Below, one piece after another: positions 1 through 64,000 of a stretch of DNA of 64,000 nucleotides. The stretch spans positions 1,674,001 through 1,738,000 of the forward strand of contig CP034120.1 in NCBI GenBank assembly GCA_003856375.1, given 5' to 3'. Numbering within the stretch: position 1 is the stretch's first letter; each line of letters starts with the position of its first letter. Source of the DNA: Glaciecola amylolytica. Lineage in GTDB: Bacteria > Bacteroidota > Bacteroidia > Flavobacteriales_D > Crocinitomicaceae. The position numbers were made by a program, and so were the translations under genes. The notes under the pieces were generated by a model. It was not told where the DNA came from, ran no database searches, and saw only the letters and a list, made by a program, of their open reading frames with translations.

Positions 1-1
1 T

Positions 2-3000
2 GATGCGAAGATTTTAGCCGATGGCAAAAAAGCAGAACAAAAAGCAAAATTCGATCAGGCAATTGCAGATGGAGATGCGGCGATGTCTGCTTCCAATTTT
101 GAAGCGGCAAAGAAAAATTATGAAGAAGCACAATTACTTGATCCGGCTTCAACTGTTCCAAAAACGAAATTGATTGAAGTTGAGAAGAAAATTGCTCAGG
201 CAAATGCGGAAAAAGATAAAGGCCAAAAATATCAGGAGGCATTTAACGCAGGTTTGAGTGCTTTGGCTTCTAAAGATTATACAACTGCAAAAGAGAAGTT
301 CACAGCTGCTCTTACTTTTGACAATACCAAAACAGAAGCAAAAGACAAACTGGCTGAAGTAGAAAAGATCATAGCAGAAAATTCACAGGCAACAGCTCAG
401 AAAGAAAAATATGATGCAGCGATCAAAGCCGGTGGAGACTTGCTTGGACAAAACAAACTACCTGAAGCAAAAAAGAAATTTGAAGAAGCAGGACTTTTGG
501 ATCCGACTCAGACTTTACCGAAAGAAAAGGTAAAAGAGATTGAAGCGTTGATCACAAAAGCGGATAAAGAGAAACAAGTTACACAGCTTTTGGCAGAAGG
601 AGCAGCAGCTTTGACGAAGAAAGATTTGTCAGGAGCGAAAGGGAAATACCAGCAGGTACTTACAATAGAACCTTCCAATGCAACTGCTTCGGAGAAAATA
701 CTGGAGATTTCCAAGTTGGAAAATGATCAGGCGAGTGAGGCTCAGAAATTGGCTGCTTTCGAGAAATTGAAAGGAGAAGGAATGGCTTTCCAAAACCAGA
801 ACAAATATGCTGAAGCGAAACAAAAGTATCTGGAAGCAAGAGCAATCAAAGCAGATGAAGAAGTTGAAAAAGCAATTGTATGGTGCGACAAAAAGATTGA
901 AGAAGAGCTAAAAGATGTTGAACTGAACAAGAAATACAATGCTGTTTTAGCCGAAGCAAAGAATTTAGAGACTGCGAAAAAATACGATGAAGCCATTGCA
1001 AAATACAATGATGCTTTAATGATTAAAAATGAGCAGGAACCTAAAAACCGCATCAATGCGATTAAAGCATTGAAAGAAGCAGATGCAGAACAATTGAAAG
1101 TGGAGCAGGAATATTTGGCGGCTCTCAAAAAAGGAGACGACCTGGTTGCTGAAAAGAAATATACGGAAGCTGTTCAGGCATTTAATGCTGCATTGGTATT
1201 GAAACCGTATGAAAAACTTCCGGTTGAAAAAGCTGAAAATGCGAAGAGATTATCAGAACAGGAATCAAGTGACGGTGATCAGGCATACCAGAAAATCATC
1301 GATGTCGGAAACAAGGCTTTTGATGAGAAAAACTACGTGAAAGCGAAGGAAATGTTCAATCGCGCTGCAAATTTCAGACCGGCAGATCAATATCCGAGAC
1401 AAAAACTGGCTAAGATCGAAGAGCTTGAAAAAGAGGAGAAATTAGCACAGGATCAGCAAAATCAATTTGCAAAGAAAATGGCTGAGGCAGATGCTTTAGC
1501 GAAAGCAAATAAACTGGAGGAAGCGATTGCTGCATACAAAACTGCGAAAACAATTAAACCGGATGATTTGGTTCCGGATCAGAAAATCTCAGATCTTCAG
1601 GCTTTGTTGGAGGCGAATAAAGTAGATCCGGCAAAAGAAGCGAAACTGCTTTACGATGAAGCAATGCTGAAAGGTAAAAATGCTGCGGCCGGAAAAGATT
1701 ACAATGGAGCTATTTCGCATTTTGAAGAAGCATTGAGACATCAACCGAAAGATCAGGCTGCATCAAACAAAATTGATGAAATGCGACAACTTCTGGATGA
1801 CCTTGCGAAAGCAAATGCTGCAAACAAGGAGTTGGCATCATTGACGGCTTCTGCCGATAAGGAATTCAATGCAAGTAAGTGGTCTGCCGCGAAAACAGCT
1901 TATGATAATATTCTGACGAAGTATCCTTCCAATGCTTATGCATACGAGCAATCGAAGAAATGTGAGATCAAACTGAAAGAAGAAGCGGATGCAGATAAAG
2001 AACGTGTTTACAGAAATCTGGTAAACAGTGCCAATGAAAAATTCAATTCGGGGAATTATAAAAAAGCGAAAGAGTTGTATGAAAGAGCGGTGACTCAAAG
2101 ACCAACGGATCTTTACCCAAGACAAAAATTGAATGACATTAATAATATTCTGAATCCGCCGGTAGCTCAAAAAACAACGACACCAGAACCGGAATCAAAC
2201 AAACTGGAATTGGAAAGTTTGGGTGAAGCAACAGACAACTCTTTAACTGAAGGTGCAAAAAGATTGGAGCAGGCATCCCGCAAACGAAAAGGAAATACTT
2301 CAGACAAGATCACTGAGAAAACGAAGCAAATGGAAGTAAGTACTTCCGAGTCGACTGATAAGCAGAAAAATCTGGCACTTGCTTCGGACAGTACACTTGC
2401 CCGAATTAAAATTGATAACAGCCAGAGAGACGCCGCCGCAAATGCGAAGGTTCAAAACAATGTGGATGAACTCGGAAACAAGCAGGCTGCTGTTATTAAA
2501 AGTACTGAAGAGAACAATACGATTAAAGAGTTGAATATTGTTAATCAGAAGGAGCAACTGGAAGCAGCTAAAGAAGCAGTTGATGTTACAAACAGCAAGC
2601 TTGACGGCGGTGCGGTAGAAAACAATGAGGTTATCAAAAAATCGTCAAACGATTTAGGGGAAACCAATACCAAACTGACGCAGGATAAGTATGCTCAAAT
2701 TGCGAAAAATGATGTGGCTTATTCGAAAATCAAAATCGAGCAGGAGAAAAACACCATTGATGACATGCAAGAGCGTTTGGCGGAAGAGAAGAAAGTGAAA
2801 GACGCTCAGAAGACCCAAATTGAACTGGATATTGAGAACAGCGACAAGGCCGCTGTTAAAACAGTTGAGACGAAGGAAGTGTTGAAAAACGTTGAAAACA
2901 ACATTTCGGTGAAAGCAAACGATGAAAAACAACTTTCCAGTGATAATAATGAGATCATCAAAGAGATCAAGAAGACTGAGCTTGAAAGCAAAGTAGAGAA

Positions 3001-3814
3001 TACTCAGGCTCAGATTGACAACTCTCAAAGATTTGTTGCGAAGAATAGTGAAACGGAGAAAATTGTCAGGGAAGCTGCTTCAAGCAGAATGGAAGAGAAT
3101 AGAGAAAACACGGAGGTTATTGAAAACGTGAGAGATCAGAAAACGGAGATCGACAGAGCGGATTACAATAAGGCATATGTTAAGAATATTGAGAACAAAC
3201 AGGTGTTGTCGGCTAAAGTAAAAGAAATGGAAGACAAAGAAAGCCTTCCTTCAATTGCCGGTGCTGAAAACAAGAAAAATTTTGATCAGATTCAGTTGAG
3301 CTCCATTCAGAGTGAATCAGAAAAAACAGCTCTGAACAATGAAAAGATTGTTAGCAATGAACAAAAAGTAAGAAGCACACAACAACAGATTCAGGAAGGT
3401 ACTCAAAACACTCAGGCTACGGATAATGCGAATGCGATTACGAATTCCAAAAAAGAAATGGGAGCGACAAATCAGATTCAGCAAGATAAAAACGAGGAAA
3501 AGACACAGGCTTCCAAAAAGATCATTGATGATGCAGCGAAACCTCAACCGGAAAAAATTGCTACGGGATCTTATGAAGTTGATTTGTCCAAATATCCGGA
3601 AGGAGTGAGTCAGGAACAGTTTGACCAGCTTGGATCGGACGGATTGGTTTCTGCGGTTGTTACAAGAAGAGTAGTCGTTAGAAACGGAAGAGCGGATGTG
3701 TACATCAGAACGCAAACCATGAACGGGATTACTTATTCGAAGAACGGACAAGGATGTACGGAGATTGTTTGGCAAAGAGAAACTCAGGATGCTAAATTGA
3801 AACGTAACTATTAA
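2..3814 (+). CDS. Giant TPR-like / coiled-coil repeat protein, 5' end outside window
   Basis: The reading frame is open from the first bases of the window, so the gene begins upstream; the first internal ATG (position 83) is not the true start. Roughly the first 700 visible residues are about twelve units of ~58 residues, each with a helix pair of the form (Y/F)xxAxxxGxxxxxxKxYxxAxxxFxxAxxxxPxxxxPxxKxxEI, which is TPR-like. Then comes a stretch of ~450 residues rich in E, K, N, Q and S with no hydrophobic segment, likely coiled coil or disordered. The last ~70 residues (GSYEVDLSKYPEGVSQEQFD onwards) look like a small folded tail. No signal or T9SS tail is visible in this part. I do not recognise a function; similar repeat proteins in Bacteroidota are often envelope or scaffold proteins, but that is inference. 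Confidence 0.85.
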   Translation, partial: DAKILADGKKAEQKAKFDQAIADGDAAMSASNFEAAKKNYEEAQLLDPASTVPKTKLIEVEKKIAQANAEKDKGQKYQEAFNAGLSALASKDYTTAKEKFTAALTFDNTKTEAKDKLAEVEKIIAENSQATAQKEKYDAAIKAGGDLLGQNKLPEAKKKFEEAGLLDPTQTLPKEKVKEIEALITKADKEKQVTQLLAEGAAALTKKDLSGAKGKYQQVLTIEPSNATASEKILEISKLENDQASEAQKLAAFEKLKGEGMAFQNQNKYAEAKQKYLEARAIKADEEVEKAIVWCDKKIEEELKDVELNKKYNAVLAEAKNLETAKKYDEAIAKYNDALMIKNEQEPKNRINAIKALKEADAEQLKVEQEYLAALKKGDDLVAEKKYTEAVQAFNAALVLKPYEKLPVEKAENAKRLSEQESSDGDQAYQKIIDVGNKAFDEKNYVKAKEMFNRAANFRPADQYPRQKLAKIEELEKEEKLAQDQQNQFAKKMAEADALAKANKLEEAIAAYKTAKTIKPDDLVPDQKISDLQALLEANKVDPAKEAKLLYDEAMLKGKNAAAGKDYNGAISHFEEALRHQPKDQAASNKIDEMRQLLDDLAKANAANKELASLTASADKEFNASKWSAAKTAYDNILTKYPSNAYAYEQSKKCEIKLKEEADADKERVYRNLVNSANEKFNSGNYKKAKELYERAVTQRPTDLYPRQKLNDINNILNPPVAQKTTTPEPESNKLELESLGEATDNSLTEGAKRLEQASRKRKGNTSDKITEKTKQMEVSTSESTDKQKNLALASDSTLARIKIDNSQRDAAANAKVQNNVDELGNKQAAVIKSTEENNTIKELNIVNQKEQLEAAKEAVDVTNSKLDGGAVENNEVIKKSSNDLGETNTKLTQDKYAQIAKNDVAYSKIKIEQEKNTIDDMQERLAEEKKVKDAQKTQIELDIENSDKAAVKTVETKEVLKNVENNISVKANDEKQLSSDNNEIIKEIKKTELESKVENTQAQIDNSQRFVAKNSETEKIVREAASSRMEENRENTEVIENVRDQKTEIDRADYNKAYVKNIENKQVLSAKVKEMEDKESLPSIAGAENKKNFDQIQLSSIQSESEKTALNNEKIVSNEQKVRSTQQQIQEGTQNTQATDNANAITNSKKEMGATNQIQQDKNEEKTQASKKIIDDAAKPQPEKIATGSYEVDLSKYPEGVSQEQFDQLGSDGLVSAVVTRRVVVRNGRADVYIRTQTMNGITYSKNGQGCTEIVWQRETQDAKLKRNY

Positions 3815-3832
3815 AGGATTCTTTTTAATTAT

Positions 3833-3872
3833 AAACAGATAGGGGCGGAAAATTTTCCGCCCCTATCTGTTT
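3833..3872 (+). terminator. Perfect 40-bp palindrome, rho-independent terminator
   Basis: Two 20-nt arms with no mismatch (AAACAGATAGGGGCGGAAAA and its complement) form a GC-rich hairpin with A and T flanks, 18 nt after the stop of the giant repeat protein. It can end transcripts on either strand. Confidence 0.85.
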
Positions 3873-3922
3873 TAGTGTGGTTCAATTCCACTAATTTCGA
3901 ATTCAAATTTAATTTCAGTCTT

Positions 3923-5290
3923 ATGAATGTTCATTTTATCGCAATCGGAGGAAGTGCTATGCACAATTTAGCGATCGCTTTATCCCGAAAAGGAGTCCAT
4001 GTAACAGGTTCCGATGATGAAATATTTGAACCTTCCAGAACAAGACTGGAAAAACAAGGGATTCTACCTGAATCGATCGGCTGGTTTCCCGAAAAGATCA
4101 CTTCCGGTTTGGATGCCGTTATTTTAGGAATGCATGCAAGAGAAGATAACCCGGAGTTATTGAAGGCGAAAGAACTTCAGATTCCGATTTTCTCCTATCC
4201 GGAATATCTGTACGAACAAAGCAAAAACAAATACCGGATCGTTATTGGCGGAAGTCACGGGAAAACGACCATTACTTCGATGTTATTGCATGTCGTGAAT
4301 GCCTTGGATCTGAATGTCGATTACATGGTTGGCGCGCAGCTGGAAGGCTACGATTGCATGGTGAAACTTTCCGAAGAAGCACAATACATGATTCTGGAAG
4401 GAGACGAGTATCTGAGTTCTCCGATCGATCGCCGCCCGAAATTTCATTTGTACAAACCGAATACAGCATTGATCAGTGGAATTGCCTGGGATCATATCAA
4501 TGTTTTTCCGACCTGGGAAAACTATGTGGATCAATTCAGAATATTCTGTGAAGTGATTGAACCGAACGGCAAACTGATTTACAATTCGGAAGACGCGACC
4601 TTAAAGAGTTTGGGAGAAGAGTTTGAAGGGAAACTGGAAACAAAAGCTTACAAAACTCCTCAATACCGGATTTCCGATTCAGGAACGATTATGACTTATG
4701 ATGGAAAAGAATATGAATTGCAGATTTTCGGAGCTCATAATCTGCAGAATCTGGTAGGAGCAATGTATCTGGCGGAATCCATGAATATTTCCAATCACGA
4801 CTTTCTTCAAGCAATCAGAACCTTCAAAGGAGCAGGGAAACGCCTTCAGAAAGTGGTTGAAAAAGGATCGTTTACCTTGTTTAAGGATTTTGCTCATTCA
4901 CCATCCAAACTAAAGGCTACGACTTCGGCTGTGAAAGAACAGTATCCGTCGAGAAACGTTGTGGCTTGCATGGAATTACATACGTTTTCTTCTTTGAGAA
5001 AAGAATTCCTGCCTTTGTATGACGGAGCAATGAACGCAGCAGATGAAGCTTTGGTGTATTTCAGCCCGGAAGTTGTTGCTCACAAAAAACTTGCTCCTTT
5101 AAGCATCGAAGAAGTTCAATCGGCATTCGGAGGACGCGTCAAAGTAGTCAACAATACAGAAGAAGTGTTGGAGTTCATTCGTGAAAAGAACTGGAATAAT
5201 TCGGTGCTTCTAATGATGTCTTCCGGAAATTTCGACGGAATCGACTACGATCAATTGGGTGAAGAATTAACTCTTGGGTTGTCTGAATAA
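3923..5290 (+). CDS. mpl: Mpl-like UDP-N-acetylmuramate ligase (murein peptide recycling)
   Basis: A Mur-ligase family protein of 455 residues. It opens with MNVHFIAIGGSAMHNLA, the N-terminal nucleotide fold typical of Mpl/MurC, followed by the ATP loop GGSHGKTTITSM near residue 110 and later GAHNLQN and DFAHSPSKLKAT (central and C-terminal Mur ligase domains). Mpl joins recycled L-Ala-gamma-D-Glu-mDAP tripeptide to UDP-MurNAc in the cytoplasm. An upstream in-frame ATG at 3875 would add 16 residues with no family similarity and lies 3 nt after the terminator palindrome, so 3923 is preferred. MurC itself is the alternative, but the GGSAMHN opening and the bacteroidotal context favour Mpl. Its 3' end overlaps the convergent DUF4199 gene by 24 nt. 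Confidence 0.85.
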   Translation: MNVHFIAIGGSAMHNLAIALSRKGVHVTGSDDEIFEPSRTRLEKQGILPESIGWFPEKITSGLDAVILGMHAREDNPELLKAKELQIPIFSYPEYLYEQSKNKYRIVIGGSHGKTTITSMLLHVVNALDLNVDYMVGAQLEGYDCMVKLSEEAQYMILEGDEYLSSPIDRRPKFHLYKPNTALISGIAWDHINVFPTWENYVDQFRIFCEVIEPNGKLIYNSEDATLKSLGEEFEGKLETKAYKTPQYRISDSGTIMTYDGKEYELQIFGAHNLQNLVGAMYLAESMNISNHDFLQAIRTFKGAGKRLQKVVEKGSFTLFKDFAHSPSKLKATTSAVKEQYPSRNVVACMELHTFSSLRKEFLPLYDGAMNAADEALVYFSPEVVAHKKLAPLSIEEVQSAFGGRVKVVNNTEEVLEFIREKNWNNSVLLMMSSGNFDGIDYDQLGEELTLGLSE

Positions 5291-5839
5291 GATTCTGCGG
5301 TAAATAATCGTTAAGATCAGGGAATTCATTACTGACAACATCAGCATTGCAAGCAGGGAAATCGTCATTACGGAAGTCGGATTGTACCAGTTGCGGATAT
5401 TTTCGCTTGATTTTTTGATGATCTCTTCTTTTGTGGAAGCCTCAAACTCGGGTCTTTCAGATCTGAATTTCTTCAATTGAACCGGATCATCCACCATTTT
5501 CTGCATGGTTTGCTCAATCACTGCAATTTGATTTTCATTGTATGCAGGATCAATTTTAGCGTAGTACAAGTAAATCAAACCACCAACAATAACAGTATAG
5601 ATCATTCCGATTTTCAGAGTAGACTTAATGTCGCCTAAAGCAGAACTTTCACTTGCTTTCTCACGTCTTTTTTCGATCAAACTTCCGATCGACATAGCCA
5701 ATAGCAAACAGAAAATGTTCCACATAACCTGAAGCGGATACTGCTCAGATGTCTGCAGGATTTGAAAATAGAAAAAACAGTATTTACCTAAGAACCAAAT
5801 ACCTGTAAATAATAATGCAATTTTTGTTGATGTACGCAT
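5267..5839 (-). CDS. DUF4199 family membrane protein
   Basis: A protein of 190 residues with four hydrophobic segments: near residues 5-20, 32-50, 68-90 and about 150-180. Between the third and fourth lies a charged extracytoplasmic or cytoplasmic loop (DPAYNENQIAVIEQTMQKMVDD...). This layout and the closing NSLILTIIYRRI match the DUF4199 family, which is common in Bacteroidota and has no known role. MRTSTKIALLF is taken as the start; an ATG 24 nt earlier would sit inside the rho terminator hairpin. The gene lies downstream of rho on the same strand but behind that terminator, and its last 24 nt are antisense to the end of mpl. Confidence 0.8.
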   Translation of the reverse strand: MRTSTKIALLFTGIWFLGKYCFFYFQILQTSEQYPLQVMWNIFCLLLAMSIGSLIEKRREKASESSALGDIKSTLKIGMIYTVIVGGLIYLYYAKIDPAYNENQIAVIEQTMQKMVDDPVQLKKFRSERPEFEASTKEEIIKKSSENIRNWYNPTSVMTISLLAMLMLSVMNSLILTIIYRRILFRQPKS

Positions 5840-5853
5840 ATTTAAACTGAAAA

Positions 5854-5880
5854 AAAGTCCCACTTGGGAAGAGGGACTTT
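5854..5880 (-). terminator. Terminator of rho
   Basis: An 8-bp stem (AAAGTCCC/GGGACTTT) with an 11-nt loop, followed on the minus strand by a run of seven T. It begins 5 nt past the rho stop codon. Confidence 0.75.
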
Positions 5881-5884
5881 CGTT

Positions 5885-7810
5885 TTATGAATTCATTGAT
5901 ACTAAAAACTCTTCATTGGAACGAGTGTTCTCCATGTGGCCTTTCACAAACTCCATGGCTTCTACCGGGTTCATGTCCGCGATGAACTTTCGAAGGAGCC
6001 AGATGCGTTGTAACACGTCTTTTCCAACCAATAGATCTTCTCGTCTTGTTCCGGAAGAAAGGATGTCGATAGCAGGATAGATTCTTCTGTTTGAGATCTT
6101 ACGATCCAACTGAAGTTCCATGTTACCTGTTCCTTTAAATTCTTCGAAGATAACTTCGTCCATTTTAGAACCTGTTTCCGTTAAAGCCGTAGCTAAAATG
6201 GAAAGAGAGCCTCCGTTTTCAATTTTTCGGGCAGAACCGAAGAAACGTTTTGGTTTGTGTAATGCATTTGCATCCACACCACCGGAAAGTACTTTACCTG
6301 AAGCCGGAGAAACGGTATTGTAAGCACGAGCCAAACGTGTAATCGAGTCTAATAGAATACAAACATCGTGACCACATTCTACCATGCGTTTTGCTTTTTC
6401 CAAAACGATGTTAGCCACTTTTACATGTCGGTCTGCAGGTTCGTCGAATGTAGATGCTACTACTTCCGCTTTTACGCTGCGTGCCATATCTGTAACCTCT
6501 TCCGGACGTTCATCAATCAGCAATACAATTAAGTAAACTTCCGGATGATTTGCCGCGATTGCGTTTGCAACGTCTTTCAAAAGCATGGTTTTACCTGTTT
6601 TAGGCTGAGCCACGATCATTCCACGCTGACCTTTTCCGATCGGAGCAAATAAGTCCATCACACGGGTCGACATGGTTTCTTCCTTATGTCCTGTCAATTT
6701 GAATTTCTCATCCGGGAATAGAGGAGTCAGGTATTCAAACGGAACTCTGTCGCGAATGTATCCCGGATCTCTTCCGTTGATGGAATCTACTTTAACAAGC
6801 GGGAAAAATTTCTCACCTTCTCTCGGTGGACGAATCGTTCCGCGAACGGTATCTCCTGTTTTCAAACCAAATAATTTGATCTGACTTTGAGAAACGTATA
6901 CGTCATCCGGTGAAGGCAAATAGTTATAATCTGAAGAACGCAAAAACCCGTAACCATCCTGAATCACTTCCAAAACTCCTTCAGCCGTAACAATACCAAC
7001 TAAGTTGTATGCATCTTCATCAACTTTTTCTTCTTGTTGATTTTGATTTTGCTGATTCTGGTGCTGCGGACGATTCTGGTTTTGATTTCGCTGCTGATTT
7101 TGTTGATTCTGGTTTTGTTGGTTTTGGTTTCTCTGGTTATTATTATTGTTCTGGCGGTCCTGATTTTGTTGGTTTCCGCTCTGATTACCTTGGTTTTCGC
7201 CTTGAACCTGTTGGTTCTGTTGATTCTGATTCTGCGGACGATTCTGGTTTTGATTTCGCTGCTGATTCTGATTCTGGCGGTTTTTATTTTCCAATCGTTC
7301 GAAAGGGCGTCTTTCCTGAGCTGGTTTTTCTTCTGTTGAAGCTGCTTCTTTTTCCTTCTGATTGTCATCTTTTCCGGATGAAGCTTCAGTCTTAGGAAGT
7401 TTTGTTTCTTCTGCTCTTGGCGAATCAGTTGATTCCGCTTTAGCTTCTGTGATAGCAGTTTCTTTTGCTGCAGGAATGCGCTTACGCTTTTCTTTTGAGT
7501 GAGGATTGGAATTGGTTTCTGCTTCTGGCTTTACTTCTTTCACTTCCGTTTTAACTTCAGTGACTTCAGGAGTTTCTGTCGAAAATAAATCTGTAGCAGG
7601 GGTATCTTTCTCGCTTTTAGGTTCAGCGGTTTTTTTAGTGGCTTTCGGTTTGGCAGGAGCTTTTTCTGCAGGGGCAGAAGGTGTTGAATTTGCTTGAATT
7701 TGCTCAATCAATTCGTTTTTTTTAAATGATTCAACCTTCTTAACTCCGAGAGATTTAGCAATTTCCCTTAATTCTGGTAATAACTTACCGTCTAAGTCTT
7801 TTTTATTCAT
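5885..7810 (-). CDS. rho: Transcription termination factor Rho with Asn/Gln-rich insertion
   Basis: Rho is the RNA-translocating hexameric ATPase that ends transcription. The 641-residue product (E. coli Rho is 419) starts with the helical Rho_N domain ([28 protein letters not shown]). An acidic/Lys/Ala stretch follows, then about 100 residues made almost only of N, Q and R (~165-265). The RNA-binding cold-shock-like domain ([34 protein letters not shown]) comes next. The RecA-like ATPase core has Walker [11 protein letters not shown] near residue 403 and ends with the conserved [15 protein letters not shown] segment. The extra-long N-terminal region is usual for Bacteroidota Rho. ATG 7810 gives the family start. 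The N/Q region carries direct repeats at the DNA level. Confidence 0.97.
7064..7267. repeat. Two exact 36-bp direct repeats inside rho
   Basis: Positions 7064-7099 and 7232-7267 are identical and code for the same [12 protein letters not shown] block. The DNA between is a loose run of 9-12 bp units rich in GATTCTG/GTTTTG. The arrangement suggests growth of the disordered region by slippage or unequal crossing-over. Confidence 0.85.
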
Positions 7811-7948
7811 ATAAAATTTTGGACTAGTTGTATTGTATTCGACTGAATACTTGCGAAAAGCAATGTAATTTCAATTACGATGTTGCAATATTACAAATAT
7901 TCCTTATACAAGCACAATGAAATTACTTTTTTTCGGAAAAAAATAGGT

Positions 7949-7978
7949 TTTGTTTTCATTTTTATCCTATTAAATTTG
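7949..7978 (+). promoter_or_regulatory. Bacteroidota sigma-ABfr-type promoter of the symporter gene
   Basis: TTTG at 7949-7952, an 18-nt spacer, and TAAATTTG at 7971-7978 match the -33/-7 consensus (TTTG and TAnnTTTG) at the expected distance. It lies 33 nt before the ATG at 8012. Confidence 0.7.
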
Positions 7979-8011
7979 TGCCCACAGCGAAAAAAACATA
8001 AAATTCCCCTT

Positions 8012-9553
8012 ATGAAAATATCTAAAACACTTATTCTTCGACTACTTATCGTTTTATTTTATGCTGTTTTAGTAGCAATAAAGGTTTTTTATAAACAGGT
8101 GGACCCTTTTGCTTTGATTGCTCCGGGAACCATTGTTGCAGGTGCAATTGGCGGTTGGTATTTGTTCAAAACGCGAAGAAACCTGTTGTATTACGTAGGA
8201 TTGTATTTAGCCGTTGCACTGTTGTTTTATGTAGAACGATTGGGCGGTGATGTACTTTTTGTTGGAGGACATGTTTTGAAATTCCTGCTGATGGGGATGT
8301 TGATCGGATTCTCCATGCGGAATAAGAAATTGTCGCTGTGGATTTTCTCTTCCATGATTATCGGAGTGGAAGTTGGTTTGGATTTCCCGGAAATGTCTTT
8401 GGAATTGAAACGTTTCGGAGATATCTTCCTTCGATTGATTAAAACACTGGTTGCTCCTTTGTTGTTCTCAACCTTGGTTGTCGGAATTGCAGGACACAGT
8501 AATTTGAAGCAGGTCGGAAGAATCGGATTAAAGAGTATTATTTATTTTGAGATCGTAACCACGTTTGCCTTGTTCCTGGGATTGGCTGCAATTAACCTGA
8601 CAGAAGCAGGAAAAGGTGTGAAGCAGGTGGAAGTGACCGAAACAATGAAAGAAAAATCGACGGATTTGCTTGCACAGCTGGAGAAACCGAAAGATCATCT
8701 GGTAGACATTTTCCCTGAAAACTTTGCAAAATCCATCGTTGAAAATCAGGTGCTTCAAATCGTTGTGTTCTCGTTGATTTTTGCAATTGCCTTGAGTTTG
8801 GTACAAAACCTGAAGCATAAGGAAACGATGATCAACTGGATGGAAAGCCTTTCGGAAGTGATGTTCAAGTTTACGGATATTGTGATGTATGTTGCGCCGC
8901 TTGCCGTATTTGGTTCGATAGCTTATACGGTGGCAAATTCCGGAACGGAAGTACTGGGGAATCTCATGAAATTGGTCGGAACGCTTTATGTCACGCTCAT
9001 TGTCTTTGTTTTGGTGGTTTTACTACCGATAGCTTTAATGGCAAAAGTTCCATTGAGAGGCTTCCTGAAAGCCGTTACGGAACCCATTTCTGTTGCTTTT
9101 GCTACAGCGAGTAGCGAGGCTGCTTTGCCAAAAGCATTGGAAAACATGGAGAAATTCGGAATCTCTAAGAAAATCGTCGGTTTTGTGATTCCGACCGGAT
9201 ATTCATTCAACCTGGACGGAACGACGCTTTATTTATCGATGGCGACCGTTTTTGTGGCGCAGATGAGCGGGGTAGACCTCACCATCGGGCAGCAAATCTC
9301 TATTTGTTTGACTTTGATGCTTACCAGTAAAGGTGTGGCAGGAGTAAGAGGTGCTTCCTTCGTGATTCTGACAACGACTTTAATGGATTACAAGCATTTG
9401 GGAATCAGTGTTGAGAAAGCCGGAATTATTCTCGGAATCGATGCTTTGATGGATATGGCCAGAACTTCGGTAAACGTACTTGGAAACTGTTTGGCTTCGG
9501 CGGTAATTGCCAGAAGTGAAGGAGAGTTATTGGTACAAAAAAACGACGAGTAA
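8012..9553 (+). CDS. Dicarboxylate/amino acid:cation symporter (DAACS family)
   Basis: A 513-residue integral membrane protein of the GltP/DctA/EAAT fold, which moves dicarboxylates or acidic amino acids inward with H+ or Na+. Eight or more membrane segments are visible. Re-entrant loop 1 carries the serine-rich motif ATASSEAALP and TM7 carries the substrate/cation motif SFNLDGTTLYLS, followed by MLTSKGVAGVRGASFVIL (loop 2) and GIDALMDMARTSVNVLGN (TM8). The N-terminal 90 residues add extra hydrophobic segments not found in E. coli DctA. MKISKTLILRLL (8012) is chosen because the upstream in-frame ATG at 7880 lies ahead of the promoter box. Whether it uses H+ or Na+ cannot be told here. Confidence 0.9.
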   Translation: MKISKTLILRLLIVLFYAVLVAIKVFYKQVDPFALIAPGTIVAGAIGGWYLFKTRRNLLYYVGLYLAVALLFYVERLGGDVLFVGGHVLKFLLMGMLIGFSMRNKKLSLWIFSSMIIGVEVGLDFPEMSLELKRFGDIFLRLIKTLVAPLLFSTLVVGIAGHSNLKQVGRIGLKSIIYFEIVTTFALFLGLAAINLTEAGKGVKQVEVTETMKEKSTDLLAQLEKPKDHLVDIFPENFAKSIVENQVLQIVVFSLIFAIALSLVQNLKHKETMINWMESLSEVMFKFTDIVMYVAPLAVFGSIAYTVANSGTEVLGNLMKLVGTLYVTLIVFVLVVLLPIALMAKVPLRGFLKAVTEPISVAFATASSEAALPKALENMEKFGISKKIVGFVIPTGYSFNLDGTTLYLSMATVFVAQMSGVDLTIGQQISICLTLMLTSKGVAGVRGASFVILTTTLMDYKHLGISVEKAGIILGIDALMDMARTSVNVLGNCLASAVIARSEGELLVQKNDE

Positions 9554-9581
9554 GCTAGTTTCATCACTTATCGTCGTTTTT
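9539..9581 (+). terminator. Terminator of the symporter gene
   Basis: The stem AAAAACGACGA/TCGTCGTTTTT, with an inner TAAG/CTTA pairing after one bulged base, runs into a T-rich tail. The symporter stop codon lies inside the stem. Confidence 0.8.
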
Positions 9582-9609
9582 ATATAATACTTTCAATGAG
9601 GTTCACTAC

Positions 9610-9813
9610 TTATTGATGCGCTTTACAACCGTGGAATTGGAGTTTCAATTCTTCAGCAGATGACACCTGTGAACTGGTTTCTTCTTCGGCGATATAATCC
9701 TTTGAGGAAAGCGAAGAAACAGTTTCACGCTTCATTTCTGACTCAGTCGAACAGGAATGTAACCCATTGATTGCGAATAGTGTGAAACAAAGTAATTTGA
9801 ATCTCATAATCAT
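9610..9813 (-). CDS. Small putative lipoprotein, unknown function
   Basis: A 67-residue product starting MIMRFKLLCFTLFAINGLHSC. The hydrophobic core followed by LHSC resembles a lipoprotein signal with Cys near residue 21. The mature part is short, Ser/Glu-rich and ends FHGCKAHQ. No family is recognised. An ATG at 9807 is equally possible. A near-consensus box (TATATTCG, minus strand, 9818-9825) lies 4 nt before the chosen start. The gene converges with the symporter gene and follows uvrA-distal intergenic DNA. The small size leaves some doubt that it is translated. Confidence 0.5.
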   Translation of the reverse strand: MIMRFKLLCFTLFAINGLHSCSTESEMKRETVSSLSSKDYIAEEETSSQVSSAEELKLQFHGCKAHQ

Positions 9814-9910
9814 GAAACGAATATAGGTCAAAAGAAAAACAAGAAACATTGAGAATATGTTTTTTGTTGCTTTCGTCGAATGAAATGTTGTTTTCGTCGA
9901 TTACTAAATC

Positions 9911-12697
9911 CTACTTCAACTTATGCTTTAAGTGCATTCCGGTGTAGTTGTTTTTTACTTCAACCAATTGTTCAGGTGTCCCTGTAAATTCAATGTTTCC
10001 ACCGTTAATTCCGCCTTCCGGACCAATGTCGATAATCCAATCTGCAGCTTTGATTACATCCATGTTATGTTCAATAACAATGATCGAATGCCCGTCATCT
10101 ACCAGACGGTTAAAAGCAATCAGCAGTTTTTCGATATCGTAGAAATGAAGCCCTGTTGTGGGTTCATCAAAAATGAACAATGTTTTATTGCTTTTTTGTG
10201 CCCCTTTGATCAGGAAAGAAGCCAGTTTCACGCGTTGCGCTTCACCACCACTCAAAGAACTGCTGGATTGTCCCATTTGGAGGTAGCCTAAACCAACATC
10301 TTCCAAAGGCTGGATTTTCTGAATGATTTTTTCGTCCAGTTTATCTTTTCCTTCCTTGAAAAAAGCAAGAGCAGAAGAAATATCCATATTCAGAATATCT
10401 GAAATGTTTTTTTCGCGATAATGAACTTCCAGTGCTTCCTGACGGTATCTGCTTCCACCACAAGCTTCGCAGCTTAAGTGCACATCTGCCATGAACTGCA
10501 TGCTGACTGTAACAACTCCTTCACCTTCGCACATTTCACAGCGTCCGCCTTCCACGTTGAAAGAGAAGAATCCGGCTTTGTATCCGTTGTGTTTGGAAGC
10601 ATTTTGTCTGGCAAACAATTCGCGGATATCGTCAAAAGCTTTAACATATGTTACCGGGTTGCTTCGGGAAGATTTCCCGATCGGATTCTGGTCGATCAAT
10701 TCAATTTCAGCAATGCTCGACAAATCACCTTCAATGCGCTTCACATTTCCCTGATGGTCGCCGAATTGACCTAAAAACTTGCGAATTCCCGGATATAAGA
10801 TTTCCTTTACCAATGTAGATTTCCCGGATCCGCTCACGCCTGTTACAGCTACAATGCGGTTGAGAGGAAAGTCTACCGAAACATTTTTCAGGTTGTGCTC
10901 TTTGGCTCCGATAACCGAAATTTTGTTGTTTCCGTTTCTGCGTTTTTTCGGAACGGGAATTTCCCGCACTCCTGTCAGATATTGAGTGGTAAGACTGGTT
11001 TCATTTTTTGTCAATGCATCAAATTTTCCCTGGAAAACCACTTCACCACCGAATTTTCCGGCTGCAGGACCAATATCAATGATTTCATCTGCATGAAGCA
11101 TCATGTCTTCTTCGTGTTCCACAACAATAACCGTGTTTCCGAGATCACGCAATTTTTTCAGAACTCCGATTAAGCGTTCCGTATCTCTGGGATGCAGACC
11201 AATACTCGGTTCATCCAAAATATACATCGACCCCACAAGGCTGCTTCCCAATGAAGTTGCCAGATTGATACGTTGAGATTCTCCACCGGAAAGTGTGTTT
11301 GCTGCACGGTTTAAAGTCAGATATCCCAAACCTACGTCGCATAGAAACGAAAGTCGCTGAGTGATTTCCGGTAGAATCCGCTTGGTGATTTGTGCTTCAA
11401 AAGAAGCGACTTCCAGTTTTTGGAAAAACTCCAGAGCTTTTTCAATCGGCATTAAAACCAATTCTTTAATGGAAATACCACCTACTTTTACGTAGTTTGC
11501 ATCTTCGCGAAGACGGGTTCCGTGGCATTCCGGGCAACTTGTTTTTCCTCTGTAGCGGGAAAGCAAGACGCGGTATTGGATTTTGTATGATTGGCTTTCA
11601 ACGAATTTGAAGAAACCGTTGATTCCTGCAAAATGCTTGTTTCCGTTCCACAACAATTCTACTTGCTCTTCAGTCAATTCTTCAACTGGTCTGTGAATCG
11701 GGAAGTCAAATTGGCGGGCATTCCGAACCAATTCCTGTAGGTATTCGCCCATGACTTCACCTTTCCAGGGAACAACAGCGCCTTCGTAAACACTTAAGCT
11801 CGGATCGGGAATCACCAGATTCGGATCAATTCCGATGATAGAACCGTAACCTTCACAGGTTTTACAAGCTCCGAAAGGATTGTTGAATGTAAACAAATGC
11901 GGTGTCGGCTCAACGAAAACCATGTTGTCCAATTCAAAGCGGGTAGAGAAGGTGCGTTCTTCCATACTTCCCATTTGAATGATGGAACAATCTCCATGAC
12001 CTTCAGTAAATGCCAATTGAATCGAATCGCCCAAACGACCTGAAAAATCAGTGTCCAGTTCCTGAGTTACAACGCGATCTACCACAATTTGAATAGAGTC
12101 TGAGATCTTCAGCTTCTTTGGATCAAGATCTTCCAGTTGCTTTAGTTCGTGATTGTGCAAGATGCGCACATATCCTTGTTCTTTCAGCAATTTCAGGGAT
12201 TTTTCAATCCCGTATTTTTCCAGTGAAGGAAAGGGTGCGATAATCAGGAGTCTCAGATCGTGTTCAAGCCCTGCAATATAATTAATGACATCTGTCACGG
12301 AATCTTTCTTCACTTCGTTTCCCGAAACAGGAGAGAAGGTGCGTCCGATGCGTGCAAACAGAATTTTGAGATAATCGTAGATTTCGGTTGTTGTACCGAC
12401 AGTTGACCGCGGGTTGTTGGTAATGACTTTTTGCTGAATTGCAATTGCCGGAGCAATTCCTTTGATGAAATCGGTTTCCGGCTTGTCTAATTTTCCCAAA
12501 AACTGTCGGGCGTAAGAAGATAAACTTTCAATATAGCGTCTCTGTCCTTCGGCATAAAGTGTATCAAAAGCCAAAGAAGATTTTCCCGAACCTGATAATC
12601 CGGTAATCACGGTTAGTTTCCCGTGTTCTATTTTAACCTCTAAATTCTTTAAGTTGTTGACGCGTGCGCCTTTGATGTGAATATATCTCTCTGACAT
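9911..12697 (-). CDS. uvrA: Excinuclease ABC subunit A
   Basis: UvrA is the damage-sensing ATPase of nucleotide excision repair and loads UvrB on DNA. The 928-residue product is full length for the family. It has two ABC halves: Walker A GLSGSGKSS near residue 34 with signature LSGGESQR near 469, and Walker A GVSGSGKST near 620 with signature LSGGEAQR near 814. Zinc-binding cysteine pairs are CKTCEGYG (about 280) with CPECHGTRL (about 385), and CEMCEGEG (about 716) with CEACGGSRY (about 742). The start MSERYIHIKGARVNNLKN is canonical. A near-consensus promoter box GAAATTTG (12702-12709, minus strand) sits 4 nt ahead of the ATG. The gene stands alone, divergent from the ECF sigma gene. Confidence 0.98.
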   Translation of the reverse strand: MSERYIHIKGARVNNLKNLEVKIEHGKLTVITGLSGSGKSSLAFDTLYAEGQRRYIESLSSYARQFLGKLDKPETDFIKGIAPAIAIQQKVITNNPRSTVGTTTEIYDYLKILFARIGRTFSPVSGNEVKKDSVTDVINYIAGLEHDLRLLIIAPFPSLEKYGIEKSLKLLKEQGYVRILHNHELKQLEDLDPKKLKISDSIQIVVDRVVTQELDTDFSGRLGDSIQLAFTEGHGDCSIIQMGSMEERTFSTRFELDNMVFVEPTPHLFTFNNPFGACKTCEGYGSIIGIDPNLVIPDPSLSVYEGAVVPWKGEVMGEYLQELVRNARQFDFPIHRPVEELTEEQVELLWNGNKHFAGINGFFKFVESQSYKIQYRVLLSRYRGKTSCPECHGTRLREDANYVKVGGISIKELVLMPIEKALEFFQKLEVASFEAQITKRILPEITQRLSFLCDVGLGYLTLNRAANTLSGGESQRINLATSLGSSLVGSMYILDEPSIGLHPRDTERLIGVLKKLRDLGNTVIVVEHEEDMMLHADEIIDIGPAAGKFGGEVVFQGKFDALTKNETSLTTQYLTGVREIPVPKKRRNGNNKISVIGAKEHNLKNVSVDFPLNRIVAVTGVSGSGKSTLVKEILYPGIRKFLGQFGDHQGNVKRIEGDLSSIAEIELIDQNPIGKSSRSNPVTYVKAFDDIRELFARQNASKHNGYKAGFFSFNVEGGRCEMCEGEGVVTVSMQFMADVHLSCEACGGSRYRQEALEVHYREKNISDILNMDISSALAFFKEGKDKLDEKIIQKIQPLEDVGLGYLQMGQSSSSLSGGEAQRVKLASFLIKGAQKSNKTLFIFDEPTTGLHFYDIEKLLIAFNRLVDDGHSIIVIEHNMDVIKAADWIIDIGPEGGINGGNIEFTGTPEQLVEVKNNYTGMHLKHKLK

Positions 12698-12897
12698 AGT
12701 ACAAATTTCGCAAATAATTGCGAATGCCGAATGTCGAATGCCGAATTAAATTAGGGTAAGTTGGGATGATGTGATTTCTTGGGATTTAATAGCTGGTAAA
12801 TGAGCTGTTATTGTTGAAAGTGAAGCTAAAATTCACCATTAGGCATCCGCAATTCGGAATTATTTAAGTTTTTTTTTGATTTTAAACTGAAATAGTA

Positions 12898-12905
12898 TAT
12901 CTTTC
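12898..12905 (+). promoter_or_regulatory. Possible promoter of the ECF sigma gene
   Basis: TATCTTTC differs by one base from TAnnTTTG and is preceded by TTG at 12876-12878 with a 19-nt spacer. The leader to ATG 12989 would be about 77 nt. The 291-nt interval 12698-12988 otherwise holds only short GAATGCCGAAT-like tandem words near 12721-12747 and a related CCGCAATTCGGAATT at 12847-12861. Confidence 0.4.
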
Positions 12906-12988
12906 CGAAATAATTCATAAGTGCCTATAGAGAAAATTCTACTTTAAACTGTTATTAAACAACTGGTTAAACCTTTAAGAGTAGAGTT

Positions 12989-13588
12989 ATGGCTATGAAA
13001 TTTCTAGACGATCAAGTCCTTATACATCATTATTTAGAAGGTAACGAACAAGCATTCGAAGTGTTACTAATGCGTCATAAGGACAAGATTTACCGATCGA
13101 TCTATCATAAAATTCGCGAGAGAGAAATTGCAGAAGATATTTTTCAGGAAACGTTTGTAAAAATTATTCAAACGTTAAAATTGGGGAATTACAACGAAGA
13201 AGGAAAGTTCTTACCTTGGGCAATGCGAATCGCACAAAATTTAGTGATTGATTATTTTCGTAAACACGGAAGAATGAAATTGATCAGTGAGCGCAATGCA
13301 AAAAGCGAAGACTTCAATATTTTTTCCGTTCTGAAAATGGATGCATTGAACATTGAGCAAAGCATTTCTAAAAGCGAATTGGAGCAGCAATTAATTCAGC
13401 TGATTCAGAATTTGCCTGAAAGTCAGAAAGACATTATTGAGAAACGCATTTTTCAGGATTTGTCTTTCAAGGATATTGCTGAAATGGAAGATATTTCCAT
13501 CAACACCGCACTGGGAAGAATGCGCTATGCATTAATAAATTTAAGGAAGTTGATCGAGAAGCACCAGTTAGTTACTGATCTCGATTAA
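12989..13588 (+). CDS. RNA polymerase sigma factor, ECF family
   Basis: A 199-residue sigma-70 family protein. Region 2 is GNEQAFEVLLMRHKDKIYRSIYHKIREREIAEDIFQETFVKI (about 18-60), with WAMRIAQNLVIDYFRK nearby. Region 4 is LPESQKDIIEKRIFQDLSFKDIAEMEDISINTALGRMRYALINLRK, a normal helix-turn-helix. A lone sigma factor of this type next to uvrA, with no anti-sigma gene beside it, is a familiar arrangement in Flavobacteriia. No FecR or other partner follows; the next gene is convergent and lies behind a terminator. The regulon cannot be inferred. Confidence 0.92.
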   Translation: MAMKFLDDQVLIHHYLEGNEQAFEVLLMRHKDKIYRSIYHKIREREIAEDIFQETFVKIIQTLKLGNYNEEGKFLPWAMRIAQNLVIDYFRKHGRMKLISERNAKSEDFNIFSVLKMDALNIEQSISKSELEQQLIQLIQNLPESQKDIIEKRIFQDLSFKDIAEMEDISINTALGRMRYALINLRKLIEKHQLVTDLD

Positions 13589-13614
13589 TTGTTAGCTACC
13601 ACAAATAAAATAAG

Positions 13615-13648
13615 AAATCCCTCATTGTAAAATGGGGGATTTTTTTGT
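13615..13648 (+). terminator. Terminator of the ECF sigma gene
   Basis: An 11-bp stem AAATCCCTCAT/ATGGGGGATTT (one G-T pair) with a 6-nt loop is followed by seven T. Confidence 0.8.
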
Positions 13649-13657
13649 TCACGCAGT

Positions 13658-14200
13658 TTATTTCCAGACCCAATCTGGATCCGTTTTATATGGAATATTT
13701 AGCTTGAGTGCAAGTTCTTTTAATTCAATTACCAGTCCCGGAGTATTTACAATTTCCTGTCTCGGTATTATTAATGATTGACCACCTTTTAATCCGAGGA
13801 GTATAATTGACGGGATTTCGTTTATTGCTTCCAATTCTTCTAATTGAATTTTGCCTTCGTTTCCATTTTCCTTGACCAAAATTGATTCATCGTTAATTTC
13901 GATAGTAGCCACTCTACCAATTCTGTCTTTTACATTTTCATTAATGAAAAGCTGGTAGTTCCGGATAAACTTTCCTTTTTCCCAAAGCGGATACAAGAAA
14001 AACCAAAGAACCCCTAAAACAAAAAAACTAATAGCAAGCGGATACTTATGAGTGAAGAAGAAGATTACTGCCATGGGAAGATATGCCAGACCCATCGATC
14101 TGTTTCGTCTCCTTTGTTTTTTTATTCGATCTGACTTTGATGCGATAAAAAGCTGATGCGTCAACAAATCATTTTCGTTAATGGCGTATTGTACTTTCAT
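13658..14200 (-). CDS. YcxB-like membrane protein
   Basis: A 180-residue protein. The N-terminus is MKVQYAINENDLLTHQLFIASKSDRIKKQRRRNR. Two adjacent membrane segments follow at about residues 38-50 and 54-72. The cytoplasmic C-terminal part has the pattern ATIEINDESILVKENGNEGKIQLEELEAINEIPSIILL...IIPRQEI typical of YcxB-like C-terminal domains, a PH-like fold. The role of this family is unknown. It converges with the ECF sigma gene. Upstream lies a 463-nt gene-free region carrying copy 1 of an 84-bp dispersed repeat. Confidence 0.75.
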   Translation of the reverse strand: MKVQYAINENDLLTHQLFIASKSDRIKKQRRRNRSMGLAYLPMAVIFFFTHKYPLAISFFVLGVLWFFLYPLWEKGKFIRNYQLFINENVKDRIGRVATIEINDESILVKENGNEGKIQLEELEAINEIPSIILLGLKGGQSLIIPRQEIVNTPGLVIELKELALKLNIPYKTDPDWVWK

Positions 14201-14493
14201 AGCATTGAATTATTTGAAGGATCGGGTTTCATGCGATTTCTAAGTTGATTCGTGTTTTGTAAAATAAATCAGTTTCAAATATAGTTTTTTAGAAGTTCGC
14301 CCTACTGTTTTTTCATCCGTTTCATTTATGTAAAGAGTTGGTTTAAGCCTGAATTTATTCTATGAAGGCTCTTTGAAAATTCAAAAGAGATTGGTGGTAG
14401 TGAATCCATCTTATTTTTTGGGTGAATTAAAAAGAGATGAGTCTTTGTGTTGAATTTGCGATCTTGTTTGTTGATAATCAGTATTTTAATTCG

Positions 14494-14577
14494 TTTTATG
14501 TAATGTTGAACTTGAACCGGGTTCGTAATATTGCGATATTGCAAAATAACGTTTGATCTTTTCAATTCGAACAATTC
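14494..14577 (-). repeat. 84-bp dispersed intergenic repeat, copy 1
   Basis: About 85% identical (71/84) to 59290-59373, with a shared exact core of 28 nt (14520-14547) that contains AATATTGCGATATT, a small inverted repeat. In the minus-strand frame both copies could read as ILQYRNITN, but no start or family supports a gene. It lies in a 463-nt gap (14201-14663) that otherwise holds only the terminator at 14612-14642. Confidence 0.8.
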
Positions 14578-14611
14578 CGAAAATCATAATTGATTCAATC
14601 CGGTAGAAAAT

Positions 14612-14642
14612 CAAAAAGCCCCTGAAACAAATTCAGAGGCTT
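14612..14642 (-). terminator. Terminator of the AhpD-like gene
   Basis: An 11-bp stem AAGCCCCTGAA/TTCAGAGGCTT with one mismatch and a 5-nt loop, followed on the minus strand by a T-run. Confidence 0.75.
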
Positions 14643-14663
14643 CGATGATCGTTATCATTTCTT

Positions 14664-15107
14664 CTATTTCGGAGGTTGATTCAAACCACTGATTGCAATC
14701 CGGTTCCAGGCATTGATCGTTACAATCGCCATAAGAATCTGAGACAGGTAGTTCTCGTTAAAAGCTGCGCGTGCTTCTGCGTAAAGATCAGTCGGAATTC
14801 CTCCCTGATGAATCAAGGTTACAGCTTCTGTCAACGCCAAAATGATTCGCTCTTCCTGAGTGTACAAATCAAAAACCTCTCTCCATGCATTTAGCAGAAA
14901 AATACGCTGAGTGGATTCACCCAGTTTCAATGCATCTTTGGTATGCATATCGATACAGTAAGCACAACCGTTGATTTGAGAAGCGCGGATTTTGATTAAT
15001 TCTTTGTGTGTTTTTGACAGGTCGCTTTTTGCAAGATACCCTTCTAAACCGTACATGGCTTTTGTTGCTTCGGGTTCAGTTTCCAAGATGTTGATTCGTT
15101 TTTCCAT
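14664..15107 (-). CDS. Carboxymuconolactone decarboxylase / AhpD-like protein
   Basis: A 147-residue, all-helical protein. It holds the AhpD-type redox motif CAYCIDMHT (Cys48, Cys51, His54), preceded by KELIKIRASQINGC and followed by ALKLGES and an LALTEAVTLI helix. Proteins with this motif are peroxidase-like or decarboxylase-like; the CxxC with the downstream His favours a thiol peroxidase activity. The gene sits 63 nt downstream of a Crp/Fnr regulator on the same strand. That pairing recurs in Bacteroidota and suggests the regulator controls it. It ends at a good terminator. The true substrate is unknown. Confidence 0.85.
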   Translation of the reverse strand: MEKRINILETEPEATKAMYGLEGYLAKSDLSKTHKELIKIRASQINGCAYCIDMHTKDALKLGESTQRIFLLNAWREVFDLYTQEERIILALTEAVTLIHQGGIPTDLYAEARAAFNENYLSQILMAIVTINAWNRIAISGLNQPPK

Positions 15108-15170
15108 TTGTTTGAATTTCTTTTGTGAAACAAAGATCGGAATGAGAAATTCAAAAAAACTTAAACTGGT

Positions 15171-15746
15171 TTAAGAACGTTTTTTCCTTCTGATTTCACT
15201 CAAATATTCCGGAGTAAAGCCCAGATAAGAGGCAATCAGGTATTGAGGCATTCGCTGGACGAAATAAGGTTGAGCTTCAATAAAATGATAATAGCTGTCT
15301 TCTTTGGAGAAATCATACAGGAACTTCAAGCGCATTTGTACTGCCGCGTAAGCTCGTTGGTAAACAAAACGGAAATAGCGTTCCATAATGGGGAAATCGT
15401 TCAGGAGTTTTTCCTGAGAATGAAAATCAATAGATAAAGCGCTTGTTTTTTCTACAGACTGAATATTAAATGGGGATTCTGTTTGGTGTTCAAACGATTT
15501 GTTGTCCGTCAGCCACCAGGTTTCAATAGCGAATTCTGTGGTGATTTCAACACCTTTTTCATTGATAAAGAACTTACGCAGACAGCCGTTCAGTACGAAA
15601 TAATGCTGTTTACAAATTTGACCTTCCAGCAACAGGTTCTCCTTTTTCGAAACCTGAATAAGCTTAAAATAGGAGAGAATGGATTCAAACTCCTCATCAG
15701 AAAAGGAGATAAATTTTTGAAGATGTTGTTTGAAAATGTCTGACAT
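15171..15746 (-). CDS. Crp/Fnr family transcriptional regulator
   Basis: A 191-residue protein. It has an N-terminal cyclic-nucleotide-binding-type beta barrel (SKKENLLLEGQICKQHYFVLNGCLRKFFINEKGVEITTEFAIETWWL) and a C-terminal winged helix that ends early in ...YLIASYLGFTPEYLSEIRRKK. The cNMP pocket residues of E. coli CRP (RxxSA) are absent, so cAMP binding is unlikely. MSDIFKQHLQKF at 15746 is chosen. The longer reading from 15857 would overlap the metallo-beta-lactamase end and would add a Lys/Arg-rich stretch that looks like an antisense-frame artefact. The downstream AhpD-like gene is a probable target. Confidence 0.85.
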   Translation of the reverse strand: MSDIFKQHLQKFISFSDEEFESILSYFKLIQVSKKENLLLEGQICKQHYFVLNGCLRKFFINEKGVEITTEFAIETWWLTDNKSFEHQTESPFNIQSVEKTSALSIDFHSQEKLLNDFPIMERYFRFVYQRAYAAVQMRLKFLYDFSKEDSYYHFIEAQPYFVQRMPQYLIASYLGFTPEYLSEIRRKKRS

Positions 15747-15801
15747 GGCCGGAAGCGATTCGTAGAGTTTTTTTGAGATAGACCAGAAGTAGACTTCCGG
15801 G

Positions 15802-16563
15802 CTATTTACTCGTTTTTTTCTTGTCTTTCTGCCGCCCTTTGTATTTTTTTCTGGCAAGACTCAAAGTATGTTTTAATGACTTTTTGCCTGTTGCAATTTT
15901 CTGATGTCCCGGAATGACGGTTTTTACCTTCGGATATTTTTTGATCAGTGTTTTTGCTGAAACCCGCCACATACCGATGTTTGCATCCGAAAGATTTCCC
16001 AAATCCGTTGCTTCTGCGGATTTTACGAAACATCCGCCGACCAGCAAACGGTCTGCAGGAAAATAAACTACGATATTGTCTGAGGAATGTCCTGCGCCGG
16101 GATAAAACGTCTCGAAAGTGGTATTTCCGAACTGAAATATCGTATCGCCTTCAAAGGTGAATTGCGCTTCCGGAAAGTGGTGTTCTCGGCACAGATTTTT
16201 AGTCGCATACGTGCTGTAAGTTGCAATTCCTTTCTTTTTGTAATAATCCAATCCGGCAGTTCTGTCTTCATGCCAGTGGGTGGATAATACAAATACAACC
16301 GGTTGGTTGAATTTCAGTTTAACGGAATCCAGAAGCGGCTGAAATTGCGTAGTATCCCAGGGAGTATCAATCATGACAACTCCTTTTGAGGTTGCTTTCA
16401 ACAAGCCGTGAGAAGAAATGCGGTTTCCCTGATAGGTTTGATAAGTCGTGAAAATATAAGAACTATCCGAAATTTTGGTGAAATCCAACTGAGCATTTCC
16501 CCCAAAAGATAAAAGGCAAACAAAAGAAAAAAGAAGTGTTCTCATGAATATAAATTTACTCAT
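15802..16563 (-). CDS. Subclass B1 metallo-beta-lactamase
   Basis: A 253-residue secreted zinc hydrolase. A signal peptide (MSKFIFMRTLLFSFVCLLSFGGNAQ) is followed by the MBL fold. All subclass B1 metal ligands are present: HWHED (His96, His98, Asp100), GAGHSSDN (His159), LLVGGCFVKS (Cys178) and VIPGHQK (His220). The B1 hallmarks DTPWD, ETFYPG and DLGNLSDAN are also there, so it is likely a true carbapenem/penicillin-hydrolysing lactamase and not a generic MBL protein. Subclass B1 enzymes are often chromosomal in flavobacteria. ATG 16563 directly abuts the stop of the upstream membrane-protein gene (translational coupling); ATG 16545 is an alternative. The C-terminus has a Lys/Arg-rich tail of about 25 residues. 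Confidence 0.88.
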   Translation of the reverse strand: MSKFIFMRTLLFSFVCLLSFGGNAQLDFTKISDSSYIFTTYQTYQGNRISSHGLLKATSKGVVMIDTPWDTTQFQPLLDSVKLKFNQPVVFVLSTHWHEDRTAGLDYYKKKGIATYSTYATKNLCREHHFPEAQFTFEGDTIFQFGNTTFETFYPGAGHSSDNIVVYFPADRLLVGGCFVKSAEATDLGNLSDANIGMWRVSAKTLIKKYPKVKTVIPGHQKIATGKKSLKHTLSLARKKYKGRQKDKKKTSK

Positions 16564-17115
16564 TTATCTCATTCTGTTCATCCTTTTTTGTTGGTTTTCT
16601 TGTAGTTTCAGAGCAATGTGATCGACCACTTCACAGGATTCCAGTTCCTGAAGTTTTTTCACTGCTTTGAGTACCAGTTTGTAACTGGAAAACTCATAAA
16701 TAGTGACCCAGTGATCATTTTTGCTCAGATACAACAAATCATAGGTGATTGATTTGGATTGTGCCACAGTATTTCTTCCATAGTACGATGGACTAGACAA
16801 TTGAGCAAAAGTTCTGTAGCTGATACTATCTACCGATAAACGTACGTGGAAGCTGTCAGGATCTTCTATCTGGACCCATTTTCCCCGGGAAGAACCAAAC
16901 AGAGACTGATATTTCCGATACTGCATGGTTTCCGTATTGAATTCCAGACCGGATTCAATCGATCCTAACAAAACACAAGTTGCTGCCAAAAGAATTCCCA
17001 GAGGCCAGAATAAAACGAAACTGACAAGACTTAGAATTGCGCAGAAGATAATCGGGATAAGGTAGTTGAAGGTTTTTCCTTCACTAATTTTAAGAGTAGA
17101 AGCGTGTTCGTTCAT
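16564..17115 (-). CDS. Membrane protein of unknown function
   Basis: A 183-residue protein with a short soluble N-terminus and a hydrophobic pair at about residues 19-52 (LIPIIFCAILSLVSFVLFWPLGILLAATCVLLGS). A soluble, beta-rich C-terminal domain follows (ETMQYRKYQSLFGSSRGKWVQIEDPDSFHVRL...SITYDLLYLSKNDHWVTIYEFSSYKLVLKAVKKL). The layout resembles small bacterial PH-domain membrane proteins, but I do not recognise the family. It shares an operon with the lactamase gene directly after it, with zero-base spacing. No promoter box is clear in the 180 nt upstream. Confidence 0.7.
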   Translation of the reverse strand: MNEHASTLKISEGKTFNYLIPIIFCAILSLVSFVLFWPLGILLAATCVLLGSIESGLEFNTETMQYRKYQSLFGSSRGKWVQIEDPDSFHVRLSVDSISYRTFAQLSSPSYYGRNTVAQSKSITYDLLYLSKNDHWVTIYEFSSYKLVLKAVKKLQELESCEVVDHIALKLQENQQKRMNRMR

Positions 17116-17245
17116 TCAGGTCATTCAGTTTTGAAGCAGGAAAATTACATGGAAGTTCGGAATCAATTTGATAATTAGGTTTTTTTAGGAGTTTTGATGA
17201 TCATAGAGGGCATATGTCATTTGATTGTTAGCCATTTAAAAACAG

Positions 17246-17282
17246 AAAACTCCCCTTCGAATTGAATTCAAAGAGGAGTTTT
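17246..17282 (-). terminator. Terminator after lipoprotein A2
   Basis: The stem AAAACTCC/GGAGTTTT extends inward through TTCGAATT-type pairing, and T-rich DNA follows on the minus strand. It is near-identical to the hairpin at 18560-18596, so it belongs to the duplicated unit. Confidence 0.75.
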
Positions 17283-17294
17283 TAAACCAAAGAA

Positions 17295-17711
17295 TCACTT
17301 CCGTTTCAAGGTCCATTTGCCAGTCAGAACTGAATTAGTCAGAGGATCACCAGCATTATTGCGCCAAATGACTTCAAAATAACCGTCATCCACAATGTAG
17401 GCTCTTCCTTTTCGGGTGTAAGCCCCTTCAAAGTAGATATCTCCATGTTTTCCATTAATGATTATTATTTGCCCCGAACATATCAATTTACCATTTACTT
17501 TAAGGAAGAGATAATCATTAAACACAGTGGTAGATATGGCTGTACTATTATACTGTTTTAATTTTTTTTCAGATACAATCCCTTCATCCTTGTAAACTTC
17601 ACCATTATCAAACAGTAATTGCATTTCGTATTCACGCTTCCCGTTTTCTTTTTTGCAACCTGATATTAGAAAACAAAACATGATAAAGGGTATAATTCCA
17701 AATTTCAACAT
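17295..17711 (-). CDS. Small lipoprotein, paralogue family A (copy A2)
   Basis: A 138-residue product with a lipoprotein signal (IMFCFLISGC; Cys at residue 19) and a KKE start of the mature part. The body EMQLLFDNGEVY...YFEGAYTRKGRAYIVDDGYFEVIWRN...GKWTLKRK matches the protein at 18609-19067 along its length, so the two are paralogues. The shared pattern is beta-rich; no known domain is recognised. It is the last gene of the array, 4 nt after family-B copy B3, and is followed by a terminator. Its signal peptide is nearly the same as that of B3, although the mature proteins belong to different families. Confidence 0.75.
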   Translation of the reverse strand: MLKFGIIPFIMFCFLISGCKKENGKREYEMQLLFDNGEVYKDEGIVSEKKLKQYNSTAISTTVFNDYLFLKVNGKLICSGQIIIINGKHGDIYFEGAYTRKGRAYIVDDGYFEVIWRNNAGDPLTNSVLTGKWTLKRK

Positions 17712-17715
17712 ATTC

Positions 17716-18117
17716 TTATTCTTTTCTTGTTAAAGTAAGACTTCCGGACAGGGTATCCCCCGATTCAAAACGAACTAGCAAATAGTCAGAATTATGGTCC
17801 TCATAAGTAATGACTCCATCTCTATTTACCTGTCCAGCAAAGCGACTATTAATAATGCTCTTAAAGTTTCCAACATTGAAACTTTTAAGCTGTTTATCCA
17901 TTGACAATTCCTGCCTTATCTTAAAGATATACGAGGTAGATTTTACATAAGGTCCTGATAGTTCACCTGTAATCGTGTCATGATTTGCATTATCGTTAAA
18001 GATGTACACAAAATCAAATCTCCCGGGAGTAAGGCCATCTAAAGCCCCTTTTTCTTTTTTGCAACCTGATATTAGAAAACAAAACATGATAAAGGGTATA
18101 ATTCCAATTCTCAACAT
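17716..18117 (-). CDS. Small lipoprotein, paralogue family B (copy B3)
   Basis: A 133-residue lipoprotein (FCFLISGC KKEKGALDG). The mature part RFDFVYIFNDNANHDTITGELSGPYV...FKIRQEL...VGNFKSIINSRFAGQV...YEDHNSDYLLVRFESGDTLSGSLTLTRK is a close copy of the protein at 18122-18529 and a more distant one of 19072-19497. Its leader (GIIPFIMFCFLISGC) is that of family A copy A2, not that of B1/B2, which points to leader exchange by recombination. Unknown function. It lies 4 nt after B2 and 4 nt before A2. Confidence 0.75.
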   Translation of the reverse strand: MLRIGIIPFIMFCFLISGCKKEKGALDGLTPGRFDFVYIFNDNANHDTITGELSGPYVKSTSYIFKIRQELSMDKQLKSFNVGNFKSIINSRFAGQVNRDGVITYEDHNSDYLLVRFESGDTLSGSLTLTRKE

Positions 18118-18121
18118 TATA

Positions 18122-18529
18122 TTATTTTTTTCTAGTTAAACTAAGACTACCTGACAAGCCGTTCCCTGATTCAAAACGAACAAGTAAATAGTCAGAAGTA
18201 TGATCTTCATAAATTATATTACCATTATTATTTACCTGAGCCGCAAAGTAACCATTGATTACACTTTTAAACGTTCCAACTGTGAAAGCTTTAAGTTGTT
18301 TATCCATTAGTAATTCCTGTCTTACCTTAAAAATATACAACCCAGATTCCACATAGGGTCCCGTTAATTCACCTGTAATCGTGTCATGATTTGCATTATT
18401 GTTTAATACATAAACAAAATCAAAGCTACCTGGAGTAAGACCTTCTAACGCTCCTTTTTCTTTTTTACATGAAAGGACAGTTATTAGGATCAAACTAAAA
18501 CTTAACGATTTTAATATGCTTTGTTTCAT
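18122..18529 (-). CDS. Small lipoprotein, paralogue family B (copy B2)
   Basis: A 135-residue lipoprotein with leader MKQSILKSLSFSLILITVLSC followed by KKEKGALEGLTPG. It is highly similar to B3 in the mature region (DFVYVLNNNANHDTITGELTGPYV...YEDHTSDYLLVRFESG). The leader resembles that of B1 (MKQSTLKWLSCSLIL). The predicted mature protein is beta-rich, hydrophilic and probably anchored in the outer or inner membrane by lipid. It lies just behind the terminator that follows A1, so it needs read-through or its own promoter; no TAnnTTTG box is visible in the 80-nt gap. Confidence 0.75.
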   Translation of the reverse strand: MKQSILKSLSFSLILITVLSCKKEKGALEGLTPGSFDFVYVLNNNANHDTITGELTGPYVESGLYIFKVRQELLMDKQLKAFTVGTFKSVINGYFAAQVNNNGNIIYEDHTSDYLLVRFESGNGLSGSLSLTRKK

Positions 18530-18559
18530 TGTTGCTGAATGTTAGCCTTTTAAAAACAG

Positions 18560-18596
18560 AAAACTCCTCTTCGAATCTAATTCAAAGAGGAGTTTT
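18560..18596 (-). terminator. Terminator after lipoprotein A1
   Basis: The 12-bp perfect stem AAAACTCCTCTT/AAGAGGAGTTTT has T-rich DNA downstream on the minus strand. It is a duplicate of 17246-17282. Confidence 0.8.
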
Positions 18597-18608
18597 TAAA
18601 TCAAAGAA

Positions 18609-19067
18609 TCACTTCCGTTTCAAGGTCCATTTGCCTTTATACACAATGCTATTAACTGGTTGCCCTGTTGATTCATTGCGCCAAATAAACTCAAAATTAC
18701 CATTATCAACCGTGTATGCTCTTCCCTTTTGAGAATATTCTCCTTCAAAGTATACATCTCCTTTAAAAGAACCTGATTGCCCATTTGCAAAAGCTACTGG
18801 AGTATTACTATCTAAATAAAGCTTATAGGAACATACTAGCTTATTACCCTTCACTTTAAGAAAAGTATATCGATTAAACACGTCAACATGTATTTCCTGA
18901 CCTTTTCTTCTTTTTAGATTCTTTTCAAAGATCTTTCCATTATCAGTAAAAATATCTCCGCTGTCGAACATCAATCGCATTTCATAATCATGTTTTGCAT
19001 TTTCCTTATGACAACCTGAAAGAAATATAAATACAAGTAAAAAAGGTATTATTCTGATTTCAAACAT
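18609..19067 (-). CDS. Small lipoprotein, paralogue family A (copy A1)
   Basis: A 152-residue lipoprotein (VFIFLSGC HKENAKHDYEMRLMFDSGD). It has the same fold pattern as A2, with a 14-residue insertion in the middle (SNTPVAFANGQSGSF) and the same ending (GRAYTVDNGNFEFIWRN...YKGKWTLKRK). No known domain is recognised. It is 4 nt downstream of B1, reproducing the B3-A2 spacing, and a terminator copy follows it. Confidence 0.75.
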   Translation of the reverse strand: MFEIRIIPFLLVFIFLSGCHKENAKHDYEMRLMFDSGDIFTDNGKIFEKNLKRRKGQEIHVDVFNRYTFLKVKGNKLVCSYKLYLDSNTPVAFANGQSGSFKGDVYFEGEYSQKGRAYTVDNGNFEFIWRNESTGQPVNSIVYKGKWTLKRK

Positions 19068-19071
19068 AGAT

Positions 19072-19497
19072 TTATTCTTTTCGAGTTAGTTTAAATGTCC
19101 CGTTCAAAGTATCACTTGAAGTATTTAATGACTGAAAGTGAACCAACAAATGATCTGCATCATGTTCTTCATAAGTAACTTCAGAATGTATTATTAATAA
19201 ACCGGGAGCATAAAAGGGACCATTTACGATTTGTGAATAATTTCCTACCTTGAAATCTTTCAGTGAACTGATGGTTCCTAACTCCTGTTTTACCATAAAA
19301 TAGTAACTCGGAGAACTCGCATCTGGCCCCGAGACCTCACCTGTTACTGTGTCTTGAACACCATTTTTAGTCCAGATACAGACGAAATCGAATCTTCCGG
19401 AATCAAAATCGTCTAAAACTCCTTTTTCCTTTTTACAGGAGAGGATGAATAATAGTATCAAGCTACAACTTAACCACTTTAATGTGCTTTGTTTCAT
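19072..19497 (-). CDS. Small lipoprotein, paralogue family B (copy B1)
   Basis: A 141-residue lipoprotein with leader MKQSTLKWLSCSLILLFILSC and KKEKGVLDDFDSG. It is the most divergent B copy (RFDFVCIWTKNGVQDTVTGEVSGPD...YEEHDADHLLVHFQSL...LTRKE). Its first 35 nt overlap, out of frame, the end of the T9SS cargo gene, so the signal peptide DNA also encodes the cargo tail. It may be the ancestral member, since B2 and B3 are closer to one another. Function unknown. Confidence 0.72.
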   Translation of the reverse strand: MKQSTLKWLSCSLILLFILSCKKEKGVLDDFDSGRFDFVCIWTKNGVQDTVTGEVSGPDASSPSYYFMVKQELGTISSLKDFKVGNYSQIVNGPFYAPGLLIIHSEVTYEEHDADHLLVHFQSLNTSSDTLNGTFKLTRKE

Positions 19498-21850
19498 GAT
19501 CAGTGAATTTTAAAATAAGCGTGTATATTCCTGACGCCAGCTCACGAATATCGTATAATTTATCTAAAGGATCAAATTGTTTGACCTCTACGCCATTTTG
19601 ATTCAACAAAAGAACTTGTTGTAAGTCTTCTGTCTGTACAACTTGAAAGAAATCAGTTACTGGATTAGGATACACCAAAGTATGACTATTCTCTATACTG
19701 TTATCTCTTGCTATTTGGTTTAAGCGTAGGGTCTCTTCAAACTCTGAGAATGTTGGTACTTTCATAGGTAAACTATGATTCTTTCCGTTTGTTATCGGTG
19801 CTACAAAGCTTCCAATTTTGCTTTCCAAACTACAGGTTTGACAGGAATCATTCTCTCCTCTGGAATAGGGGGTATTGGAGGAAGTGAAATTGTTTCCGCA
19901 GGTAATTTTTCCGACTTCAACGGTAATCCCTTCCGGCATGTTATTCGGGTCATAAATTCCTTCATCCAAAAGCACGTATTCTAGTGCTTTTAAAGTAACC
20001 GGAGTATTTCCGTAGATGTTCGAAGTTACAGTTAAGTTCTCAAAGCCCCCGATCATCAATCCTTCGGCGGTATATCCGTACAAATCCGCATACAGATCTG
20101 TATTAATGTCATAATCAACCACCCGGTTGATCAAGTCATGGTATAAGGGTTTATCGCCTCCAATGTTAGCATAAATTAAGTTGTACAACAACATATAATC
20201 TACTCCAGAAAACCAGCCTTCTTGAATATCATCACCTTTCATGCCATCATCCCATCGGTCGTGCTCATTATCAAATAAAAACGGTACGTTCCAATAATAG
20301 GGGATTCCATCCGGATCTTGAACCGAAGAGAACGCCCCTTTATACTCATAATGATTATTTGGATCTCCAAGTTCAGTGTATCCAAAATTATGAGGTCCGA
20401 CGCAAGGTGCTGCTTCCAGCATCAAGTTGGCATAATTGTAAGCATGCTCCTTTCGCTCTACATCATTTTCATTATCTGTTGGATTCCAATCCCAGAAGTA
20501 GTCATATAAAGGAACATACAAACCATCAATATGATTGTCTGCACTTTTGTTAGCCACAAAACGAGGGACAGGTAATAAGCCTGAGCCACTATTAGAAATA
20601 ACATTCAGAATCAAAGCCATTTTTGCATTGACAAAATCATTATAGCCATTTAATCCAGCATTCCACAAAGTTGTGTTTATAGGGGAATAAGTCAGAGTTG
20701 CATAATTGGATGATCCTATTCCTAAATCGTTACCCGAAGTAAATAAAGGGATGGAAATCATTTGCATTGGAACCATATACATATAAGGAGATGAGCCAAG
20801 TGAAACTTCATTATGTCTTGGGTTGTAAATAGTCCAATAAGGAGCCGATGGAATTCCTAAGGAAGGATACGCTATAAATAGATTTTCATTCGGTTCTACT
20901 TGTTTAGTTCCGCTAAACCAGCCAGCCATTCTTCCGATCATATTGGTACTGTGCCGTTTGGCTTCTTCATGAAAATTCATATAAGTATCTACAGCCCCAT
21001 CTTTGTCTTTATCAATAGCATAAGTTGCATCCGGAATACTTTTGATAATAGTAAAAAAGCCTAATAACAGACGGATAGCCTGATCCTGGCTTTCTTCCCC
21101 CAAACCATATTCTGAATCTTGGTTATCATCATCTGGCTCCTCAACTCCTTTTTTGTAGTTGACTATGGGGTGTTGGGAGAAATCCAAATCGGGAGGAGAA
21201 TTTCCATCATGTAGTATGGTTATATCCCATAATCCACAATAATCACTTTGATTGTAAAGTATATCATTCCCATAATCAATCCCCGTTTTATTGCCAGTTA
21301 ACGAGTAGTAATTTGAAGTAAAGATTGGCAGATCAACAGGGTTGGGATGTAGATTTAAAAATGTAGGGGGTACATCATCTCTGAAAAAATAGCCGTTGAC
21401 ATCAGGGAGTAAAGGTGAATCTCCGGTGCGAAAAACATCTTGGTCATTTCCCTCCGACGAATAAAATGTTTCAGAAACATAATCTAATCGTTCAAAAGCT
21501 TTAATTGCAAAATATAATTCCCGTTCATTATTTTTTAAATCGGCCCATCTTCCTTTGTCTTGCAGGATTTTATGTTCAAGTGCAAGCATGGTCAAATAAT
21601 ATCCATGCATAATCGTTGCATCTGCCCATTTTATGAATGCACCACGCGTAAGATTCCGACTTTCTGCAACCAAGCTTTGTCCTGGACCTTCACCCATGAC
21701 CATAAAGTCATTTCTGAGACGCCAGCGGTAAAACCAATATTTAGCATGCCATCCGTGCATATTTGGATTTGTGCTTTGTGCAAAACTGATAGTCGGTTCA
21801 ATGATGGAGAAAAGAATCGCTCCTAAAACCGCTAATATGATTCTTCTCAT
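19463..21850 (-). CDS. Large secreted T9SS cargo protein, unknown function
   Basis: A 795-residue protein with a signal peptide (MRRIILAVLGAILFSIIEPTISFAQ) and a type A T9SS C-terminal sorting domain (YPNPVTDFFQVVQTEDLQQVLLLNQNGVEVKQFDP...LASGIYTLILKFTDHETKHIKVVKL). The ~650 residues between are rich in aromatic residues and Asn/Asp, begin HGWHAKYWFYRWRLRNDFMVMGEGPGQSL, and contain Asp-rich loops such as DKDKDGAVDTYMNF (calcium-loop-like) and EPDDDNQDSEYGLG. No catalytic family is recognised; a helical-barrel enzyme is a guess only. It overlaps the upstream gene by 4 nt (ATGA) and the downstream lipoprotein by 35 nt, so it sits mid-operon. Confidence 0.8.
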   Translation of the reverse strand: MRRIILAVLGAILFSIIEPTISFAQSTNPNMHGWHAKYWFYRWRLRNDFMVMGEGPGQSLVAESRNLTRGAFIKWADATIMHGYYLTMLALEHKILQDKGRWADLKNNERELYFAIKAFERLDYVSETFYSSEGNDQDVFRTGDSPLLPDVNGYFFRDDVPPTFLNLHPNPVDLPIFTSNYYSLTGNKTGIDYGNDILYNQSDYCGLWDITILHDGNSPPDLDFSQHPIVNYKKGVEEPDDDNQDSEYGLGEESQDQAIRLLLGFFTIIKSIPDATYAIDKDKDGAVDTYMNFHEEAKRHSTNMIGRMAGWFSGTKQVEPNENLFIAYPSLGIPSAPYWTIYNPRHNEVSLGSSPYMYMVPMQMISIPLFTSGNDLGIGSSNYATLTYSPINTTLWNAGLNGYNDFVNAKMALILNVISNSGSGLLPVPRFVANKSADNHIDGLYVPLYDYFWDWNPTDNENDVERKEHAYNYANLMLEAAPCVGPHNFGYTELGDPNNHYEYKGAFSSVQDPDGIPYYWNVPFLFDNEHDRWDDGMKGDDIQEGWFSGVDYMLLYNLIYANIGGDKPLYHDLINRVVDYDINTDLYADLYGYTAEGLMIGGFENLTVTSNIYGNTPVTLKALEYVLLDEGIYDPNNMPEGITVEVGKITCGNNFTSSNTPYSRGENDSCQTCSLESKIGSFVAPITNGKNHSLPMKVPTFSEFEETLRLNQIARDNSIENSHTLVYPNPVTDFFQVVQTEDLQQVLLLNQNGVEVKQFDPLDKLYDIRELASGIYTLILKFTDHETKHIKVVKL

Positions 21851-22986
21851 GGTTTCTGTTGTTTTAAAGTTTCCAATTCTGCTTTCAATTTTTCCAATTC
21901 CTTGTTTTGCTGAATCAGATACAAAGTCAATTCTTCAATCTTTTCCATCATTTTCACATTCATTTCAGCCACATCAATTCCTTCTTCTTTCATTACCTTC
22001 TCGGATGGAATGGAAGGCAGGTGTTTGTGTTCTTTCAGGAAGTTTTCCACATCAGTTAATGGCATCAAAACGTAATTGTCTTCAAAAACATAATCTGCCC
22101 AAACGTCTGCATCCACCTTGATTTTTCGTGCTCTTGTCAGTCCGCTTGCTTCCACTACAAATGTTTTTCGGACTCCATTGCTGATTGAGAACATTCCATC
22201 AGTTCCCAAATGAAGGATATTGGTTACACCATTGTCGATGTCCATTGCTCCGTCGGCTTTTAAAGAAAATGGGGTTCTGCCTGTTGCGGTATTAATGACT
22301 TCAAGGATTTTAGTGTCGGGATTGTCATACTCAAAGAACATTAAGCGTTGATACGGTTTGCTATTTCCTGCGGTATTTACCTGAATGGCCGCCGTCCGGT
22401 TGGTATTCACCAAATTGAACTTGGAAAAGGTGTTCAGGTCTGCTCCAACAGAAAAAGAAGTGTTTGTCCATAAATGACCGGAAACTTTTGTGTTTCCCAC
22501 CACATCTAAATTTCGGGTAGGAGTATTTGTGCCGATTCCGACAAAAACACTCGGACATTCGATGAAGATTTTATTGGGGCCGTTTGCCCATGCCGGGCTT
22601 TGTGTGATTCCGCCTGCCAGATCACAAATACTGGTGTACATGAAATCTTTTAATCCAAGTACTGAAAATTTAGATGTTAAGCCCTCTCCATTTGAAAACA
22701 AAATGGTTTCGTTATGGATTCCGTTCATAGTGGGAATATTGGGGAAATACACATTTCCGCCTACTTTTAAATCTCCACCGATTGTAACATTTCTGGTCAT
22801 GGATACAGAATCGTTGGCAACGACCGTTGAATCAAAACGAGCTGAACCTGCGACTTGCAGACGTGCATTCGGTGTAGTTGTTCCAATTCCGATATTTCCA
22901 TTTTCAGAAATGACATTTTCTTGTGCAAACGTTTGATTTGCAATAAATAGGGCTGATAAGACCAGTAAATAAGTGATTTTTTTCAT
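21847..22986 (-). CDS. Secreted IGTTTP-repeat / coiled-coil tail protein
   Basis: A 379-residue protein with signal peptide MKKITYLLVLSALFIANQTFAQ. The IGIGTTTPNARLQVAGSARFDST segment, and again VGIGTNTPTRNLDVVGNTKV, is the repeat typical of bacteroidotal tail-fibre-like exported proteins. The C-terminus reads YVFEDNYVLMPLTDVENFLKEHKHLPSIPSEKVMKEEGIDVAEMNVKMMEKIEELTLYLIQQNKELEKLKAELETLKQQ. That is the endosialidase-chaperone-like head followed by a trimeric coiled coil. Such proteins probably trimerise at the cell surface; the ligand is unknown. It is the first gene of the operon that continues through the T9SS cargo and the lipoprotein array. No clear promoter box is seen in the 635-nt upstream gap. 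Confidence 0.8.
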   Translation of the reverse strand: MKKITYLLVLSALFIANQTFAQENVISENGNIGIGTTTPNARLQVAGSARFDSTVVANDSVSMTRNVTIGGDLKVGGNVYFPNIPTMNGIHNETILFSNGEGLTSKFSVLGLKDFMYTSICDLAGGITQSPAWANGPNKIFIECPSVFVGIGTNTPTRNLDVVGNTKVSGHLWTNTSFSVGADLNTFSKFNLVNTNRTAAIQVNTAGNSKPYQRLMFFEYDNPDTKILEVINTATGRTPFSLKADGAMDIDNGVTNILHLGTDGMFSISNGVRKTFVVEASGLTRARKIKVDADVWADYVFEDNYVLMPLTDVENFLKEHKHLPSIPSEKVMKEEGIDVAEMNVKMMEKIEELTLYLIQQNKELEKLKAELETLKQQKP

Positions 22987-23076
22987 AAGGTATACTTTTG
23001 TTTTTTAGTGCCGATTGTACGTTTAAACTTTTCTGTATGAGTGTTTTCGGCAGAAACAAGTCATACGGAATGTGTA

Positions 23077-23100
23077 TTCAACAGTCTGTAATCTGTTGAA
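23077..23100. other. Intergenic hairpin in gap 22987-23622
   Basis: An 8-bp perfect stem TTCAACAG/CTGTTGAA with an 8-nt loop. The 635-nt gap shows no ORF with family similarity; besides this stem it holds only the pckA terminator at its end. Confidence 0.4.
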
Positions 23101-23572
23101 ATACTGACAAACAAGATTTTACAGGGATCTCGCTTGTTTATTTTAAAATTTCTTTTCGCTAAAAGCGATTCAGTGAAGGTCCGTTACTGTTTCATCGTAT
23201 TGGCACCAGGTGGATTTTAAATTCTGTGACAAGTATAATACTTCTTTCTTTTCTTGTTACAGTTGAATTAAAAAGTATTTGTATTTAACTCATCATTAAA
23301 TGAAGGAGTTGTTTTCGTAGTAGGATGTCTCATTTTTGGAAGAATAAATTTATGAATGCTCAAAAGTGTGTATTATTTCTCATAAATGCAAATGATTTCA
23401 TTTTTACAGTCACAAAATTAGCTCTCAGCTTCGTAATCTTTTTACGTGATCAAAATTGATTTCAATGAGAAAACAGGAATTGTAATCAATAATAGTGAGT
23501 TAATTGTCTGGTGTTTTTTAATCACTAGCATTCAGATACTATATGCGTCATTTTAGGATCATAACAAACAAA

Positions 23573-23601
23573 AAAGGCTCTCCGAAATCCGGAGAGCCTT
23601 T
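23573..23601 (-). terminator. Terminator of pckA
   Basis: The 12-bp perfect stem AAAGGCTCTCCG/CGGAGAGCCTTT is followed on the minus strand by T residues. Confidence 0.85.
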
Positions 23602-23622
23602 GAAGAAATCAAAAAAACAATG

Positions 23623-25233
23623 TTAAACAGTAACTTTTGGTGCTGCTGCTAAAATATCTGAAGATGTCTCTGCCGCGAACTGTTCAAAGTTCTTAACGAA
23701 CTGATCAGCTAAATGGTTGGCAGTTTTATCGTATCCTGTTTTATCTGCCCAGGTCTCACGCGGATTTAAAATCTCAGCAGGAACTTCCGGACAAGAAGTA
23801 GGGAATGACAATTCGAATACCGGCAATGTTTCAAAGCTTACATTATCCAACTGACCAGTCAACGCTGCAGTAATCATAGCACGCGTGTAAGATAATTTCA
23901 TGCGGCTTCCTACACCGTAAGAACCTCCTGACCATCCTGTGTTGATCAACCAAACTTTAATGTCAGTTCCTTCCAGTTTTTCACCCAATAATTTCGCGTA
24001 TTTTGCAGGGTGTAACGGTAAGAATGCTTTTCCGAAACAAGCGGAGAAAGTTGTTGTAGGCTCAGTAATACCAACCTCAGTTCCGGCAACTTTTGCAGTA
24101 TATCCGGACATAAAGTGATACATCGCCTGCTCTTTCGTTAAACGTGAGATCGGAGGCAATACTCCAAATGCATCAGCAGTTAAGAAAAAGATATTTTTTG
24201 GTCCGGCTCCGATAGAAGGAACCATGATGTTGTCAATGTAATCGATCGGGTAGGAAACACGTGTGTTTTCAGTGATTGAACCGTCCGCATAATCAGGAGT
24301 TGAAGTTCCTTCGTGGAATCCGATGTTTTCCAAAATAGCTCCGAACTTGATTGCGTCGTAAATTTGCGGCTCTTTTTCTTTCGATAAATCGATTGTTTTT
24401 GCGTAGCATCCACCTTCGAAGTTGAAAACCGTATTGTCTGACCAACCGTGCTCATCGTCACCGATCAAACGACGATTCGGATCAGAAGACAAAGTTGTTT
24501 TTCCTGTTCCGGATAATCCGAAGAAAATAGCAGTGTCTCCTGATGCTCCTACGTTAGCGGAACAGTGCATGGAAAGTACATTTTTCTCGTGTGGCAACAC
24601 ATAATTCAAAACAGAGAAAATTCCTTTTTTGATTTCACCTGTATATCCTGTTCCACCGATAATAATCATTTTACGGGTGAAGTTCAGAATAGCGAAATTG
24701 GATTGGCGTGTTCCGTCGATAGCAGGATCAGCCTTGAAACCAGGAGCACAAACGATGTTCCATTCAGCGTCAAAGTTTTCGATCTCAGCATCAGTAGGAC
24801 GTAAGAACATGTTGTAAGCAAACATGTTTGACCAAGGGAATTCAGTTGTAACACGGATGTTCATTCTGAATTTGTCGTCAGCACATGCATAAGCGTCACG
24901 AACATAAACGTCTTTTCCAATCAAATAAGACTTCATGCGGTTGTATAACGCATCAAATTGCTCTGTGGAAACAGGAATATTTACATCTCCCCACCAAACA
25001 CTGTTTTCTGTATTTGCGTCGCGAACAACAAAGCGATCTTTTGGAGATCTACCAGTAAATTCACCAGTTTCAATTGCAATCGCTCCAGTGTCTGTTAAAA
25101 CACCCTGACCGCCGATGATCGTATCTTCTACAAGTTCAGCTGGTGTTAAATTCCAGAATACGTTACCGAGATTTTCTAATCCGATAGTTGATTTTAAATC
25201 GGCATTTTTTCCTCGTTTACCAAATTCGTCCAT
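23623..25233 (-). CDS. pckA: Phosphoenolpyruvate carboxykinase (ATP)
   Basis: This enzyme converts oxaloacetate and ATP to PEP and CO2, the entry step of gluconeogenesis. The 536-residue length is normal. Motifs are GEFTGRSPKDRFVV near the N-terminus, AEWNIVCAPGF, the PEPCK kinase-1a loop GLSGTGKTTLSSDP (about 234-247), and GDDEHGWSD with FNFEGGCYAKTI (metal-binding kinase-2 region). Late conserved segments are NTRVSYPIDYI, GVGSRMKLSYTRAMI and P-rich NPRETWADK. MDEFGKRGKNADLKS is the natural start. A promoter box lies 44-51 nt upstream and a strong terminator follows, so it is monocistronic. Confidence 0.97.
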   Translation of the reverse strand: MDEFGKRGKNADLKSTIGLENLGNVFWNLTPAELVEDTIIGGQGVLTDTGAIAIETGEFTGRSPKDRFVVRDANTENSVWWGDVNIPVSTEQFDALYNRMKSYLIGKDVYVRDAYACADDKFRMNIRVTTEFPWSNMFAYNMFLRPTDAEIENFDAEWNIVCAPGFKADPAIDGTRQSNFAILNFTRKMIIIGGTGYTGEIKKGIFSVLNYVLPHEKNVLSMHCSANVGASGDTAIFFGLSGTGKTTLSSDPNRRLIGDDEHGWSDNTVFNFEGGCYAKTIDLSKEKEPQIYDAIKFGAILENIGFHEGTSTPDYADGSITENTRVSYPIDYIDNIMVPSIGAGPKNIFFLTADAFGVLPPISRLTKEQAMYHFMSGYTAKVAGTEVGITEPTTTFSACFGKAFLPLHPAKYAKLLGEKLEGTDIKVWLINTGWSGGSYGVGSRMKLSYTRAMITAALTGQLDNVSFETLPVFELSFPTSCPEVPAEILNPRETWADKTGYDKTANHLADQFVKNFEQFAAETSSDILAAAPKVTV

Positions 25234-25276
25234 AAAATGTCTTTTTGTATTGCCTTGAGGCTAACTTATTTTGGTG

Positions 25277-25284
25277 CAAAAGTA
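25277..25284 (-). promoter_or_regulatory. -7 promoter box of pckA
   Basis: Perfect TACTTTTG (TAnnTTTG) on the minus strand, giving a leader of about 38 nt. No matching TTG at the ideal 18-nt spacing was seen. Confidence 0.5.
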
Positions 25285-25419
25285 CACGGATTCGTCAAAA
25301 AATCAGCCTTTTTGACCTAGAAATATTAACAGAATAAGAACAAATTGTTTACATGAGTCGGTTTAACTCGCTATTTAACAGCTTTTTGGGGTGTAATCAG
25401 AGTTGATAACTTCTTGCAG

Positions 25420-26379
25420 TTAAGGAGCCAGATTCCAGTCTTTTGCAATTTCGTAGGTGCTGAAGAAATCTCCGTCCTTGGCGTGTTTCGTGACTTCTCC
25501 GCCTTGTTTTGGCCCCGGTCCCGGATCAATCATTAAATAATGTCCCCAATTGTCTGCAGTGTAAAAGATAATCACAGAGCGGTTTTCAGCATCTTTAAAA
25601 TCTTTGCGTGTAATAGTCGGTGAGGACGGATTTACATTCACTTTCCGCTCGGTTTCGGACGCAATTTTGAATGCTGTTTTCCATTGTTTCACCAAAACTT
25701 CTCCGTTTCCGTAATTCACCACTTTGTCATCTGTTCCGTGAACAACGATTAACTGAGGAAATTCACCCGAGTACAGGGAATCTTGTGAATACAGCCGCTG
25801 ACGCAGTACTTCATCGGAAAAAACGGTTGGCTGACGCATTTCTGCAAATGATTTCATCGGAGAATCGACTTGCTTGTAGGCAGTTCCGGCTAAAATAGCT
25901 CCGGATTTTAATTTATCGGGATAACAAGCCATGAAATTCACGCTCATTGCTGCTCCGGCGCTCACTCCGTAAATATAAGTGCGGGATTCATCGATGGAAT
26001 AATGGGAAATAGCATACTGCATCATTTCGTAAATGCTGGCCATTTCTCCCTTGTCTTTTTCCTGATCGTCTTTCAAAAACCAATTGAAGCATCTGAACAG
26101 GTTGTTATTTGTTTTTTGTTCCGGATAAAGAACATAGAAGCCCAATGAATCTGCCAACTGATTCCAGCCCGAACCCAAAGCAATGTCATCTGCTGTTTGA
26201 TTGCAGCCGTGAAGAACAAGTATCAAAGGCTTTTTGCCATTCGGTTTGCCCTTAGGCTCATGAACATAAGCGTTCAGATTTCCCGGATTTTTGTTCAATT
26301 GAGCAGAAATGTCCGTTAGTTGGGAAAGCCCGATAAACGGTAGGAAAAACAATAATACAATATGGTGTTTTAGTTTCAA
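25420..26379 (-). CDS. Secreted PHB-depolymerase-type esterase (alpha/beta hydrolase)
   Basis: A 319-residue protein with a signal peptide (MKLKHHIVLLFFLPFIGLSQ). The alpha/beta-hydrolase core has the oxyanion segment LILVLHGCNQTADD, the nucleophile elbow YGVSAGAAMS (Ser140), an Asp in VVHGTDDKVV and the catalytic His in TADNWGHYLMIDPG. This is the esterase/PHB depolymerase (LpqC-like) family, which hydrolyses polyester or feruloyl-type esters outside the cytoplasm; the substrate here is unknown. It overlaps the end of the MutS-like gene by 4 nt (ATGA), so the two are co-translated despite unrelated roles. Confidence 0.85.
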   Translation of the reverse strand: MKLKHHIVLLFFLPFIGLSQLTDISAQLNKNPGNLNAYVHEPKGKPNGKKPLILVLHGCNQTADDIALGSGWNQLADSLGFYVLYPEQKTNNNLFRCFNWFLKDDQEKDKGEMASIYEMMQYAISHYSIDESRTYIYGVSAGAAMSVNFMACYPDKLKSGAILAGTAYKQVDSPMKSFAEMRQPTVFSDEVLRQRLYSQDSLYSGEFPQLIVVHGTDDKVVNYGNGEVLVKQWKTAFKIASETERKVNVNPSSPTITRKDFKDAENRSVIIFYTADNWGHYLMIDPGPGPKQGGEVTKHAKDGDFFSTYEIAKDWNLAP

Positions 26380-28145
26380 ATGACCTGGTATTTTTTCATG
26401 ATGAATGTTGCACTTTTATTCTGACAAATGCCATCTCTCAACCTGTAATCGAAAAACAAATCGTTGTCTTTAATTTCTACTTCGAAGCATTTGTTTCTTA
26501 AATACGACGGATGTGCTTTGGTGGTTTCACAAACCTCTAAATCGTGTGTTGCAATCATCCCGATCGCATTCAAACGAACCATTTGTTCCACAATTCCGAT
26601 GGTGCCGTTTCGTTTATCGTCGGAGTTTGTTCCCCGCAGAATTTCATCCAGAAGGACAAATGCATTTTCAGTATTCAAATGATCGATGATCAGTTTTAAA
26701 CGCTTGACTTCTGAGAAAAAGTAGGAAGTGCTTTCTGAAAGTGAATCGCTCAAACGCATGGAAACAAGCAGCGGAATCGGGTAGAAGCGCGCACTTTTAG
26801 CCGGAACAACGGACCCTGCATTGGCAAGGATCACTCCAATTCCCAAGGTTCTTAAGAAGGTGCTTTTTCCCGACATATTGGATCCTGTCAGAATCACAAA
26901 ACGTTCGTTGTCGAAAGAAATGGAATTATTGACGCGGGTATTTTTAGAAATCAGCGGATGCCCCAATTCTTCGAAAGAAATATTGTTCTCCGTTAAAACA
27001 GGAAAGCTGTATTCCGGGTTATTTACCTGAAAGTTACTGAAGGAAAGAATGCTTTCGACTTCTGCAATTTGTTCAATCCACTGACTGATCGATTCGCGGT
27101 GGTGCTTTTTCCAGCGTACAAGCTGCCGGAAGATATGTACGTGAAACTGAAGCGTTCCGTTCAATAGAAAAACAGCAAATCCGTTATTGATACTGTCCAG
27201 ATTTTCATAAATCCGCGACGATTCTTTCAATAAAGAGCTCGCAGCTTGATTTTTGGAATGCACTTTTTGATGAATTTCCTGTAGTTGCTTTGATTTCCAA
27301 ACCCTGTTTTCGATCAGTTGCAGCATTTCGCTGTAAGCCAGTAAAGCCGCTCCGATTCGTTCTGTTTTCCCGATTTCCTTGCGGATATTTGACTGAACCA
27401 ATGCAAAAAGAAGCATGTTTACTAAAAACAAGACAACTCCCCAATTGAACCAGTAAACATTGGTTGTTTGCCAAAAAAGAATCATGGTGGTCAATCCGGC
27501 CAAGGGCATCAAAAAAGAAAGAAGTACAGAAAGGATGGAAATAGACTGTTTGGAATCCTGCCAACGCTCAATATACTTTCGGATTTCCTGCGTGTCTTCC
27601 CCTAGTTTTGCATAAACCTGAAATGCCTGTCTCCATTCCGGATCTTCAGCAATTTCCCGAACTGCTTCCTGAGTTTCTGCAAGGTTTTCGCTTGTTTTTG
27701 TATGCAACAAGGCGGCTGCGAGTTTTTCCCGCCCGATCACGGTTGAAGTCCGGTTCAGATGTTCATAAAGAGAATGCGGTCCAAACAAATCGATATCAAA
27801 CGAGTAGGGATGAGCAGTATCGATGAATTCCTGTCCGTTCGGATAATACGGAGTGATTTCTTTAACAAATTTATCTTCGGATTCGTTCAGCCACAAATAA
27901 GTACTTGCAATTTCGAGTTTCCGTTTCACTTTGAAATGATAGAAAACGAGGAAGACGAAGCCTGCCGAAAACAAAATGCCGAGAATTAAAAACAGAATTT
28001 CAAGCTGATTTTTGGACTGATACAAACAAAAACCAGCCAGAAGAAGTGTAAACAATCTCGACCAACCAATGAACTTCAATCGTTTATTAATCTGACTGAC
28101 AGCATTTTTGTAATGGATTGATTTGGCAGCGTAGTCAGGAATCAT
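26376..28145 (-). CDS. Membrane-anchored MutS-like ATPase
   Basis: A 589-residue protein. Two pairs of hydrophobic segments are visible (about residues 30-70 and 210-250), which canonical MutS lacks. MutS-type helical core and ATPase domains follow, with Walker A TGSNMSGKSTFLR near residue 418, Walker B FVLLDEILRGTNSDDK and the H-loop GMIATHDLEVCE. There is no mismatch-recognition (FxE) domain and no Smr endonuclease domain. Bacteroidota carry this protein beside MutS and MutS2, and its task is unknown. ATG 28145 is chosen: it overlaps the elbB stop as ATGA, while the longer reading from 28229 would run over elbB. It is followed, with a 4-nt overlap, by the esterase gene. Confidence 0.85.
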   Translation of the reverse strand: MIPDYAAKSIHYKNAVSQINKRLKFIGWSRLFTLLLAGFCLYQSKNQLEILFLILGILFSAGFVFLVFYHFKVKRKLEIASTYLWLNESEDKFVKEITPYYPNGQEFIDTAHPYSFDIDLFGPHSLYEHLNRTSTVIGREKLAAALLHTKTSENLAETQEAVREIAEDPEWRQAFQVYAKLGEDTQEIRKYIERWQDSKQSISILSVLLSFLMPLAGLTTMILFWQTTNVYWFNWGVVLFLVNMLLFALVQSNIRKEIGKTERIGAALLAYSEMLQLIENRVWKSKQLQEIHQKVHSKNQAASSLLKESSRIYENLDSINNGFAVFLLNGTLQFHVHIFRQLVRWKKHHRESISQWIEQIAEVESILSFSNFQVNNPEYSFPVLTENNISFEELGHPLISKNTRVNNSISFDNERFVILTGSNMSGKSTFLRTLGIGVILANAGSVVPAKSARFYPIPLLVSMRLSDSLSESTSYFFSEVKRLKLIIDHLNTENAFVLLDEILRGTNSDDKRNGTIGIVEQMVRLNAIGMIATHDLEVCETTKAHPSYLRNKCFEVEIKDNDLFFDYRLRDGICQNKSATFIMKKYQVI

Positions 28146-28828
28146 ATAGTTGCAAGTTTCTTCAATTCTGTTACTGCTTGCTGAATGTTTTTCCAGATAT
28201 CGCTGATCGAAGCGTCCATCATATAACAAGGAGCCGTTACAATTTTGTTTTCGGAATCGACATGAATTTCCTGAACTGTTTTGTAAGTGGTTTTAGCGCC
28301 TGTTTTTTCCAATCCCTGAGAAAATGCTTCAATGTCGTAAGGTGAACCTGCTGCCGTAGAACCGATTGTCAGAGATGGATGAATGGAAGAATCTTCCAAT
28401 GCTTTTGCCAAAACTACCGGACTCACACAAAGTGCCGCAATGGGTTTCCCGATATTGATCAAATTGACCAAAAGCAATTTCACTTCCGGTAAAATACTTC
28501 CGTCCGGACCTTCAAAAGCCCATTTGGTGAAGTTTTTCGCACTTCCGAATCCACCGGGAATAATCAAAGCGTCGATATCTGAGGGCTGAATGTCCTGAAT
28601 CTGAACAATGTTTCCGCGGGCAATTCGTGCAGCTTCCACAAACATATTCCGGGATTCATTCATGACTTCTCCGTTTGTATGGTTGATTACATGAAACTGA
28701 TCAGCATTCACACCGATACAGGTATACGTATCACCCAATTCGGAAACTGCAAGCATACTTAAAACCGCTTCCTGAATTTCAGCTCCGTCATAGACACCGG
28801 AACCAGAAAGTAAAATCCCAAAATTCAT
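28142..28828 (-). CDS. elbB: ElbB/ES1-type isoprenoid biosynthesis glyoxalase-like protein
   Basis: A 228-residue DJ-1/class I amidotransferase-like protein. Conserved ElbB segments are GILLSGSGVYDGAEIQEAV at the start, DQFHVINHTNGE, ALIIPGGFGSAKNFTKWAF, the nucleophile elbow IAALCVSPVVLAK (Cys) and VTAPCYMMDASISDI at the end. E. coli ElbB has glyoxalase activity and was linked to isoprenoid production. The gene is first in the operon with the MutS-like gene and esterase (4-nt overlaps at both junctions). A 22-bp perfect palindrome lies 47-68 nt upstream of the start. Confidence 0.9.
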   Translation of the reverse strand: MNFGILLSGSGVYDGAEIQEAVLSMLAVSELGDTYTCIGVNADQFHVINHTNGEVMNESRNMFVEAARIARGNIVQIQDIQPSDIDALIIPGGFGSAKNFTKWAFEGPDGSILPEVKLLLVNLINIGKPIAALCVSPVVLAKALEDSSIHPSLTIGSTAAGSPYDIEAFSQGLEKTGAKTTYKTVQEIHVDSENKIVTAPCYMMDASISDIWKNIQQAVTELKKLATI

Positions 28829-28874
28829 CTTATTGCTATTTAATATAATATACGTAAAAAATAATTAACCACCC

Positions 28875-28896
28875 TTCTAGGGTTATAACCCTAGAA
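28875..28896. promoter_or_regulatory. 22-bp perfect palindrome upstream of elbB
   Basis: TTCTAGGGTTATAACCCTAGAA minus any mismatch or spacer: the two 11-nt halves are exact complements. It lies between elbB and the remnant of a DCC gene and has no T-run, so a dimer-binding operator is more likely than a terminator. Confidence 0.5.
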
Positions 28897-28925
28897 CAGT
28901 TATTACTTCTTCAAAAATACGATTC

Positions 28926-29037
28926 TATTCTGTTTCACATCTTTGTCTTTATGAACAAACCAATCATTTTTCACGGAAAAACAGTTCCTGCAGTTTCTGA
29001 TCCTGATCACATGGGATCTTTTTACATAATGAGGTAA
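28926..29037 (+). pseudogene. Decayed duplicate of the DCC gene start
   Basis: Positions 28926-28975 repeat 29366-29415 with only four base changes, covering the upstream box and the codons for MNKPIIF. After that the reading frame diverges and stops at 29037 (28 codons), with no CxxC motif. It is a fragment of a former paralogue or of a duplication. Confidence 0.65.
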
Positions 29038-29220
29038 ATTATTATTTCGAAGCAAGATATAAGATGGCCCTTATGCTGAAAATTGTGGAAAAGGAACAAA
29101 TGGAGCGGAAAAAGCATTTCCTGTTTGAGTCCGGTCAGCTTTAGCTAGCGGACGAGTTTTAAATGCTTTCGCGAAATGCCGTGTACTTTTCAGATTTTCG
29201 AATATAGGCCTAGACCTTTG

Positions 29221-29245
29221 GTTCTTTGCGGCAATGGCAAAGAAC
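29221..29245. other. Hairpin in debris region 29038-29377
   Basis: A 9-bp perfect stem GTTCTTTGC/GCAAAGAAC with a 7-nt loop. The surrounding ~340 nt hold no credible ORF and look like worn-down remnant sequence. Confidence 0.4.
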
Positions 29246-29377
29246 GTAAATACAAGACATTATTTCTCTCGCTGACCGCTACGTTAGAACACTATTTGAA
29301 GTCTGTTTCTCTTGGCGAAGTTTGCGTCATTTTTGGTTCTTAACTTTCAATGTGAAAATTCTCCTTATTCTGTTTCG

Positions 29378-29385
29378 TATCTTTG
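29378..29385 (+). promoter_or_regulatory. -7 promoter box 5 nt before the DCC gene
   Basis: Perfect TATCTTTG, followed by TCTTT and then ATG at 29391. No good -33 TTG at 17-19 nt. If it is functional, the transcript would start at or very near the start codon. Confidence 0.45.
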
Positions 29386-29390
29386 TCTTT

Positions 29391-29795
29391 ATGAACAAAC
29401 CGATCATTTTTTACGACGGAGATTGTGGTTTTTGCAATAAAACGGTTCAATTTGTTCTGAATAACGAAAAGAACCGGGAGATACATTTTTGCGCATTACA
29501 AAGTGAATTTGCAAAAACATTTTTTCTTCAGTTGGGAATTTCGGAAATCGATATGTCGACTTTTTATTTCTGGGACACGAAACAATTGAATCAGCGGTCT
29601 GCAGCGGCATTGAAAGTGTTGAACTATTTGCGCTTCCCTTTTCAGTTAGGAAAAATCGGGTGGATTGTTCCCCGGTTTATGCGCGATGGAGTTTACTCCT
29701 TTATTGCAAAACGAAGGACGCGTTTAGCCAGTAAGTTTTGTGCACTTCCGACAAAAGAACAAGCACTTCGGTTTTTGTCTCAAAGCACTGTTTAA
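29391..29795 (+). CDS. DCC family thiol-disulfide oxidoreductase-like protein (DUF393)
   Basis: A 134-residue protein starting MNKPIIFYDGDCGFCNKTVQF. The DxDCxxC signature YDGDCGFC (Cys12, Cys15) defines the DCC/DUF393 family, a thioredoxin-like group of uncertain redox role. Later conserved parts are STFYFWD, SAAALKVLNYL, WIVPRFMRDGVYSFIAKRR and the usual terminal cysteine region (KFCALPTKEQALRF). ATG 29391 is chosen over the upstream in-frame ATG at 29322, whose extra 23 residues lack similarity and would cover the promoter box. The gene's beginning is duplicated at 28926-28975. A weak 9-bp stem follows at 29797-29829. Confidence 0.85.
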   Translation: MNKPIIFYDGDCGFCNKTVQFVLNNEKNREIHFCALQSEFAKTFFLQLGISEIDMSTFYFWDTKQLNQRSAAALKVLNYLRFPFQLGKIGWIVPRFMRDGVYSFIAKRRTRLASKFCALPTKEQALRFLSQSTV

Positions 29796-29892
29796 CGTTC
29801 GTTTTTGGAAAGTCCGTATCAAAACGAACCGGATGTTAAAATATCGATCGTTTTTTGTGCAAATTCTGTTAATATCATTTGATGAACATACC

Positions 29893-29921
29893 TTGTAAAG
29901 GGAATACTTTAGCTATTTTTG
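29893..29921 (+). promoter_or_regulatory. Full-consensus promoter 4 nt before the epimerase/CBS gene
   Basis: TTG at 29893-29895, an 18-nt spacer, and TATTTTTG at 29914-29921. Only TCCT separates the box from ATG 29926. Both boxes and the spacing fit the Bacteroidota consensus. Confidence 0.65.
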
Positions 29922-29925
29922 TCCT

Positions 29926-30927
29926 ATGAGAATATCTGCTTCGATTTATTCGGATAAGAAACGCGACCTGTCGGAAACGATTGAGGATTTGGCTGCTCAC
30001 CATGTAGATTTACTGCATGTTGACTGCAATGACGATCCTTCGGTTTTCGAGGATATCAGCAAGATCAGAACGTGGTGCAAGATCCCGATTGATTTGCATA
30101 TCATAACGAAACATCCGTCGAAATATTTTGATTTGCTGCGAGAAGTTCCGGTGGAATATGTCACATTTCAGCTGGAAGATCTGGAAGAAGAACTCGAAAT
30201 TCCTTCAGATATTACAGGAAAGAAAGGATTGGCAATCATTACGCCAACTCCGATCGAAGCTTTTGATCAATACCAGAACTTTGATTTTATTCTGATCATG
30301 GCAACCATTCCGGGACAAAGCGGAGGTGTGTTTGATTCGGTGAATTTCAAGAAGATCCGTGATTTTCAACAAAAATATCCCGGGAAATCAGTACACGTGG
30401 ATGGCGGAGTAAACGGAGAAGTTTCCTTTATTCTGAGAAATATGGGAGTTCACACTTCCGTTTCCGGATCTTATTTGTTCAATGCGCCGAGTATCGGACA
30501 TGCTTTGATGGATCTGACCAAACGCAATCTGGATTCGCAATTCTTAGTGAAGGATTTCATGATTCCTCTGAGTGAAGCGCCTGCAATCGGTGAAGAAGCT
30601 TCTGTATTGGAAGTGTTGAACGCGATTGAAATCGGGAAGCTGGGATTTACCTTAGTAGTGAATCAGCAATCCGATCTGAAAGGTTTGATCTCAAACGCGG
30701 ATATCCGCAAAAGTCTGATCCGTACAAAAGGAAACCTGAGTCAGGAGTCGATTTCCGAAATCATGAATACAGCTCCTTTGGTTATCCGGGAAACAGCAAC
30801 AGTCAACGACTTACTACAACAGATTAAAAAATATGCATTCCCGATTCTTTATTTACCTGTTATCGATCAGGATAATAAAGCAAAAGGGATTTTAACATTC
30901 GTAAACCTGATTAAAGGGGAAATATGA
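29926..30927 (+). CDS. Ribulose-phosphate 3-epimerase-like domain fused to a CBS pair
   Basis: A 333-residue protein. Residues 1-205 form a TIM barrel of the RPE type (ISASIYSDKKRDL, VDLLHVDCND, IPIDLHIITKHPSKYFD, LIMATIPGQSGGVFD, VHVDGGVNGEVSFILRNMGVHTSVSGSYLF), with the His, Asp and GGV/SGS phosphate-site positions recognisable. Residues 210-333 are a CBS pair (VKDFMIPLSEAPAIGEEASVLEVLNAIEIGKLGFTLVVN...ISEIMNTAPLVIRETATVNDLLQQI). CBS pairs bind adenine nucleotides and control the attached enzyme. The canonical RPE start SAS(I)L is replaced by SASIY, so the substrate may differ from ribulose 5-phosphate. It leads an operon and overlaps the DAHP synthase gene by 4 nt. Confidence 0.8.
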   Translation: MRISASIYSDKKRDLSETIEDLAAHHVDLLHVDCNDDPSVFEDISKIRTWCKIPIDLHIITKHPSKYFDLLREVPVEYVTFQLEDLEEELEIPSDITGKKGLAIITPTPIEAFDQYQNFDFILIMATIPGQSGGVFDSVNFKKIRDFQQKYPGKSVHVDGGVNGEVSFILRNMGVHTSVSGSYLFNAPSIGHALMDLTKRNLDSQFLVKDFMIPLSEAPAIGEEASVLEVLNAIEIGKLGFTLVVNQQSDLKGLISNADIRKSLIRTKGNLSQESISEIMNTAPLVIRETATVNDLLQQIKKYAFPILYLPVIDQDNKAKGILTFVNLIKGEI

Positions 30928-31922
30928 TCATTCATTTAAAACAATCAGTAAGTGCGGCTGATGCAGCCAAATTAGCTGAAGAAAACAAAGCATTTCACTT
31001 GGTTTCTCAAGGAATAAATGTGTTGGTTACAGGTTCAGGTGTGAAGGAAGTTCCTACAGCATTGGAAAGTGTAACGGATGCGCATTGGGTATTTCCGAAC
31101 GATATGCAATTGGCGTCCAGAAATTACCGTTCTGAAACACGTGAGGTGAAAATCGGAAATGTAACGGTTGGAGGAAAAACGGGAAATACGATTGTGATTT
31201 CCGGACCTTGTTCCGTTGAATCCGAAGAGCAAATCAGAGAATCTTCCGAATTATTGAAATCCTTGGGATTGACCTCATTAAGAGGAGGATGCTACAAACC
31301 AAGAACAAGTCCCTACAGTTTTCAGGGCTTAGGTTTGGAAGGCTTGAAATTGCTGACTAAAATGCGTGAAGAATACGGGTTTTCTGTTGTAACGGAAGCG
31401 CGTGATGCAACACACATTGATGAAATTATCGAACATGCAGACGTCATTCAGGTCGGAGCAAAAGCAATGTACGACCAGGGAATTTTGCGTGCCTGTGCTA
31501 AAACACAGAAAACAGTTTTGATCAAGCGTGGTTTCGGAACAACCCTACAGGAATTTGTTCAGGCGGCAGAATTTGTGCTTTCCGGAGGAAATGAAAACGT
31601 GGTGTTGTGCGAACGCGGAATCAGAACTTTCGAAACAGGAACGCGTTTTACTTTGGATTTGTGCGGAGTGGAGTGGTTGAAACACTACACGAATCTGCCA
31701 GTTATTTTAGATCCGAGTCACGCGATGGGTTATGCTTACGGAGTTGCAGGCTTGTCAAGAGCTTGTACGGCTTTGGGTGTCGACGGTTTATTGATCGAAG
31801 TGCATCCGAATCCGAAAGTGGCAAAATCCGATGCTTCCCAGCAGTTGAATCACGAGGAATTCAAGAATTTATTACAAACACTTAGTCCGATTGCTTCCAG
31901 CGTTGGATATAAATTGGTATAA
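30924..31922 (+). CDS. 3-deoxy-7-phosphoheptulonate (DAHP) synthase, AroF-I type
   Basis: A 332-residue enzyme that condenses PEP with erythrose 4-phosphate, the first step of the shikimate pathway. The N-terminal ~80 residues form a ferredoxin-like domain (MIIHLKQSVSAADAAKLAEENKA...). The barrel then begins with VISGPCSVESEEQI and has GGCYKPRTSPYSFQGLG, QVGAKAMYDQGIL, LIKRGFG, LCERGIRTFE, VILDPSHAMG and LLIEVHPNPKVAKSD. These are hallmarks of the AroF type found in Thermotoga and Bacteroidota. The KDO-8-phosphate synthase alternative is less likely because of KPRTSPYSFQG and the N-terminal domain. ATG overlaps the preceding stop (ATGA). Erythrose 4-phosphate supply may link it to the epimerase-like gene before it. 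Confidence 0.9.
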   Translation: MIIHLKQSVSAADAAKLAEENKAFHLVSQGINVLVTGSGVKEVPTALESVTDAHWVFPNDMQLASRNYRSETREVKIGNVTVGGKTGNTIVISGPCSVESEEQIRESSELLKSLGLTSLRGGCYKPRTSPYSFQGLGLEGLKLLTKMREEYGFSVVTEARDATHIDEIIEHADVIQVGAKAMYDQGILRACAKTQKTVLIKRGFGTTLQEFVQAAEFVLSGGNENVVLCERGIRTFETGTRFTLDLCGVEWLKHYTNLPVILDPSHAMGYAYGVAGLSRACTALGVDGLLIEVHPNPKVAKSDASQQLNHEEFKNLLQTLSPIASSVGYKLV

Positions 31923-31924
31923 TC

Positions 31925-32608
31925 TTGTTTTTAGAGCAAAATATCAAAGGTCTTTGCGCGAAATTCGGCGTTGATTTTTATCAGATGCTGCAGGATTTCA
32001 ACGTGGATGGAGTAACCGAACTGTCGATTCTGGATCTGGAAGCAGTTGCGGAAGAATACGAAGTGGATTTTTATTCCCTGCTGTTCAAACCGCTGTTTAT
32101 TTTCGATCATTTGAAAAGCAAAATAGAGAAGATCAAATTTCTGGTTTTGGATGTGGACGGTGTGATGACGGACGGAGGAATGTATTATACCGAATCCGGA
32201 GATCAGATCAAGAAGTACAACACCAAAGATGGAATGGGGATCATGAAAGCTCAGGAAAAAGGGCTGATCTGTGGAATTATTTCGTCTGCTTTTACAGATA
32301 AAATGGTTCGGAATCGTGCCGAAGTATTGAAAATTGATCATGTGTATGTAGGCAGAGAACAAAAGATTACCATTTTGAAACAATGGTGTGAAGAGTTGTC
32401 TATTTCATTGGATCAGGTAGCAATTATCGGTGATGATATCAATGACTTATCCATCATGCGTGAAGTCGGCTTGAGAGCTTGCCCCAAAGATGCAGTTCAG
32501 GAAGTCAAGAAAGAAGTAGATATTGTATTAACAAAAAATGGAGGAACAGGAGTAGTGAGAGAATTTATTGATAACTTTCTCCTTTCTGAACCTATCAAAG
32601 AATATTAA
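31925..32608 (+). CDS. KdsC-like HAD phosphatase with N-terminal extension
   Basis: A 227-residue protein. The C-terminal 165 residues are a KdsC-type C0-cap HAD phosphatase: nucleophile motif FLVLDVDGVMTDGG, NTKDGMGIM, GIISSAFTDKMVRNRAEVL, and GDDINDLSIMREVGLRACPKDA. KdsC removes phosphate from KDO-8-phosphate; related enzymes act on N-acylneuraminate-9-phosphate. An unusual ~60-residue N-terminal segment contains two similar pieces, FGVDFYQML and YEVDFYSLL. The start is TTG 31925, 2 nt after the DAHP synthase stop; the first in-frame ATG (31985) would lose half of that segment. It is part of the five-gene plus-strand operon. Confidence 0.82.
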   Translation: MFLEQNIKGLCAKFGVDFYQMLQDFNVDGVTELSILDLEAVAEEYEVDFYSLLFKPLFIFDHLKSKIEKIKFLVLDVDGVMTDGGMYYTESGDQIKKYNTKDGMGIMKAQEKGLICGIISSAFTDKMVRNRAEVLKIDHVYVGREQKITILKQWCEELSISLDQVAIIGDDINDLSIMREVGLRACPKDAVQEVKKEVDIVLTKNGGTGVVREFIDNFLLSEPIKEY

Positions 32609-32616
32609 ACAACAAC

Positions 32617-33840
32617 ATGAATCAAGTGAAATTAGGCATCATCAGGGAAGGTAAAGTTCCACCTGATAAGCGAGTTCCACTCACCCCCAAACAGTGTAAG
32701 TTGGTTGAGATGAAGTTTCCACAGGTGAAAGTCGTTGTACAAGCGAGTGAAGTTCGCGCGTTCAAAGACGAGGAATATGTGGCTGAAGGGATTGAAGTGG
32801 TGAAAGATTTGTCAGATTGTGACATCATCATGGGAGTGAAAGAAGTGAATATTTCGGATTTGATCCCGGGAAAAAAATTCCTTTTCTTTTCGCATACCAT
32901 TAAAAAACAGCCTTATAACAGGAATTTACTGCGTGCAATATTGGAACACAAAATCCAGTTGATCGACTACGAAGTTTTGAAGTCGAAAGAAAATAAGCGC
33001 ATCATCGGTTTCGGACGTTATGCAGGAATTGTCGGAGCATACAACGGTTTGTTGGCTTACGGTGAAAGAAACAACTTGTATAAGTTGAAACCTGCCAATC
33101 AATGTCCGGGAAGAAAAGAAATGGAAGCTGAATTGAGCAAAGTGGTTCTTCCTGCAAATACAAAACTGGTTCTTACCGGTTTCGGAAGAGTAGGATACGG
33201 AGCACGCGAGATCATGGATCTGCTTCCTTTTACAGAAGTGAGCCCTGAAGAATTTCTCTCTGAAACGTTCGATACGCCTGTTTACACGCATTTGGAAATC
33301 GAGGATTATTACAAGCGTAAAGACGGGAAACCATTCAGCAAGCAGGAATTTTATTCCACTCCTGAAATCTATGAATCCAGTTTTGGAAAATATTCTCAGG
33401 TGGCAGATTTATACATCGCTTGTCATTTCTGGAGTAATAAATCACCGTTTATTTTAACGGCGGAAGATTTGAAATCCGAAAAGAATAAAATTAAAGTCAT
33501 TGCAGACGTTTCGTGTGATATTCAGGGACCGATTGCATCTACTATCCGTGCTTCAAAGATCTCAGATCCATTGTATGGCTACGATCCGCAAACCGGTTTG
33601 GAATGTGATTGGAAACAAGACGGAGCAGTTACCGTGATGGCAGTTGACAACCTTCCGTGTGAATTACCGAAGGACGCATCTGAGGATTTCGGAAACGAAC
33701 TGATTAAATCCGTTTTCCCGCATTTGTTCGGAGACGATCCGGATAATATCATCGGACGCGGTTCTGAAACAGATCTGAACGGTAATCTGACATCCTATTT
33801 CGCTTATCTGAGCGATTATGTGAATCAGGTTACAGCTTAA
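32617..33840 (+). CDS. Saccharopine dehydrogenase / alanine dehydrogenase-like NAD(P) oxidoreductase
   Basis: A 407-residue protein. It starts VKLGIIREGKVPPDKRVPLTPKQC, the N-terminal domain shared by alanine dehydrogenase, transhydrogenase alpha subunit and lysine-forming saccharopine dehydrogenase. The catalytic-loop region FSHTIKKQPYNR and the nucleotide fold (LVLTGFGRVGYGAREIM) follow, then DVSCDIQGPIASTIRAS and AVDNLPCELPKDASEDFG near the end, which recall saccharopine dehydrogenase. The exact substrate cannot be fixed from sequence. ATG lies 8 nt after the KdsC-like stop, and its partners suggest an amino acid or shikimate-linked role. Confidence 0.8.
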   Translation: MNQVKLGIIREGKVPPDKRVPLTPKQCKLVEMKFPQVKVVVQASEVRAFKDEEYVAEGIEVVKDLSDCDIIMGVKEVNISDLIPGKKFLFFSHTIKKQPYNRNLLRAILEHKIQLIDYEVLKSKENKRIIGFGRYAGIVGAYNGLLAYGERNNLYKLKPANQCPGRKEMEAELSKVVLPANTKLVLTGFGRVGYGAREIMDLLPFTEVSPEEFLSETFDTPVYTHLEIEDYYKRKDGKPFSKQEFYSTPEIYESSFGKYSQVADLYIACHFWSNKSPFILTAEDLKSEKNKIKVIADVSCDIQGPIASTIRASKISDPLYGYDPQTGLECDWKQDGAVTVMAVDNLPCELPKDASEDFGNELIKSVFPHLFGDDPDNIIGRGSETDLNGNLTSYFAYLSDYVNQVTA

Positions 33841-33863
33841 CAGACAAGCTACTTTACTAACTT

Positions 33864-35297
33864 ATGGCGATACAGAAAGGAGACAAAAAGATCATTAAAG
33901 GATGGGTGATGTACGACTGGGCAAACTCAGTCTACAATCTGGTTATTTCGTCCGCGATCTTTCCCATTTTTTATGATACGGTAACAACGAAACAGTATTT
34001 ATCCGAGAAGAAAGAACATATCGGGAAAGCCTGGTCGGAATTAGATCCGTCTCAGCTTGGAAAAGGCGAAGAAGTAATGGTGGATTTTCTGGGAATGCAT
34101 ATTCCGAATTCCGCCCTGATGAGCTTCGTTTTATCTGCTTCATTTTTGATCGTATCTTTCTCGTCGCCGTTTTTATCCGGTATTGCCGATTACAGGGGAA
34201 ACAAAAAGCGTTTTCTGCAATTCTTCTGTTATCTGGGAGCATTGTCCTGTATTTCACTGTATTTCTTCACAGACCTGATGCGTGATGGCTTACTGGAAAT
34301 TGCCATGCTTTCGCTCTTCTTTGCAAGTATCGGATTTTGGAACAGTTTGGTATTCTACAATTCGTATTTACCCGAAATTGCTCATAAAAAAGACTTAGAT
34401 AAGATTTCTGCCCGCGGCTTCTCGATGGGCTATCTTGGGTCGATGGTTTTGCTAATCCTTTGTTTGGTTTTAATCAAAGTTCCGATTTTCAGTTTCTTTG
34501 ATGACCCGAATACGCTGAATGAGAAAGAAGCAATGCCGGTTCAGTATTGTTTCATTTTAGTTGGTTTGTGGTGGATCGGTTTCTCGCAATTTACCTACCG
34601 CGTTTTACCCAATACCACTTCAACCAGAATCAAAGAAAAAGGATATATCTGGAAAGGATTCAAAGAATTAAAAATCGTTTTTTCAGAATTCCGTAAAACA
34701 AAACGTTTGAAGCGTTACCTGACTTCTTTCTTCTTCTTCAATACAGGTGTTCAAACCGTGATGCTGATGGCTACCTTCTTTGCGAAGAAAGAAATCTCGT
34801 GGCCGGTGAAAGATGGAAAAGTAGACGACAGCGGATTGATTGTTGCGATTCTGCTGATTCAGCTTTTAGGAGCTGCAGGAGCTTTCATTATGTCACGCTT
34901 GTCCGGAAAGATCGGAAACGTAAAAACATTGGGAATTTCTCTGGTGATTTGGCTGGGAGTTTGTGCTGCAGCCTTTGTGATAGAAACACCGGTTGAGTTT
35001 TATTGTCTGGCATGTGGTGTCGGAATTGTAATGGGAGGTGTTCAGGCGCTTGCACGTTCAACCTATTCCAAATACTTACCGGAAACGGAAGACAATGCGA
35101 GTTATTTCTCGTTCTATGATGCAACAGAGAAAATCGGGATTGTTACCGGAACACTTTTCTTCGGATTAATGGAAATCGGTTTCGAATCGATTCGCTATTC
35201 TGTTGTTTCTGTGGCCTTCTTTTTTATCGTCGGTTTGCTATTGCTCTTCCGCATCCCGAAAGACGAACGAAGCGATCTGGAAGGAGTTTACGATTAA
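33864..35297 (+). CDS. UMF1/Atg22-like MFS transporter
   Basis: A 477-residue membrane protein with about twelve hydrophobic segments. The N-terminus IIKGWVMYDWANSVYNLVISSAIFPIFYDTVT is the hallmark of the UMF1 (Atg22-like) family, whose yeast member exports amino acids from the vacuole. Further conserved parts are FSSPFLSGIADYRGNKKRFL, IGFWNSLVFYNSYLPEIA, ISARGFSMGYLGS and GGVQALARSTYSKYLPETEDNASYFSFYDATEKIG. A loop of ~35 hydrophilic residues follows TM1. It is the last gene of the operon, 23 nt after the dehydrogenase-like gene. An amino acid export role is inference from the yeast homologue. Confidence 0.88.
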   Translation: MAIQKGDKKIIKGWVMYDWANSVYNLVISSAIFPIFYDTVTTKQYLSEKKEHIGKAWSELDPSQLGKGEEVMVDFLGMHIPNSALMSFVLSASFLIVSFSSPFLSGIADYRGNKKRFLQFFCYLGALSCISLYFFTDLMRDGLLEIAMLSLFFASIGFWNSLVFYNSYLPEIAHKKDLDKISARGFSMGYLGSMVLLILCLVLIKVPIFSFFDDPNTLNEKEAMPVQYCFILVGLWWIGFSQFTYRVLPNTTSTRIKEKGYIWKGFKELKIVFSEFRKTKRLKRYLTSFFFFNTGVQTVMLMATFFAKKEISWPVKDGKVDDSGLIVAILLIQLLGAAGAFIMSRLSGKIGNVKTLGISLVIWLGVCAAAFVIETPVEFYCLACGVGIVMGGVQALARSTYSKYLPETEDNASYFSFYDATEKIGIVTGTLFFGLMEIGFESIRYSVVSVAFFFIVGLLLLFRIPKDERSDLEGVYD

Positions 35298-35490
35298 TCA
35301 TTGATCATTAAAAGTTGCCTTTCCCTTCTTTTAATTCCCTGTTTTCTATATTCTTAATTCGTTTTAACGGACAGAATAAGTTCAAATTACACCCGATCAA
35401 TCAAAAGATTTAAGCGTTTAAGTATTTCTGGTAGATAAAGACAACACTTTTTGGTGAAAATACGTTCTTAAAGAAACAGAACTACTTTCT

Positions 35491-38019
35491 ATGAGATGTT
35501 GGCTGATATTTGTGATCTTATTCTTCGCTGGTTTATCATCAGGTAATCTGCGCGCGCAAATATCGGGAGTCATTAATCAATACACTCCGGTTACAAACAT
35601 TTTCTGCAATCAACTGGAAGTTCTCGACGCCTCTTTTCTATCGGTTGGAGACCGCATATTGATTATTCAAATGAAGGGAGCCGAGATCGATGTTTCCAAC
35701 AGCGCTAATTTCGGTATGATTACCAATTATCACAATTGCGGAAACTACGAGTTTGCTAATGTCACGGCAATTTCAGGAAACATCTTGACGCTTCAATATC
35801 AGTTGTTGAATGCCTATGATGTCGCAGGTCGTGTTCAGGTCATTCGTGTTCCACAATATACCAATACCACAGTTGTCAATACATTGATGGCGCAAAGTTG
35901 GAATGGAAGCACAGGAGGTGTTTTGGTATTGGAAGTTTCCGGAACACTCACCATTGATGCTCCCGTTTCAGTTAACGGACAAGGATTTCGCGGTTCTTTT
36001 GCCAGTTCAAATCCGGATGGAGGCTGCGGTAATTTTACCGATTATTTTTATCCTGTTTCTTCCGGACATGGCGCACAGAAAGGAGAAGGAATCGTGGAAG
36101 TCAGTGCCGCGATGGATGGCGGACGCGGTGCCTTGGCAAATGGCGGTGGTGGCGGAAACAAGCACAATACCGGAGGTGGCGGTGGCTCAAACGGAAGCAG
36201 AGGGGGGCGCGGTGGCGATCAGGCAGGTTTTTGTGGTCAGCAAGCCATTGGCGGAGAAGGAGGAAGAGCACTGAATTACGGATTGGGAAAGATTTTCATG
36301 GGCGGCGGCGGCGGTTCTCCGGACTTTAATGACAATGTCGGAAACTCCGGGTCTAATGGTGGTGGAATCATTATTATCCGAGCAGCAACGATCGTAACCA
36401 ATAACAATATGTACATTGAATCGGGTGGTGGAAACGTAGTCAGCGCTCCTAACAGTATCGGTGACGGATCCGGTGGTGGTGGTGCGGGCGGAACAATTGC
36501 TTTGGAAGTAGGCTCGTTTGTCGGAAATTTAATTGTAAGAGTAGAAGGTGGAGACGGAGGAAATCAGATGACAAGCTATCCGTCCTGTTTCGGACCGGGT
36601 GGCGGCGGTGGAACCGGTGCTATCCAATACTCAGGGAGCGCTATTCCTCCAAACGTAACAACTTATTTTGTACCCGGAGATGCTGGAGTAGATGTAACCG
36701 GAAATCCGGGTTGCGGCTCATCGACATATGGTGCGGCTTCCGGTCAGTTTTCACCGGTTTATGTTTTAAATAAACCTTTACCTGAAAGTAACACGATCGT
36801 ACAACCCGGTGTGATTGATCTGGGACCGGATATCGAAGCGTGCGATGTCAGCGTGATCATTAATCCCGGAATTGGTGCAACGTCCTATTTGTGGTCGACT
36901 GGTGAAACAACTCCTGCCATTACGGTGACAACATCCGGTGAATACTGGCTTTCTGTGAGTACCGGTGCAAGTAATTGTTTGGCGACAGATACTATTATGG
37001 TTGATTTGAACAGTTTGTCGGTAGATGCCGGGCCGGATCAAATGATCTGCATCGGGGGATCAGTTATGTTAAATGCTTCTTCACCGGGAGGAAACCTAAG
37101 TTTAAGTTGGGATAATGGAATTACGAACGGCATTCCTTTTTCACCGCAAACAACAACTCTTTATACCGTTACTGCAACGGATACGCTTGTCGGATGTTCA
37201 GCAACAGATGAAGTTTTGGTAACTGTAAATCCACTTCCGGTAGTCGCTGTATTGCCTTCGCCTGCTTCGGGTTGCGCACCGTTAGCGGTCACTTTTAGTA
37301 ATCCTTCAACCGATTGCACCAGTTCTACATGGACTTTTTCGGACGGAACGACACTGAGTGGTTGCGGAAGCCAGCAGCTTACATTTGAAAATCCCGGTTG
37401 CTATGACCTCACAGTGGATGTTGTTTCAGGTTTCGGATGTTCCGCATCAGTCGATTTTCCATCAATTGTTTGTGTTTATCCTTCTCCTATTGCGGCATTT
37501 CATCCTTCTCCGATCATTTTGAACCAGGAAAACCCCTCTACAACGATGGTGAATGGTTCTCAAGGAGGAATTTATTATGAATGGAATTTTGGAGACGGAA
37601 CTTCTTCCGATCTTTTTTCTCCGGATCATTCCTATTCATCAGACGAGTTTCGTTCATTTACGGCAAGTCTGTTGGTTACGAATCAATATGGCTGCACGGA
37701 TATCGCTTATGGAACCGTTTACATGGAAGGTGGAGTTATTTACTATGTTCCGAATACGTTCACACCGGATGGAAATGAAATGAACGCAGTTTTCATTCCT
37801 GTTTTTTCTTCAGGACTTGATTCTTCTGATTTCGACCTTCAGATTTATAACCGATGGGGAGAAGTTATATTCGAATCGAAAGACCCGCTTACCGGTTGGG
37901 ATGGAACCTATATGAACCAATCGTCACCGGAAGGAATGTATACTTGGCGCATTGAGTTCAAGGTTTCAGAAAGCAGTGAAAGACGAATTATTCACGGTCA
38001 TCTGAATTTATTGAGATAG
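35491..38019 (+). CDS. Surface protein with Gly-rich core, PKD-like domains and CHU_C T9SS tail
   Basis: An 842-residue secreted protein with signal peptide MRCWLIFVILFFAGLSSGNLRAQ. Residues about 25-150 are beta-rich. About 190-420 are very Gly-rich (GGGGGNKHNTGGGGGSNGSRGGRGGD, GGGGGTGAIQY), resembling a beta-helix with glycine loops. Two Ig/SprB-like modules with LWSTGETTPAITVTTSGEYWLSV patterns follow, then PKD-like modules (WTFSDGTTLSGCG; YYEWNFGDGTSSDLFSPDHSY). The C-terminal ~85 residues, YYVPNTFTPDGNEMNAVFIPVF...DLQIYNRWGEVIFESKDPLTGWDG, are the gliding-motility-associated CHU_C (type B) sorting domain. It is likely a surface adhesin or matrix protein. Convergent with the next large T9SS gene; no terminator is visible between them. 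Confidence 0.85.
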   Translation: MRCWLIFVILFFAGLSSGNLRAQISGVINQYTPVTNIFCNQLEVLDASFLSVGDRILIIQMKGAEIDVSNSANFGMITNYHNCGNYEFANVTAISGNILTLQYQLLNAYDVAGRVQVIRVPQYTNTTVVNTLMAQSWNGSTGGVLVLEVSGTLTIDAPVSVNGQGFRGSFASSNPDGGCGNFTDYFYPVSSGHGAQKGEGIVEVSAAMDGGRGALANGGGGGNKHNTGGGGGSNGSRGGRGGDQAGFCGQQAIGGEGGRALNYGLGKIFMGGGGGSPDFNDNVGNSGSNGGGIIIIRAATIVTNNNMYIESGGGNVVSAPNSIGDGSGGGGAGGTIALEVGSFVGNLIVRVEGGDGGNQMTSYPSCFGPGGGGGTGAIQYSGSAIPPNVTTYFVPGDAGVDVTGNPGCGSSTYGAASGQFSPVYVLNKPLPESNTIVQPGVIDLGPDIEACDVSVIINPGIGATSYLWSTGETTPAITVTTSGEYWLSVSTGASNCLATDTIMVDLNSLSVDAGPDQMICIGGSVMLNASSPGGNLSLSWDNGITNGIPFSPQTTTLYTVTATDTLVGCSATDEVLVTVNPLPVVAVLPSPASGCAPLAVTFSNPSTDCTSSTWTFSDGTTLSGCGSQQLTFENPGCYDLTVDVVSGFGCSASVDFPSIVCVYPSPIAAFHPSPIILNQENPSTTMVNGSQGGIYYEWNFGDGTSSDLFSPDHSYSSDEFRSFTASLLVTNQYGCTDIAYGTVYMEGGVIYYVPNTFTPDGNEMNAVFIPVFSSGLDSSDFDLQIYNRWGEVIFESKDPLTGWDGTYMNQSSPEGMYTWRIEFKVSESSERRIIHGHLNLLR

Positions 38020-38056
38020 AATAAATATTTATCTCGCAATTCGCAATTGAAAACCC

Positions 38057-40513
38057 TTACTCTACAACAACTCTCAATACCTCACTTCCTTTTGAATGAC
38101 TGATCCGAAGAACATAAATTCCGGATTTTTGAGTGGTTTCAAAAGAAACAATTTCCTCCTTGCTTTCCTTGGATTGAAGCATCTTTCCATGCAGATCAAA
38201 AAGCTCCAGTTTGTTTGCTCCGATTAATCCACTCACCAGAAAACTTCCATTATTCGGATTGGGAACGATCTGAATTTCTGTCTTGTTCAATTTATTGGAA
38301 ATGATAGAGGAGTAGCGCGTGTTTCCGTCCAGATCAATCATCTTTAAACGATAATATGAAATTCCGTTTAACGGCTCGGAATCCGGATACCGGTAATAGT
38401 GAAGATCAGAACTGTTTCCTTTCGCAGGAGTGCTCCCGATCCGAACAAAATCATTTCCGTTTGCAGAGCGTTCTATCTCAAAGCGGTCACTGTTTACCTC
38501 ACTTTCCGTTTCCCAAAATAATTCCACATCCGACTCTTTTGATTGTAGTCTGAAGTTTCTCAGTCCGACAGGCAAAGCACTCAAACAGCTTTCAATGTCC
38601 GTTTGGGCAACAGTAACGCAAATCGTTCTTCCACAGTCGAGGCATTGTGTGGGAGAATCCGGAGTGTGTCCGGTAAGGAAATACTCTCCCGCAAGTGTAA
38701 TCGGAGTAGTGCCCGTTGAGCCTCCGTTGATTGTTTCGGAAAATCCTCCCGGACCTGTGATACTGACAGTAGTAGAGCCAGTAAAACTGCTGCTGTTGCA
38801 ATAATCCACATCGGCGGTGAAAACCAGATCAGCCCCATTACAGATTGTGTAATTGGGAGAAGTAGGTAAAGCTGTTGGAATGGCAATCGGAGAAAAAGTT
38901 GGTCCGTTGAAGTAATGAACACACGAGGATGCTCCATAGAATGACCAGGATTGTCCAAGAGTATTTGTTGTTAATTGATAAAATGCTCTTGGAAATTGAG
39001 TTGGTAAAGATCCTGACTTGAACAAATAACCGTTACATCCGGGATTCAAATCTGAAGTGCTGCCACAATTTGAATACAAGGTCGCGGTATGCCTCCAGCC
39101 AATAGCTGCTGTTTTTCCGGCGGTAGTGACTTTTGACATTGAAGTGGATTGAGGAGTTGATTCTTTGTAATAAGCCAATGAAATTCCTGAGGTTTCCCAA
39201 TCTGTGATGCATTCGTAAACTGCTGCGTACGAGTTGTTATTTCCTTGCCAGTCAATACATTGCTGATCGCCTCCTTCTGCATTACATAAATCATAATTGG
39301 ACGTAAGATTTGATCCGGAGCCATTGTTTAAACCAAACGTAGTGTTCTGAGAATTAAAAATTTCAACACCTCTTTCGGCATGGTTCACACTTCGTCTTAA
39401 AGTTCCAAATGCCGTACTGTTTGTTGTAAGGGTAGACGAGCCAACTCCGTCATCGTTGTTGTCAAACCCGTATCCGCACATGTTCGCAAAGGAGATTCCG
39501 CAGGGAATCATTTCGTTTCCGGAAGTAACAACCGGATAATCGACTGCCAGATAACGACCGGGATTTAATGCAGTAGGAGTTCCGGTACAGCTTGCAGACT
39601 GCACGTATCTGACTCTGAATTGAAAATTATTAGTGAAATAAGTACTACCAACCATAATTCCCGATGCTGCAGATGAACCACTTGCCGCCGGATAATAATT
39701 TCCGGAAGCGGTGTTAGATTTAAATACCGTTAAACAAATTCGTGACCAGGTACCATCTTTCAGCCACACAGTGTTCGTGTTATTGGAAGTACACATATCC
39801 GTATTGGCAGAGCTGGTATTTAATGTCATGATTTGTGTCCAGGAAGTTCCACCATTGGAAGAAAAATCCAGATAAGCATTGTTTCCGGTGCAGCCACCCC
39901 AGGAATTTGATTGTGAACAGGAAGTTTCTGAAGTTGCAGCCCAAAATTGGATTTTAAATCCTTCTACCGCAGACATATTATAGGAAGGGGACACGATGGT
40001 CGGATTTCCGGTTCCCCGCAAAACTGCATAACTGGTGTTTTGAGCCACATTGGCTCTTCCGTCGAAGTTTGCTCCTAATTTCCCTCCTGTGCCGCCTGTA
40101 TTAACGGTTGCCGAGTTTGCAATATTTCCAATACAGAATCCGTTCAAACCGGTGGTTGTTCCGTTGGGTTGTACGACTCCTGCTTTTGCGCCATAAGCAT
40201 CTGTTCCGGCGGTAGCTAATGTGCTGGCTGTTGTTGCTGTTGCTGCACTTCCGAAGTTCCAGCCGCTGGGTAAACCTGTTTGACTGAAAGTTGTTGTTCC
40301 TGTGAAATCATAGTTAAGACGGATTCCTGCAGCTGTTTCAGCAGCTCCGGGTTGGGCGCAAGGGCTTATGCAGCTTGCTTCCCGAGGAACATCAGAAGGA
40401 CAGTTGAGACTTGTTTCGCCGGCATCAACGACTCCGTTTCCGCAAGTAGGACATTGAGCAAAAGAGGCGGCATACCCAAAAAGGCATAGCAGGAGAGTTG
40501 TAGTAAGTTTCAT
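38057..40513 (-). CDS. Large secreted protein with type A T9SS sorting domain
   Basis: An 818-residue protein with signal peptide MKLTTTLLLCLFGYAASFAQ and a Cys-rich start (CPTCGNGVVDAGETSLNCPSD). The middle contains a jelly-roll-like stretch (SPSYNMSAVEGFKIQFWAATSETSCS...YLDFSSNGGTSWTQIMTL) typical of MAM/reelin-like surface proteins. Near the end a fibronectin-like segment (LSALPVGLRNFRLQSKESDVELFWETESEVNSDRFEIERSANGNDFVRIG) is followed by the sorting tail VPNPNNGSFLVSGLIGANKLELFDLHGKMLQSKES...GIYVLRISHSKGSEVLRVVVE. No catalytic motif was recognised. A perfect TAnnTTTG box lies 20-27 nt upstream of the start. Confidence 0.85.
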   Translation of the reverse strand: MKLTTTLLLCLFGYAASFAQCPTCGNGVVDAGETSLNCPSDVPREASCISPCAQPGAAETAAGIRLNYDFTGTTTFSQTGLPSGWNFGSAATATTASTLATAGTDAYGAKAGVVQPNGTTTGLNGFCIGNIANSATVNTGGTGGKLGANFDGRANVAQNTSYAVLRGTGNPTIVSPSYNMSAVEGFKIQFWAATSETSCSQSNSWGGCTGNNAYLDFSSNGGTSWTQIMTLNTSSANTDMCTSNNTNTVWLKDGTWSRICLTVFKSNTASGNYYPAASGSSAASGIMVGSTYFTNNFQFRVRYVQSASCTGTPTALNPGRYLAVDYPVVTSGNEMIPCGISFANMCGYGFDNNDDGVGSSTLTTNSTAFGTLRRSVNHAERGVEIFNSQNTTFGLNNGSGSNLTSNYDLCNAEGGDQQCIDWQGNNNSYAAVYECITDWETSGISLAYYKESTPQSTSMSKVTTAGKTAAIGWRHTATLYSNCGSTSDLNPGCNGYLFKSGSLPTQFPRAFYQLTTNTLGQSWSFYGASSCVHYFNGPTFSPIAIPTALPTSPNYTICNGADLVFTADVDYCNSSSFTGSTTVSITGPGGFSETINGGSTGTTPITLAGEYFLTGHTPDSPTQCLDCGRTICVTVAQTDIESCLSALPVGLRNFRLQSKESDVELFWETESEVNSDRFEIERSANGNDFVRIGSTPAKGNSSDLHYYRYPDSEPLNGISYYRLKMIDLDGNTRYSSIISNKLNKTEIQIVPNPNNGSFLVSGLIGANKLELFDLHGKMLQSKESKEEIVSFETTQKSGIYVLRISHSKGSEVLRVVVE

Positions 40514-40532
40514 TTGGTAAAAAGTGTGTCTC

Positions 40533-40540
40533 CAAAAATA
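40533..40540 (-). promoter_or_regulatory. -7 promoter box of the 818-residue T9SS gene
   Basis: Perfect TATTTTTG on the minus strand, about 20 nt before ATG 40513. Confidence 0.45.
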
Positions 40541-40669
40541 TTAAAAAATGATTAAGAAATCGTTGTGAAGACGCGGTAAAACACGAATTCTTTTAAACCG
40601 TTTTTTAATGAGTTGCAAGTGAGTTCTTTAACCTGAAAAATAGTTTTGAACAGTCGTAGAATTCACGAT

Positions 40670-40723
40670 TTTATCCGTTGTATAACGGTTAAAAACCGTT
40701 AGAGGCTTGGTATCACTGAGTTT
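40670..40723 (+). repeat. 54-bp repeat with competing hairpins, copy 1
   Basis: 48/54 identical to 40861-40914. It contains TAACGGTT (40683-40690), a 3-nt loop and AACCGTTA (40694-40701), and upstream CCGTT (40675-40679) that can pair instead with AACGG. It lies in the 469-nt gap 40514-40982, which has no credible ORF. Confidence 0.8.
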
Positions 40724-40768
40724 CGGGAAATTATCGAGATTCTCGGAAGAATTCTTGTCTATTAAAAA

Positions 40769-40794
40769 GGCAAATAGACATATGCCTATTTGCC
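40769..40794 (+). other. Hairpin between the two 54-bp repeats
   Basis: A 9-bp perfect stem GGCAAATAG/CTATTTGCC with an 8-nt loop. Confidence 0.5.
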
Positions 40795-40860
40795 CAGTGG
40801 TAGTAAGGGATGTAATGATAAAAGAGTGGTATGTGGTCGTACTTTTAGCACTTTTCCAAC

Positions 40861-40914
40861 TTTATCCGTTGCGTAACGGTTAATAACCGTTAGAGCCTTG
40901 GTATCACTGGTTTT
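40861..40914 (+). repeat. 54-bp repeat with competing hairpins, copy 2
   Basis: The second copy, 191 nt from the first and in the same orientation. The stem TAACGGTT (40874-40881) / AACCGTTA (40885-40892) is fully kept, while several of the six differences fall outside it or in the loop. Confidence 0.8.
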
Positions 40915-40950
40915 TAGAAGATTTCCCGAATTCCCGGATAAGTACAAAAC

Positions 40951-40978
40951 AAAAAAACCGACATTTCTGCCGGTTTTT
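40951..40978 (-). terminator. Terminator of the thioredoxin-like gene
   Basis: The stem AAAAACCG/CGGTTTTT, with a partial inner stem, runs into T residues on the minus strand, 5 nt after the stop codon. Confidence 0.8.
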
Positions 40979-40982
40979 CATA

Positions 40983-42506
40983 TCAATGTGCTTCTTCTTC
41001 CGGATCCGGAGGGAAAAGTTTTTCTGCATTTTTTACATTCTGCATGCGGTCGATGAAATCTTCCAATTGGGAAATAGTCAACTGCTTTGCAACGATCTTT
41101 TTGTCTTTGTCCAATACGAAAATACGCGGAGTAGCATAAATGTCGTATGTGTCGTGATAGTTTAAAGATTCCAATGTGGTGTACTTAGGAATAAATTGTC
41201 TCGGATCTGCAGTTGCATCTTCAAAGAGTTTCTTTGTCAATCCGACATTGATGAATTCCAATTTGTTATCGCGAATGAATTTTTTCCATTTTTCAAAATC
41301 TTCATTCGTTGCTTTTCCTACAGCGAAAATCTCTACGTTACGAGCTTTAAATTTTTTCTCGTACAAGGTCTGAAGTTTCGGAGTTGTTTTCTTACAATGC
41401 CCGCATTCCGGATCCCAGAAATAAAGAATGGTGTATTCGCTTTTCAAGCTGTAGAAGTCTTTCCAGTTCACGTCAGTTGTATCGCGTAAGCTGATATTCG
41501 GAGGACGAACACCCTGAACCAGATTCATGCGCACTTTGTTTTCTTTGCAAAGTTCATCCAGTTTTTCCTTGTCCTTCATCCAGTAAGCAATCGAATTACC
41601 ACTTTGATCTGTTTGACAGTAGTAACGGTTTACCATGAATACATACACCTTGTCCATACCCATAATATTGGATTTCGCGAAGGTATTGGTAAGGTAATCA
41701 ACCGAATACTTGAACAATTCTGATTTCTTGTCAAATTGGTCGCAGAAAGGGAAAGCAAAAGCCAATACCGTATCCGGATGTTGAACCAACATGTTCTTTC
41801 CGAAGAAATATTCCATTTTCGACCCGAAAACCGGTGTGTTTACCAAACGATCATCTTTCAAATCGATATTGTCCCAATAGTGAGCACGGTAATAAGAATA
41901 TCTGAAATTCTCATCGATTACTTTTCCGTTTGCATCTTTCGGAGCTTCCGGAACAACTACGTCCATCGACATTTTAATGATTTTCGAAACCAATTTGGTT
42001 GGGTTGTTCTTTTGCAAATCCGATTGGTAAGCTGCTACCAATTTGGAAACAGAATCCATTTTTTCGCCGAAACGCTTGTATTGTGCGTCGCCGTCCTTGA
42101 ATTTTTTGCGCTCTTCAGAAAATCCGGTAGCTACTTTTCGCTGCTCCTGCAAATAGTTGATATAAGCAACAAACACCTTGTTTTCTTCGGATTTTTTCAC
42201 TTTCATGTTCGAAACAAAATCAGGACCTTTTGTCTCGATATAGATATCTTCTTTGTTATAAATGACTTCGAAATACTTTTGTCCGGGCATCAGCAAAGCA
42301 ACGATTCCGGGTTTCAAATCCGGTTTTGCTGTGAATTCTACAATTCCGCCTTTCATTTGAGCCGTATCGGCATAAAATAGTTTCGAACCGTAGTATTTCG
42401 TTAAAAAGACTGTTGTGTCTTTCGCTCCATCGACTTTAAATCGCAGTTTTTGACCAAATCCCATGGAGGAGACAAGCAGCAGGGCAATTACAAGAAGTTG
42501 TTTCAT
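40983..42506 (-). CDS. Secreted thioredoxin-like (TlpA-type) protein
   Basis: A 507-residue exported protein. A signal peptide (MKQLLVIALLLVSSMGFGQ) is followed by a DUF4369-like beta domain (LRFKVDGAKDTTVFLTKYYGSKLFYADTAQMKGGIVEF) and a long helical middle (~100-330) of the DUF5106 type. The C-terminal thioredoxin fold has YTILYFWDPECGHCKKTTPKLQTLYEKKF, so the active site is CGHC, and the cis-Pro segment is ATPRIFVLD. Such proteins reduce or isomerise disulfides in the periplasm of Bacteroidota. MKQLL (42506) is preferred over ATG 42530, which would place eight polar residues before the signal. A promoter box lies at 42538-42545. Confidence 0.82.
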   Translation of the reverse strand: MKQLLVIALLLVSSMGFGQKLRFKVDGAKDTTVFLTKYYGSKLFYADTAQMKGGIVEFTAKPDLKPGIVALLMPGQKYFEVIYNKEDIYIETKGPDFVSNMKVKKSEENKVFVAYINYLQEQRKVATGFSEERKKFKDGDAQYKRFGEKMDSVSKLVAAYQSDLQKNNPTKLVSKIIKMSMDVVVPEAPKDANGKVIDENFRYSYYRAHYWDNIDLKDDRLVNTPVFGSKMEYFFGKNMLVQHPDTVLAFAFPFCDQFDKKSELFKYSVDYLTNTFAKSNIMGMDKVYVFMVNRYYCQTDQSGNSIAYWMKDKEKLDELCKENKVRMNLVQGVRPPNISLRDTTDVNWKDFYSLKSEYTILYFWDPECGHCKKTTPKLQTLYEKKFKARNVEIFAVGKATNEDFEKWKKFIRDNKLEFINVGLTKKLFEDATADPRQFIPKYTTLESLNYHDTYDIYATPRIFVLDKDKKIVAKQLTISQLEDFIDRMQNVKNAEKLFPPDPEEEAH

Positions 42507-42537
42507 GTTTGAGTTTTTGTTTTTTATCATGACGTAG

Positions 42538-42545
42538 CAAAATTA
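42538..42545 (-). promoter_or_regulatory. -7 promoter box of the thioredoxin-like gene
   Basis: Perfect TAATTTTG on the minus strand, about 31 nt before ATG 42506. The -33 position reads ATG in place of TTG. Confidence 0.45.
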
Positions 42546-42570
42546 ATAAAGTCATTGGTTTAACATAAAA

Positions 42571-43752
42571 TTAACCATTGTTCTGTTCGTAAATTCCCTT
42601 TCGTGCACTCAGATACGAAGCCAGTGCAAACAAGGAATACGCGAAAACCAATGCCGTAATGCTCAGGAGACTCAATTGAGTGTCAATGTACAAACCTCCC
42701 GATTCGAATACGGAGTCTAAAATTAACTTAAATCCGATAAATGTTCCGAGGCTGAGTAAGCCAATTAATCCAAAAACTTTGGAGAAATAGATGAAAAAGG
42801 TTCTGATCAGCGTGTTCGGATGATGTCCTAAGCGCATCAAGGTTCTCACTTCGTATAAATTCTTGCTCAAAAGCAGCTGAAGGTATTGAATCAATACAAG
42901 GCCGGAAAGAAACACTGCGATGATTGAAATCACCAATACAACCAGAATAAGCGTTCCTACCATGCTTTTTAAGCGTCCTACGATCACCTGAGCATTTTTC
43001 GACTCCAGATGTCTTTCCTTAAGCATTTGTTCCACCAGACCGAATTCATTTTCCTTTCCGGAAATCATGATCTGTGTGATTTTTTGTTCCGCATCGGGAG
43101 CAAAGCGGTTATTGGCCCAGTTCATAAAACTTTGGGGAACAAGAACGGAAGGTACTTCGTTGGTAAACCCGATAATGCGGCAGGAAATGTATTCTTTCAT
43201 GGTATCGTTCATCAAAGCGAATTTGAATTTGATATCCATTGCCAATTCATCGCTGACTTGCGGTATTCCGGCAGAGCTCATGTAAGTGTTTAGCATCACC
43301 AGAAAATCGCGTGGCATGATCATCGGAACAAGTGTGTCGCCTTCTTTCCAATGCCATTTATTGGATTTAACGTCCAAAAAGTCCTGATCAACTGTTTGAA
43401 TGAAAATATTTCCTCTGAATCGCGGAACCATCGGATCGGCAGTTTCTATGGAAACGGTGAAATTGTTCGATTCGACCGGCTTTACATCCAAAATGAAGGA
43501 TTCTTTCTTAATCTGTTCGATTTCACTGAGTGAAAAATCGGTTTTGGTCATTTTCAGCGTACTGAAACTCGACACTTTCTTTTGAACGATGATGGTATTC
43601 GGGCCGAGAATTTCTGCACCTTTTCCGAAATCATTCACTTTGATCAGATAATGAATGGAAGTGATCAGGAAAGTCATTCCCAAAAAAGCCCCGATTACAG
43701 CAATGATTAATTGCCGCTTGTCCTGATGTTGAAATAATAGTTTACGTAACAT
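42571..43752 (-). CDS. ABC transporter permease (FtsX/MacB-like)
   Basis: A 393-residue protein with an N-terminal membrane segment (QLIIAVIGAFLGMTFLITSIHYL), a periplasmic domain of about 240 residues, and three C-terminal membrane segments (LILVVLVISIIAVFLSGLVLI, GLIGLLSLGTFIGFKLIL, LLSITALVFAYSLFALASYL). This 1+3 topology with a large periplasmic domain is that of the FtsX/LolE/MacB family. The cytoplasmic segment LLLSKNLYEVRTLMRLGHHPNTLIRTFFIYF likely contacts the ATPase. It lies 3 nt downstream of its ATPase gene. The substrate is unknown; lipoprotein handling or envelope mechanics are possible. Confidence 0.82.
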   Translation of the reverse strand: MLRKLLFQHQDKRQLIIAVIGAFLGMTFLITSIHYLIKVNDFGKGAEILGPNTIIVQKKVSSFSTLKMTKTDFSLSEIEQIKKESFILDVKPVESNNFTVSIETADPMVPRFRGNIFIQTVDQDFLDVKSNKWHWKEGDTLVPMIMPRDFLVMLNTYMSSAGIPQVSDELAMDIKFKFALMNDTMKEYISCRIIGFTNEVPSVLVPQSFMNWANNRFAPDAEQKITQIMISGKENEFGLVEQMLKERHLESKNAQVIVGRLKSMVGTLILVVLVISIIAVFLSGLVLIQYLQLLLSKNLYEVRTLMRLGHHPNTLIRTFFIYFSKVFGLIGLLSLGTFIGFKLILDSVFESGGLYIDTQLSLLSITALVFAYSLFALASYLSARKGIYEQNNG

Positions 43753-43755
43753 GGC

Positions 43756-44397
43756 TCAGAGCTTTAATTCGTAGTCGTAAGGAAATCGGCTGTCATCATC
43801 CAATGATGTGAGCACAAAGCCTGCTTTTTGTCTGGTACATTCCTTGTCAATCATGGAAAGACATTTCAAACTGTTTTGTTCGTCCAGGTGAGAAAACGGT
43901 TCATCCAGAATCAACCAATGAAAGGGCTGGCAAAGTGAACGCACAATTGCTACACGCTGCTGCTGTCCCATGGAAAGCAAGCCGCAGGGATCATCCCATT
44001 TATGTTCGATCTCCAATTCGGCCAGCATGGCTTTTATTTCGGATTCGGTTTTGAAATCAGTCAGATGATTCTTCAATTGCAGATTTTCGGCAACTGTTAA
44101 TTTGTGAAATAGCTGAAGATCCTGAAAGACCGTTGAAATTTTTCGCTGACGGATTTCCACCCATTCGTCCGTTGAGAAGGATTGAATGTCGCGGTTGTCA
44201 TACAGAATTGTTCCGTTGTAGTCTTTTCGAATCCCGAAAACGGTCATCGAGAAGGTCGATTTTCCTTTTCCTGAAGAAGCGTTCAACAGTATTTTTTTCC
44301 CGGACTCAAGTGTTGCCGAATTTCCCCAAATGCTTTCCGGTCCATGAATGATGGAAGCAAGCGGGGAGGGCATGACCTGACTAAATTGAATGTTCAT
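43756..44397 (-). CDS. ABC transporter ATP-binding protein, atypical motifs
   Basis: A 213-residue ATPase, partner of the permease gene 3 nt downstream. Its motifs depart from consensus: Walker A is NASSGKGKST, with Ala/Ser in place of the first Gly, and the signature is LLSMGQQQRVAI in place of LSGGQ. Walker B LILDEPFSHLDE is normal. The N-terminus is short, and the H-loop position reads LTSLDDD with no His, so hydrolysis may be weakened. The Q-loop (TVFQDLQLFHKLTVAENL) is present. It is probably co-transcribed with miaA upstream (54-nt gap) and the permease. MNIQFSQVMPSP is taken as the start. Confidence 0.8.
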   Translation of the reverse strand: MNIQFSQVMPSPLASIIHGPESIWGNSATLESGKKILLNASSGKGKSTFSMTVFGIRKDYNGTILYDNRDIQSFSTDEWVEIRQRKISTVFQDLQLFHKLTVAENLQLKNHLTDFKTESEIKAMLAELEIEHKWDDPCGLLSMGQQQRVAIVRSLCQPFHWLILDEPFSHLDEQNSLKCLSMIDKECTRQKAGFVLTSLDDDSRFPYDYELKL

Positions 44398-44451
44398 CTC
44401 AGTAATTTTTCAATTCATTTTCAAATATCATTCCAACTTTATAAGTTGCTA

Positions 44452-45348
44452 CTATTGAATGGCTTGTAGAATTTCGCTGCACATCGCAGAAGGACTCTTT
44501 GCTTCCAGCCAAATGGTTTCCGGGTGTCTTTTGAACCAGGTCAATTGTCTTTTGGCATAATTCCGCGTGTGCTGCTTGATCTTATCAATGCAAACTTCCA
44601 ATGTGTATGTGCCGTCAAAATAATCAAATACTTCTTTGTATCCAACTGTTTGCAAGGCGGTCAAATGCCGGTAGTTTTCCACACTTTTGACTTCATTGAT
44701 CAAACCTGCTTCAATCATCAGATCCACACGCCGGTTGATTCGGTCGTACAGGATTTCTCTCGGATGATTGATCACAAAACGCAGAACTTCAAAAGGTCTT
44801 TTCGGGATCTCATTTTTTCTCCAGGAAGAAAAAGTTTTCCCTGTCAGCCGAATGACTTCCAGCGCACGCAGAATCCGGACCGGGTTTTGTGTATCGACTT
44901 GTGCAAAGAAAACAGGGTCTTTTTCGTTTAATTCCATCAGCAACGATTCAAGCCCGTTTTCTTCCAGTTCTTTTCGTAAATCTGATTGAATCTGAGGATC
45001 AGTCGGAATAGGATCGAGGCCAACGCAAAGCGCATCAATGAAAAGTCCGGAACCACCAACCAAAATCAATTGCGGATAATGTGCCAGTTCGTTTTGAATC
45101 AGATTCATTGCTTCCTCCTCGAATTGAGCGGCTGTTACCGGTTCGGAAATCGGATGGGAATTGATAAAATAATGAGGAATTCCCTGCATTTCTTGCAGAT
45201 CCGGTTTCGCAGTTCCGATTGAAAGCTCCTGATAAAATTGCCTGGAATCTGCTGAAAGCACAACTGTATTCAAGGCTTTTGCCAATTCCACGGCAAGAGC
45301 CGTTTTTCCGCTGGCTGTCGGACCTTCGATAACAATCAATTGCTGCAT
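44452..45348 (-). CDS. miaA: tRNA dimethylallyltransferase
   Basis: MiaA adds a dimethylallyl group to A37 of tRNAs that read U-starting codons. The 298-residue protein has the P-loop IEGPTASGKTALA (9-19), LSADSRQFYQELSIGTAKPD, IPHYFINSHP, the LILVGGSGLFIDAL segment, PQNPVRILRALEVIRLTGK and the tRNA-contact end TRNYAKRQLTWFKRHPETIWLEA. ATG 45348 is used; a TTG codon 6 nt earlier would overlap the promoter box. The box TACTTTTG ends 3 nt before the ATG. The gene is 28 nt downstream of the mltF-like gene and precedes the ABC pair. Confidence 0.95.
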   Translation of the reverse strand: MQQLIVIEGPTASGKTALAVELAKALNTVVLSADSRQFYQELSIGTAKPDLQEMQGIPHYFINSHPISEPVTAAQFEEEAMNLIQNELAHYPQLILVGGSGLFIDALCVGLDPIPTDPQIQSDLRKELEENGLESLLMELNEKDPVFFAQVDTQNPVRILRALEVIRLTGKTFSSWRKNEIPKRPFEVLRFVINHPREILYDRINRRVDLMIEAGLINEVKSVENYRHLTALQTVGYKEVFDYFDGTYTLEVCIDKIKQHTRNYAKRQLTWFKRHPETIWLEAKSPSAMCSEILQAIQ

Positions 45349-45351
45349 AGA

Positions 45352-45359
45352 CAAAAGTA
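45352..45359 (-). promoter_or_regulatory. -7 promoter box 3 nt before miaA
   Basis: Perfect TACTTTTG, then TCT and ATG. CTG in place of TTG lies at the 18-nt spacing. Confidence 0.5.
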
Positions 45360-45376
45360 CAATTTTGCAGCTGAAA

Positions 45377-46804
45377 TCAGCGTTTCACAAGCGTTTTGTA
45401 TGTTTCGTATCTCGAAGTAATTCCTCTGACGTATCGAATGGTGATATTTCCTCTGAATGCACCGCTTTTGACAACTTCATCCGTGTAATAAGAGTGTTTC
45501 CCCAGATTCATGACCATTTTTTCGACATTGTCTTCCCAAACGTGCGGATTCAATCCTTTCTTCTCAGCCAGTCTTTGAGCATCCAGAATGTGTCCGGCGC
45601 CTGCGTTGTAGCTTGCGAGAATGAATTTGTTCCGTTCTTCATCGCTCTTGATTCCTGCCCACAATTTGGTAATGCGATGCAGGTACTTATATCCTCCCTG
45701 AATTTGAGTTTCAGGCGGAGAAGTAGGGTAGACTCCGAATTTCGGACCTGTTCCCGGCATGAACTGCATCAAACCGTAAGCTCCTCCAAAGGCTCTTGCA
45801 TTCGGATTGAATTTACTTTCGTGGTAGATCAAAGCGGCAACCAAACGCCAGTCGATGTTGTATTTAGTGCCTTCTGCTTTCAGAATAGCATCAAATGGTG
45901 AAATGGTTCCTCTTCGTGATTTGAAGTTGATTTCTCCGCCGATTGAGCTCCTGATCTGCTCGAAATATTTCCGTTTGATGTATGAGAACGATTCGCGTTT
46001 GATGAATTTTGCCAACCAGATATTCAATCTTTTCTGAAGAATAGGAGATTTTTTATTGAGTCCGAACGCAATGTTTTGCTTGAAAGAAATCGGAAGAGTA
46101 ACGTCCAGATTGTCGTAGAAACGTTCGTTGATTTCTGCCACATTCCGTTCTGCAACGGTATAATCGATCACACCGTCGGATACTTGTTCGATCAATTCTT
46201 CAACTCCTTCCTGAGCCTGAGTGGGCCGGATCATAATGGTATCTCCGATTTCGTCCTGTAAATGGAGTAAGCGCGTATAATAACTGGATTTCTCCCAAAC
46301 GACCACTTTTTTATTCGCAAGCTGAATGGGGTCGCTGATAAAGGTTACTTTCTGATCTTTTGTTTCGGGAGTTGATTTTCGTTGAATCAGAACCTGATTG
46401 GTTTGTAAAAACGGGATTGAAAAGTTGATTTCTGAACGTCTTTCCCTTGTGATGGTATAATTACATGCTACGATATCGCCTTCTCCGCGGTTTAAGATGT
46501 CGTTCATTTCGTCCAGATCGTTTACAATCTTTACTTCAAGTGCAACTCCCAGATCTTCGGCAAATTCTTTCAGGATTTCATATTCGAATCCCATTTTTTT
46601 GCCTTTGTAAATAAAGAAGGAGGTGGAGCTGTTTTCTGCCAGAACGACCAGAGTGCCTCGTTTGTAGATTCCTGGTAAATCGAAATCATGAGCGTTCAGC
46701 GGTTTCTTTCTTAAATCTATTTTTTCGGAAGAGCAGGCTGCCAAAAGAAAGGTGGCTGCGAGAAAAAACAAACGAAGAATTCCAGTGTTGGCTTGTTGCA
46801 TCAT
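45377..46804 (-). CDS. MltF-like lytic transglycosylase
   Basis: A 475-residue lipoprotein (LFFLAATFLLAACSS; Cys near 24). Residues about 50-290 are a periplasmic solute-binding (SBP_bac_3) domain: GTLVVLAENSSTSFFIYKGKKMGFEYEILKEFAEDLGV...DIVACNYTITRERRSEINFSIPFLQTNQVLI. Residues about 310-470 are a soluble lytic transglycosylase domain (VAALIYHESKFNPNARAFGGAYGLMQFMPGTGPKFGV, with the catalytic Glu in HESKF; YKYLHRITKLW; ASYNAGAGHI). MltF cleaves peptidoglycan glycan chains; its regulatory domain may sense muropeptides or amino acids. ATG 46804 follows a promoter box by 3 nt; a second ATG directly follows it. Confidence 0.9.
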   Translation of the reverse strand: MMQQANTGILRLFFLAATFLLAACSSEKIDLRKKPLNAHDFDLPGIYKRGTLVVLAENSSTSFFIYKGKKMGFEYEILKEFAEDLGVALEVKIVNDLDEMNDILNRGEGDIVACNYTITRERRSEINFSIPFLQTNQVLIQRKSTPETKDQKVTFISDPIQLANKKVVVWEKSSYYTRLLHLQDEIGDTIMIRPTQAQEGVEELIEQVSDGVIDYTVAERNVAEINERFYDNLDVTLPISFKQNIAFGLNKKSPILQKRLNIWLAKFIKRESFSYIKRKYFEQIRSSIGGEINFKSRRGTISPFDAILKAEGTKYNIDWRLVAALIYHESKFNPNARAFGGAYGLMQFMPGTGPKFGVYPTSPPETQIQGGYKYLHRITKLWAGIKSDEERNKFILASYNAGAGHILDAQRLAEKKGLNPHVWEDNVEKMVMNLGKHSYYTDEVVKSGAFRGNITIRYVRGITSRYETYKTLVKR

Positions 46805-46807
46805 ATT

Positions 46808-46815
46808 CAAACTTA
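46808..46815 (-). promoter_or_regulatory. -7 promoter box 3 nt before the mltF-like gene
   Basis: Perfect TAAGTTTG, then AAT and ATGATG. No -33 TTG at the usual spacing. Confidence 0.45.
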
Positions 46816-46838
46816 CGAACAAATAACGACAAAAAAGA

Positions 46839-47414
46839 CTAAACCTTTCCCATTAAATATTCATTTGCATCACGCATATATTCATGAAAGCAACTAGTAA
46901 TTTCGTTCTGATACGTGTAAAACACCGTGTGGCCGTTCTTTAGCGCGTTTTCAAAAGATAGTTTGCTGCTAACTCCCTGACACATACGGAATAATCCTTC
47001 TTCCGTCGGGTAATGACTCATCCAGTTTCGTTCGATTAATAAATTTATAAAGTGTTTAAAATCTGATGGATACGGTTCGTTGCTTAAATCTATTTTTGAA
47101 TAGAAATCGGACAAAAAATCAGGAAGTTTGCTTGCGTGATATTGTTCCCAGTTTCGAGCCAGTAAGTGATCGAAATAAATATCAATGGCAATCGGAGCGA
47201 CTTTTGGCAGGGAAGCTCTGATCTGATGAATCAAATGAATTACTTCGTGATGATGATCGATGAAATGGTCTATTTTCCGGTGAAGCAATACTCCTTCCTG
47301 AATGTATTCCGGATATTCCAGGTACTTTTTGCCTTTCACAAAATCTCCAAACAAATTAGCAACCGCCAGTCGGGGATCGTTGTTCGAAAAATAGATATGT
47401 CCGAGATAATTCAT
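46839..47414 (-). CDS. Acyl carrier protein phosphodiesterase (AcpH-like)
   Basis: A 191-residue HD-type hydrolase. It starts MNYLGHIYFSNNDPRLAVANLFGDFVKGKKYLEYPEYIQEGVLLHRKIDHFIDHHHEV, with the AcpH family metal residues in LGH, GDF, LHRKID and H-H, followed by IAIDIYFDHLLARNW. AcpH removes the 4'-phosphopantetheine arm from acyl carrier protein. The length agrees with the family. It lies 24 nt after the sirtuin gene and 34 nt before the mltF-like gene on the same strand. Confidence 0.88.
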   Translation of the reverse strand: MNYLGHIYFSNNDPRLAVANLFGDFVKGKKYLEYPEYIQEGVLLHRKIDHFIDHHHEVIHLIHQIRASLPKVAPIAIDIYFDHLLARNWEQYHASKLPDFLSDFYSKIDLSNEPYPSDFKHFINLLIERNWMSHYPTEEGLFRMCQGVSSKLSFENALKNGHTVFYTYQNEITSCFHEYMRDANEYLMGKV

Positions 47415-47438
47415 ATTGTCAGGGAGTTTTTAACGGTG

Positions 47439-48269
47439 TTACCACCAGGTTTCCAATTCATTTTTCAATTCCGTCAGAAAAGGAGAGGTTTCCTGTCGAA
47501 CACTGATTCCGTTCTTTTTGTCTTCCAGAAGTCTGCTGAAATAACTGTCTTCGATGTTCACTTCAACCACCATCCCGTTTTTGGAAAGCACATTTTCTGT
47601 GACCGTTCGTGGTAAATTAGTCGCGCCGGAAGTTCCCAAAATAAACAATATTCCGGTTTCCTTGGAGATTCTGAGTACGCTGTCTCTTTTGTAATATTTT
47701 TCGTCGTAGTATTCATCGAACCACAAAACGTGAGGACGCAAGTCTTCTCCACATTTCGGGCAACGCAATGCAGTCCAATCACTGCTTGTGATGATGTCTT
47801 TATTTCTGTTCTCCAACTGAATTTCAGGAGGAAAAGGGTATAATTCATTGGAGCACTCATCGCCGCATCTGACAAAATCAAAATCGCCGTGAATCAGAAA
47901 TGTTCTGTTTTCCGAACTTCCTGCTTTGCGGTGAAGACTGTCGACATTTTGAGAAATCAACGCAAATTGATCCGTCAGAAGATCTTCAATTTCTTTGAGC
48001 ATGTAATGACTCTGGTTCGGCTTTGCAGCTTCTGTAATGGATTTTCGATACAGAAACCACTTCCAGACTTCCTGTGATGCCACCTGAAACATTTGGTATG
48101 TACCGATTTCTTCTGCTTTGTAGTTTTTTGAGCCTGAAACCCAATAACCGTCTTTTCCCCGGAATGTAGGAATCCCGCTTTCGGCGGATAAACCCGCGCC
48201 AACCAGGAAAGAGATTCGTTTGTCTTTTTCTTTGCAGAATTTTAGTTGTTCAATGATTCGGTCGTTCAT
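47439..48269 (-). CDS. Sir2-family NAD-dependent deacetylase-like protein
   Basis: A 276-residue sirtuin. The NAD-binding motifs are ISFLVGAGLSAESGIPTFRGKDGYW (about 19-43), FALISQNVDSLHRKAGS (QNVDxLH) and ILGTSGATNLPRTVT. The active-site His lies in FLIHGDFDFVRC. The zinc site is CGDEC with CPKCG, so all four cysteines are present. Bacterial sirtuins remove acyl groups from lysines or act as ADP-ribosyl/NADase effectors; the standard zinc site favours a deacylase. No defence partner gene lies next to it. Upstream is 534 nt of repeat and pseudogene debris. Confidence 0.88.
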   Translation of the reverse strand: MNDRIIEQLKFCKEKDKRISFLVGAGLSAESGIPTFRGKDGYWVSGSKNYKAEEIGTYQMFQVASQEVWKWFLYRKSITEAAKPNQSHYMLKEIEDLLTDQFALISQNVDSLHRKAGSSENRTFLIHGDFDFVRCGDECSNELYPFPPEIQLENRNKDIITSSDWTALRCPKCGEDLRPHVLWFDEYYDEKYYKRDSVLRISKETGILFILGTSGATNLPRTVTENVLSKNGMVVEVNIEDSYFSRLLEDKKNGISVRQETSPFLTELKNELETWW

Positions 48270-48330
48270 AGATTTTTATGATGTAGTTATTTATAAGATT
48301 GTTTGAGAAATAAAATTCATTATTTTTTCT

Positions 48331-48427
48331 TTTCCACAAATGCAGAGATAAAGGCTCGTCTATATGACTCGCTGATAACCGTGGCGACTGGCAAGCACCA
48401 CCAAAATCTGCGCATTTGTGGGGAAAA
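48331..48427. repeat. Long imperfect inverted repeat, possible MITE-like remnant
   Basis: TTTTCCACAAATGCAGA (48331-48347 region) pairs with TCTGCGCATTTGTGGGGAAAA (48407-48427), with two 2-nt insertions in the right arm. About 60 nt lie between the arms and contain GTGG...CCAC pairing. It lies in the gap 48270-48803, beside a broken acetyltransferase copy. Confidence 0.6.
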
Positions 48428-48512
48428 TTGTCTGTGTTTCAAACAAATTCAATGTTTCTTAATTCTAAGATAGAAAGAACAATGATATCTCTTTTATTTG
48501 AAGGCGAAAATT

Positions 48513-48673
48513 AAGCAGGAGCTCTGTTTTTCCACCTTTCACGCGTAATCTCGTAGATGAAATTCAATTTCGGAGCTTCACCGAAATAAGCGATATATTC
48601 TTCTGAAACCTTTTCAGCTCCCAAGCGGTCGATTGCGATCTGAGAATGCTGATTTGTTGCTTTGATATTTACA
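48513..48673 (-). pseudogene. Truncated GNAT acetyltransferase (3' half only)
   Basis: The minus-strand frame reads KATNQHSQIAIDRLGAEKVSEEYIAYFGEAPKLNFIYEITRERW, a near copy of the C-terminal part of the intact gene at 49289-49831 (LRSQIAIGRLGAEKVSEEDIAYFGEAPKLNF). The 5' two thirds are absent, and no start lies upstream before the terminator at 48711-48752. DNA identity with 49309-49450 is high, so the duplication is fairly recent. Confidence 0.8.
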
Positions 48674-48710
48674 AATAGGGCTTATTGATTCAGTTTTCCA
48701 AAAACGGACA

Positions 48711-48752
48711 GATAAAAAAAATCCAGCAAGAAACTCACTGGATTTTTTTATC
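48711..48752. terminator. Terminator of the small secreted protein gene (both strands)
   Basis: GATAAAAAAAATCCAG pairs with CTGGATTTTTTTATC (one bulged A) across an 11-nt loop, giving A/T tracts on both sides. Confidence 0.75.
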
Positions 48753-48803
48753 TATTTCAAATTGCAATGATTCACAATTCTTAAGAACTTAGAGTTTTTA
48801 CTC

Positions 48804-49172
48804 CTATTCGGAGTCAAAACTTAGATCAAAAGAAGTAATTTTTCCACCTTCTTCACAGATGTCATATATCATAATTTGGGTTCCTTCTTCTTTGTCATCT
48901 TCATCGATTACCCAAGTAGTTTGAAAACGAACACAATTCCCATCTTCACCAAGTACTACTACTTTTGCTCCCATTGGAATCATTTTATTATCAATTACTG
49001 TTTGAGAACAAAACTTTGCCACTGACTTTTCAGCTGTTGCTTCAGTTCCATCCAAAGAAGTTAAAAATGCTTTAATCGTTGGGGTTTTTAATTCAGCAAC
49101 TCCTGTTTGAGCAAAAGACTGAACTGAAATTAAGCTCATTACACATAGAGCAATAATTTTTACTGTTTTCAT
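48804..49172 (-). CDS. Small secreted protein, unknown function
   Basis: A 122-residue protein with a signal peptide (MKTVKIIALCVMSLISVQSFAQ). The mature part is acidic: TGVAELKTPTIKAFLTSLDGTEATAEKSVAKFCSQTVIDNKMIPMGAKVVVLGEDGNCVRFQTTWVIDEDDKEEGTQIMIYDICEEGGKITSFDLSFDSE. It contains three cysteines and probably one beta domain. No family is recognised. It is inserted between the intact and the truncated copy of the GNAT gene, so it may have arrived or been moved together with that duplication. It has its own terminator. Confidence 0.7.
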   Translation of the reverse strand: MKTVKIIALCVMSLISVQSFAQTGVAELKTPTIKAFLTSLDGTEATAEKSVAKFCSQTVIDNKMIPMGAKVVVLGEDGNCVRFQTTWVIDEDDKEEGTQIMIYDICEEGGKITSFDLSFDSE

Positions 49173-49288
49173 TTGTTTACAAATTGGTTAATTAAATTTA
49201 GATGTAATGCTTTTTACGCGATTAAAAGTACGTCAAAAAACAACAAACAACAAAGGAGTGGTCGAAAATCCGGGTAATATTTTAGCCA

Positions 49289-49831
49289 TTAATTGTATGA
49301 ATGCCGATTCCACCTTTCACGCGTAATCTCGTAAATGAAATTCAATTTCGGGGCTTCGCCAAAATAGGCGATATCTTCTTCCGAAACCTTTTCAGCTCCC
49401 AGGCGGCCGATTGCGATCTGAGAACGCAGATTTGTTGCTCCGATGTGAAAATGAACCTTGGAAACGAATTGAAAAATATAATTCAGCATCAATGCTTTCA
49501 CAATCGGGTTGATTCCTTTTCCCCAACAGGAAACAGCGTAAAAGGTATAACCGATAAGAATACTGTCTTCTTGCTCGTTGTAATCATAAAACCGAGTACT
49601 GCCAATGGTTTCTCCTGTTTCTTTGTCGACAATTCTGAAAGCGCCTTTGCTTTTCATGGCTCCGTCAAAAAAGTTCAGAAACACTTCTTTTTTCCAACGG
49701 TCTTTATTCGGGTGTTGTTCCCACACTTTCGGGTCGGACGCGGCAGAGTATAAGGCGTCGAAATCCTGTTCCTGCAACGGGTAGAGGACGAATTGTTCGT
49801 TTTCTAATGTGGGTTGGATACTGAAGTTCAT
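49289..49831 (-). CDS. GNAT acetyltransferase, RimJ/RimL-like
   Basis: A 180-residue GNAT protein. It has FVLYPLQEQDFDALYSAASDPKVWEQHPNKDRW at the start, FRIVDKETGETIGSTRFYDY and SILIGYTFYAVSCWGKGINPIVKALMLNYIF (acetyl-CoA site; the usual R/QGxG/A reads WGKGIN). VHFHIGATNLRSQIAIGRLGAEKVSEE and YEITRERW end the protein. It probably acetylates an amino group of a small molecule or a protein N-terminus. A truncated copy of its 3' half lies ~650 nt downstream. The upstream GNAT gene is 21 nt away on the same strand. Confidence 0.85.
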   Translation of the reverse strand: MNFSIQPTLENEQFVLYPLQEQDFDALYSAASDPKVWEQHPNKDRWKKEVFLNFFDGAMKSKGAFRIVDKETGETIGSTRFYDYNEQEDSILIGYTFYAVSCWGKGINPIVKALMLNYIFQFVSKVHFHIGATNLRSQIAIGRLGAEKVSEEDIAYFGEAPKLNFIYEITRERWNRHSYN

Positions 49832-49852
49832 TTTTAAGTCAGATTGTATTAA

Positions 49853-50356
49853 TTATTTCTGCAATACCTTTTCAAATGCTTTCCGTGCCGAACCGCGAAA
49901 AAACACTTCTCCGCAATACGTATAATTCAATTTGTCCAGGATCTTCAACATCGGAATATTGTCAAAATTCGTATCGACTTTAATGCTGTAGACTTTTGAA
50001 TCCAAGGCTAAATCTTCAATCAGCTTAAATAATTGGGTGGCAATTCCTTTTCCGATTGCTTCATTGGACGTGGCAACGCGATGAACTACCACATAGTCAT
50101 TATTGGTCAGCCATTTCCCCTGAATGTCATTGTAGGCTGGTTCCACATCGAAAATAATGGCTGCGTAAGCTATAATCTGATCATTGTCAGTGAGCACATA
50201 CGCGGATCCGTGCGAAAGATCATTGTGAATACTCTGCTCATTGGGATATCCATCCTGCCATTGTTCACTACCGTCTTGTTTTCTCCGTTCAATGGCTTGT
50301 TGAAGAATTTTCCAGATAGCAGGAATTTCGGAAGGAGTTGCTTTTCTTAGTTTCAT
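49853..50356 (-). CDS. GNAT acetyltransferase
   Basis: A 167-residue GNAT protein: LRKATPSEIPAIWKILQQAIERRKQDGSEQWQDGYPNEQSIHNDL, then YVLTDNDQIIAYAAIIFD, VVHRVATSNEAIGKGIATQLFKLIEDLA (acetyl-CoA motif GKGIAT) and IKVDTNFDNIPMLKILDKLNYTYCGEVFFRGSARKAFEKVL. The GSEQWQDGYP segment is typical of a subgroup found in Bacteroidota and Firmicutes. The substrate is unknown. It lies 22 nt after the FRG gene and 21 nt before the second GNAT gene. Confidence 0.85.
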   Translation of the reverse strand: MKLRKATPSEIPAIWKILQQAIERRKQDGSEQWQDGYPNEQSIHNDLSHGSAYVLTDNDQIIAYAAIIFDVEPAYNDIQGKWLTNNDYVVVHRVATSNEAIGKGIATQLFKLIEDLALDSKVYSIKVDTNFDNIPMLKILDKLNYTYCGEVFFRGSARKAFEKVLQK

Positions 50357-50378
50357 GAAATGAGTGATTAAACAATCA

Positions 50379-51086
50379 TTATTTGTCTACCAAATATTTC
50401 CAGTTTAAATGGAGACTTAAACCGTTTACATCCGGGTAAACGGTTCGGTTATTTACGCCAAACATAGATAGTTTTGTCAGTAAGTTTTTCTTTATTTCTT
50501 TCGGAATTTCAATTTCTGTTAAACTGCTTTTTATTAATGTGTTTTTCTCTAATGTCACAAACTTACCTGCGGTATTCGAAAATGAATGTGCTGTAAACCA
50601 GCCTGATTGAGCAATAATTCGTTCGTTATTTAAAGTTGGTCTCAAAATCTTTGTTCCTTTACATTTAAAAGGATTTTTATTTTTTGAAAGGTCAACTTGC
50701 ATATCACTATTACAGGAAAGTATATACAAATAAGAAGATTCATTTATTAATTTTTGATTTTGACAGGCGAACCAAAGTGCTATTAAAGGATTGCTTGTCC
50801 AGTCTAACAATCTTGTTCTGAGCCCATAATGCTGAGCATAAACTAACCATTCCCACTTTGAATCAAAATGCCTTGTTATCAATAAGGGAGATCTTCTTTT
50901 GAAGTCCTTGAGCATAGTTTGTTCAACTTCAGTCGTATCCTTTTCCGGATTATCTCTACAAATTGATGGTAGCAATGGTCTATTATTAGATTGTCCTCTA
51001 AAAAGATTTATCTCATAACCCAATAATTCGATCATTTCTATGTGATTCAAAAATCCTTCAAACGAATCTATTTTGTCTTTTTTCAC
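50379..51086 (-). CDS. FRG-domain protein
   Basis: A 235-residue protein. IDSFEGFLNHIEMIELLGYEINLFRGQSNNRPLLPSICRD has the FRGQ motif that names the FRG domain. The continuation LKDFKRRSPLLI...WEWLVYAQHYGLRTRLLDWTSNPLIALWFACQ is the family core (AQHYGxxTRLLDWT). The function of FRG domains is not settled; they recur in accessory loci, some with phage-defence genes. The start codon is GTG (51084-51086, minus), and a near-consensus AAACTTTG lies just ahead of it. No partner gene typical of a defence system is next to it; GNAT genes follow. Confidence 0.82.
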   Translation of the reverse strand: MKKDKIDSFEGFLNHIEMIELLGYEINLFRGQSNNRPLLPSICRDNPEKDTTEVEQTMLKDFKRRSPLLITRHFDSKWEWLVYAQHYGLRTRLLDWTSNPLIALWFACQNQKLINESSYLYILSCNSDMQVDLSKNKNPFKCKGTKILRPTLNNERIIAQSGWFTAHSFSNTAGKFVTLEKNTLIKSSLTEIEIPKEIKKNLLTKLSMFGVNNRTVYPDVNGLSLHLNWKYLVDK

Positions 51087-51127
51087 TAAGCAAAGTTTAG
51101 ATCAATAAAAAACCGTTCTTAAATTTA

Positions 51128-53143
51128 TCAATACAAAAAGCTGTTGTTTTTTCCGTAGTGAAGCATTTGCTCAATAAAGCCTTGCTTGTTCTCCAATTTG
51201 ATATCGGTAATTTTTCCTTTCGAATCCATAACCGGAACAAAAACAGGATATACAAATCCGTTGTATGGCGCGATATTCAATGGTTTTACACGCTTTAACA
51301 CCTCTGCATGTACTTTCGGATCTACTTTCACCCCGTAAGTTTCTACCAGATTTTTTCCTGCTTTGTAATCTCCTTCTGATTTGATGCGTTGAATTTCACG
51401 CAGCAATTCTCCGAAAAGTGTACGAAGCTTGTTGTAATCTTTGATATCGTAGTACGTTTTTCCGTTTCGGACAATCTTTTCAATGACTTTGTCTTTTTGA
51501 CCTTTTTCGAAAACCCATGCACTCACCAACTGACGGTTCTGCATATGTTCTTCCTCCAGGTTTTGCCCCAATTCCAAACGCTGCAATTGTGTCATCAAAC
51601 CATTTCGGATATAGCCGTCGTATTCTGCTTTTCCGACTTCCAACGATTCGATCAATCCCAGATCAACCATTTTCTGATCCATGATGTAGTACAAACCAAC
51701 TAAATCTGCGCGCGCTTCTTCCAGAGTAGATGCATAATTCAGAAGGGTTTCTGCCGGTTGGCCAACTCCCGGATTGATTTGTCCGCTGGCATGCCCGATT
51801 ACTTCATGCAATGCCGTATGCATTTTTCCGGCAAGAGCTCCGTATTTATTTGCCCGGTCGATTTCTTCCTGATCGTTTGCGAATTCTTCTGTCAATGCAG
51901 GACCTCCGGCTTTGTTATATGCTTCGATAATGTTTCCTAAAGAAACGGATTTGGAACCGTGAATTTCTCTGATCCAGTTGTTGTTCGGAAGGTTTACACC
52001 GATTGGAGTAGAAGGTGCAGCATCACCGGATTCGCTGGCTGCTTCAACCACTTTGTATGAAACTCCGACCACTTTCTTTTTCTTGTGTTCCGGAAGCAAG
52101 GGAGAATTATCTTCGAACCATTGTGCGTTTTTAGCAAGCAAGGACATTCTTTTGGATGCTTCGAAATCATTGATCTGAACAATGGATTCGTAACTGGCTC
52201 TTTTCCCCATTGCGTCACCGTAAACTTCAATGAATCCGTTGATATAATCGATGTCTCCTTTTGTTGCGGTAGACCACAATACGTTGTATTCATCCCACTT
52301 TTTCAGGCTTCCTGTTTTGTAGTATTCGATCAAGGTTTTCAAGGCTTTCGCTTGTTGGTCGTTCTCGGCAACTTTCACTGCTTTGCGCAGCCAGAAAATA
52401 ATCTGATCAATTGCCTGACCGTATTTTCCACCGCTTTTCCAAACTTCTTCCACTAATTTTCCGTTTTTCAGAATCAATGTTGAGTTCAGTCCCAATTCAA
52501 TTGGAGTGGGATCGTTCGGATCTGATTTTCCTTTGTAGAAATCCTCGACCATTTTCTGTGTCACACCTTCGCCATAGAAATTGTTTGCTGAAGCGACGAT
52601 CATATCCACATTCGGATCTTTTACTTTGCGTTTTTTCTCCAGATTCGGATTGAAAATCGCTTCCAATGCTTCAGGGCTCAGATTATGTTCCACCGATTTC
52701 ATCAGCTGGTTAAAATAACTCTTACCGAAAGTCGGTTTGATCTTATCCATGCTGTAATGGTGATGAATCCCGTTGGAGAAGAAAACCTGTTTACTCCAGG
52801 TATCGAACTTTTTCCAGTTAGCGGAGGTTTTATCACCTGTATATTTTTCATGAATGGCTTCAAGAGCTCTTCTGATTTCCAGGTTGAACCGGTTATTTTG
52901 GTCGTAATTGATATCTCTTCCCGCTAATCCTGCCTGAGCGAGATAATAAACCAATTCTTTTTGTTTCAGAGATAATTTGTTCCAGCTGGGAACTTCAAAA
53001 CGAAGAATCTGAATATCTGCAAAGCGTTCCACCGTGGTTTCTGCTGCAATGTTCTCGCCTGAATCAGTTGATTTTTCTTTGCTTCCGCAGGCTGCTGCGA
53101 TGGCTAACAAAGAGGAAAAAGCAATCATGTTGTGTAATTTCAT
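51128..53143 (-). CDS. Dipeptidyl peptidase III-like metallopeptidase (M49), lipoprotein
   Basis: A 671-residue protein with a lipoprotein-type leader (MIAFSSLLAIAAACGSKE; Cys near residue 19). The M49 zinc motif HEVIGH (near residue 446; HExxGH) and the third ligand in EEARADLVGLYYI (near 474) are present. The NNNWIREIHGSKSVSLGNIIEAYNKA segment before them is also a family mark. DPP III removes dipeptides from peptide N-termini; bacteroidotal forms are shorter than the human one and are exported. It is annotated in some databases by old unrelated names. No co-operonic partner is evident. Confidence 0.88.
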   Translation of the reverse strand: MKLHNMIAFSSLLAIAAACGSKEKSTDSGENIAAETTVERFADIQILRFEVPSWNKLSLKQKELVYYLAQAGLAGRDINYDQNNRFNLEIRRALEAIHEKYTGDKTSANWKKFDTWSKQVFFSNGIHHHYSMDKIKPTFGKSYFNQLMKSVEHNLSPEALEAIFNPNLEKKRKVKDPNVDMIVASANNFYGEGVTQKMVEDFYKGKSDPNDPTPIELGLNSTLILKNGKLVEEVWKSGGKYGQAIDQIIFWLRKAVKVAENDQQAKALKTLIEYYKTGSLKKWDEYNVLWSTATKGDIDYINGFIEVYGDAMGKRASYESIVQINDFEASKRMSLLAKNAQWFEDNSPLLPEHKKKKVVGVSYKVVEAASESGDAAPSTPIGVNLPNNNWIREIHGSKSVSLGNIIEAYNKAGGPALTEEFANDQEEIDRANKYGALAGKMHTALHEVIGHASGQINPGVGQPAETLLNYASTLEEARADLVGLYYIMDQKMVDLGLIESLEVGKAEYDGYIRNGLMTQLQRLELGQNLEEEHMQNRQLVSAWVFEKGQKDKVIEKIVRNGKTYYDIKDYNKLRTLFGELLREIQRIKSEGDYKAGKNLVETYGVKVDPKVHAEVLKRVKPLNIAPYNGFVYPVFVPVMDSKGKITDIKLENKQGFIEQMLHYGKNNSFLY

Positions 53144-53284
53144 ATCATCAATTATCTGTTTTGAAGATAACCAATTTATTTTGATTTGACTGCTTTTTCT
53201 GAATAGACAAAGGGAATTGAAAATTCAGAATTGAGAAGGTAAAAGTAAAAAGTAGACTGATGAGAGTCGAAGTAACTTTTCAAT

Positions 53285-53881
53285 TTAGTCGTGGGGTACA
53301 TAACACTCTCCGGCAACAATTGAAACGGGAATGGTGTTTTCTCTCGGAACAATGGGGCAGGAGTAACGATCCGAATAAGCGCAGTAAGGATGATAGGAAG
53401 TATTGAAATCCAATTTCACTGTTTTCGCTTTCTTTTTGAAATAACAATCGAGGTATTTCCCCGCGCCATAAGTCGAAAGCCCGGTTGTGCCGTCTTTAAA
53501 CGGAACGAAATAGTAATTTTTGTATTCCTTTTTCCCGGTCAGATCTAAATTTTGATACACGTTCAGTTTGCAAAGTGTATCATTCACTTTAAATGAAAGA
53601 AAACCGACTTTCCGATAATGAGCAGGACGATTTCCGGTTGTCGGCATCACAAATGCAGCGCCCACTTCTTTGGTGAATTCAGCGCTTACAATAAACGAAG
53701 TATTGATCGGGAAGTAGCAGATTTCCGGATGGATTTTCCGTTCCTCTTCGTTCAAGATTTGAGAAAGAAAGGCCTTTTCATGATTTTTGCGCTCTTTCGT
53801 TAAGCTATCGGCATAGGATTCCTGAGAAAATGCTGTTACTGTGCAGAAAAGGAATGCTGCAAAAAGAGTGAATTGTTTCAT
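53285..53881 (-). CDS. DUF1684 family exported protein
   Basis: A 198-residue protein with signal peptide MKQFTLFAAFLFCTVTAFSQ. The DUF1684 features are KERKNHEKAFL near the start, YRKVGFLSFKVNDTLCKLNVYQNL, YFVPFKDGTTGLSTYGAGKYLDC and the final LDFNTSYHPYCAYSDRYSCPIVPRENTIPVSIVAGE. Proteins of this family have unknown biochemistry. The ATG overlaps the yggS stop as ATGA, and it is the last gene of the serC operon. Confidence 0.88.
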   Translation of the reverse strand: MKQFTLFAAFLFCTVTAFSQESYADSLTKERKNHEKAFLSQILNEEERKIHPEICYFPINTSFIVSAEFTKEVGAAFVMPTTGNRPAHYRKVGFLSFKVNDTLCKLNVYQNLDLTGKKEYKNYYFVPFKDGTTGLSTYGAGKYLDCYFKKKAKTVKLDFNTSYHPYCAYSDRYSCPIVPRENTIPVSIVAGECYVPHD

Positions 53882-54540
53882 CTGTTTCCGAATAATGAGC
53901 TTCCAACCCGAATCATGGTACTTCCTTCTTCCAGTGCGATTTTATAATCTCCGCTCATTCCCATGGAAATGACCTTGAAATCGGGGTTGTATTTAAAATA
54001 GTTGCTTTTCAGAATCGCGAAATAATTGTGAAGATTCCGGAATTCATCACGGATTTGTTCTTCGTCTTCTACAAAACTTGCCATTCCCATCAATCCGTGA
54101 ATGGAAATATGATGCATTTCGACAAATTCCCTGCTTTGAAGAATTTCTTCCGCTTCCTCAAAGGAAAGCCCGAATTTACTTTCTTCCTGTGCAATGTGGA
54201 ATTGAAGCAAGCACGGAATGACCCGGCCTGCTTTTTCTCCTTGTTTATTAATTTCCTGCAGCAATTTGAAACTATCAACCGAATGAATCAGAGAAACAAA
54301 CGGAGCGATGTATTTCACTTTGTTGCTTTGTAAATGACCGATCAAATGCCACTGAATGTCTTTTGGAAGAACCTCCCATTTATCAACCATTTCCTGCACT
54401 TTGTTCTCTCCGAAAACGCGTTGTCCGGCATCGTAAGCTTCCTGTATCAAAGAAGCAGGTTTTGTTTTTGAAACGGCAACCAAAACGGCAGAACCGTCGA
54501 GTTCTTTCTCCAGAGTTTGAATTCGTTCAGCTAAAGACAT
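53878..54540 (-). CDS. YggS/PROSC-type PLP-binding protein
   Basis: A 220-residue TIM-barrel protein that keeps pyridoxal phosphate levels in balance. The motif LVAVSKTKPASLIQEAYDAGQRVFGENKVQEMVDK contains the PLP lysine (VSKTK) and GENKVQE. IQWHLIGHLQSNKVKYIAPFVSLIHSVDS, MHISIHGLMGMASF and ISMGMSGDYKIALEEGSTMIRVGSSLFG complete the family pattern. MSLAERIQTLEKEL (54540) is used; the longer reading overlaps the upstream gene. The start lies 1 nt after the DUF1015 stop. SerC also needs PLP, which may explain the shared operon. Confidence 0.93.
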   Translation of the reverse strand: MSLAERIQTLEKELDGSAVLVAVSKTKPASLIQEAYDAGQRVFGENKVQEMVDKWEVLPKDIQWHLIGHLQSNKVKYIAPFVSLIHSVDSFKLLQEINKQGEKAGRVIPCLLQFHIAQEESKFGLSFEEAEEILQSREFVEMHHISIHGLMGMASFVEDEEQIRDEFRNLHNYFAILKSNYFKYNPDFKVISMGMSGDYKIALEEGSTMIRVGSSLFGNR

Positions 54541-54541
54541 C

Positions 54542-55777
54542 TTATTCGTTGATATTATAAATGGTGAGACCACTTCTCATTTTTGGTTCGACCCAGGTCG
54601 ACTTCGGAGGCATGATTCCTCCCTGATCTGCTACTTCTTTCACCTCATCAACCGATACAGGGAAAAGCAGAAATCCGACTTTGAAATCGTCTTTCTTTAC
54701 CAGGTCAACCACTTTCTTCAGTTCTTTCGTTCCGGGAACAAAGTCAATGTCCTTGCTGGTTTTCAGATCCTCGATTCCTAAAATAGGAGTGAGGATGTAG
54801 TCCGTCAGGATTTGAGCGTCCAGTTGTTTGACAACATCTGTGGTTTGAGTGATGGCTTGTTTTGCTTTGAAAGAATAGGCAGATTTTCCCAGCAGGCAAA
54901 CAATTTCGTGCTGCTGTTCGGGTCTTCTGGCTTTCTTCAATTCCACAATATCGAAATATGGTTCACAAGCGCTTAAGAAACTCTTTGCAGATAAACCGTT
55001 TAAATGTCTGACCAAACGCTGGAATTCAAGAATTTCCAGTTTTTGTTCATCAATCAGATATGCCAGAAAGAAATCCTGATTCGGAAACTGAGCCTGTTTG
55101 TTCTTTTTGATGGTATCTTTTAAGCGGGCAGAAGATGCCGAACGATGATGTCCGTCGGCAATGTACAATTCTTTCAAGCCGGAATAGATCGAAATCAATT
55201 TCGGGTCTTTCGCTGCGGAAATGACCCATAATTCATGCCTGATTTTATCGGTTGTCGAAAATTCGTATTCCGGTCGCGCTTTGGTGATTTTCTCCAGATA
55301 CTTGTCCAGTTCAGGTAAATGCTTGTGAGCCAAAAGAACCGGCTCGGCATTAAATCCTGTAATGTTCAGGTAATTGGTGAACATGGATTCACGTGAGGTG
55401 ATCGTCGCTTCGTGCTTTTTGATCAGATCATTGCGGTATTCTTCAATGCTTACTCCGGCAATAACGCCTGTAAACTGATGCGTTCCTTTTGTCTGTCTGT
55501 AAACATAGAAGGAATCATCGGTGTCCTGAATCAGAATTCCTTCGTCGATGAAAGATTCGAACCGCGATTTGACCGCTTCAAAGCGTTCTACGGAATTGGC
55601 TTTGGAATGATGTTCCTTGTCGCCTTCCGGGTGAATGATATGAAGAAAGGTATAAGGATTTTCGTCCAGCTTTGCACGCAAAATGTGCTTGCGATAAGCC
55701 GCAAGTGGTCTCGTGGAAACCAATTGAGCTTTATCTCTTGTCGGACGAATAGCCTTAAAGGGGTGGATTATAGACAT
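54542..55777 (-). CDS. DUF1015 family protein
   Basis: A 411-residue protein. Family marks are the start HPFKAIRPTRDKAQLVSTRPL, VYRQTKGTHQFTGVIAGVSIEEY, IKKHEATITSRE, LYIADGHHRSASSARLKD (the DGHHR core) and the end LLFPVSVDEVKEVADQGGIMPPKSTWVEPKMRSGLTIY. DUF1015 proteins occur beside serA/serC in many bacteria, and some are called SerB-like because serB is often missing from such operons. No phosphatase motif is visible, so that role is unproven. It starts 13 nt after serA and ends 1 nt before yggS. Confidence 0.9.
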   Translation of the reverse strand: MSIIHPFKAIRPTRDKAQLVSTRPLAAYRKHILRAKLDENPYTFLHIIHPEGDKEHHSKANSVERFEAVKSRFESFIDEGILIQDTDDSFYVYRQTKGTHQFTGVIAGVSIEEYRNDLIKKHEATITSRESMFTNYLNITGFNAEPVLLAHKHLPELDKYLEKITKARPEYEFSTTDKIRHELWVISAAKDPKLISIYSGLKELYIADGHHRSASSARLKDTIKKNKQAQFPNQDFFLAYLIDEQKLEILEFQRLVRHLNGLSAKSFLSACEPYFDIVELKKARRPEQQHEIVCLLGKSAYSFKAKQAITQTTDVVKQLDAQILTDYILTPILGIEDLKTSKDIDFVPGTKELKKVVDLVKKDDFKVGFLLFPVSVDEVKEVADQGGIMPPKSTWVEPKMRSGLTIYNINE

Positions 55778-55789
55778 TCTTCGATACGA

Positions 55790-56755
55790 CTAAGCAGGAA
55801 CCTGAACTCCAAATTGTTTTACTATCAGATCAGCTAATTCCAAACCGATCCGATCCTGAGCTTCACCGGTTGCAGCACCGATATGCGGAGTTGTACCGAT
55901 TTTTTCATTATTCAATAAGTCTGCTCTTGGATTTGGTTCATTTTCGAAAACATCCAGACCTGCATAAGCAACTTTTCCTTCTGCAATAGCTTCCAATAAT
56001 GCGCTTTCGTCAATTACTCCGCCACGAGCTGCATTTACCAAGACAACTCCTTTTTTCATCAGGTCGAATTCTGCTTTTTTGATCACAGCAGTTCCGTCTG
56101 CTTGTTTCGGAATGTGTAATGAAACGAAATCTGCTTCTTTCAATGCTGCATGCAAATCATGAATCGATTGAATATTCACTTTGATTTCTCCGACACCGTG
56201 AATAGTCAACGGAATTTCTGCTGAAATATCGTGATTGTTTACTGCGATTACTTTCATTCCGCAACCCAAAGCATAGCTTGCCAAAGATTGACCGATACGT
56301 CCGAAACCTACAATTGCGATCGTTTTTCCACGCAACTCGATTCCTTTCGCATATTTTTTCTTCAATGCGGAAAAATCTCCTGTTTCCATTTGTTTGAAAG
56401 AGTCGTGCAAAGAACGCGCTCCTGCAAACAAATGTCCCATTACCAATTCTGCAACGGATTGCGAAGAAGATGCAGGAGTATTGATAACGGACAATCCTTT
56501 TTCCATTGCATAAGCAACGTCGATGTTATCCATTCCGACACCACCTCTTCCAAGGAGTTTCAATCCGGAACACGAATCAATCACGACTTGTCTGATGGTT
56601 GTAGCACTGCGAACCAATATGATCTCAACGTTGTTTGCATTGACATAATCGATCAGATCATCCTGTGCAACTTTATCTGTAATAACAGTGTAACCTGCTT
56701 TTTCGAGTGCAACTTTTCCTTCGTTTGAAATTCCGTCGTTTGCTAATATTTTCAT
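55790..56755 (-). CDS. serA: D-3-phosphoglycerate dehydrogenase
   Basis: This enzyme carries out the first step of serine synthesis. The 321-residue form lacks the C-terminal ACT domain of the long E. coli enzyme. Visible motifs are LVRSATTIRQVVIDSCSGLKLLGRGGVGMDNID, the Rossmann motif IVGFGRIGQSLASYAL near residue 148, DFVSLHIPKQADGTAVI, LVNAARGGVIDESALL (catalytic Arg region), and NEKIGTTPHIGAAT with the catalytic His. ATG shares one base with the serC stop (TAATG), so translation is coupled. With no ACT domain, direct feedback by serine is unlikely. Confidence 0.94.
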   Translation of the reverse strand: MKILANDGISNEGKVALEKAGYTVITDKVAQDDLIDYVNANNVEIILVRSATTIRQVVIDSCSGLKLLGRGGVGMDNIDVAYAMEKGLSVINTPASSSQSVAELVMGHLFAGARSLHDSFKQMETGDFSALKKKYAKGIELRGKTIAIVGFGRIGQSLASYALGCGMKVIAVNNHDISAEIPLTIHGVGEIKVNIQSIHDLHAALKEADFVSLHIPKQADGTAVIKKAEFDLMKKGVVLVNAARGGVIDESALLEAIAEGKVAYAGLDVFENEPNPRADLLNNEKIGTTPHIGAATGEAQDRIGLELADLIVKQFGVQVPA

Positions 56756-57825
56756 TATCCGTGTTTTTTAGAGAATTCGTTCATGACATCAACCAAAACC
56801 TGAACGCTGTCCAATTCCAGTGCGTTATACATAGATGCTCTGTAGCCGCCTACGCTTCTGTGTCCGTTTAATCCGATGATTCCGGCTGCTTTCCACGCTG
56901 CGTCAAATTCGTCTTTCAATGCATCGTTTGTCAATAAGAAGTTGACATTCATTTCTGAACGGTCTTCTGTTGCTGCAGTTCCCTGGAATAATGGATTTGA
57001 ATCGATTTCTCCGTATAGTAATTTTGCTTTTGCCTGATTTTTCAATGCCATTTTCGGAACACCTCCGTTTGCCAACAAGTCTCTTAAGTTCAACATGGCA
57101 ACATACACGGAAAATACCGGTGGCGTATTGTACATGGAATCTTTGTCTGCATGTTGTTTCAAATCCAAATAACTTGGCATGAACGGCGAAGTTGATTTTC
57201 CAAGCACATCTTTCTTAACGATGTATAATGTTGCTCCAGCAGGCCCTAAGTTCTTCTGAGCACCGGCATAAATCAAATCAAAATCAGAAACGTTGACTTC
57301 TTTTGAGAAAATATCCGAAGACATATCACAAACCAATGGAAGGTTTGTTTTCGGGAATTCTTTGAATTGTGTACCGAAGATGGTATTGTTGGATGTGAAG
57401 TGGATATAATCCGCATCTGCCGGGATTTGAAGGTTTTTAGGGATGTAGCTGAAGTTTTTGTCTTCTGAAGATGCAAATACATTCACGTCGATTCCTACTT
57501 TCTTTGCTTCTTTGATTGCACCTGAAGCCCAGGTTCCCGTATTGATGTATCCCGCTTTTTTTGTGGAACGCATCATATTCAATGCAGCAATTGTAAATCC
57601 TAAAGTTGCACCACCCTGTAAGTAAAGCACTTCGTAATCATCTGAAATATTCAATGCTTTTTTCACTAGATCACGAGCTTCCTGCATGACAGCCTCATAG
57701 TCTTTACTTCTATGAGAAACTTCCAGAATGGACAAACCATTAAAGTCCAATACTGCATCTGAAGCTTTTTTAAATACGTCTTGCGGAAGAATACATGGTC
57801 CTGCGCCAAAATTGTGTTTTTTCAT
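56755..57825 (-). CDS. serC: Phosphoserine aminotransferase
   Basis: The 356-residue PLP enzyme of serine synthesis. The N-terminus KKHNFGAGPCILPQDV is canonical (xNFxAGPxxLP). EVSHRSKDYEAVMQEA, LYLQGGATLGFTIAALNM and the PLP lysine in DLIYAGAQKNLGPAGATLYIV (near residue 190) follow, with NGHRSVGGYRASMYNALEL at the end. It is the first gene of the serC-serA-DUF1015-yggS-DUF1684 operon. The upstream 158 nt to the bTHX terminator hold a weak GAAATTTG-like box only. Confidence 0.96.
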   Translation of the reverse strand: MKKHNFGAGPCILPQDVFKKASDAVLDFNGLSILEVSHRSKDYEAVMQEARDLVKKALNISDDYEVLYLQGGATLGFTIAALNMMRSTKKAGYINTGTWASGAIKEAKKVGIDVNVFASSEDKNFSYIPKNLQIPADADYIHFTSNNTIFGTQFKEFPKTNLPLVCDMSSDIFSKEVNVSDFDLIYAGAQKNLGPAGATLYIVKKDVLGKSTSPFMPSYLDLKQHADKDSMYNTPPVFSVYVAMLNLRDLLANGGVPKMALKNQAKAKLLYGEIDSNPLFQGTAATEDRSEMNVNFLLTNDALKDEFDAAWKAAGIIGLNGHRSVGGYRASMYNALELDSVQVLVDVMNEFSKKHG

Positions 57826-57983
57826 TTGTCCGTTTTGTTACATTGTTTTTGTTTACTCGCCACTTGTAAATCTGTCAGCTTGTGAGCTGATTTATCGAAA
57901 GCAGTGCTTTTCCTTTTCCTGGAAGTCCACAAATTTCGAGATTTTTGAACTAAAAGAGAAGCATTTTTGTTTAAATTATTTCA

Positions 57984-58014
57984 CAAAAAAAGCCCCGCCA
58001 ACAGGCAGAGCTTT
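57984..58014 (-). terminator. Terminator of the bTHX gene
   Basis: A 10-bp stem AAGCCCCGCC/GGCAGAGCTT (two G-U pairs in RNA) with a tetraloop, followed by seven T on the minus strand. Confidence 0.85.
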
Positions 58015-58043
58015 TAATATGTTGAAGGATTCTTCATTTAAAA

Positions 58044-58274
58044 TTATTCTTCAGATTTTTTTGTTGGTTTAGCTGCAGGTTTTTTCGCGGCCGGTTTTTT
58101 CTCAGCTGCGGGTTTTGCTACTGTTTTTTTTACTGCTACTTTTTTCTCGCCAGCAGTTTCTTTTTTAGCAGCTGCAGGTTTTGCAGTCGTAGTTGCTTTT
58201 TTTCTTTTACGGGTATTACCATAGGATCCGTTTACACGTTTTCCTTTTGCCGTCTTGATATCACCTTTTCCCAT
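58044..58274 (-). CDS. 30S ribosomal protein bTHX with Lys/Ala/Pro-rich tail
   Basis: A 76-residue basic protein. Residues 1-27 (MGKGDIKTAKGKRVNGSYGNTRKRKK) are the whole bTHX (Thx) signature, a small peptide bound in the head of the 30S subunit. The remaining ~50 residues are AKPAAAKKETAGEKK-type repeats ending PTKKSEE, resembling histone H1-like tails. ATG 58274 fits the family; a longer reading adds 11 unrelated residues. A TATATTTG box (58309-58316) and a terminator make it monocistronic. The tail length is unusual for Thx, and it may bind nucleic acid elsewhere too. Confidence 0.85.
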   Translation of the reverse strand: MGKGDIKTAKGKRVNGSYGNTRKRKKATTTAKPAAAKKETAGEKKVAVKKTVAKPAAEKKPAAKKPAAKPTKKSEE

Positions 58275-58308
58275 AATAGTTTTCTGTTTTTTAGTTCGAA
58301 AAGTCATA

Positions 58309-58316
58309 CAAATATA
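58309..58316 (-). promoter_or_regulatory. -7 promoter box of the bTHX gene
   Basis: Perfect TATATTTG on the minus strand, about 35 nt before ATG 58274. Confidence 0.5.
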
Positions 58317-58408
58317 ACTTTCTCTGCGAGTTAGAAATCAAAAAAAATGTAAAAGTTTACTCTTCGATTCTCTTCCCTATGCTATTAAAGGAATAGACTA
58401 CGGATCAA

Positions 58409-59077
58409 CTATTTTGCCAATCGTTTTTCCAATTCTTTTCTCACGATGTCGCCATTTCGCATGTAACGCTGGCACCATTTGAGTTTCACATCAACCTGAT
58501 CTTCTTCGGAGAGCTTCCAGTTCTGATCGGATTCCACTAAACGTTGTCTCAATGCTTGTAAGGTAAGTGCTACGGAAACGGATACATTGAAACTTTCAGT
58601 AAACCCGACCATGGGAATGGATACTTTATAGTCTGCGATTTCACGGATTTCATCCGAAATTCCTTCCCATTCTGTCCCAAAAGAAAGAGCAAGTGGCTGA
58701 TCTAAGGGAACGTCGAAAATGGAAAGTTCCGCATCCGGAGTTAAAGCCGCAATTTTATATCCTTTGGATTTTAATTTGGAAACAGCGTCTAAAAGTGGGG
58801 CAGAGCCTTCGTTGTAGTTGTACAGATCGACCCATCTTCCCGCACCACGGGCAATATCCCGCTGTACTTTGTATTGATTTTTGCTTTCAACTACGTGAAG
58901 TTCCTGAATCCCGAAACAGTCGCAGCTTCTTAAAACGGCGCTGGCATTGTGTTCCTGATAGATTTCTTCCAGCAAAACAGTCAGATAACGCGTTCTTTTG
59001 GATGCAACCTGATCAAATAATTCACCCTTCACGGCAGGGATCAATTCGTAAAATGCCTGAAGCAATTCGTTTTTCAT
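58409..59077 (-). CDS. TrmH-family RNA 2'-O-methyltransferase
   Basis: A 222-residue SPOUT methyltransferase. SKRTRYLTVLLEEIYQEHNASAVLRSCDCFGIQELHVVES (motif 1 with N-ASAVLRS), LSFGTEWEGISDEI (motif 2, usually GxExxG) and VSIPMVGFTESFNVSVSVALTLQALRQRL (motif 3) form the deep-knot SAM site. The best match is TrmH, which methylates G18 of tRNA. The C-terminal segment EDQVDVKLKWCQRYMRNGDIVRKELEKRL is the TrmH-type extension. A promoter box ends 4 nt before the ATG. Confidence 0.9.
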   Translation of the reverse strand: MKNELLQAFYELIPAVKGELFDQVASKRTRYLTVLLEEIYQEHNASAVLRSCDCFGIQELHVVESKNQYKVQRDIARGAGRWVDLYNYNEGSAPLLDAVSKLKSKGYKIAALTPDAELSIFDVPLDQPLALSFGTEWEGISDEIREIADYKVSIPMVGFTESFNVSVSVALTLQALRQRLVESDQNWKLSEEDQVDVKLKWCQRYMRNGDIVRKELEKRLAK

Positions 59078-59081
59078 GCCG

Positions 59082-59089
59082 CAAAGCTA
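59082..59089 (-). promoter_or_regulatory. -7 promoter box 4 nt before the TrmH-like gene
   Basis: Perfect TAGCTTTG, then CGGC and ATG. No -33 TTG at the usual spacing. Confidence 0.45.
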
Positions 59090-59289
59090 GTGATTATTGC
59101 AAAAAGGTTTCGACTTTGAGAAATCATGAATCGGTGATGCCTGGATTTCACCATTGTATCAGGATTGAAAAAGGTCTTACAGGAATGTAGATGATGTGGA
59201 GTTTTGTTATGTTGAAGAGCAGGAAATGGTTTTTGTTGAATAATGAAATGTAAGTGATTTTATTATTTGATAATGAGTTTATTAGATGA

Positions 59290-59373
59290 TTTTATGTGAT
59301 GTTTTACTTGAATTCGGTTCGTAATATTGCGATATTGCAAAATCACGCCTGATCCTTTGAATCCTAACAATTC
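59290..59373 (-). repeat. 84-bp dispersed intergenic repeat, copy 2
   Basis: About 85% identical to 14494-14577 with a 28-nt exact core at 59316-59343. As with copy 1, it lies between two minus-strand genes, within a 561-nt gap (59078-59638). The rest of the gap holds only the terminator below. Confidence 0.8.
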
Positions 59374-59440
59374 AAATCTTCCTTAATCGTTATACTGGGC
59401 TTATATCGCATCACCCAATAGTTATAGGACAAACCAAACA

Positions 59441-59480
59441 AAAAAAGCACCCACACTTCCTTTCGGGAGCAAGGTGCTTT
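59441..59480 (-). terminator. Terminator downstream of the serine hydrolase gene
   Basis: The stem AAAGCACC/GGTGCTTT, with a T-run on the minus strand, lies about 160 nt after the hydrolase stop codon. Confidence 0.6.
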
Positions 59481-59638
59481 CCTATCTTTACTTATGTTTG
59501 AATGAATCATTCTACCCGGATTTACCCGTTATTTTTCAACTCTGTTTTCCGATTCGACCGCCACAAAGCCAAAAGGGCTCGAAATCGCTTAAGGGTGCAA
59601 CTGCAAAATAAGGCATAAGACTAGGGAACAATAAAACA

Positions 59639-61048
59639 TCATTTGACGACTTTGATCGTTTGTACTTTACCGCCATTTGCGGCGATTTGTACAAAATAAA
59701 TTCCTGCAGGAAGTGATTCAAGGTTTTGAAATTTGATCACAGCATGTTTCTTGATTAAAGGATCTGTAATCCGGGTTGCAATGGTTTGTCCCACAGCATC
59801 TGTCAGCGTAAACTGGATTTCATGATCTGAAGAAACATTCTCATACGAAATGCTCAATTCATTTGTAAAGGGAACCGGAGCAACCTGAAAATTTCCTGTT
59901 TGATTCTCTTCCAAAGATGCTGTGTGATTCTCAACATAAGTCCGCAGCAATTCGCGCACAACCGGAAGTAAGGCCCAGGAATTTTTATTGTTGTCGTTGG
60001 TGAAAACAGTGATACTTTGATCGAGAACAGGGAAATACCAGGACGATGCGTGGTAGGCAAGATCTCCGCCATGACCATAAGCTTCATATCCTAAAAAATG
60101 AGTTTGATTTTTCATTAAACCGAGTCCGTATTTTCCTCCTTGCGCTGCCGGAGCAAATACGGTTGTTTTGGCTTCAGCCATCATTGCTGTCGAGAGCAGA
60201 TCGCCGCGCATATAAGTCCGCATCCATTTGGTGCAATCAGTCGGAGTGGAAAAGTATCCTCCTGCCGCACCTGCTGTTGAATTCAGCGATAAGTAATTCA
60301 TGTAGAAACTGTCTGCATCATCTAAAACACCGTCGCCGGTAATATCCAGCCACAAATGTGCAACGGGAGAGTTCAGTGTTTCAAATGCCGGAATGGCGAA
60401 CGAATTCAACTGCAACGGATCAAAGAACCTGTTTCGCAATTCGGTGTAGAATGGATTTCCGGTTGCTTCCCGGATGATCATACTCAACAGGAAATAGTTG
60501 GTATTGGAATAAGACCAGGAAGTGCCGGGTGGAAATAATGGCGGCGAAATAAAGCGGTCGATCAATTCTTCCGGCGTCCAGATCCTTGAAATGTCTGCCA
60601 GAAGAGAATCCTGATTATGCGGGTGACTCAACACATCGTAGATTCCGCTGGTGTGATTCAATAATTGCCGGATAGTAATCGTGGAATCGATATACGGAAT
60701 TATTGGAAGCCATTCATGTAAGCTGTCATCCAGATTTAGGAGTCCTTCATCTGCAAGCTGTAAAATGCATGCTGATGTGATGGTTTTAGTGACACTTCCA
60801 ATCAGATAAGCGTCATTTGGAGTGACGTTTTCAGCAGGAAACACAGAAGAAATTCCGGTTGAATGAGCCCAGATACTGCCGTCTGATGTTTGGATTGCCG
60901 CACTTAGGGATTTGGCTCCGAGAACAGTTCGCATGCTGTCCAGGGTATGTTGTAATTCCGTATCTAATCCTGCTGAGATTTGAGCATTTGCCTTGCTTGT
61001 ACTCATGAGCAGGTAAAGACTTAAACCGATGGTGTAGAATCTGTTCAT
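59639..61048 (-). CDS. Secreted serine hydrolase (beta-lactamase class C fold) with T9SS tail
   Basis: A 469-residue protein with signal peptide MNRFYTIGLSLYLLMSTSKANAQ. The serine beta-lactamase/DD-peptidase fold has SxxK in IGSVTKTITSACI, YxN in WSYSNTNYFLLSMI and the third motif as HGG in EAYGHGGDLAYHA. The acyl-enzyme centre is thus complete. The last ~80 residues (VAPVPFTNELSISYENVSSDHEIQFTLTDAVGQTIATRI...LPAGIYFVQIAANGGKVQTIKVVK) are a type A T9SS sorting domain. Substrate could be a D-peptide or an ester; true beta-lactamase action is not implied. It is divergent from the sigma factor gene, 139 nt away. Confidence 0.88.
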   Translation of the reverse strand: MNRFYTIGLSLYLLMSTSKANAQISAGLDTELQHTLDSMRTVLGAKSLSAAIQTSDGSIWAHSTGISSVFPAENVTPNDAYLIGSVTKTITSACILQLADEGLLNLDDSLHEWLPIIPYIDSTITIRQLLNHTSGIYDVLSHPHNQDSLLADISRIWTPEELIDRFISPPLFPPGTSWSYSNTNYFLLSMIIREATGNPFYTELRNRFFDPLQLNSFAIPAFETLNSPVAHLWLDITGDGVLDDADSFYMNYLSLNSTAGAAGGYFSTPTDCTKWMRTYMRGDLLSTAMMAEAKTTVFAPAAQGGKYGLGLMKNQTHFLGYEAYGHGGDLAYHASSWYFPVLDQSITVFTNDNNKNSWALLPVVRELLRTYVENHTASLEENQTGNFQVAPVPFTNELSISYENVSSDHEIQFTLTDAVGQTIATRITDPLIKKHAVIKFQNLESLPAGIYFVQIAANGGKVQTIKVVK

Positions 61049-61187
61049 AAATCTGTTTTTAAGTTCATGAACTAAAGCTACTTTGATCCGATCTGACTCA
61101 TTTGTCTAAACCTGCTAATTTGGATTTACAAAAAAAATCACGATCCAATAGGGGTGAAGTGATTCTCAGTTGTCCTAAAACCAAAAG

Positions 61188-61784
61188 ATGATAACTTTAC
61201 CCTTGTCAAAATATGCCAGGGTGGAAGAAAAACAAGTGATAACACAAGTTGTGACAGGAGATTTAAGCACATTTGAAATGGTATTTCGCGATTATTATAA
61301 GCCGCTGGTTCGCTACGGCAACACATTTCTGAAAGATTCAGATGAGACGGAGGACGTTGTTCAGCAGGTATTCGTTACTCTTTGGGAAAAACGAACCCAA
61401 CTCGATATTCATACCTCCATTCGGGCGGTTTTGTATAAGTCTGTTCAGAATGCCTGTTTGAATAAGCTCAAGCATCTGAAAGTGCGCAATGTTTACGCCG
61501 AAGATTGGAAAGCGTCAACTGTTCACGAAGACACTTCTGATTCGGTTGTGGTGAATGAACTCAATGAACGGATTCAACTGGCGGTGGAAAATATGCCTGA
61601 ACAATGCGGACGTATTTTTAAAATGAGCCGTTTTGAACAACTGCGTTATCAGGAAATTGCCGATCAATTAGGTTTATCGGTAAAAACGGTAGAAAATCAA
61701 ATGGGGAAAGCCCTCAAAATTGTGCGTGAAGAGTTGAAAGACTATTTGCCCTTGCTCATCCTTTTTTTTAGTCAGATACTATGA
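61188..61784 (+). CDS. ECF sigma factor, FecI-like
   Basis: A 198-residue sigma factor. Region 2 is STFEMVFRDYYKPLVRYGNTFLKDSDETEDVVQQVFVTLWEKR, the bacteroidotal FecI/RpoE7-like pattern. Region 4 is MPEQCGRIFKMSRFEQLRYQEIADQLGLSVKTVENQMGKALKIVREEL. The 20 residues before VVTGDLSTFEMVF are unusual, so a later start (GTG 61221) is possible. The gene overlaps the FecR gene by 4 nt (ATGA), and FecR overlaps the STN-domain gene by 4 nt. The product would direct polymerase to target genes when released by FecR. Confidence 0.9.
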   Translation: MITLPLSKYARVEEKQVITQVVTGDLSTFEMVFRDYYKPLVRYGNTFLKDSDETEDVVQQVFVTLWEKRTQLDIHTSIRAVLYKSVQNACLNKLKHLKVRNVYAEDWKASTVHEDTSDSVVVNELNERIQLAVENMPEQCGRIFKMSRFEQLRYQEIADQLGLSVKTVENQMGKALKIVREELKDYLPLLILFFSQIL

Positions 61785-62731
61785 AAACATTACACGACAT
61801 GGATGCGCTGATTGGCAAATTCCTTACCGGCGAAGCAAACCCTGAAGAAGCAATGTTCCTGGAGGACTGGATTGCTGAATCAAATGACAATAAAACGTAT
61901 TTCGAACAAAGCGCAAAAGCGTTCGGTTTGGTAGATCAAGCGGTTTCGACAGATGCTGCCTGGACGAAGGTTCAATCACAACTGAAACAAGCTCCGGTTC
62001 GAAAATTGAGTATCGGATGGATTTCTTCGGTGGCGGCAATTCTGATCATTTCTTTTGGTGCTGTTCTCTATTTTCTGAATTCAGATGGAGAAAAGAAGGT
62101 TTTTACTGCCGGAAAAGAAAAAAAGAACATTGAATTGAACGACGGAACCGACATTCAACTGGCAGCGCATTCGAGTGTGGAGCTGTCGGCAGGTTACGGA
62201 AAGAAAAACCGTTCGTTGACATTGAAAGGTTCAGGCCATTTCTCGGTAAAACACAGCGAAAAACTGCCGTTTATCATTGATGCCGGACCGATTCATATCA
62301 AGGATCTCGGAACGAAATTCGATGTGAAGACAACCGAGGATACGATTTATGTCCGCGTTGAAGAAGGAATCGTAGTGATCTACGACAACAAAGGAATGAA
62401 ACTCACGCTTCATGCAAATGAAAGTGCTCATTACGTGATTTCCAGCGGAGATCTGAAATTGGATGTGCTGGCAGAGAATCTGAAAAAGCAGTATAAAACA
62501 ATTCTGCTGGATAACCAGCGATTAGAAGACGTGGTTGAGTTGCTCAACAAAACCTATAAGGTAAATATTCGAATTGATAATCCGGTGCTGAAGGATTGCA
62601 GGATTACGACTGAGTTTTTGAATGAAGATCTGGATACTGTTTTAATGGTAATCTCTCAAACACTTGAAGTAACCATAATCAAGGAAAAGACAAATGTTTA
62701 TGTGATTAAAGGATTGGCATGTATACAATGA
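61781..62731 (+). CDS. FecR-type anti-sigma factor
   Basis: A 316-residue membrane protein. A cytoplasmic sigma-binding part (residues 1-83; IGKFLTGEANPEEAMFLEDWIAES) is followed by one membrane helix (SSVAAILIISFGAVLYFL). The FecR domain (KKNIELNDGTDIQLAAHSSVELSAGYGKKNRSLTLKGSGHFSVKHSEKLPFIIDAGPIHIKDLGTKFDVK) is next, then a C-terminal DUF4974/secretin-like domain (LLDNQRLEDVVELLNKTYKVNIRIDNPVLKDCRITTEFLNEDLDTVLMVISQTLEVTI). FecR relays a signal across the inner membrane to its sigma factor. The stop overlaps the next ATG (ATGA). Confidence 0.93.
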   Translation: MKTLHDMDALIGKFLTGEANPEEAMFLEDWIAESNDNKTYFEQSAKAFGLVDQAVSTDAAWTKVQSQLKQAPVRKLSIGWISSVAAILIISFGAVLYFLNSDGEKKVFTAGKEKKNIELNDGTDIQLAAHSSVELSAGYGKKNRSLTLKGSGHFSVKHSEKLPFIIDAGPIHIKDLGTKFDVKTTEDTIYVRVEEGIVVIYDNKGMKLTLHANESAHYVISSGDLKLDVLAENLKKQYKTILLDNQRLEDVVELLNKTYKVNIRIDNPVLKDCRITTEFLNEDLDTVLMVISQTLEVTIIKEKTNVYVIKGLACIQ

Positions 62732-64000
62732 TCCGTTTTTTAAGTGTGTTTTTTCTTTGCTGCGTTGCTGTTTCTTATTCCAGCGCGCAAACTCCTTATT
62801 TGGAGAAAGGGGTCACGATCCGATCCGGAAACTATTCATACGAAGAATTGTTTAAGCAAATCTCCAATCAAACCGGAGTAGTGTTCTCGTATACAGCTTT
62901 TGATGATAAACAACGCGCGTCGGTAAAGTTTGACAAACAACCGCTCCGAATTGTTTTGAATACGCTTTTCGATAATGGAAATTGTACGTGGAAACTGAAA
63001 GGAAAATATGTTATTGTTAATTGTAAATCAGTGACAAAACCAAAGCCGGATAATTCTTCGGCAAACAAGTCCAATGTTATTTTGAACGGGTACATTTTGA
63101 ATGCGGAAGATTCGACAGAAGTAGTTGAATCCAGTGTTTATCTTCGGCAAAACAAACAGTCGGCTCTCACTGACGAATACGGTTATTTCAATATGTCGTT
63201 TCCGAAAACGGCTGATGTGCTGTCAATTTCTGTGGCAAAAGAAGATTTTAAAGACACTACGGTGGTGATATTCTCTCAGCAGCGAAATACGCTAGTCATT
63301 TATCTGCAGCCTAAATCAGCTCCGGTGAGTGTCATGATGAATGATTCCATCCGTGTAACTCTTTCAATCGACTCCATAAAACAACCATTGGAAACACAGG
63401 TCAAAGACACGACACCATATGTAAGTCCGTTTTGGAGAAGATTCGGAAAACACCGCGCCAATTTGAGAAACATTTCCGACACTTTGTTTACAAATGTTGC
63501 GTTTTCATTTGTTCCGCCTTTAAGTACCAACCGCTTGCTTTCCGTGAATACGGTGAACCGGTTTTCATTCAATATTCTGGTCGGTTCATCCAAAGGGATT
63601 AATGGTTTTGAATTGGGTGGTTTGGTCAATCTCGATTACGGAAACGTGCAATACGTGCAGATCGCCGGTTTGGTGAACCTGGTTTCAGGAACATCAACCG
63701 GAGTGCAGGTGGCAGGCTTGGTCAATACGGTTGGAGAAGATGTGGACGGAGTTCAGGTTGCCGGCTTGGTGAATCTCGACCGTGGGAAAGTAACGCGTTT
63801 TCAGGCTGCGGGAATTGCCAATTTGGTAAAAGATACCGTTATTGCCGTTCAGATCGGTGGAATTGCGAATTTGAATCATTCCTATACCAAAGGAGTTCAG
63901 ATAGCAGGAATTTATAATCAGGCAAAAAATGTGCTTGGGGGTCAGTTTGCCGGAATTGCGAATGTGGGTGATACCATTTATGGAAGTCAGATCTCCGGAT
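62728..64000 (+). CDS. STN-domain protein with carboxypeptidase-regulatory-like domain and LVN surface repeats, 3' end outside window
   Basis: 424 residues visible. Signal peptide MIRFLSVFFLCCVAVSYSSAQ. An STN (secretin/TonB N-terminal) domain spans about residues 37-99 (SYEELFKQISNQTGVVFSYTAFDDKQRASVKFDKQPLRIVLNTLF). A CarboxypepD_reg-like beta domain spans about 117-190 (NGYILNAEDSTEVVESSVYLRQNKQSALTDEYGYFNMSF). From residue ~290 tandem ~20-residue units of the form (V/I)QxAGLVNxxxG repeat (ELGGLVNLDYGN, QIAGLVNLVSGT, QVAGLVNTVGED, QVAGLVNLDRGK, QAAGIANLVKDT...), like the LA_2272-type surface repeats. In SusC/FecA-type receptors an STN domain precedes a TonB plug and barrel; no plug is seen here, as the repeats follow directly. 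ATG 62728 overlaps the FecR stop; ATG 62719 is an alternative. Confidence 0.85.
   Translation, partial: MIRFLSVFFLCCVAVSYSSAQTPYLEKGVTIRSGNYSYEELFKQISNQTGVVFSYTAFDDKQRASVKFDKQPLRIVLNTLFDNGNCTWKLKGKYVIVNCKSVTKPKPDNSSANKSNVILNGYILNAEDSTEVVESSVYLRQNKQSALTDEYGYFNMSFPKTADVLSISVAKEDFKDTTVVIFSQQRNTLVIYLQPKSAPVSVMMNDSIRVTLSIDSIKQPLETQVKDTTPYVSPFWRRFGKHRANLRNISDTLFTNVAFSFVPPLSTNRLLSVNTVNRFSFNILVGSSKGINGFELGGLVNLDYGNVQYVQIAGLVNLVSGTSTGVQVAGLVNTVGEDVDGVQVAGLVNLDRGKVTRFQAAGIANLVKDTVIAVQIGGIANLNHSYTKGVQIAGIYNQAKNVLGGQFAGIANVGDTIYGSQISG

Follow-up and report, generated by a model that had tools for sequence, protein, structure and literature searches.

The sigma-FecR-sensor operon

The window, by which the whole stretch of 64,000 nucleotides analysed here is meant (G000:C1:1674001-1738000), belongs to a complete genome of 4.6 Mb and closes with three genes on the plus strand, which encode a FecI-like ECF sigma factor, a FecR anti-sigma factor and an exported repeat protein, called the sensor below (Table 1). 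Because the window ends inside the third of these, the locus was extended with a further stretch of the same genome (L002, positions 1732001-1750000), in which the sensor gene reaches the equivalent of window position 64608, 608 bases past the window, and specifies a product of 626 residues. The ATGA overlap that the initial annotation had read at both junctions is present, at 61781 for the sigma stop codon and the FecR ATG and at 62728 for the FecR stop codon and the sensor ATG, and the start of the sensor gene in the list of open reading frames (62719) lies 9 nt upstream of the latter. The sensor gene is followed downstream by an operon encoding a DUF2807 protein and a TonB receptor that lacks an STN domain.

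Table 1. Positions of the genes, domains and promoter-like motifs at the locus (window coordinates unless prefixed with L002)
Feature	Position	Strand	Basis or remark
Promoter-like motif TAGGGGTGAAGTGATTCTCAGTTGTC (TAGGGGT-N14-YTGTC), upstream of the sigma operon	61149..61174	+	Conserved in relatives
ECF sigma factor, FecI-like, TIGR02985 Sig70_bacteroi1	61221..61784	+	NCBIfam 4.6e-51; probable GTG start, open reading frame opens at ATG 61188
FecR anti-sigma factor	61781..62731	+	Pfam FecR 5.9e-15, FecR_C 2.3e-13; hydropathy
Sensor gene, codons 1-424 of 626 in the window	62728..64000	+	Whole gene L002:4728-6608
STN domain, residues ~32-107, after the signal peptide	62821..63048	+	Pfam STN, residues 58-97
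CarboxypepD_reg-like domain, residues ~116-197	63073..63318	+	Pfam CarbopepD_reg_2
QxAGLxN repeats, first part	63595..64000	+	Run on to residue ~465 outside the window
Second copy of TAGGGGT-N14-YTGTC, upstream of the DUF2807 gene	L002:6864-6889		Outside the window

The reading of the first two products as a FecI-like sigma factor and a FecR is confirmed by their profile matches, those to FecR and FecR_C lying above the cut-off. The FecR consists of a cytoplasmic N-terminal part, one transmembrane segment (residues ~78-99, from hydropathy), the FecR domain and the FecR_C domain, and the locus thus has the arrangement of a FecI/FecR system, in which an ECF sigma factor adjoins a FecR with a single transmembrane segment. 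Of five close relatives, at least three (L062, L063, L064) have the ATG of 61188 in a frame other than that of sigma, and in L065 the frame from the equivalent position meets a stop as well, while a GTG at 61221, in frame with sigma, is conserved in close relatives. Since the frame from the GTG is conserved and that from the ATG is not, translation probably starts at GTG 61221 and the ATG is a doubtful start. The stretch between 61188 and 61221 (ATGATAACTTT), which lies shortly after the motif, is conserved within the genus yet mostly out of frame with sigma, and for this reason it is probably non-coding, acting as a leader RNA or a transcription-start element.

Two neighbouring features can be recorded here. 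An inverted repeat between the sensor and DUF2807 genes (L002:6645-6797; 46 nt, 83% complementary) has G/C-rich arms of the CCCCCTCCAAAGGGGG type standing 61 nt apart, and possibly represents a terminator, or else a dispersed palindromic element. On the other side of the operon, the divergent neighbour (59639-61048, minus strand) encodes a protein of the serine beta-lactamase family (Pfam, 5.9e-51), the C-terminus of which bears a sorting domain for Por secretion (type IX).

Domain content of the sensor

In its textbook form, FecR surface signalling is a by-product of transport, in that the receptor importing a nutrient also reports it, and STN domains are normally the means by which a TonB-dependent receptor signals to FecR. 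The sensor of the present locus is built differently, comprising from the N- to the C-terminus a signal peptide, an STN domain, a CarboxypepD_reg-like domain, a linker, 9 or 10 repeats and a domain of ~150 residues that weakly resembles outer-membrane barrels. The STN domain, called initially from the single sequence, stands at the level of the family, where 26 of 41 aligned full-length members match it (best E 7e-12), and is weak in the protein itself, which scores E 0.0021 and stays under the Pfam cut-off; the STN domain of a FecI/FecR partner is thus found for the family and sub-threshold for the single protein. The structure of the PupA signalling domain (2a02) aligns with positions 32-107 of the family profile at a weak E of 0.71, and the region has a beta-alpha-beta / alpha-beta-beta pattern in a predicted model of low confidence. 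The CarboxypepD_reg-like domain, likewise proposed at the outset, is borne out by matches to CarbopepD_reg_2 in 41/41 family members (E 0.0013 for the sensor alone), and its region also matches a domain structure of a SusC homologue, 9hfj, at E 4.4e-07.

The initial annotation had further stated that neither a plug nor a barrel is visible. For the plug and the TonB-type barrel this extends to all 626 residues, as Pfam Plug and TonB_dep_Rec were not matched at E<=0.01 in the sensor or in 40 relatives; for barrels in general it has to be amended, since a small barrel-like domain is probably present at the C-terminus. The continuation past position 64000 and the profile searches of the completed protein thus brought to light no later plug or TonB barrel, and the STN assignment withstood the searches of the family. 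The plug and 22-strand barrel of a TonB-dependent receptor being missing from the sensor, and Plug and TonB barrel being unmatched in all 41 members, the sensor is, as judged by its domain content, not a TonB-dependent transducer. A TolA or TonB C-terminal Pfam domain was not matched in the sensor family either. TIGR04056 (SusC/RagA) is matched by 2 of the 41 members (best E 4e-9), a match assumed to fall on the N-terminal STN/CarboxypepD part.

When genomes of the phylum were searched with the family profile, STN-less repeat proteins were returned (profile positions 240-619), together with the N-termini of frames of ~900-1250 residues (positions 5-200, E about 1e-30). Two of these long frames were checked, and both encode SusC-type transducers that combine STN, CarboxypepD, Plug and TonB barrel and lie beside FecR and sigma. 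Because positions 5-200 of the profile match the N-termini of SusC-type transducers, the STN-CarboxypepD part is a module common to receptors and the repeat-protein sensor.

The repeats, of the type "QxAGLxN", were said initially to begin near residue 290, and they do extend from residue ~290 as far as ~465, recurring every 15-16 residues, the spacing over 41 proteins being 16 in 211 cases and 15 in 47. They resemble the NCBIfam LA_2272_repeat, which the sensor matches at E 0.033 (14 bits, where the cut-off is 25) and which 29/41 members match at E<=0.01, the best at 2.4e-15. The C-terminal ~150 residues that follow give weak matches to OMP_b-brl and other outer-membrane barrel families; OMP_b-brl was reached at E<0.1 in 7 of the 22 C-terminal domains tested, and for the sensor of the window no match lies above the cut-off. 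The profile of this domain gave chance matches only against solved structures. The C-terminal residue is F in 29/41 members, and this terminal aromatic residue, together with the weak barrel matches, supports the view that the small barrel-like domain probably anchors the sensor in the outer membrane. AlphaFold models of the window fragment and of the L003 protein are poor (mean pLDDT 39 and 46), and a fold search of the PDB with the better of the two returned nothing (best E 0.53); models of this quality speak neither for nor against the beta-solenoid fold suggested initially as a possibility for the repeats.

Gene order, receptors and a promoter-like motif among relatives

The order sigma-FecR-sensor is conserved across many families of the class Bacteroidia: it is kept in 39 of the 40 relatives fetched with flanks and in all 5 further loci, i.e., in 44/45, the exception being L097, in which the sensor is retained with no sigma or FecR nearby. 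Stand-alone STN-less repeat paralogues, in contrast, have sigma/FecR nearby in 0 of 10 loci (Fisher p = 4e-10, calculated over loci that share ancestry and were gathered by similarity). The association with sigma/FecR depends on the STN domain. These data also bear on a reading in which the STN domain is misassigned and the third gene, a chance neighbour transcribed along with sigma/FecR, encodes a surface protein unrelated to them. The sub-threshold score of the sensor taken alone would agree with that; however, the recurrence of the domain in 26/41 relatives, the disappearance of the sigma/FecR association exactly where STN is lost, and the occurrence of the same STN-CarboxypepD pair in SusC-type transducers make it highly improbable.

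Within the window genome there is a single FecR, and the sole other credible STN domain belongs to a protein that, by sequence reading, is secretin-like and whose gene adjoins that of a type II/IV-type ATPase; no classical STN receptor able to serve the FecR was found in the complete genome. With one FecR and no classical STN receptor, the repeat protein is therefore the natural partner.

A TonB receptor is nevertheless present in the system after all, STN-less, encoded downstream behind the same promoter-like motif. Receptors of this one clade (E<1e-15) are found in 29/40 loci, with no receptor nearby in the other 11, and the 15 receptors that were examined contain CarboxypepD in 15, a plug in 14 and STN in none. 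A DUF2807 protein is encoded on the same strand in 27/40 loci (hand count), and 12/40 also contain a sensor paralogue that is shorter and STN-less. Stand-alone genes of the latter kind are exemplified by L003:5911-7071, L109:5851-7077, L110:5908-7173 and L112:5896-7095, and at three of these four (L109, L110, L112) the paralogue adjoins a receptor of the same clade. At L077:7938-10288, the receptor gene is split into two overlapping frames, possibly by a frameshift or an assembly error.

Comparison of upstream regions within the window genome yielded the motif TAGGGGT-N14-YTGTC, of which the entire genome has two exact copies, both at this locus, before sigma and before DUF2807. In the 40 other loci, 55 exact copies occur, distributed over 29 loci, where 0.15 would be expected from Markov sequences, and spacers of 8 to 20 other than 14 give none or one copy each. 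The motif precedes sigma, DUF2807, receptor and STN-less paralogue genes in the relatives. It also stands 21-33 nt before an STN-less paralogue or DUF2807 gene in loci without sigma/FecR (L003, L109, L110, L112, L115), the distance to the start codon being 21-27 nt for the stand-alone paralogues at the first four, and because it does so where no sigma/FecR is encoded, these genes are probably targets in trans. Within the genus, an exact copy is found in 10/10 genomes with the module versus 0/4 without it, and in the sampled family in 23/29 versus 12/121, the presence of the module having been tallied by hand for each genome. We infer that TAGGGGT-N14-YTGTC is the promoter of this sigma factor. 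That the motif might be general to all Bacteroidota FecI factors was also considered; it is missing from both of the SusC-type FecI loci that were inspected, which makes this less likely. Two genomes of genus g14 (G061, G072) have several exact copies with no full-length sensor listed, perhaps owing to a different sigma factor that recognises promoters of this type.

The recurrence of the receptor allows for a reading in which the repeat protein serves as an adaptor, relaying to FecR the state of the adjacent, ligand-binding STN-less TonB receptor, so that a FecA-like function is spread over two proteins. The presence of the receptor clade at 29/40 loci, the retention of the plug without STN, the pairing of an STN-less paralogue with the same receptor in the absence of sigma/FecR (L109, L110, L112), and the promoter motif common to all these genes are in line with such an adaptor. 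Yet 11/40 loci have no receptor nearby, and the linkage can be explained by co-regulation, for which no physical contact is needed, so that the adaptor reading is possible, albeit doubtful. Similarly tentative is a division of the FecA task in which the STN-bearing repeat/barrel protein would sense and signal to FecR, the separate STN-less TonB receptor would transport, and the STN-less copies of the sensor would be co-regulated partners of the receptor.

A putative signalling model and its relation to known systems

The reading preferred here, and considered likely, is that of FecI/FecR cell-surface signalling with a non-transporter sensor, which would drive its own operon, the DUF2807 and TonB receptor genes and the STN-less paralogues. 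The suggestion of the initial annotation, that a repeat protein and not a transporter serves as the sensor of a surface-signalling system, is supported by the lack of a plug and by the conserved, STN-dependent gene order. For the trio of sigma, FecR and sensor we infer a signalling route in which the exported sensor would be anchored in the outer membrane via its small C-terminal barrel-like domain, with its STN domain placed in the periplasm, where it would hold the C-terminal domain of FecR. A condition registered by the repeat/barrel part would alter the STN-FecR contact, following which FecR would be processed by proteases and sigma released. The latter would then transcribe from TAGGGGT-N14-YTGTC its own operon and that of DUF2807 and the STN-less TonB receptor, and in many relatives STN-less sensor paralogues as well. 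In Fox signalling, FecR is shielded by the STN domain up to the arrival of the signal (PMC11637429), and this protective logic would fit the present locus, with the repeat protein replacing the receptor.

It has to be noted that the same work on P. aeruginosa Fox, in which the anti-sigma factor is protected by the STN domain on its own when there is no signal (PMC11637429), lends itself to another reading as well. The repeat protein would then be an adhesin or a structural component of the surface, its STN domain would do no more than hold FecR inactive, and the signal would act directly on FecR. However, many families have kept the repeats and the barrel part together with STN, and the putative regulon includes STN-less paralogues, which suggests that the repeats take part in the sensing itself and renders this reading unlikely.

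With the FecIRA/FpvA/FoxA-type systems of Proteobacteria and the SusC-type STN transducers of Bacteroidota, the proposed system has in common an ECF sigma factor, a FecR with FecR_C and an adjacent, exported partner bearing STN, and the STN-CarboxypepD module occurs in SusC-type transducers and the repeat-protein sensor alike. It differs from the FecA/SusC type in that the place of the plug and 22-strand barrel is taken in the partner by an array of repeats together with a small barrel-like domain, and in that the TonB receptor of the regulon is devoid of STN. As a precedent for a sensor that is not a receptor, VreA of the PUMA3 system (VreA-VreI-VreR) of P. aeruginosa comes closest; it combines STN with a TolA/TonB-like C-terminal domain and is mainly periplasmic and mostly soluble (PMC2729926). 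As with VreA, surface signalling would here proceed through an STN protein without a beta-barrel receptor; unlike VreA, the sensor lacks the TolA-like domain, its C-terminal part being made up of repeats and the barrel-like domain, and the gene order of the VreA system differs from that of the trio, with no repeats or CarboxypepD domain described for VreA. Short repeats of a similar kind are also found in the LA_2272 and VC2662 surface repeat proteins (NF047436 and NF047437, matched by 29/41 and 14/41 members), families which, however, are defined without STN or a linkage to FecI/FecR.

A literature search for this architecture, and for DUF2807 together with anti-sigma factors, found no description, although proteins of this general type are named, without being explained, in the annotation column of a gene table. 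The sensor lacks the defining features of both the TonB-dependent transducers and VreA, and the system would represent FecI/FecR signalling in a form of its own. Through the trio, the cell seems to sense something outside without transporting it, and the module spans many families of Bacteroidia, its defined motif and small regulon making it directly testable. It thereby offers a first functional context for the unexplained repeat proteins of the LVN/LA_2272 type and for the DUF2807 proteins of these bacteria.
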